Source: Acidobacteriota bacterium
GTDB lineage: Bacteria > Acidobacteriota > Thermoanaerobaculia > Thermoanaerobaculales > Thermoanaerobaculaceae
DNA length: 52,474 bases
Direction: 5' to 3'
Assembly (NCBI GenBank): GCA_003158745.1
Contig: PMLC01000022.1
Coordinates: 1-52,474 of the forward strand
This document shows, in pieces, positions 1-52,474 of this stretch (within the stretch, counting starts at the first letter, position 1; each line of letters opens with the position of its first letter). The notes beneath the pieces were generated by a model that saw only the letters and a program-made list of their open reading frames with translations, searched no databases and was not told the DNA's origin. A program made the position numbers and the translations under genes.

Positions 1-786
1 GGCGAGGACGTCGAGAACATCCTGCTGCGACTGATCCAGGCGGCCGACTTCGACGTGGCCCGCGCGCAGCGGGGGAGCATCTACATCGACGAGATCGACA
101 AGATCGCCCGAAAGCAGGACTCCCCCTCGATCACGCGCGACGTCTCGGGCGAGGGTGTGCAGCAGGCACTCTTGAAGATTCTCGAAGGTACCGTGGCCAA
201 CGTTCCGCCACAGGGCGGTCGCAAGCATCCCCACCAGGAGTTCCTGCAGATCGACACGACGAACATCCTCTTCATCTGCGGCGGTGCGTTCGTCGGGCTC
301 GAGGACATTGTGGCAAGGCGTCTGAACCAGAAGTCGATGGGGTTCCAGGCTCACATCCTCACGGCGGCCGAACGCTCGGCCAGCGAGCTTCTCTCCCAAG
401 TCCATCCCGAAGATCTGATCAAGTTCGGGATGATCCCTGAGTTCGTGGGACGCGTCCCGGTGGTCGCGAACCTGCACGAACTTGACCGTGACGCCCTCGT
501 TCGCATCCTCACGGAGCCGAAGAACTCTCTCGTGAAGCAGTACGAGACGATGCTCTCGTTCGAGGGGGTCGAACTGCGCTTCACCGATGATGCGCTCACG
601 GCGATCGCGGACGACGCGATCTCGAGAAAAGTGGGAGCTCGTGGCCTCAAGATCATCCTCGAAGAGTTGATGCTCGAGATCATGTACCAGGTTCCGTCCC
701 GCTCTGATGTCACCGAAATCGTCGTCACGCGCGAAGTTGTCGAGCGGCGGGTGGCACCACTCGCCTCAATGCGCAAGGCGGGCTAA
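1..786 (+). CDS. clpX: ATP-dependent Clp protease ATP-binding subunit ClpX (C-terminal part)
   Basis: The frame is open from the first base and reads [19 protein letters not shown], the classic ClpX segment between Walker A and Walker B, so the N-terminal zinc domain and Walker A lie before the window. Visible are the Walker B stretch [10 protein letters not shown], the pore-region [10 protein letters not shown] motif, the sensor-1 region [10 protein letters not shown], the arginine finger in FVGRVP, and the C-terminal small AAA+ lid. ClpX is a hexameric unfoldase that feeds tagged proteins to ClpP in the cytoplasm. The gene lies 69 bases before lon, a common order (clpP-clpX-lon). An internal GTG at 55 is not the true start. 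The missing 5' end is due only to the window edge. Confidence 0.97.
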
Positions 787-855
787 GGCCGCCTCTGTCA
801 GCGCGCACTGCGCCAGTTTCCAGCTTCATTCCCAAGATTCTCTTGAGAGGGCTTC

Positions 856-3255
856 ATGAGCGAATCACACATTCAGGTTCTTCCGGTCGTACCGCTGCGC
901 GACATGGTGGTTTTTCCGCGGATGAAGTCCGCGTTCGTCGTGGGGCGTCCTGCCTCGGTGGCGTCCCTCCAGCGTGCCCTGGATGAGACCGGCAAGCGAA
1001 TTTTCCTCGTCGCGCAGCGCGACCCGCAGCTGGACGAGCCCGGCGAATCGGACATCTTCTCGGTCGGCGTGATCGCGAACATCCTCCAGCACGTGACTTT
1101 TCCGAACGGCACCATCAAGGTGGGGGTCGAAGGCGTTGTCCGCGGCCGTCTTGTCGGGCTGAACCAGCGCTCCGGGGGAGGGTACGAAGCCGAGGTCGAG
1201 CTTCTCCCGCCTCCGGTCGTCGCGGACGCCAAGGTCAGTCGCTACCTCTCCAACCTCACGAATTTGTTCCAGCAGTTCGCGCGCCTCTCCCAGCAGATCG
1301 GAGTCGAAGGCGTACTTGCGGAGTTGCGGACCGAGGACCCTGATCTCTTCGCCGACACGTTAGCCGCCGCGCTTCCCCTGCCCACCGCCGAGAAGCAGAA
1401 GTTGCTCGAGGTGGTAAATCCGCTCGACCGCCTTCAGCGCCTGAACGACCTCCTTGACATGGAGGTCGAGAAGCTCAACATTGACCGCCGCCTCAATGCC
1501 AAGGTCAAGAAGCAGATGGAGAAGGCGCAAAGGGAGTACTACCTTTCGGAGAAGATCAAGGCGATCAACGAGGAGCTGGGGCGTGCCGACACCAAGGAGG
1601 AGTTCGAGGAGCTTGCCAAGAAGATCGAGACGGCCGGCATGCCGCAAGAGGTCAAGGAGAAGGCCATTTCCGAGTTGAAGCGCCTCGAGGGGATGGCGCC
1701 GATGTCGGCGGAGGCCACGGTTTCCCGCAACTACATCGACTGGCTGCTTGCGGTGCCCTGGAAGAAAACGACCCGGGAGATCCGGGACATCAAGCGCGCC
1801 GAACAGGTCCTCGAAGAAGACCACCACGGCCTCGAGAAGGTTAAGGAGCGGATTCTGGAGTTCCTCGCCGTCCGCCAGTTGGTCGTAAAGCCCAAGGGGA
1901 CGATCCTGTGCTTCGTGGGTCCCCCCGGTGTCGGCAAGACCTCCCTGGCCAAGTCGATCGCTCGCGCCACGGGCCGCAAGTTCGTCCGTCTCTCCCTCGG
2001 CGGTGTCCGCGACGAGGCCGAGATGCGGGGGCATCGGCGGACCTACATAGGCGCGTTTCCTGGCCAGATCATCCAGATGATGAAGAAGGCCACGACTGTG
2101 AACCCGGTCTTCCTTCTCGACGAGGTGGACAAGCTGGGTGCGGACTTTAGGGGCGACCCGGCGGCCGCGCTTCTCGAGGTCCTGGACCCCGAGCAGAACC
2201 ACGCCTTCGTAGACCACTACCTGGACGTCGAGTATGACCTCTCGCGGGTCTTCTTCATCGCGACGGCCAACGTCACGCACACGATCCCACCGGCGCTCCA
2301 GGACCGTATGGAGACGATCCACCTTTCGGGCTACACGCACGTGGAGAAGCTTCAGATCGCTCAGAAGTTCCTCGTGAAGAAGCAGGTCGAGCAGCAGGGC
2401 CTGTCCAAGTTCGTCGTGAACTTCAGCGATGACGCCATCGCCCTGCTCATCGAGCGCTACAGCCGTGAAGCCGGCGTGCGCAACCTGGAGCGCGAGATCG
2501 CTTCCGTGTGTCGCAAACTGGCGCGGGAGGTCCTCAAGAAGAAGACGGCGCCCGGAACGGAGATCGTCGTCACGCCCGAGCGCGTGGGCGAGCTGCTCGG
2601 CAAGCCGCGGTTCCGGATCACGCGGGCTGGCGATCGTAGCGAGGTGGGAGTCGCCACCGGCCTCGCCTGGACCGAGGTAGGCGGGGAGATCCTCCCGACG
2701 GAAGTCAGCCTGATGCGGGGCAAAGGGACCCTCACCCTCACGGGGCAGCTCGGCGACGTCATGCAGGAATCGGCGCGTGCCGCGCTGTCGTACGTGCGCG
2801 CCCGGGCAGTACAGCTCCCGCTGCCGTCGGAGTTCTTCGACCAGCACGACATCCACGTCCACGTGCCCGAGGGGGCGATCCCAAAGGACGGCCCGTCGGC
2901 TGGGATCACGCTGGCGATGGCGCTCCTCTCCGCGGTGGCCGGAGTGCCGGTGCGCCAGGATCTGGCGATGACCGGTGAGATCACGCTGCGCGGCAAGGTG
3001 CTGCCGGTCGGCGGCATCAAGGACAAGATCCTCGCGGCTTTCCGCGTCGGGATTCGCGAGGTGATCCTGCCAATCGAGAACGAGAAGGACCTCGAGGACA
3101 TCCCGGAAGACGTCCGCTCCGCGATCCACTTCCACCTCGTCAAGGAAATGGATGAAGTGATCGCGGTCGCGCTCGACGGGGCGCTCCCGGCCGTCGCCGA
3201 AAGCGAGCCGGAGAGGGACACGGTGCCGGCGCCGGGAGCGGTGCCTCACCAGTAA
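856..3255 (+). CDS. lon: ATP-dependent protease Lon
   Basis: This is a full-length LonA (799 aa). An N-terminal substrate-binding domain (about residues 8-205) is followed by a coiled linker, the AAA+ module with Walker A GPPGVGKT (residues 355-362) and Walker [10 protein letters not shown], and the C-terminal serine protease domain. The catalytic dyad is visible: Ser681 in PKDGPSAG and Lys722 in GGIKDK, matching the E. coli Ser679/Lys722 spacing. The start ATG has GAGAGGG just upstream. Lon degrades misfolded and some regulatory proteins in the cytoplasm. It follows clpX and precedes engB by 5 bases, so lon and engB are probably co-transcribed. Confidence 0.98.
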
Positions 3256-3260
3256 CAGGC

Positions 3261-3839
3261 ATGCGAATCGAGCGGGTGACCCTGCGCGCCACGGTGGCGG
3301 ATCACGGGAAGGGCCCGAAGGACCCGCTTCCGCAGGTCGCATTCGCCGGCCGCTCGAACGTCGGGAAGTCAAGCCTACTCAACAGCTTATTCGGAACGCG
3401 CCTGGCCGCCGTCTCCAAAACGCCGGGGAAGACCCGGACGCTCAATTACTACCTCGTCGACGACTGTTGCTACTTCGTCGATCTCCCCGGGTACGGATAC
3501 GCCCGCACCGGGCGGGAGCAGCGGCAGGCGTGGGGAAAGAACGTCACGACATATCTCCTGGAGGAGGACAGGCTCCGGCTCGTTGTCGGCCTGGTCGATC
3601 CGCGGATCCCGACCTCGCCGCTCGACGTGGATCTGGTCGAGTTCGTGCGTCGGGCCGGCAAGCGGCTGCTGCTCGTCATGACCAAAACCGACCGGATGGG
3701 CCGGGGGGCTCTGGCCCAGGCTACTGCCCGCCTGGGCCGCGAGTTGACGCCGGGGGAACAACCGTTTGCTTTCTCGGCCCACACCGGAGCCGGAAGGAAA
3801 GAAATCATCGCCGCCATCGCCCAGGCGCTAGAAGCCTGA
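3261..3839 (+). CDS. engB: Ribosome biogenesis GTP-binding protein EngB/YsxC
   Basis: A 192-aa single-domain TRAFAC GTPase of EngB/YihA/YsxC size. The motifs are G1 GRSNVGKSS (residues 30-38), G2 region [12 protein letters not shown]3 DLPGYGYA and G4 TKTD. EngB acts in late assembly of the 50S ribosomal subunit. It starts 5 bases after the lon stop, and the lon-engB pair is conserved in many bacteria. A Rho gene follows after 29 bases. Confidence 0.96.
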
Positions 3840-3868
3840 AACTAGAAGCTCCAAGAAGGAGTCCTGTC

Positions 3869-5254
3869 ATGCCAGAAACCAAAACGCAGCGCGGTCGTGG
3901 CCGGGGAAGCCGCCGCAACGCCGACGCCAACGCCGAGGGCTTGCCCGTCGTGCTCGAGGAGGAGGCCATCGAAGCGGAGGCCGCCGAGACCGAGGGCAAG
4001 CAGCGCCTCGACATCCGGACTCTCAAGGACATGTCGATCTCGGAGCTGACCCACGTCGCCCGCGACCTCGAGGTCGAGAACCCGGCCGGCATGCGAAAGC
4101 AGGACCTCATATTCAAGATCCTGCAGGTGCAGACGGAACGGGAGGGACTCATCTTCGGCGAGGGCGTGTTGGAGATCCTTCCGGACGGATACGGCTTCCT
4201 GCGCGCCCCGGAATACAACTACCTCCCGGGCCCCGACGATATCTACGTCTCACCCTCGCAGATCCGGCGCTTCAACCTCCGGACGGGCGACACGGTTTCG
4301 GGCCAGATCCGTCCACCGCGCGAGGGCGAGCGGTACTTCGCCCTGATCAAGGTGGAGGCGGTGAACTTCGAGCCACCCGACCAGACCGCGGAGAAGATCC
4401 TGTTCGACAACCTGACGCCTCTCTACCCGATGGAGCGCATCAACTTGGAGGTCGAAGGGAACATGACCTCGCGAGTGATGAACCTGCTCACGCCCATCGG
4501 CAAGGGGCAGCGCGGGCTGATCGTGGCCCCGCCGCGCACGGGCAAGACCATGATGCTGCAGGCGATCGCCAACTCGATCACCGCCAACCACCCCGAGATC
4601 ATCCTCATCGTCCTGCTGATCGACGAGCGTCCCGAGGAGGTCACCGACATGCAGCGCTCGGTGAAGGGCGAGGTGATCTCCTCGACCTTCGACGAGCCGG
4701 CGTACCGCCACGTGCAGGTGGCGGAGATGGTCCTCGAGAAGGCGAAGCGCCTCGTCGAGCACCGTCGGGACGTCGTGATCCTCCTCGATTCGATCACCCG
4801 GCTCGCGCGCGCCTATAACACCGTCGTCCCGCCCTCGGGCAAGGTGCTCTCAGGCGGCGTGGACTCCAACGCGTTGCAGAAGCCCAAGCGCTTCTTCGGA
4901 GCGGCGCGCAACATCGAGGAGGGCGGTTCGCTCACCGTCATGGGCACGGCGCTCATCGACACGGGCTCCCGCATGGACGATGTGATCTTCGAGGAGTTTA
5001 AGGGCACCGGCAACATGGAGGTGCACCTCGACCGGAAGCTTACCGAGAAGCGGGTCTTCCCCTCGATTGACATCAATAAGTCTGGGACGCGCAAGGAGGA
5101 ACTCCTGCTCGACGAGTGGGAACTCAAGCGCGTGTGGGTGCTGCGCAAGGTCCTGAACCCGCTCTCGACTGTGGAATCGATGGAGTTGCTCCAGGGTCAG
5201 CTCGAGAAAACCCGCACGAACAAGGAGTTCCTCGATTCGATGAGCCAAGGATGA
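3869..5254 (+). CDS. rho: Transcription termination factor Rho
   Basis: 461-aa Rho. The start is ATG 3869, chosen because a GAAGGAG ribosome-binding site lies 6-8 bases upstream; the same frame is open further upstream inside engB but that part is not Rho-like. A short basic and acidic N-terminal tail is followed by the Rho_N helical domain, the cold-shock RNA-binding domain ([13 protein letters not shown] onward), and the RecA-like hexameric ATPase with Walker A PPRTGKT (Lys226), Walker [14 protein letters not shown] and Q-loop/R-loop segments. Rho ends untranslated or poorly translated transcripts. Its presence fits the scarcity of clear intrinsic terminators in this window. Confidence 0.98.
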
Positions 5255-5354
5255 GGAGGCAGCTGACAGCTTCGCGCGCTGTGGTGCTTTGGTGGGTGGG
5301 GATCTGTCGGCTTTTCTCCTTGGCCGGTAGGCCGGGCACTGCGGAGCACGACCG

Positions 5355-6155
5355 TTGAGCGAACCCGCGGGGATCGTGGGGGTACGGTTCCTCAATGCGC
5401 GGCCGCTCCTTGCCGGCCTCGAGGCCGGCATCCCCGCTCCTTTTCCATACCGTTTCGAAGCCGCGGAGCCGTCCGTGTGTGCCGATCGGCTAGCGGCCGG
5501 AGAGGCCTGTGCAGGACTCATACCCGTGGCGGCGCTGCCCGTCATTCCGAGGGTCTACGCAATCCCCTCCCTAGGCGTGGCTGCGCGTCACGAGGTTCGC
5601 TCGGTCCTGCTCATCTCACGGGTGCCGCTGGAGCGCGTGCAGAGCCTCGCCGCTCATGCTGCTTCGAGGACGTCGGTCATCCTAGCGAGACTCCTGCTGG
5701 CCGAGCGATGGGGCGCGAGGCCGCGGGTAGTCTCCCGCCAGCCGCCCCTGGAAGGGATGCTGGAAGGAGTCGATGCGGCGGTCATCATCGGCGACCCCGC
5801 GCTCGCGGTGCACGGCCGGACGGAGTTCCTGGAGGTCGATCTAGCGGGCGCGTGGGTGGATTGGGCGGGGCTGCCTTTCGTCTTTGCCATTTGGGGGGTT
5901 GGCGTGATGGCACCAGCGGGGATCGAAGCCCTGCTCGAGCGCTCTCTCGGCTTCGCCGAGGAACGCTGGGGCGAGCTTATGCCCGGGTGGGCGCAAGCGC
6001 ACGGGGTCGGGTTGGACGAGACCCGGGAGTACCTCGAGAACACCTTGACGTTTCGGCTCGGAGACCGGGAACGCGCCGGGATGCAGGAGTTTCTGCGGCG
6101 CGCCGCCGAAGCCGGGTTGTTGCCCCGCCGTGACGAGGTCTGGCGCGAAGTCTGA
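5355..6155 (+). CDS. mqnA: Chorismate dehydratase MqnA (futalosine menaquinone pathway)
   Basis: A 266-aa protein of the MqnA/MqnD periplasmic-binding-like fold. The N-terminal signature IVGVRFLNARPL (equivalent of the family's GxVxYLNxxPL) identifies it. MqnA dehydrates chorismate to 3-[(1-carboxyvinyl)oxy]benzoate, the first committed step of menaquinone synthesis by the futalosine route. A TTG start is used at 5355. The remains of mqnC follow directly, as in many mqn operons, which supports MqnA over MqnD. Confidence 0.85.
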   Translation: MSEPAGIVGVRFLNARPLLAGLEAGIPAPFPYRFEAAEPSVCADRLAAGEACAGLIPVAALPVIPRVYAIPSLGVAARHEVRSVLLISRVPLERVQSLAAHAASRTSVILARLLLAERWGARPRVVSRQPPLEGMLEGVDAAVIIGDPALAVHGRTEFLEVDLAGAWVDWAGLPFVFAIWGVGVMAPAGIEALLERSLGFAEERWGELMPGWAQAHGVGLDETREYLENTLTFRLGDRERAGMQEFLRRAAEAGLLPRRDEVWREV

Positions 6156-6200
6156 CGCCGGTTCGAAGGGTATCAGGCCCGGAGCGACCGGCGGGAGGTC

Positions 6201-7252
6201 GAGCGCATCTTCGCGAAGGCCCTCTCCGGCGAGCGGTTGTCGGATGGGCAACTCGAGAGCCTGTTTGAGGGGGGTGACCCTGCACCAGCTCGGCGCGGTG
6301 GCCCACGCCGTCCGGCGTGAGATGGACCCCGGGGACGAGGTCACCTCCATCGTCGACCGCAACATCAACTACACCAATGTCTGTATCTACCGTTGCCGCT
6401 TCTGCGTCTTTTGCCACAAACCCGAGGAGCAGGGCGCATACGTCCTGCCGTTCGAGATGATCGCGAAGAAGGTCGACGAAACCGTCGCGGCCGGGGGGAC
6501 CGGGATCCTGCTCCAGGGAGGCGACCATCCAGCCCTGCGAATCGACTTCTACGAAGGGCTGCTGCGGCAGCTCAAAACGGCCTTCCCCGCGGTTCACCTT
6601 CACGCGTTCTCGGCTTCGGAGATCTGGTACATCGCGAAGGGCGAGAGGCTGCCTCTCTCCCATGTGATCGCGCGCTTGCGGGCAGCGGGCCTGGAGTCGA
6701 TTCCGGGAGGGGGCGCCGAGGTCCTCGAAGACGAAACCCGCAGACGGATCTGGTCGCACGCCAAGGTTTCGGCCGTTCAGCGGCTCGGTGTCCACCGGGA
6801 GGCGCACCGACAGAGGATGCGCACCACGGCGACGATGATGTGCGGCGTCGGCGAAGACCACACCGCCCGAATCGAGCACCTGCTCCCGGTGATCGCAGGA
6901 CGCCACGGAAGGGTTCACGGCGTTCATTTCATGGACGTTCCAGGAAGAGAACACGGCGCTGGAGGGCGAGGTGCCGGTCTCGGGCGGCTTCGACTGCCTC
7001 AGGACGCTGGCGATCGCCCGATTCGCCTTCGACAACGTGCGGCACGTTCAAGGGTCCTGGGTGACGCAAAGGCCCAAGATCGGGCAACTGTCACTCTTTT
7101 TCGGTGCCGATGACCTGGGTTCGATCATGCTCGAGGAGAACGTAGCCGCCGCCGCCGCCCAGTACCGCATGTCGTGCGAGGAGATGAAGCGCGTCATCAC
7201 AGACACCGGCTTCATCCCATCTCAGCGCCGCACCCTGTACGAACCGCTGTAG
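6201..7252 (+). pseudogene. mqnC: Cyclic dehypoxanthine futalosine synthase MqnC, frameshifted
   Basis: Radical-SAM MqnC sequence is spread over three frames. Frame 3 (from about 6201) encodes the N-terminal helix region ERIFAKALSGERLSDGQL. At a run of six G (about 6268-6275) the match moves to frame 1, which carries IVDRNINYTNVC, the cluster motif CIYRCRFC and ATMMCGVGED. At about 6895 the match moves to frame 2, with QDATEGFTAFISWTFQ, GSWVTQRPKIG and the expected C-terminus ending at 7252. No ATG, GTG or TTG precedes the frame-3 N-terminus after the mqnA stop. MqnC cyclises dehypoxanthine futalosine. Aligned to the family, the second lesion looks like a 5-base loss rather than a homopolymer slip. 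This is either a real pseudogene or, less likely, assembly error. Confidence 0.8.
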
Positions 7253-7291
7253 GCTTCGACTGGCGGCGGTGGTCTGCCGCACAATACGGGA

Positions 7292-9049
7292 ATGCACCTT
7301 CTCGCAGCTTTCATCGTCACGACGCTTCTGGCGGCTGGCATCGCTGGTCTCGGGTCTCTACTCGGCGGCCGGTCGGACGGCGACCGCTGGGTTCGCGGCT
7401 GGACCGCGCTCTGGTGGCTGGTCGCCCTGGCAGCGCAGGTCTTCACGCCTCGAACGGGCGTCGCGGTCGGGTTCGCGGCGGCCGCCGTTGGGCTTGTTGC
7501 GGCTGCGGCGCGTGCCCGGCGCCTCACGGCTGTAGCGGGCTACGGGCTCGGGATGCTCGCGGGCGCACCGCTGTGGCTCGCTCCTCCCTATTTCTACGAC
7601 GCGCTCGTGTACCACATCGGCCTGCCGTGGAGCTGGCTCGTCAACGGGAGCTTTGCGACCGTGCCGCACAACCTCTTCAGCCACTTTCCCCTTGCGGCAC
7701 AGACCGTGTTTCTCCTGCCGGTCGCTGCAGGTTGCCCCGAGGCCGCTGCCGGTCTCCACTGGGTGACGTTCGTCGTAGCGCTGGTCGAACTCGTGCGCCT
7801 CGCCGAGCGGCTCGGGGCCGGACGGTACCGCTGGGCCGCACCTGCTCTCCTGGTCGCCTGCTGGCACGCGACCTGGGTCGCTGGCGTTGCGGCCCCCGAT
7901 CACCTCGTCGTGCTCGCCGTTCTGGTCATGATCGATGCCCTGGTTTTCCCGGCAGGGAGCGCACGGGCGCGGACCGTGAGTCTCGGCCTTGGGGCGGGCC
8001 TCGCAATTGGGGTGAAGTACACGGCGGTAATCCCTGTTGCGGCGGTCCTCACATCTGATTGCATCGGTTCTGCGTTGGTCGTCGCCGGCGCTGCCGGGGT
8101 TGGACTCGCGGCGTCGTCGTTCTGGTGGATTCGAAATCTCGCGAGCACCGGGAATCCCGTGTTCCCGCTCCTCTGGTCGGTCCTGGGCGGCGGCGGCTGG
8201 TTGCCGCGTGACAATGACCGATACCTTGCTGTTGTCCGTGAAGGCATTGCGGGATTTGGAAGCGTCCCGCACGGGCTGGCGCACCTTGTGGTTCCGCCCG
8301 CTGGGTTGGGGTGGTGGGCTGTGGCTTCGCTGCCTCTCGTCGTGTTCGCAATGTCCGGCACGGACGCCGCGGCTAACCGGCGGCGCCGACTTGGGCTGGC
8401 CGGCGCGCTGGCTCTGGCTGGGTGGCTCGCGACCTCGCAGACCACCCGGTACGTGCTGCCTCTCGCGGCGATCGTCGCGGCGCTCGCCGCCGCAGGGCTG
8501 GGGCTGTTGGGACGGCGCCCCGCACGGTGGGCGGGCGCGCTTCTGCTGGCGACCATCCTCCACGGGTTCGCAGGATTCGCATCATTCGTCCTCGTCACAC
8601 TTGGCTCGGGGCCGATGTGGGCCGGGAAAGTCAGCCGCGAGGAGTGGCGGCACTCAGTGACGGTCAACGACCCGCTCCCAGCGTACAGGCGGTGCGACGC
8701 CCTGCTTCCAACCGAGGCGCGGATCCTCGTGATCGGGGAGGGCCGGGCATGGGGATGCCCGCGGCCGCATCACGTCAGCTCCCCTTACGACCGGCAGTTG
8801 GTGCAGGCGTACGTCGAGGAAGCTCCGTCGGCAGCCGATGCCGTGGAGCGGCTGAGATCGGCGGGGTTCACGCACCTCCTGATCAACTGGGGCGAGGTCG
8901 GCCGACTTGGCGGCCCCGATTTTCGGGTCCTTCGCTGGGAAACCCCCGACGCCGGTGCGCGCTGGCGCGAACTCCTGTCCGGGTTCACAACTCCTCTGTT
9001 CCGCGAAGGTGCCATCGAGGTTCGCGCCCTCCTGGGAGGCCAGCCCTAG
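7292..9049 (+). CDS. Polytopic membrane protein, glycosyltransferase-like (GT-C type), paralogue A
   Basis: A 585-aa protein made mostly of hydrophobic segments, with a soluble C-terminal part from about residue 455. After the third or fourth membrane segment it carries PPYFYDALVYHIGLPW, resembling the acidic loop 1 motif of GT39/ArnT-like glycosyltransferases that use polyprenyl-phosphate sugars. The C-terminal domain has RILVIGEGRAWGCPRPH and THLLINWGEVGRLGG. The exact reaction is unknown. The next gene is a clear paralogue of the same length. Neither gene has a functional link to the flanking mqn or ribosomal genes. Confidence 0.75.
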   Translation: MHLLAAFIVTTLLAAGIAGLGSLLGGRSDGDRWVRGWTALWWLVALAAQVFTPRTGVAVGFAAAAVGLVAAAARARRLTAVAGYGLGMLAGAPLWLAPPYFYDALVYHIGLPWSWLVNGSFATVPHNLFSHFPLAAQTVFLLPVAAGCPEAAAGLHWVTFVVALVELVRLAERLGAGRYRWAAPALLVACWHATWVAGVAAPDHLVVLAVLVMIDALVFPAGSARARTVSLGLGAGLAIGVKYTAVIPVAAVLTSDCIGSALVVAGAAGVGLAASSFWWIRNLASTGNPVFPLLWSVLGGGGWLPRDNDRYLAVVREGIAGFGSVPHGLAHLVVPPAGLGWWAVASLPLVVFAMSGTDAAANRRRRLGLAGALALAGWLATSQTTRYVLPLAAIVAALAAAGLGLLGRRPARWAGALLLATILHGFAGFASFVLVTLGSGPMWAGKVSREEWRHSVTVNDPLPAYRRCDALLPTEARILVIGEGRAWGCPRPHHVSSPYDRQLVQAYVEEAPSAADAVERLRSAGFTHLLINWGEVGRLGGPDFRVLRWETPDAGARWRELLSGFTTPLFREGAIEVRALLGGQP

Positions 9050-9170
9050 TCGGTGCCCCACCGTGCGCGACCGGCGTCTGCACTTCAAAGTAACCGGGAG
9101 ATTCACCGTTCGATTACCCTGCCCGATTCCGGACCGCCCTGTTGTAGATAGGACCGACTAGACTGAATCG

Positions 9171-10925
9171 ATGACTGGCTTTCATCCGGCGGTTGACGCC
9201 CTCGTGGCCGCGGCGTTCGCCGGCTCGGCAATCGCCACCGGTGCTCGCGTCCGCCGCTTCTGGCATCTCCCTCTGCGGCCAGGCCTGCGTCTAGCGGCGG
9301 ACTTCGTTGTGGGGAGTTGGATCCTCGCCGTCGCCGTGCTTGCCCTCGGTTTGATGCACTTCTGGCATGTCTGGGCGCTGGCGGCTGTCGCTGGTATGTT
9401 TGCCGTGGGGGGGCGCTGGCGCCGGACCGGGTGGCGCCTGGCCTCCCTTTCGGCTCCGGCCCTTGGAGCGTTGATAGCACTCCCGGTGGCGCTTGCACCC
9501 CCGTTCTTCTATGACGCGCTGGTGTACCATCTCGGCCTGCCGTGGCAAGCCCTTCTTGAGGGAGGCCTCCGCGGTCACTCGGAGGACTTGTTCTCAACCT
9601 TCCCCCCGCTTGCACAGCTCATGGCCGCGATCCCTCTCTCTCTTGGCCTCGATCGGGCGCCGGCGCTCCTCCACTGGTGCAGCTTCGTCGCTGCTGGTGC
9701 AGGAGCCGGGGCGATCGCCAAGGTGTTGGGCGCACCGCGCTGGGCGACGTGGCTGGTGGCCGGGTGCGTGCCGCTACTGCCTGGAAACGTGCTCGTTCCC
9801 GGACTTCCTGCAGCGGAAGGGTACGCGCTCGCGGGGATGCTGACTGCAGCTGCCGTCGTGCTCGATCTCCGGCAATCGGTAAGGTCAGCCGCTCTCGCTG
9901 GACTGCTGGCGGGTGCCGCCGTGGCCGCTCGACTGCAAGCTGTACCCTGGTGTGCACTGGTGATCGCGCTGGTTGCGGTGCGGTCCCCGCGCACGTGGCG
10001 GACTGGAGTGGCAGCCGCGGCCGGCGCTGTAGCAGGCAGCGCGCCGTGGTGGTTCAAGAATCTGGTACTGCTTGGCGACCCGTTTGCGCCGATCGGATGG
10101 CGACGGGAAGGGGTCGCGACCCTGTGGCGTGACGCAAACGTCCTTCTAGGCCAGGCTGGTTCAGTGCAAGAGGTTGTGGGCGGAATCCTCGGTGCGATCG
10201 CTCCCCACGCGGTCTATCTCGGTCCGCTGGCGCTTGCGGCAACGCTGGCTGTCGTGTCGTGTCGTAATCGCCCGGTTGGGCTGGCGGCAGCGTTCGTGGG
10301 GGCGGCTCTTCTGACCTGGGGGCTCGCCGGAACGTTGCCGAGGTTCCTCGCGCCTGCGGTGGCGATGCTCGCGGCGCTGGCGGCCGCATCAGCTGGCACA
10401 GGGCGGCCTGGGCGTTGGGCGGCTGGGCTCTCGCTCGGTGTCCTGGCGGCGAGCGGTATTGCGCTAACCGTTTCCGAGCTTGCCATGATCAGCAGCCGGC
10501 AACTGCTCACGGGTGCTGGGGTCGTCGACCCGAAGTTCGTCGCGAACGACCCCCGACCCGCGTTCACAGCGGCCGAAAGGCTTCCTACCGACGCGCGGGT
10601 GCTTTTCGTCGGTGAGCCGCGAGGGTTCGGCTTCCCACGGCCCTTCGTCGCGCCGTCGCAACACGACGTGTCACCGGTGCGGTCCATCCTCGACGCCAGC
10701 GACTCGCCGGCCGACGCGTGCCGGCGGCTCCGTCAGCAGGGTTTCACCCACATCCTGGTCAACTGGGGAGAGCTCTCTCGCCTCGCGGGCGGGTACCCGA
10801 TCGCGCCCTGGCGTGATCCCCCAGGCTGGCGTCGGTGGAACACGTTTGTGGCTTCGCTCGGGCCGCCTGCTCTCGACGTGAAGGGGGTGCAGATCTTTGT
10901 CCTGCGGGCACAAAGCGGTCCCTGA
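9171..10925 (+). CDS. Polytopic membrane protein, glycosyltransferase-like (GT-C type), paralogue B
   Basis: A 584-aa paralogue of the preceding gene. It has the same topology, the same loop motif PPFFYDALVYHLGLPW, and the same soluble C-terminal domain (RVLFVGEPRGFGFPRP, THILVNWGELSRLAGG). The conserved loop with Asp and His suggests an active GT-C enzyme; substrate and acceptor are unknown. It is 121 bases downstream of its paralogue, with no recognisable feature in the gap. It ends 65 bases before rplU, whose own promoter lies in that gap, so the pair is probably transcribed separately from the ribosomal genes. Confidence 0.75.
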   Translation: MTGFHPAVDALVAAAFAGSAIATGARVRRFWHLPLRPGLRLAADFVVGSWILAVAVLALGLMHFWHVWALAAVAGMFAVGGRWRRTGWRLASLSAPALGALIALPVALAPPFFYDALVYHLGLPWQALLEGGLRGHSEDLFSTFPPLAQLMAAIPLSLGLDRAPALLHWCSFVAAGAGAGAIAKVLGAPRWATWLVAGCVPLLPGNVLVPGLPAAEGYALAGMLTAAAVVLDLRQSVRSAALAGLLAGAAVAARLQAVPWCALVIALVAVRSPRTWRTGVAAAAGAVAGSAPWWFKNLVLLGDPFAPIGWRREGVATLWRDANVLLGQAGSVQEVVGGILGAIAPHAVYLGPLALAATLAVVSCRNRPVGLAAAFVGAALLTWGLAGTLPRFLAPAVAMLAALAAASAGTGRPGRWAAGLSLGVLAASGIALTVSELAMISSRQLLTGAGVVDPKFVANDPRPAFTAAERLPTDARVLFVGEPRGFGFPRPFVAPSQHDVSPVRSILDASDSPADACRRLRQQGFTHILVNWGELSRLAGGYPIAPWRDPPGWRRWNTFVASLGPPALDVKGVQIFVLRAQSGP

Positions 10926-10927
10926 GT

Positions 10928-10956
10928 TTGACAGTCCGGCCTCGCTATGCTAGAAA
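10928..10956 (+). promoter_or_regulatory. Putative sigma70 promoter of rplU-rpmA-obgE
   Basis: A consensus -35 TTGACA (10928-10933) is followed after exactly 17 bases by TAGAAA (10951-10956), a 4-of-6 match to the -10 box. It sits in the 65-base gap just before rplU, with a predicted start site about 25-30 bases before the ATG. Confidence 0.6.
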
Positions 10957-10990
10957 TCTCGTTCCCCGATTGGTCGGGTGGGGGTTCCTC

Positions 10991-11308
10991 ATGTACGCAA
11001 TTGTGGAAGCTGGCGGGAAGCAACACCGCGTGGAAGTTGGTCAGCGCATCGCGGTTGAGCGCGTGTGGCCCGGCGCACAGCCGGGCAGCGAGGTCGTTTT
11101 CGAGAACGTTCTCCTGGTCCGGGACGATGCCCACGTGACGGTTGGAAGACCGATGGTCAAAGGCGCCTCGGTGAAGGCCACCCTGCTGCGCGAGCTGCGC
11201 TCCGAGAAGGTGATCATCTTCAAGAAGAAGAAGCGCAAGGGGTACCGCAAGACGACGGGCCACCGGCAGGACCTCCTCGAGGTTCGCATCGATGCCATCG
11301 AGGCGTAG
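10991..11308 (+). CDS. rplU: 50S ribosomal protein L21
   Basis: 105 aa, normal L21 length, beginning MYAIVEAGGKQHRVEVGQ and containing the conserved basic tract IIFKKKKRKGYRKTTGHRQ, both diagnostic of bL21. ATG 10991 is the start because it matches the family N-terminus exactly and follows the promoter at 10928-10956; the same frame is open upstream but unlike L21. It binds 23S rRNA in the large subunit. It precedes rpmA and obgE in the usual order. Confidence 0.98.
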   Translation: MYAIVEAGGKQHRVEVGQRIAVERVWPGAQPGSEVVFENVLLVRDDAHVTVGRPMVKGASVKATLLRELRSEKVIIFKKKKRKGYRKTTGHRQDLLEVRIDAIEA

Positions 11309-11317
11309 GGAGGGAAG

Positions 11318-11575
11318 ATGGCGCACAAGAAAGGTCAAGGATCGAGCCGTAACGGGCGTGATTCGAACGCCCAGCGGCTGGGTGTCAAGCGCGGCGACGG
11401 CGAGTTGGTCACTGCCGGCACGATTATCGTGCGGCAGCGCGGTACCCGCTGGAAGCCCGGCACCCACGTCGGACGCGGCGGCGACGATACTCTCTTTGCA
11501 ATGGTCGATGGACGAATCCGCTTCCGCGATCGCGGGCGCCTCGGCCGGTTCGTGCAGATCGAACCTGCCGCCTGA
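11318..11575 (+). CDS. rpmA: 50S ribosomal protein L27
   Basis: 85 aa, beginning [20 protein letters not shown], the typical bL27 N-terminus that reaches toward the peptidyl transferase centre, followed by LGVKRGDGE and [10 protein letters not shown]. There is no N-terminal extension of the kind cleaved in Firmicutes L27. It lies 9 bases after rplU, with GGAGGG just before the ATG, and is co-transcribed with rplU and obgE. Confidence 0.98.
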
Positions 11576-11596
11576 CGCGTCTGCCCACAAACCCTG

Positions 11597-12592
11597 ATGT
11601 TCCTCGACGAGGTCCACATTTTCGTGAAGGCCGGCGATGGGGGGTGGGGTTGCATCAGCTTTCGGCGCGAGAAGTACGTGCCGCGCGGCGGCCCCAACGG
11701 CGGTGACGGGGGCAACGGCGGGAGCGTGCTCATCCGGTCGAGCTCGCACTGGGCGACGCTGGCCCACCTTTACAGCCGTCACCACGTCAAAGCGGGCCGC
11801 GCGGAGCACGGGCGCGGTTCGAACCAGAGCGGGGCGTCAGGGGATGATGCGGTGATCGAAGTCCCCCTGGGGACCGTCATCAGGGACTTCGACAGCGGTG
11901 AGTTGCTGGCTGACCTGGTCGCGGCCGGGGATGAAGCCGTCGTGGCCCACGGAGGGCGAGGCGGGCGCGGCAACCAGCATTTCGCGACCCCGACACGCCA
12001 GGCGCCTCGGTTCGCGGAGCCGGGCACGCCCGGCGAAGAGCGCCACATCAGGCTGGAGCTCAAGCTGCTGGCCGACGTGGGGCTGGTCGGGCTCCCCAAC
12101 GCCGGCAAGTCGACGCTCCTCGCCAGGATCTCGGCTGCCCGGCCGAAGATCGCGGAGTACCCGTTCACGACCCTCGAACCTCACCTTGGTGTCGTGAGCC
12201 GCGACGGCGGCGCACGATCGCTCGTCTTCGCTGATATCCCCGGGCTTATCGAAGGTGCGCACGCCGGTGCCGGGCTCGGCCACCGTTTCCTCCGGCACAT
12301 CGAACGCTGCCGCGTACTGCTGCACCTGGTGGACCTGGCCGGCGATGAGCCGGTGGGACGGCAGGTCGAGGTGCTGCGCCAGGAGCTAGCGCTCCATGAC
12401 CCAGCCCTCGCCGAACGGACGTCGATGCTTGTGGGGACCAAGGCCGATGCTATCAGTGATCCGGTCCGCCGCCACGAACTCGAGCACCTCGCAACCGAAA
12501 TGGGCGTCCCCTGGGCCGTGATCTCCGCGGTGAGCGGCGAGGGCATTGAGGGTATGCTTAACATAGTGTTCACTCTGGCTGGGAACGGGTGA
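11597..12592 (+). CDS. obgE: GTPase Obg/CgtA
   Basis: 331 aa: an N-terminal glycine-rich Obg fold (residues about 1-158, with GGDGGNGGS) followed by the G domain with G1 GLPNAGKST, G3 DIPGLIEGAH and G4 GTKAD. The C-terminal OCT domain found in some homologues is absent. Obg is a 50S assembly factor and stress-linked GTPase. Its stop overlaps the GTG start of nadD (GTGA), so the two are translationally coupled. Confidence 0.97.
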   Translation: MFLDEVHIFVKAGDGGWGCISFRREKYVPRGGPNGGDGGNGGSVLIRSSSHWATLAHLYSRHHVKAGRAEHGRGSNQSGASGDDAVIEVPLGTVIRDFDSGELLADLVAAGDEAVVAHGGRGGRGNQHFATPTRQAPRFAEPGTPGEERHIRLELKLLADVGLVGLPNAGKSTLLARISAARPKIAEYPFTTLEPHLGVVSRDGGARSLVFADIPGLIEGAHAGAGLGHRFLRHIERCRVLLHLVDLAGDEPVGRQVEVLRQELALHDPALAERTSMLVGTKADAISDPVRRHELEHLATEMGVPWAVISAVSGEGIEGMLNIVFTLAGNG

Positions 12593-13266
12593 AGAGGGTC
12601 GGGTTCTTCGGGGGAACGTTCGATCCGGTGCACCTTGGGCACCTTGTGCCGGCGGTGCGCGCGTTCGAGACGTTCCGTTTCGACGCGCTGGTCTTCGTCC
12701 CCGCCGCACAACCGCCGCACAAGCTCGGCGAGCCGATGACACCGTTCTCCCATCGCTTCGCGATGCTCGCCCTCGCGACCCAGTCGTACGACCATTTTCT
12801 CGTCTCTCCGATCGAAGTGGAAAGGACGGGACCGACCTACACCGTCGACACATTGCGGTTGCTCCAGGGACGATTCGCGGCGGAGCAGGCGTTCTTCCTG
12901 ATGGGGAGCGACTCGTTTTCGCAGATCGGGACGTGGAGCCGCTGGGAGGAACTCGTCGATCTCGCTCACCTCGTGGTACTGCACCGGGACACGGTTTGGG
13001 GCGAGGAACTCCTGGCGAAAGTGCCCGCCAGCCTTCGCCCGCGAATTTGCACGGTCGAGCCCTTCCTGGGCGTGGCGGACCCGGAAGGTGCGTCGCACTC
13101 GATCTACCTCCTCGCACACGAGCCCTTTCCGGTCTCGGCCACACACCTGCGGGAGCGCCTCAGGCTCGGCCTGACGATCCACGAGCTCGTCCCGCCCGAG
13201 GTCCACCGCTACATCGTCAAGAACCGCCTGTACCACCAGGGGAGTGAGCCAGACGATGCAGGCTGA
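12589..13266 (+). CDS. nadD: Nicotinate-nucleotide adenylyltransferase
   Basis: 225 aa, starting VGFFGGTFDPVHLGHL, the nucleotidyltransferase (T/H)xGH signature, with a C-terminal VSATHLRERLRLG corresponding to the family ISxTxIR motif. It adenylates nicotinate mononucleotide to deamido-NAD, the step before NAD synthetase; the split NAD synthetase is encoded about 4.3 kb downstream (17546-19229). The GTG start overlaps the obgE stop. The obgE-nadD-rsfS-rlmH order is a widely conserved block. Confidence 0.95.
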   Translation: MKRVGFFGGTFDPVHLGHLVPAVRAFETFRFDALVFVPAAQPPHKLGEPMTPFSHRFAMLALATQSYDHFLVSPIEVERTGPTYTVDTLRLLQGRFAAEQAFFLMGSDSFSQIGTWSRWEELVDLAHLVVLHRDTVWGEELLAKVPASLRPRICTVEPFLGVADPEGASHSIYLLAHEPFPVSATHLRERLRLGLTIHELVPPEVHRYIVKNRLYHQGSEPDDAG

Positions 13267-13621
13267 CCTCGTGGCACGCCTCCGCTTGGCGGTCGCCGCC
13301 CTCGAAGAGAAGAAGGGTTACCACCTGTTGGCGCTCGACGTTTCGGAGCGCACCTCGATCGCGGAGGTTTTCCTCATCTGCTCGGTCGGCTCTCAGCGAC
13401 AGGCCCAGGCGGTTGCGGACGAGGTCGACCGTATGCTGGTAGCGCACGGCGCGCGGCCCCTGGCAGTTGAAGGCTACTCGCAGGCCGGCTGGATCCTGAT
13501 GGATTTTGGGGACTTTGTGCTTCACATCTTCCTCGAGGAACGACGTGAGTACTACGCGCTGGATCTCCTCTGGGGCGACGCCCCCCAGGTCACGGGGATG
13601 CTGCGGGAAGCGTTGACGTGA
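13244..13621 (+). CDS. rsfS: Ribosomal silencing factor RsfS
   Basis: 125 aa, DUF143/RsfS family, with LDVSERTSIAEVFLIC and GSQRQAQAVADEV. It binds L14 on the 50S subunit and blocks subunit joining in starvation. Two starts are possible: GTG 13244, right after GGGGAG and overlapping nadD by 23 bases, or ATG 13256 (11-base overlap). The family does not decide between them. The stop overlaps the GTG of the next gene, indicating coupling. Confidence 0.93.
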   Translation: MSQTMQADLVARLRLAVAALEEKKGYHLLALDVSERTSIAEVFLICSVGSQRQAQAVADEVDRMLVAHGARPLAVEGYSQAGWILMDFGDFVLHIFLEERREYYALDLLWGDAPQVTGMLREALT

Positions 13622-14535
13622 AAGGCCTTTTCGTCACCCGTAACCGCAAAGCCGGGGAGCTCGCGCGAACCCTCCAGCGGCTCGCCGCCTCAGACCTTTC
13701 GCTCGTCCTGGAAGGCGAGACGGGCGTCGGCAAGAGCTTCGTCGCCACCCGCGCCCACCGGACCAGCCGCCGCGGTCGCCCGTTTGTCGTCGTGGATTGC
13801 GGTAGCCTACCCGCGACGTTGGTTCCCTCAGCACTCTTTGGCCACCGCGCGGGCGCTTTCACGGATGCCACGCGACACCACACCGGGCTGCTCGAGAGAG
13901 CGGGCGACGGCACACTTGTGCTCGACCACGTCGAAGCACTTCCGCCCGAGGGGCAGACCTCGCTGCTCAGGGCCCTCGAGGAGCGCGCTTTCTCTCCGGT
14001 CGGAACCCCGGTTCTCCAGCCGTTCCGCGCCCGCGTGATAGCTCTCGCCGCCGCCGGTTTTCGAGAAAGCGTGGACGTGGGGGAGTTTCGGCCGGACCTC
14101 TACCACCGTCTGGCCGGGTTTCACGCAACGCTCCTCGCGCTTCGGTACCGACCGGAAGACATCTTGCCGTTCGCCCTCGCCTTTCTGCGCCGTGCGGCGA
14201 GGAAGGGGAGCGCACCGTTGGCGCTGGATCCGGATGCAGGGAAGCTGCTGCACGCGTACCCCTGGCCCGGCAACTTCAGAGAGCTTGAGACCGTGCTCAT
14301 CCGAGCGGTCGTGCAAGCCGACGGAGGGATGGTGTGCCCGGGCGACCTCGGTCTCCCTGCGGGTGCCTGGCCGCAGGTGATGGAGGTGGCCGCCGGGCGT
14401 GCCGCACCGCTCGTCGAGATCCAGCGTCTTTACGCGGTCTGGGTGCTCGGTCTTGAACGCGGCAACGTGTCTAGGGCCGCGCGGATCCTCGGGGTATCAC
14501 GGCGGACGTTGATCCGATGGCGCCGAGACAGCTGA
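13618..14535 (+). CDS. Sigma54-interaction AAA+ ATPase-like protein with Fis-type HTH, degenerate catalytic motifs
   Basis: 305 aa: an AAA+ domain of the bacterial enhancer-binding protein type, then a C-terminal Fis-like helix-turn-helix (GNVSRAARILGVSRRTLIRW). There is no N-terminal receiver or GAF domain. Walker A GETGVGKS (33-40) and the FRPDLYHRL segment are normal. The sigma54-contact loop reads GAFTDA (79-84) instead of GAFTGA, Walker B reads LDH (Asp103-His104) instead of LDE, and the sensor-1 asparagine region ATNRDL is replaced by LAAAGF. Catalysis and sigma54 remodelling are therefore doubtful. It may work as a DNA-binding regulator only. It is coupled to rsfS (4-base overlap) and overlaps rlmH by 19 bases. 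Confidence 0.85.
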   Translation: MKGLFVTRNRKAGELARTLQRLAASDLSLVLEGETGVGKSFVATRAHRTSRRGRPFVVVDCGSLPATLVPSALFGHRAGAFTDATRHHTGLLERAGDGTLVLDHVEALPPEGQTSLLRALEERAFSPVGTPVLQPFRARVIALAAAGFRESVDVGEFRPDLYHRLAGFHATLLALRYRPEDILPFALAFLRRAARKGSAPLALDPDAGKLLHAYPWPGNFRELETVLIRAVVQADGGMVCPGDLGLPAGAWPQVMEVAAGRAAPLVEIQRLYAVWVLGLERGNVSRAARILGVSRRTLIRWRRDS

Positions 14536-15008
14536 GCCGTGTGTTGCTGGTGTGGGTGGGGCGTCGCGCGCCCGAGCCCATCGAGACGCTGACCGAGGAC
14601 TACGCTCGGAGGGTGGCCCGGTTCCTGCACCTGTCCGAGATACGGGTCCCGCCGGCGGAGGGGCGCGCCGGCGACCCTCGCCGCGCCCTGGCCAGGGAGG
14701 GCGCCACCATCCTGAAGCACCTGGAGCCCTCGGACACCCTCGTAGCGCTCGACGAGCGCGGACGCGAGCGGACGACCACGGAGCTGGCGTGCTGGCTCGA
14801 GGAGCGGAGCCCGGCCGGCCGAATGGCGTTCGTGATCGGCTCCGACCTCGGCTTGGATGGGGAACTGAAGGCCGCCGCGCAGGAACGGCTTGCCCTTTCG
14901 CGCCTCACGCTGCCTCACCACCTGGCACGCCTCCTGCTCCTGGAACAACTCTACCGCGCCTCGGACCTCCTCGCCGGCGGGCAATATCACCGTGGCTGTT
15001 TGGGTTAG
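14517..15008 (+). CDS. rlmH: 23S rRNA (pseudouridine1915-N3)-methyltransferase RlmH
   Basis: 163 aa, a SPOUT methyltransferase. The C-terminal knot is recognisable by FVIGSDLGLDGEL and LTLPHHLARLLLLEQLYRAS, ending GQYHRG where most homologues have PYH(K/R). RlmH methylates pseudouridine 1915 in helix 69 of 23S rRNA on the assembled 70S ribosome. It starts inside the 3' end of the preceding gene, so it belongs to the obgE-nadD-rsfS operon. Confidence 0.95.
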   Translation: MAPRQLSRVLLVWVGRRAPEPIETLTEDYARRVARFLHLSEIRVPPAEGRAGDPRRALAREGATILKHLEPSDTLVALDERGRERTTTELACWLEERSPAGRMAFVIGSDLGLDGELKAAAQERLALSRLTLPHHLARLLLLEQLYRASDLLAGGQYHRGCLG

Positions 15009-15017
15009 ACATTCGGG

Positions 15018-15039
15018 TATAATGTCTGATCGGGAGGTG
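15018..15039 (+). promoter_or_regulatory. -10 box and ribosome-binding site that set the start of the DksA-like gene
   Basis: A perfect TATAAT lies at 15018-15023 and a strong GGGAGGTG at about 15032-15039. The TATAAT overlaps an in-frame ATG (15022), so a transcript starting about 7 bases downstream would lack that ATG but keep the ribosome-binding site and the TTG at 15043. No good -35 is visible (CTGTTT 16 bases upstream is the best). Confidence 0.5.
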
Positions 15040-15042
15040 TGG

Positions 15043-15399
15043 TTGAGTCACGCAACTGATCTCAAGGCAATGCGAAAGCAGCTCCAGGTGAAGCGGAAAG
15101 AGGTCCTGGAGGGCGTGTCCCGTGCGCGGGAGATGGGATCCGTCGAGACCGAGTCCGGGGCGCCCGACATCGCCGACCGTGCCACCAGCGCTTTTCAGCG
15201 AGAGTTTTCCTTCTCCCTCTCGGAGAACGAGGGCAAGATGCTGAGCCTGATCGATGAGGCGCTCGCGCGTCTCGAGAACGGGCGCTTTGGCCTGTGTGTG
15301 CACTGCGAGAAGCCGATCGAGAAGCAGCGCCTCCAGGCCCTGCCGTGGGCGCGCCACTGCGTCGCCTGCCAGGAGCTCCAGGACCGCGGCGAGATGTAG
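15043..15399 (+). CDS. DksA/TraR-family zinc finger protein
   Basis: About 118 aa: an N-terminal helical region (MRKQLQVKRKEVLEGVSRAR) then a C4 zinc finger, CVHCEKPIEKQRLQALPWARH followed by CVAC, of the DksA/TraR type. Such proteins bind in the RNA polymerase secondary channel. The acidic coiled-coil tip motif of DksA (DxxDxA) is represented by PDIADRATS. TTG 15043 is preferred over ATG 15022 because a GGGAGGTG lies at the right distance, while the ATG is inside a TATAAT and has no ribosome-binding site. It could have its own promoter and still be read through from rlmH. Confidence 0.85.
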   Translation: MSHATDLKAMRKQLQVKRKEVLEGVSRAREMGSVETESGAPDIADRATSAFQREFSFSLSENEGKMLSLIDEALARLENGRFGLCVHCEKPIEKQRLQALPWARHCVACQELQDRGEM

Positions 15400-15461
15400 A
15401 ACCGGGCCCCGCGTAGTGGGCCGGAATCGGCTGAGCGAAGCGAACGATCCCAACGCGCACG

Positions 15462-16613
15462 ATGACGGCGGACCTCAAAACTGTGAACCTTCCGAGGATC
15501 CTGCTGCTTGCCTCGCCGGACGATTTCCTTCTCGAACTGGAGCGTCGCGTCGCCGTCGACACCTGGCAATCTGCAAACCCTCAGGGCGAGATCGTGTCGT
15601 TCGACCAGGCGCCGTCCGCGACGCGGGTCGTGCAGGAGCTCGCCAGTCCCTCGCTGTTCGCCTCCGATCGGCTTATCGTCATCAGCGACGCGTCCGTCTG
15701 CTTCACGGCCGGGCGTCGCAGTGACGCCGAAGACCTGGCAAGGGGCCTCACCTCGCTGCCCCTTGCAGGCGTGACGCTTCTGTTGAGCGCGGTCTCAAGC
15801 TCGGCGCCAAAGGGCGCGCTGGCCGAGGCCGTGGCGGGTCGCGGCGAGGTTCGGTTCCTTCCTTTACCCGAACCTCCCAAACCGTGGGAGGAAGGCCGCG
15901 TCTCAAGGCCCCAACGTCAGACGCTGATGGGTCTCGTCGCGAGGGTCGCCCCGACACTGGCTTGCAACGACGAGGTTGTTGATGCGTTGTGCGAAGTCTA
16001 CGGGTTCCGACCGCGCGAGCTGGCGCAGGCGGCGGAGCGCCTGGCCCTCGCTGGAGAGGCGACCGCGGCCGCGGTCCGCGCTCAAGCGGGCGCGGGGGAG
16101 CGCCAGCTGCGCGACCTCGAGCAGGCGCTGCAGCAACACGATGTGGCGCGGTTCGTCCGCTTCGCCGGCGCGCTTGACGCCGGTGCGACGCTCACCGATT
16201 GGCGCGGCGACACGGTGGCGCCCGACGGCTTCGGCAGAGTGCTGGCCTCGACAGTCGGACGCCTGCTCAGACAAGCTCTGGCGGTGCGCGGGCATGCCGC
16301 GCGCGTCGGTCTTGCCGGTGAACTCGACCCAAAACGCTGCGGGGGGAAGGACTGGTATCCGCGCACTTTCAAGCCGCGGATCCTGGCGCCTCTCTCGAAG
16401 GACATCGAAGAGACGTCCGATTCGCCCCTCGTGGGGATGACCCCGTGGCAACTCCACCGTGCGTTTCGCCTGGGGGCGGTCTACCGGGATGATGAGCTGA
16501 TCACGGCGCTGGCCCGCCTCGCGGGAGCCCAGGTCGAACGTGCACGCGGACCGGTCGTCCTCTCCTCCATCACTTCGGTTGTGCTCGGGCTCATGGCTCC
16601 GGGCGCTGCATAA
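15462..16613 (+). CDS. holA: DNA polymerase III delta subunit-like protein
   Basis: 383 aa. Features of HolA are an N-terminal P-loop-like but degenerate nucleotide-binding fold (ILLLASPDDFLLELERR), a middle lid region with NDEVVDALCEVYGFRPRELAQAAERLAL, and a C-terminal collar-like helical domain with W/Y-rich SPLVGMTPWQLHRAFRLG. The delta subunit is the clamp-loader wrench that opens the beta sliding clamp. The middle part (about residues 235-300) is longer than usual, so the call is family-level. Its 3' end overlaps convergent rsmI by 23 bases. Confidence 0.7.
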   Translation: MTADLKTVNLPRILLLASPDDFLLELERRVAVDTWQSANPQGEIVSFDQAPSATRVVQELASPSLFASDRLIVISDASVCFTAGRRSDAEDLARGLTSLPLAGVTLLLSAVSSSAPKGALAEAVAGRGEVRFLPLPEPPKPWEEGRVSRPQRQTLMGLVARVAPTLACNDEVVDALCEVYGFRPRELAQAAERLALAGEATAAAVRAQAGAGERQLRDLEQALQQHDVARFVRFAGALDAGATLTDWRGDTVAPDGFGRVLASTVGRLLRQALAVRGHAARVGLAGELDPKRCGGKDWYPRTFKPRILAPLSKDIEETSDSPLVGMTPWQLHRAFRLGAVYRDDELITALARLAGAQVERARGPVVLSSITSVVLGLMAPGAA

Positions 16614-17412
16614 GCAGGACGTACAGCTCCTTCCGGGAGATACCCAGGGCTCGTGCCGTCTCCCGGCGGGCCGTCGCGAGATCGAGGCCGCGCGCCACGG
16701 TCTCGTCGAGTGCATCGCGGGCCGTCTCCGGTGTCGGCGCAACCGACGCGGCGGCGAGCGGTGGTCCGACGACGAGGGTGTACTCGCCTCTGACCTCGGC
16801 GGTCGCCGCCCAGGAAGCTAGCTGGCCCAGGACGCCGCGCACGCACCGCTCGTGCAGCTTGGTGAGCTCGGCGAGAAGTGCGGCTTCGCGTGTCGGGCCA
16901 AGGGAGGAGGCGCACGCTTCCAACTCGTTACGGAGCCGGTGTGGCGAGATGAAGAGGACTAGGGTGTGCGGAAGCGATGCCATCTCGTCAAGCGCGCGGC
17001 TCCTCGCGGTGGCTTTCGGCGGCAGGAAGCCGGCAAAGGTGAAAGGCACCGCCGGCAACCCGGAGACCGCGAGGGCGGCGGCGACAGCACTCGGCCCCGG
17101 CACCGCAAGGACCGGGATCCCAAGCTGCCGGCACCCCCGCACCAGGCGGTACCCAGGGTCCGCCAGGAGAGGCGTTCCGGCATCTGAGACCAGGGCGAAC
17201 TCGGCACCCGCGGCGAGGTCCGCCAGTAGGCGAGGGACCTCGCGCGCTTCGTTGTGCTCATGCAGGGCGCGTGTCGCTGTAGGTATTCCGAAGTGGTTCA
17301 GGAGCTTGCGGACATGGCGCGTGTCCTCGGCGAGCACGAGCCGGACGCTCGCCAGGACCTCGCGGGAGCGCGGTGACAGGTCCCCCAGGTTGCCAATCGG
17401 GGTCGCCACCAC
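16591..17412 (-). CDS. rsmI: 16S rRNA (cytidine1402-2'-O)-methyltransferase RsmI
   Basis: Tetrapyrrole-methylase-fold RsmI, with the N-terminal signature VATPIGNLGDLSPRS, EDTRHVRKLLNHFGI, VSDAGTPLLADPGYRLV and VPGPSA. It methylates the ribose of C1402 in the 30S decoding centre. GTG 17412 is proposed as the start because GGGAGG lies 6 bases upstream and the family homology begins at that point. The same frame stays open to 17670, but the extra codons run through period-7 repeats (17437-17457, 17521-17534) and look non-coding. GTG 17487 and TTG 17535 are alternatives. Confidence 0.9.
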   Translation of the reverse strand: MVATPIGNLGDLSPRSREVLASVRLVLAEDTRHVRKLLNHFGIPTATRALHEHNEAREVPRLLADLAAGAEFALVSDAGTPLLADPGYRLVRGCRQLGIPVLAVPGPSAVAAALAVSGLPAVPFTFAGFLPPKATARSRALDEMASLPHTLVLFISPHRLRNELEACASSLGPTREAALLAELTKLHERCVRGVLGQLASWAATAEVRGEYTLVVGPPLAAASVAPTPETARDALDETVARGLDLATARRETARALGISRKELYVLLMQRPEP

Positions 17413-17436
17413 GTAGAGCCTCCCATCGACCCTCCC

Positions 17437-17457
17437 GTGGATCGTGGATCGTGGTTC
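17437..17457. repeat. Heptamer array, word GTGGATC (about 3 units)
   Basis: Units GTGGATC, GTGGATC and GTGGTTC lie in tandem directly upstream of the proposed rsmI start. A second short period-7 pair (ATTGACG, AATGACA on the plus strand) lies at 17521-17534 in the same rsmI-nadE gap. Confidence 0.6.
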
Positions 17458-17545
17458 GCCGCTCCTTGGGTCGTCTAGCGAGGGCACGCTCGCCGCCTTC
17501 TGGCTCCCATTGGAACCACCATTGACGAATGACAAACCACCGTCC

Positions 17546-18373
17546 TCATCGCTCTGGGTTGCGGGGAAGGATGCGGTCCACATTGATGCAGCTGGCGGAC
17601 ACGCGGGCGACGACGGTCGGGCGCCACTTGAACCGATTTCGCCTGTAGGCTGCGAGAGCACTGTCAACAAGCGCCGGCGGAAATCCGGAAGCCGCCAGCT
17701 CGTCGCGCCCCATGCCGCCTTCGTGGTGCCAGTAGAGGACGGGATCTACGGTCGGGTAATCGAACCCGAGTTCTCCGGCGTCGGTCTGACCCGGCCACAG
17801 ATCGGCCGTCGGGGACTTGGCGACAACCGGGTCTGGCACGCCGAGCACCTGGGCGAGCGCAAAGATGTGCGTTTTCCAGACGTCCCCAAGCGGTTGCACG
17901 GACGCGGCCGCGTCACCGAAAAGGGTCGAGTAGCCGAGCAGGATCTCCGACTTGTTGCTCGTGCCGAGGACGAGAGCGGGGACGGGCCGGGCGCGGTCAA
18001 ACAGCGCGACCATCCGCAGGCGGGCCATCATGTTCCCGAACCGCACTCTGTCGGCGCGGGCCCCCAACGTCTCGGCCAGCGCCTCGGTCGGGCGGCCGAG
18101 GTCTACGACGTCGAGCTCCAGACCAAACGCCTTGGCGACGGTCTGGGCGTCTCGCAGGCTCTCCGGAGAGCTCGCGGGCCCGGGGAGCGCGAGCGCACGA
18201 ACCTTTTCGGGGCCCACCGCGGCTGCTGCCAGTGCGGCCGAGACGGCGGAATCCACGCCCCCGGAAAGGCCGACGAAGTAGCCTGCGAGACCGGACGCCC
18301 GGAGCTCCTCCGCGAGGAACGCCTCGAGGGCTCGTGCGAGAAGTTGAACATTGACAGGCGGGAGCTCAAGCAT
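17546..18373 (-). CDS. nadE: NAD+ synthetase, synthetase domain
   Basis: 275 aa, N-type ATP pyrophosphatase with PP-loop SGGVDS (residues 37-42), GTSNKSEILLGYSTLFGD, and DLWPGQTDAGELGFDYPTVD. It adenylates deamido-NAD and amidates it to NAD+. This protein has only the synthetase module; the glutaminase module is the adjacent upstream gene, overlapping by 8 bases, so ammonia is probably delivered between two polypeptides. Together with nadD at 12589 this covers the last two steps of NAD synthesis. Confidence 0.95.
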   Translation of the reverse strand: MLELPPVNVQLLARALEAFLAEELRASGLAGYFVGLSGGVDSAVSAALAAAAVGPEKVRALALPGPASSPESLRDAQTVAKAFGLELDVVDLGRPTEALAETLGARADRVRFGNMMARLRMVALFDRARPVPALVLGTSNKSEILLGYSTLFGDAAASVQPLGDVWKTHIFALAQVLGVPDPVVAKSPTADLWPGQTDAGELGFDYPTVDPVLYWHHEGGMGRDELAASGFPPALVDSALAAYRRNRFKWRPTVVARVSASCINVDRILPRNPER

Positions 18374-19229
18374 CGCGACGCTCCGTGACGGCCGACCACA
18401 GCTCGAGACGCTCGGCGTAGGGGATCGGGGTCAGCGTCCGGGCGCGGGCCGCGGCGGCACGCGACAGGTGAGCGATCAGCAGTGACTCCTCAAGTGCGGG
18501 TGCCGGGCCGGCTATCGTCGCGCCGCGGGAGTCCACGGCCCATGAGGCGCCGCCGAAGAGGACGCCCTCCTCCCAGCCGCACCGGTTGGTGAAGAACACC
18601 GGTGTCACGGTCGTGATCGCGACTGCGCCGAGGATCCAGTGCCAGCGCCGGCCGCCGGCGGGCTCACCGCCGAGATCCAGCTCGGAGGGACCCCCGGAGA
18701 TCACGATGAACGCGTCGAGGTCGGCCCGGGAGAGGATCGCGGAGGACGAGAGGTGCCAGGCGTCCTCGCAAATGAGGACCCCGAAGCGCCCGAGGGAGCA
18801 GGTGAGCGGCTCGAGACGGGGACCCGGAATGAAGTACCGCCCCTCGTCGAACATCCCGTAGGTGGGCAGGTACAACTTCCGGTGAACGCCGCGGACCTCG
18901 CCGCCCTCGAGCAGTACGGCCGCATTGGAGATGCCTCCGTGAGGCTCTCGCAGCGGCAACCCCACGAGGATCGCGGCGTGCCGGCTGGCGTCGAGCAGCG
19001 GCGAGAGGAGGGGATCGTCGAGCCGCAGCGCATGTTCCAGGACGCCGTGGGCGAGCAGGTAGCCGGAAACCGAGAGCTCGGGGAACGCGACGAGGTGAGC
19101 ACCTGCCTCAAGAGCCTTCGCCACCATTTCGAGGTGCCTATCGAGGTTTCGCTGGAGCTGACCCGGGCAGGTCGCGATCTGCGCCAGGGCCACCACAAGA
19201 TCGCCTTGCTGCGGCGCGCTCTTCCCCAC
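18366..19229 (-). CDS. Nitrilase-superfamily glutaminase subunit of split NAD+ synthetase
   Basis: 287 aa, carbon-nitrogen hydrolase fold with the Glu-Lys-Cys triad visible: Glu51 (FPELSVSGY), Lys118 (HRKLYLPTYGMFDE), Cys154 (ICEDAWH). RKLYLPTYGxFDExRYF and the ICEDxWH context are typical of the glutaminase domain of glutamine-dependent NadE, normally fused N-terminal to the synthetase. Here the fusion is split: this gene precedes nadE and overlaps it by 8 bases. A GTG start is used. The gene is divergent from the SurA-like gene, with a 32-base gap. Confidence 0.85.
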   Translation of the reverse strand: MGKSAPQQGDLVVALAQIATCPGQLQRNLDRHLEMVAKALEAGAHLVAFPELSVSGYLLAHGVLEHALRLDDPLLSPLLDASRHAAILVGLPLREPHGGISNAAVLLEGGEVRGVHRKLYLPTYGMFDEGRYFIPGPRLEPLTCSLGRFGVLICEDAWHLSSSAILSRADLDAFIVISGGPSELDLGGEPAGGRRWHWILGAVAITTVTPVFFTNRCGWEEGVLFGGASWAVDSRGATIAGPAPALEESLLIAHLSRAAAARARTLTPIPYAERLELWSAVTERRDA

Positions 19230-19261
19230 ACGGCCCTCCGTCGCGAGTGTAACATGATGAC

Positions 19262-19945
19262 GTGCTGGCGCTACTTTTCCCGCTTCTGATCATGACGGCC
19301 GTCGAGGTGGAAAGGGTCCTGGCCGTGGTCAACGGCGTGCCGATCCTCACCTCCGATGCCGAGCTAGCCGAGGTCGCGGTCCTCGTCCCGAGGCAAGCCG
19401 GCGAGAGCGACCTCGAGTACCGGCACGCAGTCGTCGAGGCGCTGGTGGACCTCGAGCTGCGCTGGCAGGATCTCACGGCGGCCGGGATCACGGCGCGGGC
19501 GCAGGCCGACCTGGACGCGGCGTGGCGGGCGACGCTCCAACGGGCCGGCGGCGAGGAGTTGCTGCACCGAAGGCTGAGCGGGATGGGGCTCGGGGAACGG
19601 GAGTTGCGCGAGCTGGTGCGACACGCTGCCGTGGTCCAGGCATACGTCGCGTCCCGTTTTGCGCCCTTTGTGCGGCCGACCCCGCAGGAGATCGAGACCG
19701 CCTGGCGGCAGGAGCTGGCTCCACAACTCGAGAAGGCCGGCAAACCGGTGCCCGTCCTCGCCGATGTGCGCGGTGAAGTCGAAGCTCTCCTCCGCGAGCG
19801 CAAGCTCTCCGCGGAGATCGAGCGCTGGACCGCCGACCTCGCGAAGCGCACCGAGATCATCCGCTATCTGCCTGGTGCGGCCGAGCCCGTCGCGCCACAG
19901 ACGGAACTTTCGAGCACACCGACTCCGACGGTGCGCCCAGAGTAG
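19262..19945 (+). CDS. SurA N-terminal domain-like periplasmic chaperone
   Basis: 227 aa. A short hydrophobic N-terminus (LALLFPLLIMTAV) may be a signal or anchor. VERVLAVVNGVPILTSDAELAEV is the usual opening of SurA-like peptidyl-prolyl isomerases, followed by charged helices and a C-terminal helix of the SurA chaperone domain. The parvulin (PPIase) domain is missing, so only chaperone-type binding of outer-membrane protein precursors is expected. A GTG start is used. It converges on the lytic transglycosylase gene (10-base gap). Confidence 0.65.
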   Translation: MLALLFPLLIMTAVEVERVLAVVNGVPILTSDAELAEVAVLVPRQAGESDLEYRHAVVEALVDLELRWQDLTAAGITARAQADLDAAWRATLQRAGGEELLHRRLSGMGLGERELRELVRHAAVVQAYVASRFAPFVRPTPQEIETAWRQELAPQLEKAGKPVPVLADVRGEVEALLRERKLSAEIERWTADLAKRTEIIRYLPGAAEPVAPQTELSSTPTPTVRPE

Positions 19946-19955
19946 ATTCTCGGCC

Positions 19956-22061
19956 TCACCGATTCATCGGGCGCAGCGGTCTGGGCACAGCAGCACCTTC
20001 ACCGTCCTCTTGAGCGCGGCTGACGTCGTCTTCGAGGTAATACGCGAGTTCGGAACCCTCGAAAACTCCGAGCACGTATCCCGCCGTTTCCCGGTAGGGG
20101 ATGGCGGCTGCAAAGATGGGTTCCGCAGGGGTGCCCCCGAGCTCCGAGAGCCAGCTCGTCACGACACCCTCGCCGGCGTTGTACGCCGCCGCCACTATAG
20201 GAAGGCGACGCCCGAAAAGCGCAGCGAGTCGCATCACCTCGTGTGCGGCAAGGCGCAACGCCAGGTCAGGGTCGCGCAGATCGGCTGGCGAGGCGCCGAG
20301 CCGCAGCGCCGCTTCGGGCACGAGCTGCGCCACGCCAACCGCGCCCGCGGGGGAGTACGCGTCGGTATCGAAGCGAGATTCCTGCCGAATGATGCCTACG
20401 AGCCAGCTGGCGGGTATGTCGGCCTCATGTGCCGCCCGTTCGCACCCGGCGACCAGCGGAGCCGGCAGGACGCGGCGGAGAAGTTGCTCGGGCAGCAGCA
20501 CTGCGGGTATCGATCCAGTCCGCGCCCAGAGGTATTCCCCGGCCGTCAGCGCGGCGGGACGGTTCCCCCACCCCGCTAGACGAGCCGCACTCCAGGCGAT
20601 CTCTTCCGGAGTGCGGCGCGGGAAGGCGTCGGGGAACAGCATCGCAGCCTCGTGGTCCATCCCGATTGCGACCAGCCGCTGCGCCGGCCCGGTCCATTCG
20701 GCCGGTTCGAAGGGAGCTCCAGCCAGCAACCGGGCCCACTCCGGGTCGGCGGCGAGCGCTGCCGCGAGTGCGGTTCGGACGGACGTCACGCCGTACGTCG
20801 CTGCTATGTGCCCGAGTTGCGCCATGTCGCGGGTGGGCACCGGCGGATCGTGCGGCGGTGGTGAAGGACCGGGGAGCAGCTCGAGGACCATCTCGCGCCA
20901 CACGCCTGCGCGAGGATCCGCCAGTATCTCGGCGGCTCGCATCCGCGCCCGCCCGCCGTCACCGGTCGCTGCCAGCAAGCCGACCCAGAGCACTTGCACC
21001 ACCGGCAGCTGATTGGGTAGGCGCGTGAGGACGGCCCGGGCCCTGAAGAGGTCGCCGCGTGCGAGGAGCGTCGCTGCGAGGCGCGGTCCCGCCACCCGCT
21101 TCACCAACGCCGGGCATCGCTGGAGCAGCTCGACCGCCTCGTCACCGTGCCCCGCCGCCACGCGCGCTCGGGCGCCACCGTCCCACCCCTCGACCTCCTG
21201 TGGTCCGGCGGCGCGCGCGGTATCCCAGAAGGGAATTGCGGCCGCGGGATCCCCGGCGATTTCGGTAGTTCGTGCGCGTTGCACGGCTGCTGCAAACCGC
21301 TCGGTGTCCGAGGGCGCTGCCTCTAGAGCTCGGTCAAACGCCCTCGCTGCCCGGCCCAGTTCCCCTAGGCGGTAGGCGGCACGGCCGCCCAGGAACGCCC
21401 AACGCCATCGGAGCCCGGGCTCGGAGGGTCTTTCCTGCGCGACAAGCAAGGCGTCCGCGTCACGCCAGGCACCGCCGGCCAGGAGAGCCTCGGCGACTGC
21501 GAGAGCTCCGGCGGGAGGCAGCATCCTGGTGCCCGCGAGCCACTGTGCCGCCCGCAGCGCGGCCTGGTCGCCGATCCGTTCGTTGACGATCTGGAGCGCC
21601 GCGGCCTCGTCCCCGGCGCGAACGGCGAGGAGAGCCGCAAGATCGCGCCGCAAGGCCCTCGGCACCTCGGTGCGCGGCACTCTTCCGAGCGTCCGCAGGG
21701 GCAGTGTCTCCCATGCGGACCGAAGACACGCCGCAGCTGCACGTCGGGGAGCTGACGACGCCGACGGCGATAGGAGAGGAGCGAGGAATGGGAACGGGTC
21801 CCGACCAAGCGCCATCGCAGCTTGTCCGGCTTCGAGGCGGAGAGCGGCGGCGAGTTCACCTGCGCGAGGGATCGAGCTGCGAAGGATCTCCAGCGCCCGA
21901 GCGGGTTCTCCCATGCTTCGAGCGGCGCGGGCGGCCGCGAGCGCGACTTCCGGTTCGAGCGGGCGTGGCCACAAGGCCGTGACCGTGCGGACCTCGGCCC
22001 AGCGTCCTCCCCGCATCGACTCGGCGATGGCGGGGCCGGGCGGCGGGGGTGCGACTGGCAT
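19956..22061 (-). CDS. Soluble lytic murein transglycosylase-like protein with TPR-type repeats
   Basis: About 701 aa. Residues up to about 500 are alanine-rich helical repeats of the TPR or Slt70 U-domain type (repeated A-R-A, A-L-A and L-G-R-A patterns). The C-terminal SLT domain has the catalytic glutamate in GIIRQESRFDTDAYSPAGAV, plus GVAQLVPEAA and AAYNAGEGVVTSWL. It cleaves peptidoglycan to 1,6-anhydromuropeptides in the periplasm. No convincing signal peptide is seen at the chosen ATG; TTG 22064 is the adjacent alternative. The ATG overlaps the stop of the upstream HIT gene. Confidence 0.88.
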   Translation of the reverse strand: MPVAPPPPGPAIAESMRGGRWAEVRTVTALWPRPLEPEVALAAARAARSMGEPARALEILRSSIPRAGELAAALRLEAGQAAMALGRDPFPFLAPLLSPSASSAPRRAAAACLRSAWETLPLRTLGRVPRTEVPRALRRDLAALLAVRAGDEAAALQIVNERIGDQAALRAAQWLAGTRMLPPAGALAVAEALLAGGAWRDADALLVAQERPSEPGLRWRWAFLGGRAAYRLGELGRAARAFDRALEAAPSDTERFAAAVQRARTTEIAGDPAAAIPFWDTARAAGPQEVEGWDGGARARVAAGHGDEAVELLQRCPALVKRVAGPRLAATLLARGDLFRARAVLTRLPNQLPVVQVLWVGLLAATGDGGRARMRAAEILADPRAGVWREMVLELLPGPSPPPHDPPVPTRDMAQLGHIAATYGVTSVRTALAAALAADPEWARLLAGAPFEPAEWTGPAQRLVAIGMDHEAAMLFPDAFPRRTPEEIAWSAARLAGWGNRPAALTAGEYLWARTGSIPAVLLPEQLLRRVLPAPLVAGCERAAHEADIPASWLVGIIRQESRFDTDAYSPAGAVGVAQLVPEAALRLGASPADLRDPDLALRLAAHEVMRLAALFGRRLPIVAAAYNAGEGVVTSWLSELGGTPAEPIFAAAIPYRETAGYVLGVFEGSELAYYLEDDVSRAQEDGEGAAVPRPLRPMNR

Positions 22062-22405
22062 CAACCCGGCGGCCAGCCCATTGGCCGACCGCCCAGCACG
22101 TGGAGGTGGAGGTGGAAGACGCTCTGACCTGCCCCGGCGCCGACGTTGGTGACGACCCGGTACCCGGTCTCGGCGATCCCGGTGCGCCGGGCCGCCTCGG
22201 CCGAGGCGGCGAAGAGGGTTGCGAGAACCCCGCGATCGTCAACTCCCACGCTGGCAAGTGAGACGATGTGGCGCCGCGGGATCACCAACACGTGGACCGG
22301 AGCGCGTGGAGCGATGTCGTGGAACGCTACGATCTCATCGTCCTCGAATAGGATTCGCGCCGGGACCGTCCCGTCGGCTACTCGGCAAAAAACACAGCTT
22401 TCCAT
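22061..22405 (-). CDS. HIT family (histidine triad) protein
   Basis: 114 aa. Starts MESCVFCRVADGTVPARILFEDD, the HINT-branch signature with a CxxC that may bind zinc, and ends with the histidine triad HLHLHVLGG. HIT proteins hydrolyse nucleoside phosphoramidates and related nucleotides in the cytoplasm. ATG 22405 is chosen on family homology; the frame remains open upstream but crosses the heptamer array at 22436-22470. It is coupled to the transglycosylase gene downstream. Confidence 0.93.
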   Translation of the reverse strand: MESCVFCRVADGTVPARILFEDDEIVAFHDIAPRAPVHVLVIPRRHIVSLASVGVDDRGVLATLFAASAEAARRTGIAETGYRVVTNVGAGAGQSVFHLHLHVLGGRPMGWPPG

Positions 22406-22435
22406 GGTGCGGAGGATAGCAAGCCTCAAGGCCCA

Positions 22436-22470
22436 GTGAAGAGTGAAGAGTTGAGAGTGAAGAGTGGAAA
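22436..22470. repeat. Heptamer array, word GTGAAGA (5 units)
   Basis: Five tandem 7-mers: GTGAAGA, GTGAAGA, GTTGAGA, GTGAAGA, GTGGAAA. They lie in the 154-base gap between murA (ends 22560) and the HIT gene (starts 22405). The same word recurs at 42938-42972, 20 kb away. Confidence 0.8.
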
Positions 22471-22559
22471 GACGGACGGCAGAAATCCTGGCCAAGCCCG
22501 ATACCCGACTGGTTTGGCCCGCCACCACGAACCCAGAACAGCCAACCTTCAGCGGGTTC

Positions 22560-23831
22560 TTACAGGTAGGGCCCGGGGTTGAACCGCTCGACCTGAGCGC
22601 CGAGCGCGTTGAGCTTGACCTCCATGGCCTCGTAGCCACGGTCGAGGTGGTAAATGCGGTCTACTACCGTCTCGCCCCCGGCCACCAGGCCGGCGAGTAC
22701 GAGGGACGCGGAAGCCCTGAGATCTGACGCCATCACGGTCGTGCCGTCGAGGTGCGTCGGACCGTGGACGTGGGCGGTGGGGCCTTCGACAGCGATCGAG
22801 GCGCCCAGGCGTTTCAACTCGAGCACGTGCTGGAAGCGGTTCTCGAAGATCGCTTCGGTGATCGAACTCGTGCCCATCGCCTGAGTCGCCAGGGTGAGGA
22901 ACTGCGCCTGAAGATCGGTTGCGAACCCGGGGTACTCGGCGGTTTCGAGCGAAGCGGCACGCGGCCGCACCTCCTGCTCGGGCACGTCGATCGCATCCGC
23001 CCTGACGGAGAAGGTGACGCCTGCCTCGCCGAGGACGGTAAGCAGGGCGGCCAGATGTACCGGTCGGCACCGCGAGACGGTCACACCGGAGCCCGCGAGG
23101 ACCGCCGCGATGACGTACGTGCCCGCCTCGATGCGGTCGGGGATGACGTTGTGGTCGGCGCCGCGCAACGACTCGACTCCCTCGACCTCGAGGGTGGAGG
23201 TCCCAATGCCGTTGATCCGGGCTCCCATCGCGGCCAACATCCGAGCGAGGTCCTCGACCTCCGGTTCGAGAGCGCAGTTTCTCAGGATCGTGCGTCCCCG
23301 AGAGAGAACCGCGGCCATCAGGAGGTTCTCGGTCCCGGTGACGGTGATGCGCGGAAACACGATGTCTGAACCACACAGGCCGCGCGGCGCCTCGGCCACT
23401 ACGTCGCCGCTCTCGATCCTGAGATCGGCACCCAGCCGAGCGAGCGCCTCGAGGTGGAAATCCACGGGTCTGGCCCCGATCGCGCACCCTCCGGGAAGGG
23501 CCACACGGGCTCGATGCCGTCTCGCGAGCAGCGGCCCCAGTACCAACACCGAGGCGCGCATCGTGCGGACCAACTCGTACGGCGCGTGGAAAGCGCCGCT
23601 GCGGCCCGCGACGGCTCGAGTGGCGCCATTTACGTGCTCGCACGACTCGCCCAGGGCCGCCAGAACCCGCTCCATTGTGACGATATCCCGCACCCTCGGG
23701 AGGCCTGGTAGCGTCACAGGCTCCGAGGTCAAGAGCGTCGCTGCCAGACACGGCAGTGCCGCATTCTTGGATCCCGAAATCCGCACCTCGCCCACCAAGC
23801 GTCGCCCACCGCGAATCCGGAATTTCTCCAT
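22560..23831 (-). CDS. murA: UDP-N-acetylglucosamine 1-carboxyvinyltransferase
   Basis: 423 aa, EPSP-synthase fold, normal MurA length. It begins MEKFRIRGGRRLVGEVRISG with SGSKNAALP, carries the PEP-binding and fosfomycin-target cysteine at Cys116 (LPGGCAIGARPVD), and ends with YHLDRGYEAMEVKLNALGA. It transfers enolpyruvate to UDP-GlcNAc, the first step of peptidoglycan synthesis. ATG 23831 is chosen on family homology; the frame runs open to 24143 but that part is antisense to the DUF504 gene. It is divergent from the DUF504-rnc pair with a 96-base gap. Confidence 0.97.
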   Translation of the reverse strand: MEKFRIRGGRRLVGEVRISGSKNAALPCLAATLLTSEPVTLPGLPRVRDIVTMERVLAALGESCEHVNGATRAVAGRSGAFHAPYELVRTMRASVLVLGPLLARRHRARVALPGGCAIGARPVDFHLEALARLGADLRIESGDVVAEAPRGLCGSDIVFPRITVTGTENLLMAAVLSRGRTILRNCALEPEVEDLARMLAAMGARINGIGTSTLEVEGVESLRGADHNVIPDRIEAGTYVIAAVLAGSGVTVSRCRPVHLAALLTVLGEAGVTFSVRADAIDVPEQEVRPRAASLETAEYPGFATDLQAQFLTLATQAMGTSSITEAIFENRFQHVLELKRLGASIAVEGPTAHVHGPTHLDGTTVMASDLRASASLVLAGLVAGGETVVDRIYHLDRGYEAMEVKLNALGAQVERFNPGPYL

Positions 23832-23927
23832 GGCGCCGGGAGTGTCACCCTCTCGTGAAGCTTCGTCAAGGCAAACCGGCCGCAAAGGGTGCGGCAAGGC
23901 TGGCCGAGGCGGCCCTACAATCGAGCC

Positions 23928-24191
23928 GTGATAACGGTGCGCGAGCTGCTGAACCGGTTGCGGTGGGATGCCGGCGCCAAGCGGCGCGGTGTGGTGATCG
24001 AAGTTCGCACCCGCGAGGAAGGGATCGAGAGCCTTCAGGTCATCGACTTTGATTCGGTGGTCGATATCCTGGCGTGTGGGGTGGCATTGGCAGGTGAGAC
24101 CTTCATCCCCTACCATCGGTTCGTGCGGGTGCGGCGAGGCCACGAGGTGCTCTGGCCGCCGGCAGAGGGGGCATGGCCATGCGGCGCATGA
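23928..24191 (+). CDS. DUF504 / MJ1316-type RNA cyclic-end recognition domain protein
   Basis: 87 aa, GTG start. TVRELLNRLRWDAGAKRRGVV, then FIPYHRFVRVRRGHEVLW near the C-terminus, match the small PF04457 (MJ1316) domain, found alone in archaea and some bacteria and fused to RNA repair enzymes elsewhere. A role in recognising RNA ends has been proposed for the family. Here it overlaps the start of rnc by 19 bases, so it is translated with RNase III, which supports an RNA-related job. The function in this organism is unproven. Confidence 0.75.
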   Translation: MITVRELLNRLRWDAGAKRRGVVIEVRTREEGIESLQVIDFDSVVDILACGVALAGETFIPYHRFVRVRRGHEVLWPPAEGAWPCGA

Positions 24192-24889
24192 CGGCGTTGC
24201 TGAAGCTCCAACGTGCTCTCGGATATGAGTTCACCTGTTCGGAGCTCCTGCAACAGGCCCTGCGACACCGGTCCGCCGCCCACGAGCAGGGCGTCCCTTC
24301 TTTCGAGCGGCTGGAGTTCCTTGGCGATGCGGCTCTCTCCCACGCTGTGGCTGCGTTCCTGTTCGCGCGCTGGCCCGACGCTGCCGAGGGCGAGCTGACG
24401 CGCGCCCGGGCCTCGTTGGTCCGCGAGACGTCGCTTGCGTCGCTTGCCGAGCGCCTTGGCCTGTCCGCAGCCCTGGAGCTCGGCAGCGGGCTGGACAGCG
24501 CCAACCCGGGTGCAGCGGTGCTCGCCGACGCGCTGGAGGCAGTGCTGGGAGCTCTCCTCCTCGACGGGGGCTGGCGCGCGTTCAAGACCGCAGTCGCCAG
24601 GTTGTTTGCGCCGCTTGTCGCCTCGCTCGACCGCTCCCAGCTGTCGTTCGAGGAACCGAAGTCCATGCTTCAGGAGTTTGCGCAGAGCCGCGGCCTCTCC
24701 CTCCCCATATACCGACAGGTCGAAATCTCGGGCCCTGCGCACCGCCAGGTCTTCATCTTCGAAGCCGAGCTCGATGGTCAGGTACTGGGGAGAGGCCAGG
24801 GGTCGTCGAAGAAAGCGGCCCAGCAGGAGGCCGCCCGCCGCGCCCTCGAAACGCTCGGCGGCCCCGGAGACTCCGAGACGAACGACTGA
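24173..24889 (+). CDS. rnc: Ribonuclease III
   Basis: 238 aa. The catalytic signature ERLEFLGDA (residues 45-53) and the second acidic site DALEAVLGALLLDGGW define the RNase III domain. A C-terminal double-stranded RNA-binding domain follows (PKSMLQEFAQSRGL to SKKAAQQEAARRALE). It processes rRNA precursors and structured mRNAs. ATG 24173 lies inside the DUF504 gene; ATG 24179 or later starts cannot be excluded. It converges on the epimerase gene. Confidence 0.96.
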   Translation: MAMRRMTALLKLQRALGYEFTCSELLQQALRHRSAAHEQGVPSFERLEFLGDAALSHAVAAFLFARWPDAAEGELTRARASLVRETSLASLAERLGLSAALELGSGLDSANPGAAVLADALEAVLGALLLDGGWRAFKTAVARLFAPLVASLDRSQLSFEEPKSMLQEFAQSRGLSLPIYRQVEISGPAHRQVFIFEAELDGQVLGRGQGSSKKAAQQEAARRALETLGGPGDSETND

Positions 24890-24925
24890 TCTCGGTGTTT
24901 CTTTTCTGGGTGGGGGGCGGTGGAA

Positions 24926-24946
24926 AACTGTTGACTGTCGACTGTC
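24926..24946. repeat. Heptamer array, word GACTGTC (3 units)
   Basis: Units AACTGTT, GACTGTC and GACTGTC in tandem, in the 82-base convergent gap between rnc and the epimerase gene. A different word but the same 7-base period as the arrays at 17437, 22436, 27479, 29317 and 42938. Confidence 0.65.
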
Positions 24947-24971
24947 AGCCGGGTGGGTGGCTGGGCGGTAC

Positions 24972-26015
24972 CTATCGGGCGGCGGTGACCTTCGCGGGGC
25001 CCAATCCTGGGATGCGGAGCTGTGCCAGCTCCTGCACGAGCCTCAACTCAAGCGGTCGGGTGGCGTAGAGCCGTGATTGAACGCCGTCCCAGTGGGCGCG
25101 GAAGTCCGTCACGAACTGCTCGCACCAAGCCAAGAACGGCGTTGGCTCGAAGAGAAGATCGCGCTGGGCTGCCGAGGTGTCGAGCACGATGTCGTGGTCG
25201 TGCGTATAGGGGGAGAAAGTGGTGCCGAGGTTGAGGCGATTGAGCCACTCCAGCGGGATGGCCGCGAGCGTAGGGCGCAGCCCCAGGCTGCCGGCGGCGG
25301 TCTCGACGAATTGCTTCAGCGATACGATCTCTCGTTGCGCGAGGTTGTATGCACGGCCGAACGCGTTCGCGTTCATGAGGTTTGCTGCGATGGTCTCAGC
25401 CATGTCCGCGACCCAGAGGAAACCCCAGGAGTTCAGACCGCCGTCGGGGAGAATGAGCGGGCCGCCGTCGAGGAGACGCTCGAGGTACGTTTGCGCCCGC
25501 TCCGTGTAGTCGCCCGGGCCGACCACCATCGGTAGGCGCAGGGTGGTGAAGGGGAACTGATCGCTCTCCCATGCGTGAGCGAGCGTCAGCTCGCATCGGC
25601 GCTTGTGGTACGCGTAGGTCCACGAGGAGGCGGTGGCTTCCGTCTTTGGCGCGAGGCGTCCCGCGAAATCCTCTTCTCGGAACGGCGCCAGCAGCCTGTC
25701 GCGGATCAGGTAGACCGACGCGGTGGAGATGTGGATGAAGTGCCCAATTCGACCGGAGAGCTTCTCAACCGCGGCCCGCGTATCGTCCTCGCGGAAGGCG
25801 ATCACGTCCACCACGACGTCGAAGTCCCGTCGTGCTACGGCACGCTGCAGCACCTGTGGGTCGGAGCGGTCGCCGATCACACGGCTGACGCGGGTTCCGA
25901 AGGGATCGGGTGTGTGGCCTCGATTGAGGAGCGTGATGCGGTGCCCGTCCATGAGCAGCCGCTGGACCACGGTGAGCCCGATGAACCGGCTGCCCCCGAT
26001 GACCAGCACCTGCAT
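24972..26015 (-). CDS. NAD-dependent epimerase/dehydratase (extended SDR)
   Basis: 347 aa. N-terminal Rossmann fold with VLVIGGSRFIGLTVVQRLL (GxxxFIG variant of GxxGxxG), FIHISTASVY, and the catalytic YxxxK in WTYAYHKRRCE. This matches the NAD-dependent epimerase/dehydratase superfamily, possibly acting on nucleotide sugars, but the substrate cannot be told from sequence. No sugar-nucleotide pathway genes are nearby. It lies 9 bases downstream of the DUF4388 gene on the same strand, so they form an operon. Confidence 0.88.
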   Translation of the reverse strand: MQVLVIGGSRFIGLTVVQRLLMDGHRITLLNRGHTPDPFGTRVSRVIGDRSDPQVLQRAVARRDFDVVVDVIAFREDDTRAAVEKLSGRIGHFIHISTASVYLIRDRLLAPFREEDFAGRLAPKTEATASSWTYAYHKRRCELTLAHAWESDQFPFTTLRLPMVVGPGDYTERAQTYLERLLDGGPLILPDGGLNSWGFLWVADMAETIAANLMNANAFGRAYNLAQREIVSLKQFVETAAGSLGLRPTLAAIPLEWLNRLNLGTTFSPYTHDHDIVLDTSAAQRDLLFEPTPFLAWCEQFVTDFRAHWDGVQSRLYATRPLELRLVQELAQLRIPGLGPAKVTAAR

Positions 26016-26024
26016 GGCAGGATT

Positions 26025-27398
26025 CTACCTTTGTTCTGACTTGGGCTTGGCCGCGCGCACGGCTGCTTTGCGTGCCGCGGCGAGAGCCGTCGTCAGGGTC
26101 GGGTCCGCGTCCAGGGCGGGTTGGTCCTCGCACTCGTTGAGAGCAATGAGCTCGCCGGCTGCCAGGCCGACGAGGCGGGAGAGGCGCGCGCCAGGGTGTC
26201 GTGCGGGTGATGAGCTCAGCGCGGCCAGCAGCACCTCCGGCATCCCTGCGGCCATGCCGGCGGCTTGACCGACCAGGGGCAGGAGGTGACGGATCGCGCA
26301 GCCCTGGAGGGTGGGGCCGGTCATGGACGAGGTCCCAAGGCCCGTCACGACGAGCTCCAGAAGCACCATCGGGAGTGCTCCCGAGGTGGTCGCAACGTCC
26401 TCCGAGAGGCCCACGACGTCCGCGAGCTTGCGGGCCGCAGCGATGCGGGCCAGCGTCGCTCGTCGGAGTGCGCCATCGGTCTCGGCGCGTTCCTCGCGCC
26501 GCCAGCGGGTGTTCTCGAGGATTAGATGGATCCATGCTGGAGCATCGTCGCCCGCCAGCTTCCAGGCCTCGTCGGCGCCGGCCGCGCGGTCGGTGCCGGG
26601 CGAGTCGAGGCCATTGACGAGGCAGAGGAGGTTCCAGACCAGCGTCGGCGAGTCCTCGAGCCGCATCGGCTTGTTGCCCTTGAGGCGGCGCAGAACACGT
26701 TCGGCATCGTCGGGTCCGATTGGAAGCAAAGGCGGCCCCTGTACCACCCATCGGTTGAGCAGATCGCCCACCGCGACGAACGTGCGGTGCGCGTCTACAA
26801 GAGCGGTCGCGTCGACCAGTTCACCCTCTATCTCCCCGACGATGTGCCAGAACAGCAGTTCGATCGTGTTCGGATCAATGGTCGTGTAGGGGACCGTCGC
26901 GCTCCGGTCGCTGGGCGGGTGCGTGTCGGCGCGGTAGGCTGCCTGCATGATCAAGTTGCGGCAGTCCATTTCGAGGTCGACGTGCTTACGCTCGGCGATG
27001 GGCTGTGCGGGGTCGAAGCGGAAGTAGGCCTGGTCCTCGCGCAGTATGCGACTCACCAGAGCGGTGGCCAAGGTCCGTCCGGCGTCCACGAGCGCCTCGT
27101 GGGTGATGCCGGCTTCGCGCTCGAGCACCACGGTGAAAAGGTCGCCTCGGGTCTGCGACAGCACCAGCGCTCGCAGTAGAGATTCCCGCGAGGCCAACCC
27201 GCGGCTCAGGAGCCACGACCCGAGCCGTTCCGATGTCTTCGAGGAGGACGCGAAAGCCACCCGGCCGCAGTACAGATCGAACGAGCGGGTCACATCACTG
27301 GCGGTCAGGAAAAGACGTCCGGTCGCGTGGGTGAGGTGGAGCCACTCGAGCAGGTCGCCGAGGTAGAGTCGGCCGAGCGTTCCCGAGATCGTCAGCAT
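26025..27398 (-). CDS. DUF4388 (PATAN-like) domain protein
   Basis: 457 aa. The first about 100 residues ([30 protein letters not shown]) match DUF4388, a domain common in Deltaproteobacteria, Acidobacteria and Deinococcus and linked to signalling. The rest is helical, with no recognised domain. ATG 27398 is chosen because the domain begins there; the open frame continues to 27611 across the heptamer arrays and is taken as non-coding. It is co-directional with the epimerase gene and divergent from the mutase. Confidence 0.7.
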
Positions 27399-27478
27399 CG
27401 CAGCCAGTATGACCGAAAGGCCGAGCGCAGGGAACTGGGCGACGGAAGAAAGGGGGCCCAGAGGCTCACCGAACAAAT

Positions 27479-27520
27479 GGAAAGAAGGGAGAAGGTAGAC
27501 GGTAAAGGAAAGACAAGACG
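27479..27520. repeat. Heptamer array, word GGAAAGA/AGGGAGA (6 degenerate units)
   Basis: Six consecutive 7-mers: GGAAAGA, AGGGAGA, AGGTAGA, CGGTAAA, GGAAAGA, CAAGACG. A complementary array (TCCTTCC, TCTCCCT, TCTAACC, TCTTCCC) follows in inverse orientation at 27532-27559. AGAAGGGAGA (27483-27492) pairs perfectly with TCTCCCTTCT (27539-27548), with a nested GACGCG/CGCGTC hairpin (27517-27533) inside. Confidence 0.7.
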
Positions 27521-27633
27521 CGGCAGACGCGTCCTTCCTCTCCCTTCTAACCTCTTCCCTCCTGGTTCTTGTTGCCGAGCCTACCAACCGCTCCGCCAGA
27601 CCGTGTCGCACAGTAGCTCGAGGGCCCGGGCGG

Positions 27634-27639
27634 TATACT
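27634..27639 (+). promoter_or_regulatory. Putative -10 box upstream of the mutase gene
   Basis: TATACT, 5 of 6 to the -10 consensus, 30 bases before the ATG at 27669. No convincing -35 box is seen at 16-18 bases. The rest of the 270-base gap (27399-27668) holds the inverted heptamer arrays and no gene. Confidence 0.35.
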
Positions 27640-27668
27640 TCGGCGGCTTGGCGGTCGGAGGGCCTGTC

Positions 27669-29293
<1,625 letters not shown>

Positions 29294-29297
<4 letters not shown>

Positions 29298-30988
29298 GTG
29301 ACACTGTGAAGACGGTGGTCCGTGGTCCCTGGTCCGTGATCCGTCATCTGGCAATTGCGGCAGCGCTGGTACTCCTCGGCGGTCCGGTCTGGGGACAGGT
29401 GCACACGACCCTCACGGTGCTTTTCACGTCAGACATGCACGCCCACGTCCTGCCCTTCGATGACCTGCGCGACCGACCAGCCCAGGGTTCGGTGGCCCAG
29501 GTCGCTTCGCTCGTCGCACGGCTGCGCAAAACCAACCCGGTGTCGGTGGTGCTCGACGGCGGCGACGCCATCCAGGGCACGCCGCTGGAGTACTACGCCA
29601 TCGCGGCCAAGGGGGCTCCGGGCGAGGATCCAACGATCGAGGCCATGAACCGGGTGGGGTACGACGCGGCGGTGCTCGGCAACCACGAATTCAACTTCGG
29701 TCTCGACGTCCTTCGCCGCTCGCTCGCGCAGTCGAAGTTCACCTGGCTCGCCGCCAACCTGTCCGGCGCCACGGCGGCAGGTCTCCCGGTTCGCGACGAG
29801 CTGATCCTGGAGCGGGGCGGCATCAGGATCGCGGTTCTCGGTCTGACCAACCCCAACGTCCCGCACTGGGACCCTCCGTCGCACTGGCCCGGCCTCACAT
29901 TCAAGGACCCGGTTGCGGTGGCGGCCGCTTGCGTGCCCGGCCTCCGCGAGCGTGCCGACGTGGTCATCGTCGTGGTCCACAGCGGATTCGAGAAAGACCT
30001 CGACACCGGAGCGCCCGACGGCACGGACGACGAGAATTATGCGTACCGCCTGGCACAGCTTCCCGGCATCGACCTTCTGCTCACCGGGCACACGCACCGA
30101 AACATCCCGCCTCGAGCCTTCGGCAAGACGGTGGTGGCCCAACCAGGCCGCTGGGCGGAGTTTGTCACGCGCGTGGACCTCGACCTCGTGCAAGAGGGCG
30201 GCTTCTGGAAGGTGACGAGCTGGCACGGCGAGAACATGCCGACGGTCGCAGAGCCTGCCGATCCGGGCGTGGTGATGGCTGTGGCCCCCGAGGAGGCGAG
30301 GGTGAAGGCCGAGCTGGCCCGTCCCCTCGGCGAGCTGACGGCTCCGCTGAAGGTCGCGGCGCTGCCGATCGGGGACGACCCGAGTGTGGACCTCATCCAC
30401 GCAGTACAGCTCGAGGCGACTGGAGCCCAACTCTCTCTTGCCGCGCCTCTCGGCGGGCGCATCGAGTTCCCGGCGGGGCCGGTTACGCCTCGTTTCGCCT
30501 ACGCGCTGTACCCGTACCCGAACACCCTACTCGTGGTGCGCTTGACCGGGAGCCAGCTCAAGGACGTCCTCGAACACGCGGTTCGCGGCTGGACCGGCGT
30601 CGAGTGCGCCGGGAGCGGTTGTACGCTCCAGCGCGACCCCGGCATGCCGCCCTACGACTTCGACACGCTCGAGGGTGCCACCTACTTGGTCGATCCCACC
30701 GCGCCGGCGGGCCACCGGATCCGCGGACTGCGCGTCGGCGGCGCAGCGGTCCGCCCGGAGGACGTCTTCACGGTCGCGGTCAACTCATACCGAGCCGCGG
30801 GCGGCGGCGGATTCCCGCACCTGGCGGATGCGCCCCGTGTCAAGGAAATCGATCGGCCCGTGGCCGACCTCATCGGCGAGTACATCGCCCGTCACGGAAA
30901 GGTGACGCCCGCTGCCGACGACAACTGGGCTTTCACCATTCCGCTGCGAGATGCCCCGGCTCGAACGCCTTCAGCCCCGCCCAGGTGA
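29294..30988 (+). CDS. Secreted 5'-nucleotidase / UDP-sugar hydrolase family metallophosphatase
   Basis: 564 aa. Signal peptide at about residues 18-36 ([17 protein letters not shown]). The calcineurin-like domain has metal motifs [34 protein letters not shown] and GHTH; the C-terminal 5'-nucleotidase domain has [14 protein letters not shown]. It releases phosphate from nucleotides outside the cytoplasm, which fits the phosphate genes downstream. ATG 29294 overlaps the mutase stop, but the first codons run through a period-7 repeat (29317-29351). GTG 29336, giving a compact signal peptide, is a possible alternative start. Confidence 0.9.
29317..29351. repeat. Heptamer array, word GGTCCGT (about 5 units), overlapping a coding start
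   Basis: Units GGTCCGT, GGTCCCT, GGTCCGT, GATCCGT, CATCTGG. This is the only array of the set that falls in a predicted coding region, at codons 8-20 of the 5'-nucleotidase, just before its signal-peptide core. Confidence 0.65.
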
Positions 30989-31142
30989 GGCAGAAGGCAG
31001 TCCTCGACGGCACAAGGAAACGCTCGCCGGAGTCGGGGCGAGGGACCCCATGTTGGCGGCAAGGAGTGCCGAGCTCGCGGCGACGAGTGCTGCGCCTACC
31101 GGATGAGCTGGAACCGAGGCTCGACCCCTGGGGGAATCGCCT

Positions 31143-31453
31143 GACATGGGTATCCGCTTCGCTCAGGTGAGCACTCATGAGGAGCCCAATATGAGAATGG
31201 ACTGTACCTGTCGCGCATGAGATGAGAGGTTCCTTGTCGCGTGCTACAGAACGCCGACCGGAAACCACCCCTACGAGAACCTCAACGCCCCTGGTCCCAT
31301 CATTGCCACCGTCGCAGCCTGCGCCCATGACAAACTTCTGCAAGCAGTTACCGGTGTTTCGTTCGCCTCCATGGCCTGACCTGAACGGGCACCCCTTTGC
31401 CGAAGCACTAGAACTTCTCCTGAGACAACCTGAGTCAAGGGGATACCCATGTC
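31143..31453. mobile_element. MITE-like or IS-remnant element with 26-bp imperfect terminal inverted repeats
   Basis: GACATGGGTATCC at 31143-31155 is repeated as its exact reverse complement at 31441-31453. The match continues inward, giving 23 identities over 26 positions (second block CTCAGGT on both arms). The element is flanked by GCCT on both sides (31139-31142 and 31454-31457), within a longer shared CGCCTGA, consistent with a 4-base target duplication. The interior has no recognisable transposase or other gene. It fills most of the 493-base gap between the 5'-nucleotidase and the phosphodiesterase. The remaining 31000-31140 holds nothing I can name. Confidence 0.65.
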
Positions 31454-31481
31454 GCCTGATAGCGCTCGAACATTGCGAACC

Positions 31482-33386
31482 TCACGGCGTCCAGGAGTGT
31501 GCCTGCCGGGGCGGCTGCACTCCCGCAAGCGTGGAAACGAACGAAGCAACCTCGGTGAGCGACTCCTCGCGCACGTGTCGGTGGGGGACGCCGGCGCCGC
31601 GAGCGAGCCAGATCGCAGCCACTTCGCGGTGGGAGTTGAGGTAGCCGTGCTGACCGCAGATCTCCGCAGGAACGTGCCAGCTCGTATCCGGGGCTGCAAC
31701 CCCAGCCGCTGCTGCAAAGCCTGGCCGCAGGAACACCACGAGATCACCCGCGTTGGGCGACTCGAGCCCGACCTGCGAGAGCTCCCCTCGGCGGAACATC
31801 GCCTCCACAACGTTCTCCCCTTCGACCTGGGCTTGCGCGAGCGCTACGGCCGCGGCCTGAACGACTGCGTCCTTGTCGGCAGCCTCGACGACTCCGCCGG
31901 GTTCGCGGCCCTTGAGGTTCACGTAGAGGTGGGCGCAGCCGCCGCTCGTGCAGGCCACGATCTTCGACGACGGCGCGACACGCCACCTGTTCTCGACTTT
32001 CTCCGCCGAGGTGAGGCCGGCGCGCACGAGGAGTTGGTTGACGTGGACATCCTCCCAGACCGGAGCCATGCCGTGGTCGGAGACCACGACGACGGCGTCG
32101 TGCGCGAGGTCGAGCGTACGTACCAGTTCGCCGACCGCCCGGTCGCCGACCCGGAACGCCTCGGTGACAATCTCCCGGGCCTCGCTGGCGCGGGCCGGAG
32201 AGTAGGCGCGGTGTCGCGGATCCGTGAGCAAGAACGCGTGCTCCACCTCGTCCGGGATCGGCTGGTAGAGCATCAGGAGGTCGAACCTCTCCCGCGCGAT
32301 GGCTGTCCTCGCACATGCGTTGAAGAACTCGGAGAAGCGCCGCACCTGTGCCCCCATGTCGGCGGTGGTAATTCCTTCCTCCCCGGTGTCGTGCCGTTCG
32401 ACCGCGCGGTCGTCGGGCGGACCCGGCCAGAAGCCGGCCGTTTGCTCCAGCGCCTCGCGGAACTCCCGAGGGTACGCTTCGGTGGAATAGAACCCGCCAC
32501 GGTAGATCGTGACGTGCGATAGGTCGGCGGCGAGCCCTTGGAGGAGGCACCACGCCCCAACGTTCCTTGTGCCGCCGTCCGGGTGCGGGGCGTGGAGCAG
32601 GAGCGGAAACCACTCGCCCACGCGGACCCGGGCGAGCGTGCCGTTCGATATGTCGGCGCCATCGTCTACGACGACGGTGTCGTAATCGATCTTTCCGTCG
32701 TCCGTTGAGTCGAGCGCGGTCAGGGTGAAGCTCACGCTCTGGGGGAGCCCCGGCCCAGTGAGATCAACTGTGAACTCAGCCCGCCGCGCGGGCGAGTAGC
32801 TCACCAAGCCGGACGCGAGTTTCACGGCTGTGAACCGCGCGCCGTCGAAATCGAGCACCCGTGGCCGGGCGGCCGGAGTGTTCACGTAGACCATTCCGAA
32901 GTCGGCCGTGCGAGAAGTGGTCGTGTTGTCGCACCCGGGAAACGTCAGTACGCCGACGCGCTTGCCCTGTCGGCGGAACGCATCCCAGAGCGACTCCGCG
33001 CCCCACGGGGCGTCGAATCCGGACACGGCCTGCAGGATCGGCGTACCCGGACGGTGGAAGATGTTCGACACGATGTCGGTGACGGTCGGGAACGCGCCGC
33101 TGGCGATGGAGGTGTGGCTCACCGCAGTCAGGGTCGGGTTGGCCGGGATTGCACGCTCGACCACGTAGCCGCCCTCGAAGGCGGCAACCCCATCGGGATC
33201 GGTGTAGACCCCGTTCCTGAGGTTCTCCGCGTGACGTTCTGCGGCAAAGCCGTCGAGAGAGAGAAGCACGACGCGCTGGGCCCCCGACGGCGCAGCAGCC
33301 TGGGGAGAGGGCTTGGCGCTTTCGGTAGCGGCGCAGGCGACGATAAGGAACACAGTCGAAGCGGACAAGAGGTTGCGGTATCGCAT
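31482..33386 (-). CDS. Lipoprotein of the alkaline phosphatase superfamily (type I phosphodiesterase/nucleotide pyrophosphatase)
   Basis: 634 aa. An N-terminal lipoprotein signal with lipobox IVAC (Cys18) sends it to the membrane surface. Metal and catalytic residues of the NPP branch are visible: Asp45 in LLSLDGF, nucleophile Thr92 in SHTSIASG, then VVSDHGM and CGQHGYLNSH. It probably cleaves phosphodiester or pyrophosphate bonds of extracellular nucleotides or lipids. It is divergent from pstS across a gap with a Pho-box-like repeat, so it may be induced by phosphate shortage. Its 3' end lies 29 bases from the inverted-repeat element. Confidence 0.88.
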   Translation of the reverse strand: MRYRNLLSASTVFLIVACAATESAKPSPQAAAPSGAQRVVLLSLDGFAAERHAENLRNGVYTDPDGVAAFEGGYVVERAIPANPTLTAVSHTSIASGAFPTVTDIVSNIFHRPGTPILQAVSGFDAPWGAESLWDAFRRQGKRVGVLTFPGCDNTTTSRTADFGMVYVNTPAARPRVLDFDGARFTAVKLASGLVSYSPARRAEFTVDLTGPGLPQSVSFTLTALDSTDDGKIDYDTVVVDDGADISNGTLARVRVGEWFPLLLHAPHPDGGTRNVGAWCLLQGLAADLSHVTIYRGGFYSTEAYPREFREALEQTAGFWPGPPDDRAVERHDTGEEGITTADMGAQVRRFSEFFNACARTAIARERFDLLMLYQPIPDEVEHAFLLTDPRHRAYSPARASEAREIVTEAFRVGDRAVGELVRTLDLAHDAVVVVSDHGMAPVWEDVHVNQLLVRAGLTSAEKVENRWRVAPSSKIVACTSGGCAHLYVNLKGREPGGVVEAADKDAVVQAAAVALAQAQVEGENVVEAMFRRGELSQVGLESPNAGDLVVFLRPGFAAAAGVAAPDTSWHVPAEICGQHGYLNSHREVAAIWLARGAGVPHRHVREESLTEVASFVSTLAGVQPPRQAHSWTP

Positions 33387-33445
33387 AGCAGGAGTGTAGC
33401 GAAAACCAAGGGTAACCGTTGTGCCCGCAGGGTCGTGCTTGACCT

Positions 33446-33464
33446 CTTCACGCTTTCTTCACAG
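33446..33464. promoter_or_regulatory. Pho-box-like direct repeat between the phosphodiesterase and pstS
   Basis: CTTCAC occurs at 33446-33451 and 33457-33462, an 11-base period (TTCACGC-TTTC-TTCACAG, 7+4+7). Direct repeats of this spacing are the general form of PhoB/PhoP operators. A weak -10 candidate TCGAAT follows at 33478. The phoB-phoR genes lie 7 kb downstream in the same locus. Confidence 0.5.
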
Positions 33465-33509
33465 GCTAATCCGACACTCGAATGGGGGTGCTCCCCCGAG
33501 GAGGACGAG

Positions 33510-34481
33510 ATGAGGCGCAGTCGGTTCTGCTCTCTGGTTGGTGTTGTGATGCTGGTGACTGCGGCCGCGGGTGCCCAGACGGTCCAGGTTGACCAGGCGG
33601 TCAAGGGTTTCGAACGCGGGCCGGCGGTATCAGGCAACCTGAATTCGGTCGGTTCGGACACCATGAACAACCTCATGACGTACTGGGGTGAGGCGTTTGC
33701 GAAGGCATACCCGACGGTTCGCATCCAGGTGGAGGGCAAGGGCTCCTCGACCGCTCCGCCCGCGCTCATTGCGGGGACGTCTCAATTTGGCCCGATGTCG
33801 CGGGCGATGACGCCCGCGGAGGTTGATGCGGTCGAGAAGAAGTACGGCTTCCCGCCGACTCAGATCCGCACCGCTCTCGACACCATCGGCGTCTACGTCA
33901 ACAAGGACAACCCGCTCGCATCGATCTCAGTCCCTGAGCTCGACGCCGTCTTCTCGAAGACGCGCAAGGCCGGCTACCCCACCGACATCACCACCTGGGG
34001 CCAACTCGGTCTCAAGGGTGAGTGGGCCAACAAGCCGATCTCGGTGTTCGGCCGCAATTCGGCGTCCGGCACGTACGGGTTCTTCAAGGAGCACACCCTC
34101 GCGAAGGGCGACTACAAGGACACCGTAAAGGAGCAGCCCGGCTCCGCCTCCGTCGTCCAGGGTGTGAGCGAGGACCTGTATTCGATCGGATACTCCGGCA
34201 TCGGGTACCGGACCTCGGGCGTGCGTGCGCTCCCTCTCTCACCGAAAGCAGGCGCGCCGTCCGTGGAGCCGAACTACGCGAACGCACTCTCCAAGGCTTA
34301 CCCGCTGTCGAGGTACCTGTTCATCTACGTGGTGCGCGACCCGCGCCGCCCGATGGACGCCCTCACAAAGGAGTTCCTGAAGTTCGTCCTGTCGCGTGAA
34401 GGCCAGGAGATCGTCGTCAAGGACGGTTTCCTCCCCCTGCCGGCTAAGGTTGTCGAAGAAGAGCTGGCGAAATTGCAGTAG
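33510..34481 (+). CDS. pstS: Phosphate ABC transporter substrate-binding protein PstS
   Basis: 323 aa with signal peptide (MRRSRFCSLVGVVMLVTAAA, cleavage near AGA-QT). Phosphate-binding loops GSDTMNNL, GKGSSTAPPAL and GRNSASGTYGFF are clear. ATG 33510 is chosen because GAGGAGG lies 5-6 bases upstream and the signal peptide begins there; the frame is open far upstream but antisense to the phosphodiesterase. A small GGGGG-TGCT-CCCCC hairpin (33484-33497) precedes the ribosome-binding site. First gene of the pst operon, separated from pstC by a strong hairpin. Confidence 0.95.
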   Translation: MRRSRFCSLVGVVMLVTAAAGAQTVQVDQAVKGFERGPAVSGNLNSVGSDTMNNLMTYWGEAFAKAYPTVRIQVEGKGSSTAPPALIAGTSQFGPMSRAMTPAEVDAVEKKYGFPPTQIRTALDTIGVYVNKDNPLASISVPELDAVFSKTRKAGYPTDITTWGQLGLKGEWANKPISVFGRNSASGTYGFFKEHTLAKGDYKDTVKEQPGSASVVQGVSEDLYSIGYSGIGYRTSGVRALPLSPKAGAPSVEPNYANALSKAYPLSRYLFIYVVRDPRRPMDALTKEFLKFVLSREGQEIVVKDGFLPLPAKVVEEELAKLQ

Positions 34482-34497
34482 AGCCGGGATAGAGAGG

Positions 34498-34535
34498 AAC
34501 CCGGAACGGTTGACCCCGTTCCGGGTTACCCTTTT
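34498..34535 (+). terminator. Terminator/attenuator hairpin between pstS and pstC
   Basis: Perfect 12-bp stem AACCCGGAACGG (34498-34509) with CCGTTCCGGGTT (34516-34527), a 6-base loop, then ACCCTTTT. The U-run is short (4), so partial termination is likely. This would leave more pstS than pstCAB transcript, matching the high need for the binding protein, or would stabilise the pstS 3' end. Confidence 0.7.
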
Positions 34536-34557
34536 CCCAGCCACACTCCGGAATGCG

Positions 34558-36714
34558 ATGAGCCCACTTGCCGCTTCCCGTTTGCGCCGTAGCCGCGCGG
34601 TCGACCGCCTGGTCGCGGCGATCATCACCGTCGGCGGCTCCTCCGTGCTCCTGGCCGTCGCGTTCCTGATGGTCTTCCTTGTGGCGCAGTGCCTGCCCAT
34701 GCTGGGTACCGGCTCCTTGAAGCGTACGGCTCCGGTGTCCGATGGGCCAAACCCCGTCGCTGCTCTCGAAGACGAGTACCGGAGCAGCGTTACCGTGGTA
34801 GGGGAGGACGGCGCCATGGATGTGGTGCCGCGCTCCGGCCCACCTCGGGTGGTACGCCTCGACGGCGTGCAGCCTCCCGTGAGGCAGGGCCGCACCGACG
34901 TTGCCGGAACGCTCCTGGCGCTCGAGGACGCTTCCGGTGCGATCGGGGTGTGGGCTTTCGCGGCCGAGGTCAAGTGGCACGGCGAGGCGCGAGTGATCGA
35001 GCCTTCCCTTCGGAAGATCGCGACCAAGCCGGGCCATGGTGGTGCACCGATTCTCGCGGTTTCCGGCGACCTCAGCAGCCCTACCGTTCTGGTTGCGAGT
35101 TCGAAGGGGGCTGTGCTGCTTACGGGCACGGACGATGCGGCCGCGTCGGTCGAGCTGGCACTCGCCTCGCCGCCAAGGGTCGGGGCGCTCGCCACGGACG
35201 GCAGCCAGCTGTGGCTTGCCTCTGCCCGACAGCTCGCCTGGTTCTCCGTTGCCGGTCAGTCAGATCAGCTTCTCACACCGCAGGCTACCGTACCCCTCGC
35301 GGCTGCGCCTACCGCTGCTGCAATGGTCGTGGGCGACTTCACTCTTCTCTTAGGAGACGAAACCGGGAACGTCAACGCCTGGCAGGCGGTCACCGGGGCC
35401 GTGGCGGGAAGCAAGGTGCTTGACCGGGCCGGCACGTTTGCAGGCAAGGGAGCGGTGCGTGCGCTCACTGTTTCGCAGCGTGACAAGGCCTTTCTCGTCC
35501 AACGTACAAGCGGTACCTCCATCGCGTATCTGACGAGCCGCCGGATTTTGCTGTCGGTTCCGGAGTTTCCCGCCGACTCAACCATTGCCGGTTTCTCGCC
35601 CCACCGCGACGGTCTATTCGCGGTGACGCGCGCCGGGGTCGTCCACCGCTGGGGGCTCGATCTGGCCTACCCGGAAGCCACGGCGGAGACGCTCTTTCTT
35701 CCGACTCGATACGAAGGCTTCACCAAACCCGAGCTTGCGTGGCAATCGACCGGTGGCAGCGAGTCGTTCGAGCCGAAGCTGTCGTTAATCCCGCTCCTCG
35801 TCGGCACACTCAAGGGTGCTCTTTTCGCCTTGCTGTTCTCGGCACCGTGTGCGCTCGCCGCTGCGCTTTTCGTCAGCCAGTTCGCCCCGGCCACCCTCCG
35901 CAAGGTCGCCAAGCCGGTCATCGAATTGATGGCGGCGGTCCCCTCGGTGGTGGTTGGTTTCCTGGGGGCGCTGTTCTTTGCGCCGCTGCTCCAGCGGCAC
36001 ATCGTCGGGATCCTCGCCTTGCTCATCCTTCTGCCGGTTTCCGTCGTGCTGGCGGCGGCCCTGTGGCAGGGGGCTCCTGCGCTGTGGCGGCGTCGAATGA
36101 CGCCTGCCAGAGAGCTTTCGCTCGTTTCCGTCCTGCTGGTGGCGGTGTCCATCCTAGTTTTCGCGGCCGAGAAGGGGATCGAGCGCGTTCTCTTTGCGGG
36201 CGACCTCAAGGGATGGCTGCTGGCCGCGGCCGGAATCACCTATGACCAGCGGAATGCCCTGGTGGTCGGATTCGCTCTCGGCTTTGCCGTCATCCCGATC
36301 ATCTTCACGCTTGCCGAGGACGCATTCTCCAACGTGCCCCCATCACTTATTTCGGCGTCGTTGGCCCTTGGCGCCTCGCGCTGGCAGGCCGCGAGGACGG
36401 TAGCGATCCCGGCCGCGTCGCCAGGCCTCTTCGCGGCGGTGATGAACGGCCTGGGCCGTGCCGTGGGCGAGACAATGATCGTCCTGATGGCCACAGGTAA
36501 CACCCCGATCCTCTCCTTCTCGCCGTTCAACGGGATGCGGACGATGTCGGCGTGTATCGCCGTGGAGTTGCCGGAAGCGCCCTACGGCGGGACGCTCTAT
36601 AGGGTGTTGATCCTGACCGCGCTGCTGCTGTTCGCCATGACGTTCGTCACCAACACGGCAGCGGTGATGGTCTCGAACCGTCTCCGGAGGCGGTTCGGGA
36701 GGCTCGCGGCATGA
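34558..36714 (+). CDS. pstC: Phosphate ABC transporter permease PstC with large extracytoplasmic insert
   Basis: 718 aa, about twice the classic PstC size. One N-terminal membrane helix (about residues 20-45) is followed by about 360 residues of soluble beta-rich sequence with repeat-like blades (LLALEDASGAIGVWAF, LLLGDETGNVNAW, a WD40/propeller style). The standard permease domain comes after about residue 405, with the EAA-type loop SASLALGASRWQAARTVAIP. Long PstC forms of this kind also occur in pseudomonads. ATG 34558 is the first plausible start after the hairpin. It overlaps pstA by 4 bases. Confidence 0.92.
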   Translation: MSPLAASRLRRSRAVDRLVAAIITVGGSSVLLAVAFLMVFLVAQCLPMLGTGSLKRTAPVSDGPNPVAALEDEYRSSVTVVGEDGAMDVVPRSGPPRVVRLDGVQPPVRQGRTDVAGTLLALEDASGAIGVWAFAAEVKWHGEARVIEPSLRKIATKPGHGGAPILAVSGDLSSPTVLVASSKGAVLLTGTDDAAASVELALASPPRVGALATDGSQLWLASARQLAWFSVAGQSDQLLTPQATVPLAAAPTAAAMVVGDFTLLLGDETGNVNAWQAVTGAVAGSKVLDRAGTFAGKGAVRALTVSQRDKAFLVQRTSGTSIAYLTSRRILLSVPEFPADSTIAGFSPHRDGLFAVTRAGVVHRWGLDLAYPEATAETLFLPTRYEGFTKPELAWQSTGGSESFEPKLSLIPLLVGTLKGALFALLFSAPCALAAALFVSQFAPATLRKVAKPVIELMAAVPSVVVGFLGALFFAPLLQRHIVGILALLILLPVSVVLAAALWQGAPALWRRRMTPARELSLVSVLLVAVSILVFAAEKGIERVLFAGDLKGWLLAAAGITYDQRNALVVGFALGFAVIPIIFTLAEDAFSNVPPSLISASLALGASRWQAARTVAIPAASPGLFAAVMNGLGRAVGETMIVLMATGNTPILSFSPFNGMRTMSACIAVELPEAPYGGTLYRVLILTALLLFAMTFVTNTAAVMVSNRLRRRFGRLAA

Positions 36715-38321
36715 GCGCCCTCAGGACGTGGATTGCGGAAGGGACCGCCCAGCGCTGGCTGACGGCCGCTGCCGTCCTGGTCGCCTTGGGGATGATTGCC
36801 GGTCTCGTTGGAGTTGTCCTCGAGGTGGCCGGTGGGTTCTTCTGGCCTCACCGGCTCCTCCAGCTGCAGCTCGCCGACGGCAGCAAGGTCCTCGGTGAAG
36901 TATGGGACCGAGAGGCAGACCCACAGTCACCGGGGATGGAACGGATCCGCATCAAGGTGGGGAACCGAGATCTCCTCGGAGCCGATTTTCGCTGGGTTCG
37001 GGAGAGCGACGCCCGGAAGAGGGAGTTTCCTGCCGGCGCGTGGCTCGTCGAGCGCCGTGAGTACGGGAACTTCTACGGTTTTCCGATCCGTCTCGAACTG
37101 GCTTCGGCGACGCTCGCCGCGACCGACCCGCTCTTCGGGGCAGCACTTGAACGCGAGGTAGGCAGCGCCCACGAGTCGGTGAGGGCCGAGCGGAGGCTCC
37201 TTCGCCGGGTGGATCGCCTGCACGCACCCGTGGCCAAGCTGATGATGCTCCAGGCCGCAGCGCAGCGTAGAGGCGAGGACACCCACGTCCTCGATGCACG
37301 GCTGGCCAAGGCTCAGCGAACCGAAGACGAGGCTACGCGGCCGATCATGGAGCAACTGGCGGCGGTGCACGAGCGTCTCGGCCAGGGAAGGCTCCTGATG
37401 AGAACCGCGGACGGCCGCGAGAAGCAGATCCCGCTTTTGGCCGTTGTCCGGGCCGTGCCGGTGAACACGCTGAACGCCGCTCGGAAGGTCGGTCTCTACA
37501 TCGGGCGCTGGTGGGAGTTCCTCTCGGGTGAACCGCGCGAGTCCAACACGGAAGGGGGCATCTTCCCTGCGATCTTCGGCACCGCCCTGATGGTGCTGCT
37601 GATGACTATCGCCGTCGTGCCGCTCGGCGTGGTCACCGCCGTCTACCTCAACGAGTACGCGAGGGAGGGCGCCTTCACCGGTGCGGTCCGACTCGCGCTC
37701 GCGAACCTCGCTGGCGTGCCCTCGATCGTCTTCGGCGCCTTCGGGCTCGCGTTCTTTGTGTACACCCTGGGTGGTGGCATCGACAGGCTCTTCTTCTCGG
37801 ATGTGCTCCCGACCCCGACCTTCGGTACTGGAGGGATCGCCTGGGCTGCCCTGACGCTGGCTCTGCTCACGCTGCCGGTGGTGGTCGTTGCCACCGAGGA
37901 AGGGCTGCAGGCGGTGCCACAAGCGGTGCGGGACGGAGCACGGGCTCTGGGAGCCACTCGCTGGCAGACGCTGCGCCGGGTCGTGCTGCCGTACGCGGCC
38001 CCCGGGATCCTCACCGGTGCGATTCTCGCGGTTGCGCGCGGTGCGGGCGAAGTTGCGCCGCTCATGCTGACCGGGGTGGTCAAACTTGCGCCGAACCTCC
38101 CCTTCGACTCGGTGCCGCCGTTCCTCCACCTTGAGCGAAAGTTCATGCACCTGGGGTTTCAAATCTACGACGTCGGGTTCCAGTCGCCCAACGTGGAAGC
38201 CGCCAAACCGATGGTGTACGCCACAGTTCTCGTGCTGCTGGTCCTGGTCGTGCTCCTGAATATGACGGCGATCATGTTGCGCAACCGCTTGCGACGCAAG
38301 CTGCGAGGCTCGGCGGTATGA
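36711..38321 (+). CDS. pstA: Phosphate ABC transporter permease PstA with extended N-terminal domain
   Basis: 536 aa. After one N-terminal membrane helix there are about 240 extra residues, beta-rich then charged and helical (LRRVDRLHAPVAKLMMLQAA), as in long DUF3333-type PstA proteins. The permease core starts near residue 285, with GVPSIVFGAFGLAFF and the EAA loop AVRDGARALGATRWQTLRRV. It pairs with the long PstC. It overlaps pstC and pstB by 4 bases each, so translation is coupled. Confidence 0.94.
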   Translation: MSALRTWIAEGTAQRWLTAAAVLVALGMIAGLVGVVLEVAGGFFWPHRLLQLQLADGSKVLGEVWDREADPQSPGMERIRIKVGNRDLLGADFRWVRESDARKREFPAGAWLVERREYGNFYGFPIRLELASATLAATDPLFGAALEREVGSAHESVRAERRLLRRVDRLHAPVAKLMMLQAAAQRRGEDTHVLDARLAKAQRTEDEATRPIMEQLAAVHERLGQGRLLMRTADGREKQIPLLAVVRAVPVNTLNAARKVGLYIGRWWEFLSGEPRESNTEGGIFPAIFGTALMVLLMTIAVVPLGVVTAVYLNEYAREGAFTGAVRLALANLAGVPSIVFGAFGLAFFVYTLGGGIDRLFFSDVLPTPTFGTGGIAWAALTLALLTLPVVVVATEEGLQAVPQAVRDGARALGATRWQTLRRVVLPYAAPGILTGAILAVARGAGEVAPLMLTGVVKLAPNLPFDSVPPFLHLERKFMHLGFQIYDVGFQSPNVEAAKPMVYATVLVLLVLVVLLNMTAIMLRNRLRRKLRGSAV

Positions 38322-39082
38322 ACGCGCACGCAGAGTCACTCGGCGTCAAGGGCCTGGTTCTCGGCTTCGGCGAGACCGAGGTTCTGAAGGGTATCGATCT
38401 CTCAGTGGCGTCGCGCGGCGTGACGGCGCTCATCGGTCCCTCGGGGTGCGGAAAGTCGACCCTCCTGCGCTGCTTCAACCGCATGAACGACCACCTCACG
38501 GGCTTCTGGCACCGCGGCGAGATCTCGGTGACCGGCCGGGACGTCTACGACCCGACCTGGTCGCTCGAGGCCCTGCGCTTCCAGGTCGGGATGGTGTTCC
38601 AGAAGCCGAACCCTTTCCCACTCTCGATCAAGGAGAATGTCCTCTTTGGGCCGCGCCTGGCAGGTATCACGGACATGGCGACATTGGATTCCACTCTCTC
38701 GCGTTCTCTACAGCGCGCAAACCTCTGGGACGAGACGAAGGACCGGCTCGACGCCTCGGCGCTGGCTTTCTCCGGCGGCCAGCAGCAGCGGCTGTGCATC
38801 GCCCGGGCGCTCGCATCGTCCCCGGACATCCTGTTGCTCGATGAGCCCGCCTCCGCGCTCGACCCGATCGCGACGGCCAAGTTGGAGGAGACGCTCGCCG
38901 AGTTGTCGCGCGAAATTGCGGTGCTCTTGGTGACTCACAACATGCAGCAGGCGGCCCGAGTCGCGCAACGCACCGCGTTCCTATACCTCGGCGATCTCGT
39001 CGAGGAGGGGGAGACCACGCAGTTGTTCTCGGCACCGCGTGAGAAACTGACGGAAGAGTACGTCACGGGCCGGTTCGGCTAG
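38318..39082 (+). CDS. pstB: Phosphate ABC transporter ATP-binding protein PstB (copy 1)
   Basis: 254 aa. Walker [11 protein letters not shown]-loop VFQKPNPFP, signature [15 protein letters not shown] (Phe in place of the usual Leu), Walker [14 protein letters not shown] and H-loop VTHNMQQA. NPFPLSIKENV is PstB-typical. It powers phosphate import through PstCA. It is coupled to pstA and 9 bases before phoU. A second PstB follows phoU. Confidence 0.95.
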   Translation: MNAHAESLGVKGLVLGFGETEVLKGIDLSVASRGVTALIGPSGCGKSTLLRCFNRMNDHLTGFWHRGEISVTGRDVYDPTWSLEALRFQVGMVFQKPNPFPLSIKENVLFGPRLAGITDMATLDSTLSRSLQRANLWDETKDRLDASALAFSGGQQQRLCIARALASSPDILLLDEPASALDPIATAKLEETLAELSREIAVLLVTHNMQQAARVAQRTAFLYLGDLVEEGETTQLFSAPREKLTEEYVTGRFG

Positions 39083-39091
39083 GGAGTTGAC

Positions 39092-39769
39092 ATGGTGGAA
39101 AAGTTGATGGAGCACGACCTCGAGGAGCTCAATAAGCTGCTCCTCACCATGGCGGGGGAAGTGGAGCGCCAACTCGACCTCGCCATTCGCGCGCTAGTCG
39201 AGCGTGACAACAGACTGGCGGAAGAAGTGATCGCGGGTGACAGCCTGATCGATCAGCGCGAGGTCGAGGTCGACCACCGTGTCATCGAGCTGATCGTCCG
39301 CGCGCGGCCGATGGCTCGCGACCTTCGTCTCGTGATGACGGCAATCAAGATCGCCCCGGACCTCGAGCGCGTGGCCGACCACGCCGTGGGCATCGCGCGG
39401 CAAGCCCTGGAGATCAACCGCTTGCGGCCGCTCAAGGCGTTCATCACGATCCCGCGCATGGCCGAGAAGGCATCTTCGATGGTCAGGGACGCGATTGGCG
39501 CGTTCGTGAAGGGTGACTCCCAGCTCGCTCGCAACGTCATCGATCGAGACGCCGAAGTCGACTGGGAGTTCGAACAGATCTTTCGCGAGCTGCTCACCTA
39601 CATGATGGAGGATCCCAAGACGATTCGCAGGGCCCTCGCGCTCCTAATGGTCTCGCGCGCGTTGGAGCGGATTGGCGATCACGGAACCAATATCGCGGAG
39701 CAGGTCGTTTACCTGGTGGACGCCGAGGACATCCGGCATCGCCGCCCCGAAAGAGCGGATGGGGATTGA
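39092..39769 (+). CDS. phoU: Phosphate signalling protein PhoU
   Basis: 225 aa, two tandem PhoU three-helix bundles with the metal-binding E/DxxxD motifs ([21 protein letters not shown] and [16 protein letters not shown]). PhoU links Pst transporter state to the PhoR kinase and damps phosphate uptake. It sits between two pstB genes and its stop overlaps the TTG start of the second. Confidence 0.96.
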
Positions 39770-40527
39770 GCCAGGAAGTCCGGTTTTCGCTCGCCGGTGT
39801 GACGTGCCGCTACGACGGCAGCGTTGCCGCGCGCGACGTCACGATAGACATCCCGAGTCAGGGTGTGACCGCGTTCATCGGCCCCTCGGGTTGCGGCAAG
39901 TCGACGATCCTGCGCTGCCTGAACCGGATGAACGACGTTGTCCCGGGCTTCTCGCTGACCGGCCAGGTTCTGCTCGACGGCGAAGATATTTACACACCGA
40001 CCACCGATCCGGTGACGGTCCGCCGCCGCGTCGGGATGGTCTTCCAGCGATCGAACCCATTTCCCTCCTCGATCTTCGACAACGTCACGTACGGCATGCG
40101 CTTGAACCACCCCCGGTCAGGCGCCGATCTCGCGGTCAAGGCCGAGGAAGCACTGCGTGCAGCGGGGTTGTGGGACGAGGTCAAGGACCGCCTCGATACG
40201 ACCGCGAGCATGCTCTCCGGCGGCCAGCAGCAACGGCTGTGCATCGCCCGGGCGCTCGCGGTCGAGCCGGAAGTGCTCCTCTTCGACGAGCCGGCCTCGG
40301 CCCTCGACCCCGTCTCCACCGAACGCGTCGAGGAGCTTGTCCTGCAGCTCGGTAGGAGGCTCACAGTCGTGATCGTGACCCACAACCTCCAGCAAGCCTC
40401 ACGGGTCGCCGATCGGACCGCGTTCTTTCTGCTCGGGCGGCTCGTGGAGTACGCTCCAACCGTGACTCTCTTCACAAATCCGCGTGACGCGCAGACCGAG
40501 GCGTACGTTTCGGGACGGTTCGGATGA
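39766..40527 (+). CDS. pstB: Phosphate ABC transporter ATP-binding protein PstB (copy 2)
   Basis: 253 aa, TTG start, with Walker [26 protein letters not shown], signature [15 protein letters not shown], and [12 protein letters not shown] clear paralogue of the gene at 38318, here with the standard LSGGQ. It may partner the same PstCA or form a mixed dimer with copy 1. It overlaps phoB by 4 bases. Confidence 0.94.
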
Positions 40528-41210
40528 ACACTCGTGTCTTCGTCGTCGAGGACGATGCCGACATCGCGGCCATGGTGCGCCGTCACCTGGAGCGCTCGGG
40601 GAGCTGCTCGGTTGCTACCTTCGCGCGCGGCGACGAGTTCCTCTCCGCGTGCGAGCTCGCAACCCCCGACCTCGTGATCCTCGATCTCAACTTACCCGAC
40701 ACTGATGGCCTGGTCCTCTGCAGAGAGCTGCGAAGCTGGGAAGTGACCCAAACAGTGCCGATCCTCATGCTCACGGCACGCGCGGCGGAGGCCGACCGCG
40801 TCGCGGGGCTCGATCTCGGGGCCGACGATTACCTCACGAAGCCATTCTCTTTGAGGGAACTGGCGGCACGGGTTGCGGCCCTGCTCCGGCGAGTCGAGTG
40901 GGAGCGCGGCACGCCTGGAGGTGTTTACCAGGACTCTCATCTCTCCGTCGACCCGGCGCGGTTTCAGGTTCTGCGCGAAGGCGCCGAGATCCATCTCACC
41001 CGGCGCGAATTCGCCGTGCTTTGGCATCTGATCTCGCTGGGCGGCCGCGTTGCTTCCCGTGAGCAAATTCTCGATGCGGTGTGGGGTCTCGCTTCGAGCG
41101 TGGATGCTCGAACCGTGGACGCGCACATCCGCACCTTGCGCAGAAAGCTGGGTGAGGACGTGATCGAGACCCTGATTGGTTCCGGCTACAGGTTTCGGGG
41201 TCGGCCATGA
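40524..41210 (+). CDS. phoB: Phosphate regulon response regulator PhoB-like (OmpR family)
   Basis: 228 aa. Receiver domain with acidic pocket EDD (9-11), phosphoacceptor Asp54 ([13 protein letters not shown]) and Lys in YLTKPF; C-terminal winged helix with [13 protein letters not shown] and [13 protein letters not shown]. Coupled to the sensor kinase by a 4-base overlap and placed directly after the pst genes, which is the reason for calling it PhoB rather than a generic OmpR regulator. Candidate target: the repeat at 33446. Confidence 0.9.
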
Positions 41211-42874
41211 AGAGGCGCAGCTCACCGGGCTTTGTCGTCGGCCTGACAACGCTTGCCGTGGTGCTCGCAGGATTGGTGATTTCTGACCTCCTGCACCGTG
41301 CCGAGGACCGGGCCTCGGGGGCGGAACAACTTCGGGCGGCCGTCGAGGCGCTTGCCCCTCGCGTAGTCGATCTCTTCGTGCTCTCTTCGGAGCAGGCCGA
41401 TGCCGAGATCCGTCGCTGGGCGGCCGCGAGCGACTTGCGGGTCACCTTGATCTCGGCTGACGGAACAGTACACGCAGACTCCTGGACGCTTCCGGCACTC
41501 CTGGGACGCCTGGAGAACCACCTCAACCGGCCCGAGGTGGTCGCAGCGCGCAGTAGTACCGTGGGAACGAACCGGCGGCGTTCCGTCACGACCGACCGAC
41601 CGACGACCTATGTGGCCCGGATGATCGGTCCGGCGGAAGCTCCGGTTGGATTCCTTCGCCTAGCCCGGGAGGACGGACCTCTCGGGTGGCCGTGGGGGGG
41701 GATCCTCGTCGCGGTCGTTGCGGCCGTCGTCGCCGGCACTCTCGCGCACCGCAGGGACCGCCGCAACCACGAGATAGCCGTGAGCCATTTGGCCGCCTGG
41801 ACGGACCTGCCGCCCAGCGCCGACCTGGAAGCCATCGCCAACGACGTCGACCGGCGATTTCGAACAGTGCGAGAGGACCTCACCCGCGAGCTCGATGCGA
41901 CGCGTGCGGCGTTGGAACAGATCGCCGAAGGGGTCATCCTCCTCGATCGTGAAGGGATCGTCCGCTACGCCAACGTGGCCGCAGGAACGCTCCTTCAGGC
42001 TCCTCTCGCGTCCGGCCGGGCCCTGGTGGAGGCGGTGCGAGTGCCGGAGGTCCTCGGGGTCGTCAACGAGGTCCTGGCGCACGGTGGGATCAGCCACACA
42101 GCCGTTGGCCGTCCCGAGGGCCTAGAGCTGGCGGTTCGGGCGGCCGCGGTGCCTCACCCGGTCCTCGCTGCGGCGGTTGTGCTCGCCGACGTGCGCGGGG
42201 AACGCCAACTCGAGCGGGCGCGGCGCGCGCTGGTGGCCGACCTCGCCCATGAGCTGCGGACGCCTCTCACCGTTCTCTCCGGCCTCGTGGAGGAGCTGGC
42301 AGAGAGTATCGCTAACCAGGATCTCGTCGCGACGATGGCGCGCCAGGTCGCACGACTGCGTGCGTTTGCCGAGGAGCTGGAGGAGTTGGCCAGGATCGAA
42401 TCGGGGCAGCTCAAGCTAGACCTCGAAGAGGTCGATGCGGTCGTCGTGGCGAGACAGGTGGTCGGGGATCTCCGGAGCGTTGCCGAGAAGCGTGGCGTCG
42501 CGGTGGCGGTCGTCGGTACTGCGACGCCGTTGAGGACGGACTCAGTGCGCCTTGCCCAGGTGCTCACGAACCTTGTCGACAACGGGATCCGCTACAACCA
42601 CCCGGATGGGCAGGTGACCGTGCACATAGGAGCCGTGGATGAAGGCATTCGCCTGGAGGTGGAGGATACGGGTGTTGGCATTCCCGCTTCGGAGGTTGGC
42701 CTGGTTTTCCAGCGTTTCTACCGGGTCCGGCGTCAGGCCGAAACCGAGGGCGGAAGCGGACTCGGTCTCGCGATCGTGAAGCACCTTGTGAAGGCCCTGG
42801 GCGGAACCGTCAGCCTCGCGTCGCGCGTCGGGCAGGGGACAACGGTGACGCTCCTCTTTCCTGTTGCGAGTTAA
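41207..42874 (+). CDS. phoR: Phosphate regulon sensor histidine kinase PhoR-like
   Basis: 555 aa. N-terminal membrane helix (about 8-25), an extracytoplasmic region, a second helix (about 162-180), a PAS-like segment (ALEQIAEGVILLDREGIVRY), then HisKA with phosphoacceptor His348 (ADLAHELRTPLTVL) and HATPase with N box LTNLVDNGIRYN, G1 DTGVGIP and G2 GSGLGLAIVKHL. It forms a two-component pair with the upstream regulator. Last gene of the pst-pho cluster. Confidence 0.92.
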   Translation: MKRRSSPGFVVGLTTLAVVLAGLVISDLLHRAEDRASGAEQLRAAVEALAPRVVDLFVLSSEQADAEIRRWAAASDLRVTLISADGTVHADSWTLPALLGRLENHLNRPEVVAARSSTVGTNRRRSVTTDRPTTYVARMIGPAEAPVGFLRLAREDGPLGWPWGGILVAVVAAVVAGTLAHRRDRRNHEIAVSHLAAWTDLPPSADLEAIANDVDRRFRTVREDLTRELDATRAALEQIAEGVILLDREGIVRYANVAAGTLLQAPLASGRALVEAVRVPEVLGVVNEVLAHGGISHTAVGRPEGLELAVRAAAVPHPVLAAAVVLADVRGERQLERARRALVADLAHELRTPLTVLSGLVEELAESIANQDLVATMARQVARLRAFAEELEELARIESGQLKLDLEEVDAVVVARQVVGDLRSVAEKRGVAVAVVGTATPLRTDSVRLAQVLTNLVDNGIRYNHPDGQVTVHIGAVDEGIRLEVEDTGVGIPASEVGLVFQRFYRVRRQAETEGGSGLGLAIVKHLVKALGGTVSLASRVGQGTTVTLLFPVAS

Positions 42875-42937
42875 ACCCGGACCTGGGAGCAAGGGGTCGT
42901 TCACAGTTTCACAGGCTCACGGATTCCGCGAGCGAAG

Positions 42938-42972
42938 TTAAGAGTGAAGCGTCGAGAGTGAAGAGTCAGACT
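42938..42972. repeat. Heptamer array, word GTGAAGA (5 units)
   Basis: Units GTTAAGA, GTGAAGC, GTCGAGA, GTGAAGA, GTCAGAC, the same word as at 22436-22470. A weaker period-7 stretch (GAGTGCC, GAGTCAC) follows at about 43010-43040. Both lie in the 250-base gap between phoR and the transposase, which holds no gene. Confidence 0.7.
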
Positions 42973-43061
42973 GATCTTCGGCGGTTTGGAGCGCATCTCG
43001 GATGACCGGGTACTGAGCAGTCATGAGTGCCGAGTCACGGGGACGAGTTTCGTTTGAAATC

Positions 43062-44747
43062 TAGTGCCAAACAGTGGGTTGACGATGCCGTCCCTTGGTT
43101 TTAGGTTGTTTGTCTTTTCGCCCGCGTGAAACGTGGCGTCCGAGACGGGTACACCTACGAGTACCTCCAGATCGTCGAATCCTGCCGCCGCGGTACCCAC
43201 AGTCCGCCGGCACGTCATTGCGACGCTGGGCCGCAAGGACGAGATCATCGCGGACGGTACACTGGATAACCTGCTGGCCTCCCTCGCCTCGTTCAGCCAA
43301 CGTTTGCAGGTCGTGGAGCGGGTGCGCAGCGAAAGTGTCGCTGCTCAGGCTGCGAGATCCTGGGGGCTATCGCTTGTCTTCGGTCGACTGTGGCAGCGTC
43401 AAGGACTCCCAGAGATTCTGGCTCGCCTCGCCGGCGACCGCCGCTTCGAGCTCGACCTCGAGCGGACCGCGTTTGCCCTTGCCTTGCAGCGCCTGTGCGA
43501 GGCGGGCAGCGACCTCGCGGGATCGCAGTGGCTGTCGACCGTCGAGGCGCCGGGCTTCGAGGGTATCCAGCTCCAGCACCTCTACCGCACCGTGGGCTTC
43601 CTCGCCGAGGTGCGAGAGGAGCTGGAGCGGGAGCTTTACGTCCGGGATCGCGAGCTGGTGTTCATCGACACGACCAGCACGTTTCTCTGGCGGGACGAGG
43701 AGAGCCCACTGGTGCGTCGGGGGCACTCTCGAGACAGAAGGCCGGACCAGCCGCAGGTGGTGCTGTGCGTCGCGGTCGACCGCACCGGCTTTCCCGTCGC
43801 CTGGGACATCCTGCCGGGCAACACGGCGGATGCCAACGCCCACGCGGCGATGATCACGCGGCTGCGGACCCGACTGAAGATCCGGCGAGTGATCGTCGTG
43901 GCGGACCGGGGGATGATCTCCGCCAAGAACATCGAGCTGCTCACCAACTCTGCGGAGGCGCCGTTCGACTTCATCCTCGGCACCCGCATGCGGCGGCAGA
44001 AGGAGGTCTCCGAGGCCGTGCTGGCGCGGGTGGGTCGCTACCAGAGCGTGGCTGACAACCTCGGGGTCAAGGAGGTCATGGTCACAGGGAAGCGGTACAT
44101 CGTCTGCCGCAACCTTCACGAGCAGGTCAAGGACGCCTCTGCACGAGAGGCGATCGTGGCAAAGCTCGAAGCCACCCTGAAGCAGCACGGCCCGAAGTCG
44201 GTAATCGGCAACAAGGGCTTCGCCCGCTTCGTGAGCGTGGCCAAGGGCAGCGTGAGGATCAACCTGAGGGCCGTTGAAGCGGATGCCCGCCTCGACGGGA
44301 AGTTCGTCCTTGCGACCAACACGGACCTCCCAGCCGACGAGGTGGCCCTCGCCTACAAGAGCCTCTGGCGGGTAGAGCGAGCCTTTCGCGAGACCAAGTC
44401 CACGCTGGAAGTGCGGCCGATCTACCACCAGAACGACGATTCGATCGTCGGGCACATCGTCGCGTGGTTCCTCGCGCTCCGGCTCGAGGTGGATCTCCAG
44501 CGTCGGCTCGACGAGTGGGGCTCGCAGGTTTCGTGGCCGGACCTGATGCGGGATCTCCGTCAGCTTTCGGCGGTCGACATGACCCTCGATGGCGAGCCCT
44601 ACAGGCTTCGCACGGAGCACCAGGGTCAGGCCCACCAGGCGTTCGTCGCGGCCGGCGTCAGGCCACCGGCCACGGTGACGCACCTGGGCGACGCTGATCC
44701 ACCGCTCCCGAGGAGCCCTCGACCCAACCCGCAGAATGTAGTGCCAA
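43062..44747 (+). mobile_element. IS1634-type insertion sequence
   Basis: A single transposase gene fills the element. TAGTGCCAA occurs at both edges (43062-43070 and 44739-44747) in the same orientation, so it marks the limits but is not a normal inverted repeat. True ends and target duplications could not be fixed by eye. The right copy falls inside the last codons of the transposase. A GGAAC-TTCGC-GTTCC-TTTGTT hairpin (44823-44843) follows downstream. Confidence 0.6.
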
Positions 44748-44782
44748 CGTTACGATCACGTCTCACAACTCATGCAACATGA
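43126..44782 (+). CDS. IS1634/IS4-type transposase, frameshifted near the 5' end
   Basis: About 550 aa. The DDE core is recognisable: first Asp in VFIDTTSTFLW, second in IVVADRGMISAKN, and the Y-(2)R-(3)E-(6)K-like block WRVERAFRETKSTLEVRP with YHQNDDSIVGHI. The expected N-terminus (GYTYEYLQIVES) is read from GTG 43126 in frame 1, but the rest (VRRHVIATLGRKDE onward) is in frame 2. Removing one C from the CCC at about 43195-43197 restores one frame with RRGTTVRRHVIATLG. The long frame-2 part alone can start at GTG 43133. Probably inactive unless frameshifting occurs. Confidence 0.8.
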
Positions 44783-44822
44783 AATACTTCACAAATTGAA
44801 GTGTCGAAGATCAGTTTAACCC

Positions 44823-44843
44823 GGAACTTCGCGTTCCTTTGTT
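44823..44843 (+). terminator. Weak intrinsic terminator after the transposase
   Basis: A 5-bp stem GGAAC/GTTCC with TTCGC loop followed by TTTGTT. A second hairpin, GCCAAC/GTTGGC (44851-44869), follows without a U-run. The rest of 44783-44929 shows nothing else. Confidence 0.35.
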
Positions 44844-44929
44844 ATTCGATGCCAACGATTCAAGTTGGCGGTCCCTCTCAGGAGGTGGCCGCGGCGCCTT
44901 CGGGCACCGGCGGGCCACGGAGGTGCCGC

Positions 44930-45142
44930 ATGGACGCTCTCCGCGCCGCCGCATTGGCTCTTGGGTCGATTGCGGTTGCGGCCGCAACCGCCCTGCGGAG
45001 ATCGCTCCGCGCAGTGATCGGCTGGACCGTCGGAATCGCCTCCAGGCAGGTGGAATTGGTCGCCATCCTCAGTCAGTCGCTGACACTCCTCCTCTTGAGC
45101 GTCGCCATCGCCCACCTCAGGAAACCCTCGGCCCGTCGCTAG
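44930..45142 (+). CDS. Small hypothetical membrane protein
   Basis: 70 aa, starting at ATG 44930 with GGAGGTG 5 bases upstream. Two hydrophobic stretches (LRAAALALGSIAVAAATAL and VELVAILSQSLTLLLLSVAI) separated by a basic segment suggest two membrane helices. No family is recognised. It lies between the IS and dsrC in the same direction, so it may belong to the sulfur gene set. The strong ribosome-binding site is the main support. Confidence 0.5.
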   Translation: MDALRAAALALGSIAVAAATALRRSLRAVIGWTVGIASRQVELVAILSQSLTLLLLSVAIAHLRKPSARR

Positions 45143-45233
45143 TCTCGTCGCTTGCCCCGCTCTTGCTCGGTGTTGAAATGAGAGCGCGCGCTGTCTACCC
45201 TTGCCGCGCCGCTCGTGTCGGCGGAGGGCTCTG

Positions 45234-45551
45234 ATGTCGGATATCACCATCGCGGGTCGCACGTTCGCTGTGGACGAGGAGGGCTTTCTCCAGCGGCCCG
45301 AGGTTTGGGACGACGAGGTCGCGAGGCTTTTCGCGACCACGGAGGGCGTGACGGAGATGACGCCCGAGCACTGGGCGGTAGTGCGGATCATCCGGGAGCA
45401 CTACCTCGAGCACGGCAACGCACCGATGGTCCGCCTGCTCTGCCAGCGCACGGGCCTCAACCTCCGCACCATTTTCAAGCTGTTCCCCTCCGGGCCCGCC
45501 AAGGGGGCGTGCAGGGTGGCAGGGCTGCCGAAGCCGGAGGGTTGCGTCTGA
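45234..45551 (+). CDS. dsrC: DsrC-type sulfur carrier protein
   Basis: 105 aa, DsrC/TusE family, with the C-terminal arm GACRVAGLPKPEGCV carrying both conserved cysteines (Cys93 and penultimate Cys104, 11 apart). TusE proteins keep only the penultimate one, so this is a true DsrC able to carry a trisulfide. DsrC exchanges sulfur and electrons with DsrAB and the membrane DsrMK complex. ATG 45234 has GGAGGG 6-7 bases upstream. DsrM- and DsrK-like genes follow; no dsrAB is present in the window. Confidence 0.92.
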   Translation: MSDITIAGRTFAVDEEGFLQRPEVWDDEVARLFATTEGVTEMTPEHWAVVRIIREHYLEHGNAPMVRLLCQRTGLNLRTIFKLFPSGPAKGACRVAGLPKPEGCV

Positions 45552-45627
45552 ACACGCCTCTGGACGCGTTCGGCACTCGGCCCTCGCCGCAGGGTGCGAC
45601 GTGCGCGGGCCATCGGGGGGCCACTAG

Positions 45628-46260
45628 GTGAGTCCGACGGCGCTCGTCCTGCTCGCGGCGATGTTCACGTCGGTCGCCGCGTTCGTCGTGCTCCGCCTCC
45701 GGACGGGTTCGACGCCGGCGCCCCTGGCACCGGCCCGCGGGAGTGCCGCGGTCGGGGTCCTGTACGCGTTCACAGTCGCGTTCGCCCCGTGGGCAAAGGA
45801 GAGCGCGTCGCGTCACCTCCCCAGCTACGCGGCCGGCATCGCGTACCACGTTGCGGTTTTCACCGCGCTCGTCAGGTTAGTGCACAGTCTGTTCGGCACT
45901 CCCCTTCCGCCGGTGGTGAATGCGGCCACAGCCGCGCTCATCGCGGTGGGTCTCATGGCCGGCACCGCCCTACTGCTCAAGCGTTGCGCCGATCCGCGCT
46001 TGCGGGCGATCAGCGTGCCCGAGGATTTTTTCGCGAATGGCCTGGTGGACCTCACGCTGGCAGCGGCCTTCGCGACGGCGATGAGCTCGGGCGCGCTGCC
46101 GGTGTTCCAGATCGTCGGCGCCGTGCTGCTCCTCTACGCACCGCTCGGCAAGCTGAGACACATGCTGTTCCTGCTCACGAGCCGGCGGGTTCTCGGCGCC
46201 ACTCTCGGGCGGCGGGGCGTACGGCCGGCCTCACACCCCAGCGGAACGGGCCGTGGCTGA
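45628..46260 (+). CDS. DsrM/NarI-like membrane cytochrome b subunit
   Basis: 210 aa, GTG start, about five hydrophobic helices. Histidines in membrane-side positions (SRHLPSYAAGIAYHVAVF and GKLRHMLFLLTSRR) fit haem b ligation as in the gamma subunit of nitrate reductase and DsrM. Sequence similarity is not strong by eye; the call rests largely on its place between dsrC and a DsrK-like protein. It would pass electrons between quinol and the cytoplasmic FeS subunit. It overlaps the next gene by 8 bases. Confidence 0.65.
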   Translation: MSPTALVLLAAMFTSVAAFVVLRLRTGSTPAPLAPARGSAAVGVLYAFTVAFAPWAKESASRHLPSYAAGIAYHVAVFTALVRLVHSLFGTPLPPVVNAATAALIAVGLMAGTALLLKRCADPRLRAISVPEDFFANGLVDLTLAAAFATAMSSGALPVFQIVGAVLLLYAPLGKLRHMLFLLTSRRVLGATLGRRGVRPASHPSGTGRG

Positions 46261-47569
46261 CCGACCGCCCGGCACGGCCGCCGTGCAGCGTGCCCTCGAG
46301 GTGCTGCGCGATCGGCTCGACGCCCGAACCACGGCGTTCCTCAACTCGTGCGTGCGGTGCGGCCTTTGCGCCGACACCTGCCACGTATACCTCGCGGACG
46401 GCGAAGCAGAGTCGATGCCAGCGCATAAGGTCGAGCGGATCGCCCGTTTCTTCCGTCGGCACCACACGCTGCTCGGACGCCTGGCGCCCGGTTTCGTTGG
46501 TGCGCAGACCCTCGACCAGGAAGGGCTGAACGCGCTCGCGGTCGCTGCTTTCGGACGTTGCACGCTCTGCGGTCGCTGCGCCCTCAACTGCAGTGTTGGG
46601 CTCGACCCCTCGACGATCATCCGCTTCGCCCGCACTGTACTCGGCGCCGCAGGAATGGTTCCCAATGGCATCCGCGCAAATGTCGATCTTGCGCTCGCGA
46701 CCGGAAACAACATGGGGATCAGCCGGGAGGACGTTCTCGAGACAGTAACCTGGCTCGAGCAGGACTTGCAGGACACGCTCGGCGACCCCGCTGCGGCGAT
46801 GCCGGTTGACCGCCGGGGGGCGCGCGTTCTCTACGCGGTCAACCCCCGAGAGGTGAAGTTCTTCCCGCTGTCGCTCTCGGCCGCCGCGATGATCTTCCAC
46901 GTCGCCGGCGAGGACTGGACGCTGACTTCGTCCGATTTCGACATCACGAACTACGGGTATTTCGCCGCCGACGCCGGCGCCGCTCGCGCGATCGCCGGCC
47001 GCCTCGTGGCGCGGGCCGAGGAGCTCGGAGTCGAAGAGCTGGTGGTGGCCGAGTGCGGCCATGGGTACCGGACGCTCCGGTGGGAAGCTCCGGAGTGGCT
47101 CGGGCGGCCCTTCCCATTTAGGGTCAGGAGCTTCGTCGAGGTGATGGCGGACTACCTGGCCGGCGGCCGCCTCCGACTCGACCCCGGCAAGAACCCCGAG
47201 CGCGTCACACTCCACGATCCTTGCAACCTCGTCCGGAACGGCGGCGTAATCGAGGAGCAGCGCGTTCTCCTCCGGGCGGCGGCGAAGGACTTTGTTGAGA
47301 TGACACCAAACCGCGAGGACAACTACTGTTGCGGTGGCGGCGGCGGGATATTGGCCGCCTCCGAGCACACTGCAAGGCGGATCGAAGCCGGCCGGATCAA
47401 GGCCGACCAGATTCGAGCGACGGGCGCCAAGGTAGTCGCGTCGCCCTGCCACAACTGCATCGACCAGCTCATGGAGCTGAACCGTGCCTACAAGCTCGGC
47501 GTCGAAGTGAGGACGCTCGCCGAGATCGTTGCCGACGCCCTCGTCCTTCCCGCAAAACCCGCACCCTGA
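46253..47569 (+). CDS. DsrK/HdrD-like iron-sulfur protein
   Basis: 438 aa. Two ferredoxin-type 4Fe-4S sites (Cys33-36-39-43 in CVRCGLCADTC; Cys101-104-107-111 in CTLCGRCALNC), then a CCG domain with HDPCNLVRNGG, NYCCGGGGG and SPCHNC, the ligands for the noncubane cluster of heterodisulfide reductase. DsrK uses this cluster to reduce or oxidise the DsrC disulfide or trisulfide. Coupled to the membrane subunit upstream. Glycolate oxidase iron-sulfur subunits are similar, but the dsrC neighbour favours DsrK. Confidence 0.85.
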   Translation: MADRPPGTAAVQRALEVLRDRLDARTTAFLNSCVRCGLCADTCHVYLADGEAESMPAHKVERIARFFRRHHTLLGRLAPGFVGAQTLDQEGLNALAVAAFGRCTLCGRCALNCSVGLDPSTIIRFARTVLGAAGMVPNGIRANVDLALATGNNMGISREDVLETVTWLEQDLQDTLGDPAAAMPVDRRGARVLYAVNPREVKFFPLSLSAAAMIFHVAGEDWTLTSSDFDITNYGYFAADAGAARAIAGRLVARAEELGVEELVVAECGHGYRTLRWEAPEWLGRPFPFRVRSFVEVMADYLAGGRLRLDPGKNPERVTLHDPCNLVRNGGVIEEQRVLLRAAAKDFVEMTPNREDNYCCGGGGGILAASEHTARRIEAGRIKADQIRATGAKVVASPCHNCIDQLMELNRAYKLGVEVRTLAEIVADALVLPAKPAP

Positions 47570-47840
47570 CGCTTCAGTCTCCTCCGATCCCATTCGGGTT
47601 CCTTGCACGGCGGTACAGGATTCTGCCGTGCGAGCGCCGAGGGGGCTTTGGTTCGATTGTCCTCCGGGCAGGTTTGCTCGTGCCCCTCGGGCGCGGCGCA
47701 ACTCGGGCCTTGCTCGCCCCGGTTCACTGCGGCCCGAGACTCCGGCGGCTGTGACCGAAGAGGCGGATCAATACCGTCGCGAGCCGCGGGCCACGGAACG
47801 GTGCCACTCGGTCGTGGCCGGAGGCGAACTTCTCGGCTTG

Positions 47841-49025
47841 TTACTTTCTGGCTTCGGCAGCGATCTCCGCCACCGCGGTGATCGCGGCCTCGATGTCGCT
47901 CGGGGTGTTCAGTGGGCCGACGGACAACCGGACCGTGCCGCGGGCTTCGGTCCCCATCTGCCGATGGATGAGAGGAGCGCACTGCAGGCCCGTACGTGCG
48001 GCGATGTTGTACTCGACGTCGAGGAGCGTGCCGACATCGGCCGGATCCCGCCCGGCCACGGTGAACGACAGGACCGGAAGACGTTCCGCGAGGTCGGTTG
48101 TTCCGTGCAAGGTCACGCCGTCGATAGCCGCCAGACCCTCCTGGAGGTGGGAAAAGAGCGTCATCTCGTGCCGGTAGATCGCGTCGAGGCCACGCTTCGC
48201 GATGTACGCTTGCCCGAAGTGCAGTCCAGCGATTCCGAGCACGTTGCCGGTGCCGGCCTCGAGGCGGTACGGATACTCCTCCAGGTGGTAGGGGGCCACG
48301 GAGTTGACGCCGGTCCCGCCGAACCGCGTAGGCCGGATGTCGACCGCTTCCCCGACGCACAGGCCGCCGATACCCGTCGGCGCGAGAAGCGATTTGTGCC
48401 CGGTGAACGCGACGACGTCGATGCACATGGCCTGCATGTCGATCGGCACGACGCCCGCGGTCTGGGCGGTGTCGACCGCGAAGGTCACGCCGCGGGCACG
48501 GCACAGCCTCCCGATCTCGCCCACCGGCTGGATCGTGCCGATCACGTTCGAACCGTGGTTGACGACGACCAGCCGGGTATTGGGCCGCAGCCGCTTCGCG
48601 ATCGCCCGCGGGTCCACCCGGCCGCCGGCCCCGACCGGCACGAAGTCCACCTCGACCCCGCGGTCCCGCGCCATGTGGTTCAAGGGACGGATCACGGAGT
48701 TGTGCTCGATCGTCGTCGAGACCGCGTGGTCGCCCTCGCCCAGCACTCCCTGGATCAAGAGATTGAGCGCGTCGGTTGCGTTCGAGGCGAACACCAAACG
48801 GTTCGGGTCGGAGCCGCCGAAGAACCGCGTCAGCGCCTTGCGGGTGTCTGCGACGAGCTCGCCCGCCATCAGGCAGAGGTCGTAGCCGGAGCGGCCCGGG
48901 TTCACGCCGTACCGGCTGTACGCCTCGAGCGTCTGGTCCAGCACCTCTTTCGGCTTCGGGAAGGTGGTGGCGGCGTTATCGAGGTAGATGACTGCGCCGC
49001 CGTCGAATTGCAGGTTGGTGTCCAT
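47841..49025 (-). CDS. Cysteine desulfurase family protein (class V aminotransferase)
   Basis: 394 aa. IYLDNAATTFPKP at the N-terminus, TTIEHNSVIRPL, PLP-binding Lys in FTGHKSLLAP, and active Cys in ARTGLQCAPLIH. It belongs to the branch of SufS/CsdA-like enzymes often annotated as cysteine desulfurase family protein. It would release sulfur from cysteine for FeS clusters or for DsrC-type carriers. It converges on the DsrK-like gene. The 271-base gap between them holds only a 7-bp-stem hairpin (GCACGGC/GCCGTGC, 47605-47631). Confidence 0.9.
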   Translation of the reverse strand: MDTNLQFDGGAVIYLDNAATTFPKPKEVLDQTLEAYSRYGVNPGRSGYDLCLMAGELVADTRKALTRFFGGSDPNRLVFASNATDALNLLIQGVLGEGDHAVSTTIEHNSVIRPLNHMARDRGVEVDFVPVGAGGRVDPRAIAKRLRPNTRLVVVNHGSNVIGTIQPVGEIGRLCRARGVTFAVDTAQTAGVVPIDMQAMCIDVVAFTGHKSLLAPTGIGGLCVGEAVDIRPTRFGGTGVNSVAPYHLEEYPYRLEAGTGNVLGIAGLHFGQAYIAKRGLDAIYRHEMTLFSHLQEGLAAIDGVTLHGTTDLAERLPVLSFTVAGRDPADVGTLLDVEYNIAARTGLQCAPLIHRQMGTEARGTVRLSVGPLNTPSDIEAAITAVAEIAAEARK

Positions 49026-49262
49026 CGAGACCCCTTGGGTGAGGCGTCCGTGGCTCCGGTTCGTCCGGCGCCGAGGGATCGTAGCATGGGGGCGTGTCTA
49101 TCCTCGGGCCTCGTGGCGAGGATCGGAAGAAGAGCGGCGCCCGAAGGCGTTCCATCACACTCCAGACTCGACTCCATCGCCCCGCGCTTGCCACCTCCCG
49201 ATCGGTCCACTCGCGGATCTCCGCGGGGCGAGGTCGCTGCCCCAGGAAGTAGCGAGGACGGG

Positions 49263-49550
49263 TTGGATGACCTTCGCAACAAGGTCTCACGGTTCGAGGA
49301 CGCCCTTGAGAATCTTGACAAGGTCTTGGAAACCGACCTCGAAATGGCCCGCGAGTTTCTCGCCGCAATGGTCAACCGCATCCTCTTCCATCCGCTGTCA
49401 ACCACAAAGGAACATAGGCAAGGGACTCGCTGCCCTCTGTGCGGCCTCTCGATCAAGAAGCTGACGGCCACAGCACGCCGCCAAGCACGGACTCTCGGTG
49501 GAGGAGATAGCCACGGCGCACCCGCAGTTCGGAGTGAGCCAGCCGGTTGA
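49263..49550 (+). pseudogene. Possible C-terminal remnant of a serine recombinase
   Basis: A plus-strand frame encodes a charged coiled-coil stretch (LRNKVSRFEDALENLDKV), then EMAREFLAAMVNRILFHPL, a layout resembling the C-terminal tail of large serine recombinases. No catalytic N-terminal domain is nearby. The resemblance is by pattern only. It lies in gene-poor debris between the desulfurase and the Tat-cupin gene. Confidence 0.3.
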
Positions 49551-49674
49551 GGTTCGAATCGGGCTGAATTTGAAAGACCTCCTCGCCAAGGAAGAGGTCG
49601 AATATCGTTTGGTTGCGGGGGCTCGCAAGTCCGATACAGACGACCTCGCATCTCTCACTGTTGCCCTGGAATAG
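49474..49674 (+). other. Unassigned coding-like fragment
   Basis: One frame (HAAKHGLSVEEIATAHPQFG to the TAG at 49672) reads like protein but has no good start and follows a stop at about 49464. No family is recognised. It may be the 3' part of a broken gene. The rest of 49675-50034 shows nothing I can support. Confidence 0.25.
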
Positions 49675-50034
49675 TGAGGTTCCTTGGAAGTGGCGTTCGC
49701 TGGCATGCTCAGGACCATCACGGGCACGAGCGGCCAGTCGCCTGCCAACGCGGACAATTCAGATAGAGCCATGGAGGAATGTCTCAGTTGCGACCCGTTC
49801 TGGAGAGACGATTCACTCGGGCACGATACCTCCGGAGAGAGCACGTCGCGCGAGACTGAACGACCGAACCGATCGGGTCAGATACTCGTAGGTTTAGGCA
49901 AGCATCTTCCTGCCCCGATCCCTATATTGCATTTGCACGCACCCGACGTCGGCGGTCGTGACGGGCAAGTGGAGGCCGGCCTGAGCAGCCAGGATTTGCC
50001 ACCAGGTCGGCACGCAGCTTGACGGAGGCGCAGC

Positions 50035-50166
50035 TTGCGAATCGGGGTACTCGGTTCGGGTTTGATGGGGGGCAAGCTCGGGAGGCTATTCGCGAGCGCC
50101 GGGCACGAGGTGGCGTTCAGCTACTCGCGCAGCCGGAAGAAGCTGGTGAAGCTGACTGGTCGCTGA
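50035..50166 (+). pseudogene. Truncated F420-dependent NADP oxidoreductase-like N-terminus
   Basis: 43 codons from TTG 50035 (GGAGG 6 bases upstream) encode IGVLGSGLMGGKLGRLFASA then GHEVAFSYSRSRKKL, the complete first beta-alpha-beta of a Rossmann fold of the NADPH-dependent F420 reductase type (GxGxxG). A TGA follows at 50164 and no continuation is found in any frame. The rest of the gene has been lost, and the next gene begins 11 bases later. Confidence 0.7.
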
Positions 50167-50176
50167 AGGAGGATCC

Positions 50177-50752
50177 ATGGACATCAACAGAAGCGACTCG
50201 AGACAAGCAAGGGACCAGCAGCGAGATGACGGTCCTGTCATGCCAGATCGCCGCAAATTCCTCGTCACGGGGCTAGGGTTGGCCGCCGCGTTTGGTTTCC
50301 CTGCGCATCTACGCGCCGAAACCACCGTATCGTCACCTGAACGAAAGGGGTCTAACGTGGAGATCAAGAGAGTTGGTTCACAACCATCCGGCAAGGGCCC
50401 GGCCGAGTACTTCACCGGCGCCGTGCGTGTCGACCCGTTGTTTCAGGCGCCTCCTCCGGCGCGCGGACTTGGAGCCAGCGTCACGTTCGAGCCGGGCGCC
50501 CGAACGGCGTGGCACACCCATCCGTTGGGTCAGACCCTGATCGTGACGGCTGGCTGCGGCTGGGTACAGCGATGGGGCGACCCGGTGCAAGAGATTCGGC
50601 CGGGCGACGTGGTCTGGATCCCACCCGGCGAGAAGCACTGGCATGGCGCCACGGCGACCATCGCCATGACGCACATCGCCATCGTGGAGGAACTCGAGGG
50701 TAAGGGCGCCGACTGGATGGAGAAGGTGAGCGACGAGCAATACTGCAGATGA
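50177..50752 (+). CDS. Tat-exported cupin domain protein
   Basis: 191 aa from ATG 50177, or 170 aa from ATG 50240, which places the twin-arginine signal [17 protein letters not shown] at the N-terminus. The cupin barrel has metal ligands in [16 protein letters not shown] and [10 protein letters not shown]. Secreted cupins of this type sit next to oxidoreductases and carboxymuconolactone-decarboxylase genes in many anaerobes; the reaction is unknown. It heads a plus-strand set with the DUF362 and aldo/keto reductase genes. Confidence 0.82.
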
Positions 50753-50795
50753 TGTCACACCTGGGAGGCACCGTCTGGTCGAATGGAGGAGCACC

Positions 50796-51776
50796 ATGGA
50801 GAGCCATAGTTCACGCAGAAGTTTCCTCAAGACAGGCGCCGTCGCACTGGGGACCGTCGCCGCGGCCGGTCTTCAAGGAACGGGCAGCGCTGTCGCGGCG
50901 GGACCGGGGAAGTCCCAGGTGTACTTTACGAGGGACATCAGTGCTGGCGGATTGCTGAGGATCTATTCCAGAATCAGTAAGGGCATCACAGGCCGAGTGG
51001 CCATCAAGTTGCACACCGGCGAGCCTCACGGACCCAACATTCTGCCCCGGGACATGGTGAAAGCCCTGCAGCAGCACATTCCCAGCAGCAACCTGGTGGA
51101 GACCAACACCCTGTACAAGGGCAAGAGATACACCACGGCAGATCATCGCGAGACCATCAAGGTCAACGGCTGGGACTTCTGCCCGGTGGACATCATGGAC
51201 GAGGACGGCGCCGTGATGATCCCCGTTAGGGGCGGGAAGCACTTCTCCGAGATGTCGGTCGGCAAGCACATGCTGACCTACGACTCGATGGTGGTGCTAA
51301 CTCACTTCAAGGGACACGCCATGGGCGGCTTCGGAGGGTCGCTGAAGAACATCGCCATCGGCTGCGCGGACGGGGCCATCGGCAAAAAGATGGTCCACGC
51401 CGCCCCCGACAACGAGGACTACAGTCACTGGCTGAACGGCGAGCCCTTCATGGAGAACATGGTGGAGTCGGCGAAGGCCACGATCGATCACTTCAGCCGG
51501 CGGATCGTCTTCATCAACGTGCTGCGCAACATGTCGGTGGATTGCGACTGCGCCGGCGTCAGCGCCGCTCCGGTAAAGGCGCGCGATCTGGGCATCCTGG
51601 CCTCTACCGATATCCTGGCCGTGGACCAGGCCTCGATCGACATGGTGTACAGGTTGCCCGAAGCGGAGCTCCACGACCTCAAGGAACGCATCGAATCCCG
51701 CAAGGGCCTGCGCCAGCTCTCGTACATGAGAGAGATGAAGATGGGCAACGATCAGTATGAGGTTATTGCGATCTGA
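50796..51776 (+). CDS. Tat-exported DUF362 domain protein
   Basis: 326 aa. Twin-arginine signal SRRSFLKTGAVALGTVAAAG, then the DUF362 domain (VYFTRDISAGGLLRIYSRI, VVLTHFKGHAMGGFGGSLKN, VDCDCAG, LASTDILAVDQ). DUF362 proteins are often fused to or near ferredoxins and may bind a metal centre; the function is unknown. The ATG has GGAG 7-8 bases upstream. It is followed after 24 bases by the aldo/keto reductase, so they are probably co-transcribed. Confidence 0.88.
   Translation: MESHSSRRSFLKTGAVALGTVAAAGLQGTGSAVAAGPGKSQVYFTRDISAGGLLRIYSRISKGITGRVAIKLHTGEPHGPNILPRDMVKALQQHIPSSNLVETNTLYKGKRYTTADHRETIKVNGWDFCPVDIMDEDGAVMIPVRGGKHFSEMSVGKHMLTYDSMVVLTHFKGHAMGGFGGSLKNIAIGCADGAIGKKMVHAAPDNEDYSHWLNGEPFMENMVESAKATIDHFSRRIVFINVLRNMSVDCDCAGVSAAPVKARDLGILASTDILAVDQASIDMVYRLPEAELHDLKERIESRKGLRQLSYMREMKMGNDQYEVIAI

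Positions 51777-52474
<698 letters not shown>

Follow-up and report, generated by a model that had tools for sequence, protein, structure and literature searches.

A 307-bp non-coding element in an Acidobacteriota genome is very probably a MITE with IS1595-type ends

Introduction

MITEs carrying the ends of an IS family are well known (PMC3852290, PMC11578231; reviewed in PMC10969869). The ISs of the IS1595 family usually make 8-bp duplications (PMC8101967; ISApl4, PMC12561309), and an insertion that replaces a stem-loop has been described for IS1272 (PMC5678879).

The window analysed here is a stretch of 52,474 nucleotides from an Acidobacteriota bacterium of the family Thermoanaerobaculaceae (GenBank assembly GCA_003158745.1, contig PMLC01000022.1, positions 1 to 52,474 of the forward strand). 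It contained a short element whose ends and flanking duplication resembled those of the IS1595 family, and which was very probably a non-autonomous MITE of this family, moved in trans by an IS1595-type transposase. No IS1595-type MITE of Acidobacteria was found in the limited collection of literature searched, and the present MITE family appears to be undescribed.

Results

The non-coding element spanned positions 31145-31451 of the window (307 bp, without an assigned strand), as defined by the CATG-to-CATG homology common to both copies in the genome. This span corrects the length of 311 bp given in the first-pass annotation. The terminal inverted repeats were 24 bp long, imperfect (21 of 24 bases matched) and started with CATGGGTATCC. 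The left repeat was CATGGGTATCCGCTTCGCTCAGGT (31145-31168, plus strand), and the right repeat, read on the minus strand, was CATGGGTATCCCCTTGACTCAGGT (31428-31451). The right repeat ran on as TTGTCTCA, which was common to the end beside an IS1595 relic on contig C52 of the same genome. The target site duplication, TCGCCTGA, was 8 bp long, matched in 8 of 8 bases and abutted both ends of the element (left copy 31137-31144, right copy 31452-31459, both on the plus strand). The 26-nt inverted repeat with 23 matches that had been annotated previously (31143-31168 and 31428-31453) was seen, but its outer GA/TC belonged to the target duplication. Similarly, the 4-base direct repeat GCCT was located on both sides, but formed only the middle of the 8-bp repeat.

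Among 300 Markov shuffles of the 601-bp region, two contained a 24-nt inverted match of at least 21 bases when all spacings were allowed. The inverted repeat by itself was only moderately beyond chance, uncommon but not decisive. A perfect 8-bp repeat abutting both ends has a chance of about 1 in 65,000 for a given length. The window element was considered real because this perfect repeat was accompanied by a second copy, and because a relative has the site without the insert.

When the window's own genome was searched, the second copy was found on contig C73 (G000:C73:2154-2458), homologous from end to end, with a length of 305 bp and 95% identity. The two copies shared 291 of 305 aligned bases, with 14 substitutions and one 2-bp gap. 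The C73 copy was located at a site unrelated to the window site, between convergent genes for a metallophosphoesterase and an Nramp transporter, and the genome contained only these two copies. A direct 8-bp repeat did not flank the C73 copy (3 of 8 bases), and in the relatives the convergent partner gene was not found beside the Nramp gene.

The 307-bp element had no copy in 100 relatives, nor among 396 sampled genomes of the phylum. Within the class, the strict end pattern was unique to the window's genome. A looser pattern, CNNNNNTATCCNNTTNNNTCAGGT, occurred about 40 times in 10 of the 147 class genomes, all from the window's order, and its reversed control did not occur in these 147 genomes. 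In a broad sampling of the phylum, a slightly narrower version of the looser pattern matched only the window's genome and one other (G021). The exact end pattern gave 10 matches in genome contigs, most of them single and in other phyla, which were taken as chance; the match L035 was the same sequence as contig G004:C176 of a same-genus genome. The plasmid and phage collections contained no match to the element or its end, and the viral contigs searched for the end patterns contained none.

Several of the end matches paired into elements of approximately 200-400 bp. Twelve unambiguous pairs were counted in the order, with the window copy included and the C73 copy merged with it. A perfect 8-bp direct repeat was located directly outside the ends in 7 of the 12 paired copies, and at least 6 of 8 bases were repeated in nine, whereas no copy had a perfect duplication at lengths of 5-7 or 9-12 bp. 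In all nine copies with at least 6 of 8 bases, A or T occupied the two positions preceding the duplication, which was most often followed by TA, including in the window copy. Five related elements of the same order (L104, L097, L103, L093, and L105) also contained other palindromic extragenic repeats, of the GTGGCGGGCCCTGAAGG...CCCGCC and ACCACGAAGACAC... types, as if small repeats had been inserted within one another.

A Pfam search of the class genomes for the IS1595 transposase domain revealed a complete IS of 1024 bp in another genome of the same order (G031:C399), with the ends CACGGGTATCCCCTTTCCTCAGGT and CACGGGTATCTCCCTTGGTAAGGT. The 308-aa transposase encoded by this IS matched the IS1595 family (NF033547 transpos_IS1595, E 1e-50) and contained a zinc-ribbon (PF12760) and a DDE domain (PF12762). 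The ends of the window element matched those of the G031 IS at approximately 21 of 24 bases. Beyond the ends, the interior of the window element had no sequence in common with this IS, and the window element was therefore not a plain deletion derivative of it. The G031 IS was not flanked by a direct 8-bp repeat (1 of 8 bases).

Such ends were found beside IS1595 transposases in two further genomes. In G021, a single end was located with an IS1595 transposase gene just inside it, and no second end was found in the stretch examined. The other case was a decayed IS1595 transposase of the window's own genome (C52:28974-29225; L024 5831-6310; PF12762, E 2e-8), which had 36% identity to the G031 transposase over 118 aa. 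This relic adjoined a related end, CACGGGTGTCCTTTTCATTAAGGTTGTCTCA, which has AGGTTGTCTCA in common with the right end of the window element. No partner end was found near the relic, and its end gave only weak chance matches in the plasmid and phage collections (E ~3). The window's own assembly, 96% complete in 163 contigs, contained no intact IS1595 transposase with exactly these ends, but a copy may have been missed. Repeated ISs are often lost from MAGs.

It is improbable that another transposase family mobilised the MITE, for instance through an IS4-type enzyme acting on CATG ends, and that the likeness to IS1595 ends was convergent. Some IS4-family elements have ends starting with CATG, as the window element does, and the match to the G031 IS is short. 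However, the likeness of the ends was specific, given the empty reversed control, and the G031 IS and the C52 relic place such ends beside IS1595 transposases, as does the G021 gene just inside its single end. The only DDE_Tnp_1 gene of the genome was of the IS1634 family and had different ends. An IS4 parent, considered from the CATG end, was dropped after the IS1595 evidence. The IS1634-family transposase gene itself was located within the window at 43133-44782 (NF033559, E 9e-101; the only DDE_Tnp_1 match of the genome), and it was rejected as a partner, with no MITE-like ends nearby.

Two convergent genes flanked the window element, read here as an IS1595-type MITE: a gene for a 5'-nucleotidase/cyclic phosphodiesterase, with its end at 30988, and, on the opposite strand, a gene for a type I phosphodiesterase, with its end at 31482. 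These two phosphatase genes were neighboured by Pst-like transport genes, namely those for a phosphate-binding-like protein and a permease, in agreement with the phosphate-scavenging setting proposed earlier. Nothing ties the element to the function of the phosphate genes.

Eight same-genus genomes contained the phosphodiesterase gene, and in four of them the convergent nucleotidase was seen alongside. The nearest same-genus relative with the locus was G001, a sibling species with 79% protein identity. At locus L042 of G001, the same convergent genes were separated by intergenic DNA without an insert, and a single TCGCCCGA was present at the orthologous site. When the window flanks were joined with one TCGCCTGA, they aligned through the junction to G001 with 124 identities and 31 mismatches plus gaps. 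On this alignment, the simplest reading would be that the insertion followed the split of the window species and the G001 species. The orthologous site of G001 forms a GGGGTCG/CGACCCC hairpin, whereas the joined flanks of the window itself did not support a hairpin target.

A DUF2378 gene (PF09536) was intact in G001 between the two convergent genes, and window positions 31037-31114 were a remnant of the C-terminus of this gene (54% identity over 26 aa against G001). In three other same-genus genomes, merely a short gap separated the convergent genes.

Two members of the family, the C73 copy and G030:C150, had no direct repeat, and the 8-mers outside their ends were near-inverted copies of each other, each bounded by TA at a distance of 8 bp. 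Inverted arms of 8-9 bp, instead of a direct duplication, flanked L002 1501-1805 and L104 1326-1524. Such inverted 8-mers would be explained if template-switch repair had extended the inverted-repeat stem across the duplication. By analogy with IS1272 (PMC5678879), they would also be explained by a palindromic target. A broader proposal, which we regard as rather doubtful, is an order-wide Acidobacteriota family of IS1595-type MITEs that prefers WW-N8-TA sites, frequently located at the ends of genes. Within such a family, the stem of the terminal inverted repeats may in some copies have grown outward across the duplication, so that direct 8-mers became inverted; alternatively, the transposase may at times join to palindromic targets without a direct repeat.

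The absence of a coding region inside the element, as stated in the first-pass annotation, agreed with the present search, in which no tested frame of the 307-bp element matched a protein family. One frame of the second copy was open for 101 codons, but the 2-bp indel between the copies broke this same frame. Coding inside the element was therefore rejected.

The strand of the element folded better than its shuffles (z -3.2), although the fold consisted mostly of the terminal inverted repeat. This fold, the location of both copies between convergent genes and the extra inverted 8-mers that framed two copies of the family could together indicate a long-lived structured element, such as a bidirectional terminator or a small RNA between convergent genes, rather than a mobile one. 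We consider this very improbable. An Rfam search gave no match, and the differences between the two copies inside the repeats were not compensatory. Furthermore, the orthologous site of the sibling species was empty, and insertion is evident from both the 8-bp duplication and the unrelated second site. A mere chance inverted repeat in GC-rich intergenic DNA, which the two shuffles in 300 would allow for the 24-nt match alone, can be dismissed, given that a full-length second copy ends at identical borders, that an 8-bp duplication and an empty site are present and that the ends belong to an order-wide family.

Discussion

The element was inserted at this site, the insertion was accompanied by an 8-bp duplication, and its ends are related to those of an IS1595-family IS. 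The form of a MITE moved in trans by an unseen transposase, as proposed in the first-pass annotation, was supported, and the transposase family can now be named as IS1595. That annotation had suggested looking for other copies of the ends, for a full IS with the same ends and for empty sites in relatives. A full second copy was found at C73:2154-2458, an IS with matching ends in a different genome of the order (G031:C399), and an empty site in the same-genus G001.

Movement in trans through an IS1595-type transposase is, as for most MITEs, an inference. A DDE transposase of the IS1595 type, produced elsewhere in the cell, would bind both CATGGGTATCC...TCAGGT ends, and the element would then be inserted between the convergent 5'-nucleotidase and phosphodiesterase genes. 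A staggered cut at insertion would produce the 8-bp repeat TCGCCTGA. The interior of the window element is unrelated to the G031 IS, and no intact partner was seen in its own assembly. The element is probably stranded now, or nearly so, because only a decayed IS1595 transposase was found in this assembly.

Several points run contrary to the assignment as an IS1595-type MITE. The window's assembly has no intact IS1595 transposase that matches, the interior of the element differs from that of the G031 IS, and the element is present in only two copies in its genome. In addition, neither the C73 copy (3 of 8 bases) nor the G031 IS (1 of 8 bases) has a direct repeat.

With the present element, a poorly studied lineage gains a MITE family linked to the IS1595 family, and the empty site of a sibling species provides a date for it. 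Short non-coding intergenic repeats in such MAGs can thus be traces of mobile elements and not regulatory RNAs. For the understanding of transposition as such, little is gained, unless the inverted flanks of some copies turn out to stem from a genuine target or repair mechanism.

When the window element was compared with ISs of the IS1595 family (NF033547; PF12762 and PF12760), here represented by the G031 IS, the ends were alike (CACGGGTATCCCCTTTCCTCAGGT against CATGGGTATCCCCTTGACTCAGGT of the window), and the 8-bp duplication of the window was of the length typical of the family (PMC8101967), with which it agrees. However, the window element had no transposase gene and no internal sequence in common with the G031 IS, whereas the G031 copy had no 8-bp duplication. 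MITEPye1 of Paracoccus yeei (PMC11578231) resembles the window element in its small size, inverted-repeat ends of an IS family, direct repeats, low copy number, intergenic location and lack of a transposase gene. MITEPye1 belongs to the IS1182 family, whereas the ends of the window element are of the IS1595 type, and its own genome lacks an intact parent IS. The C73 copy and G030:C150 resemble the stem-loop-replacing insertion of IS1272 (PMC5678879) in that they lack direct repeats and are framed by inverted 8-mers, which may point to a palindromic target. However, a stem-loop is replaced and no duplication remains after insertion of IS1272, whereas most of the paired copies described here, including that of the window, have a normal 8-bp duplication.
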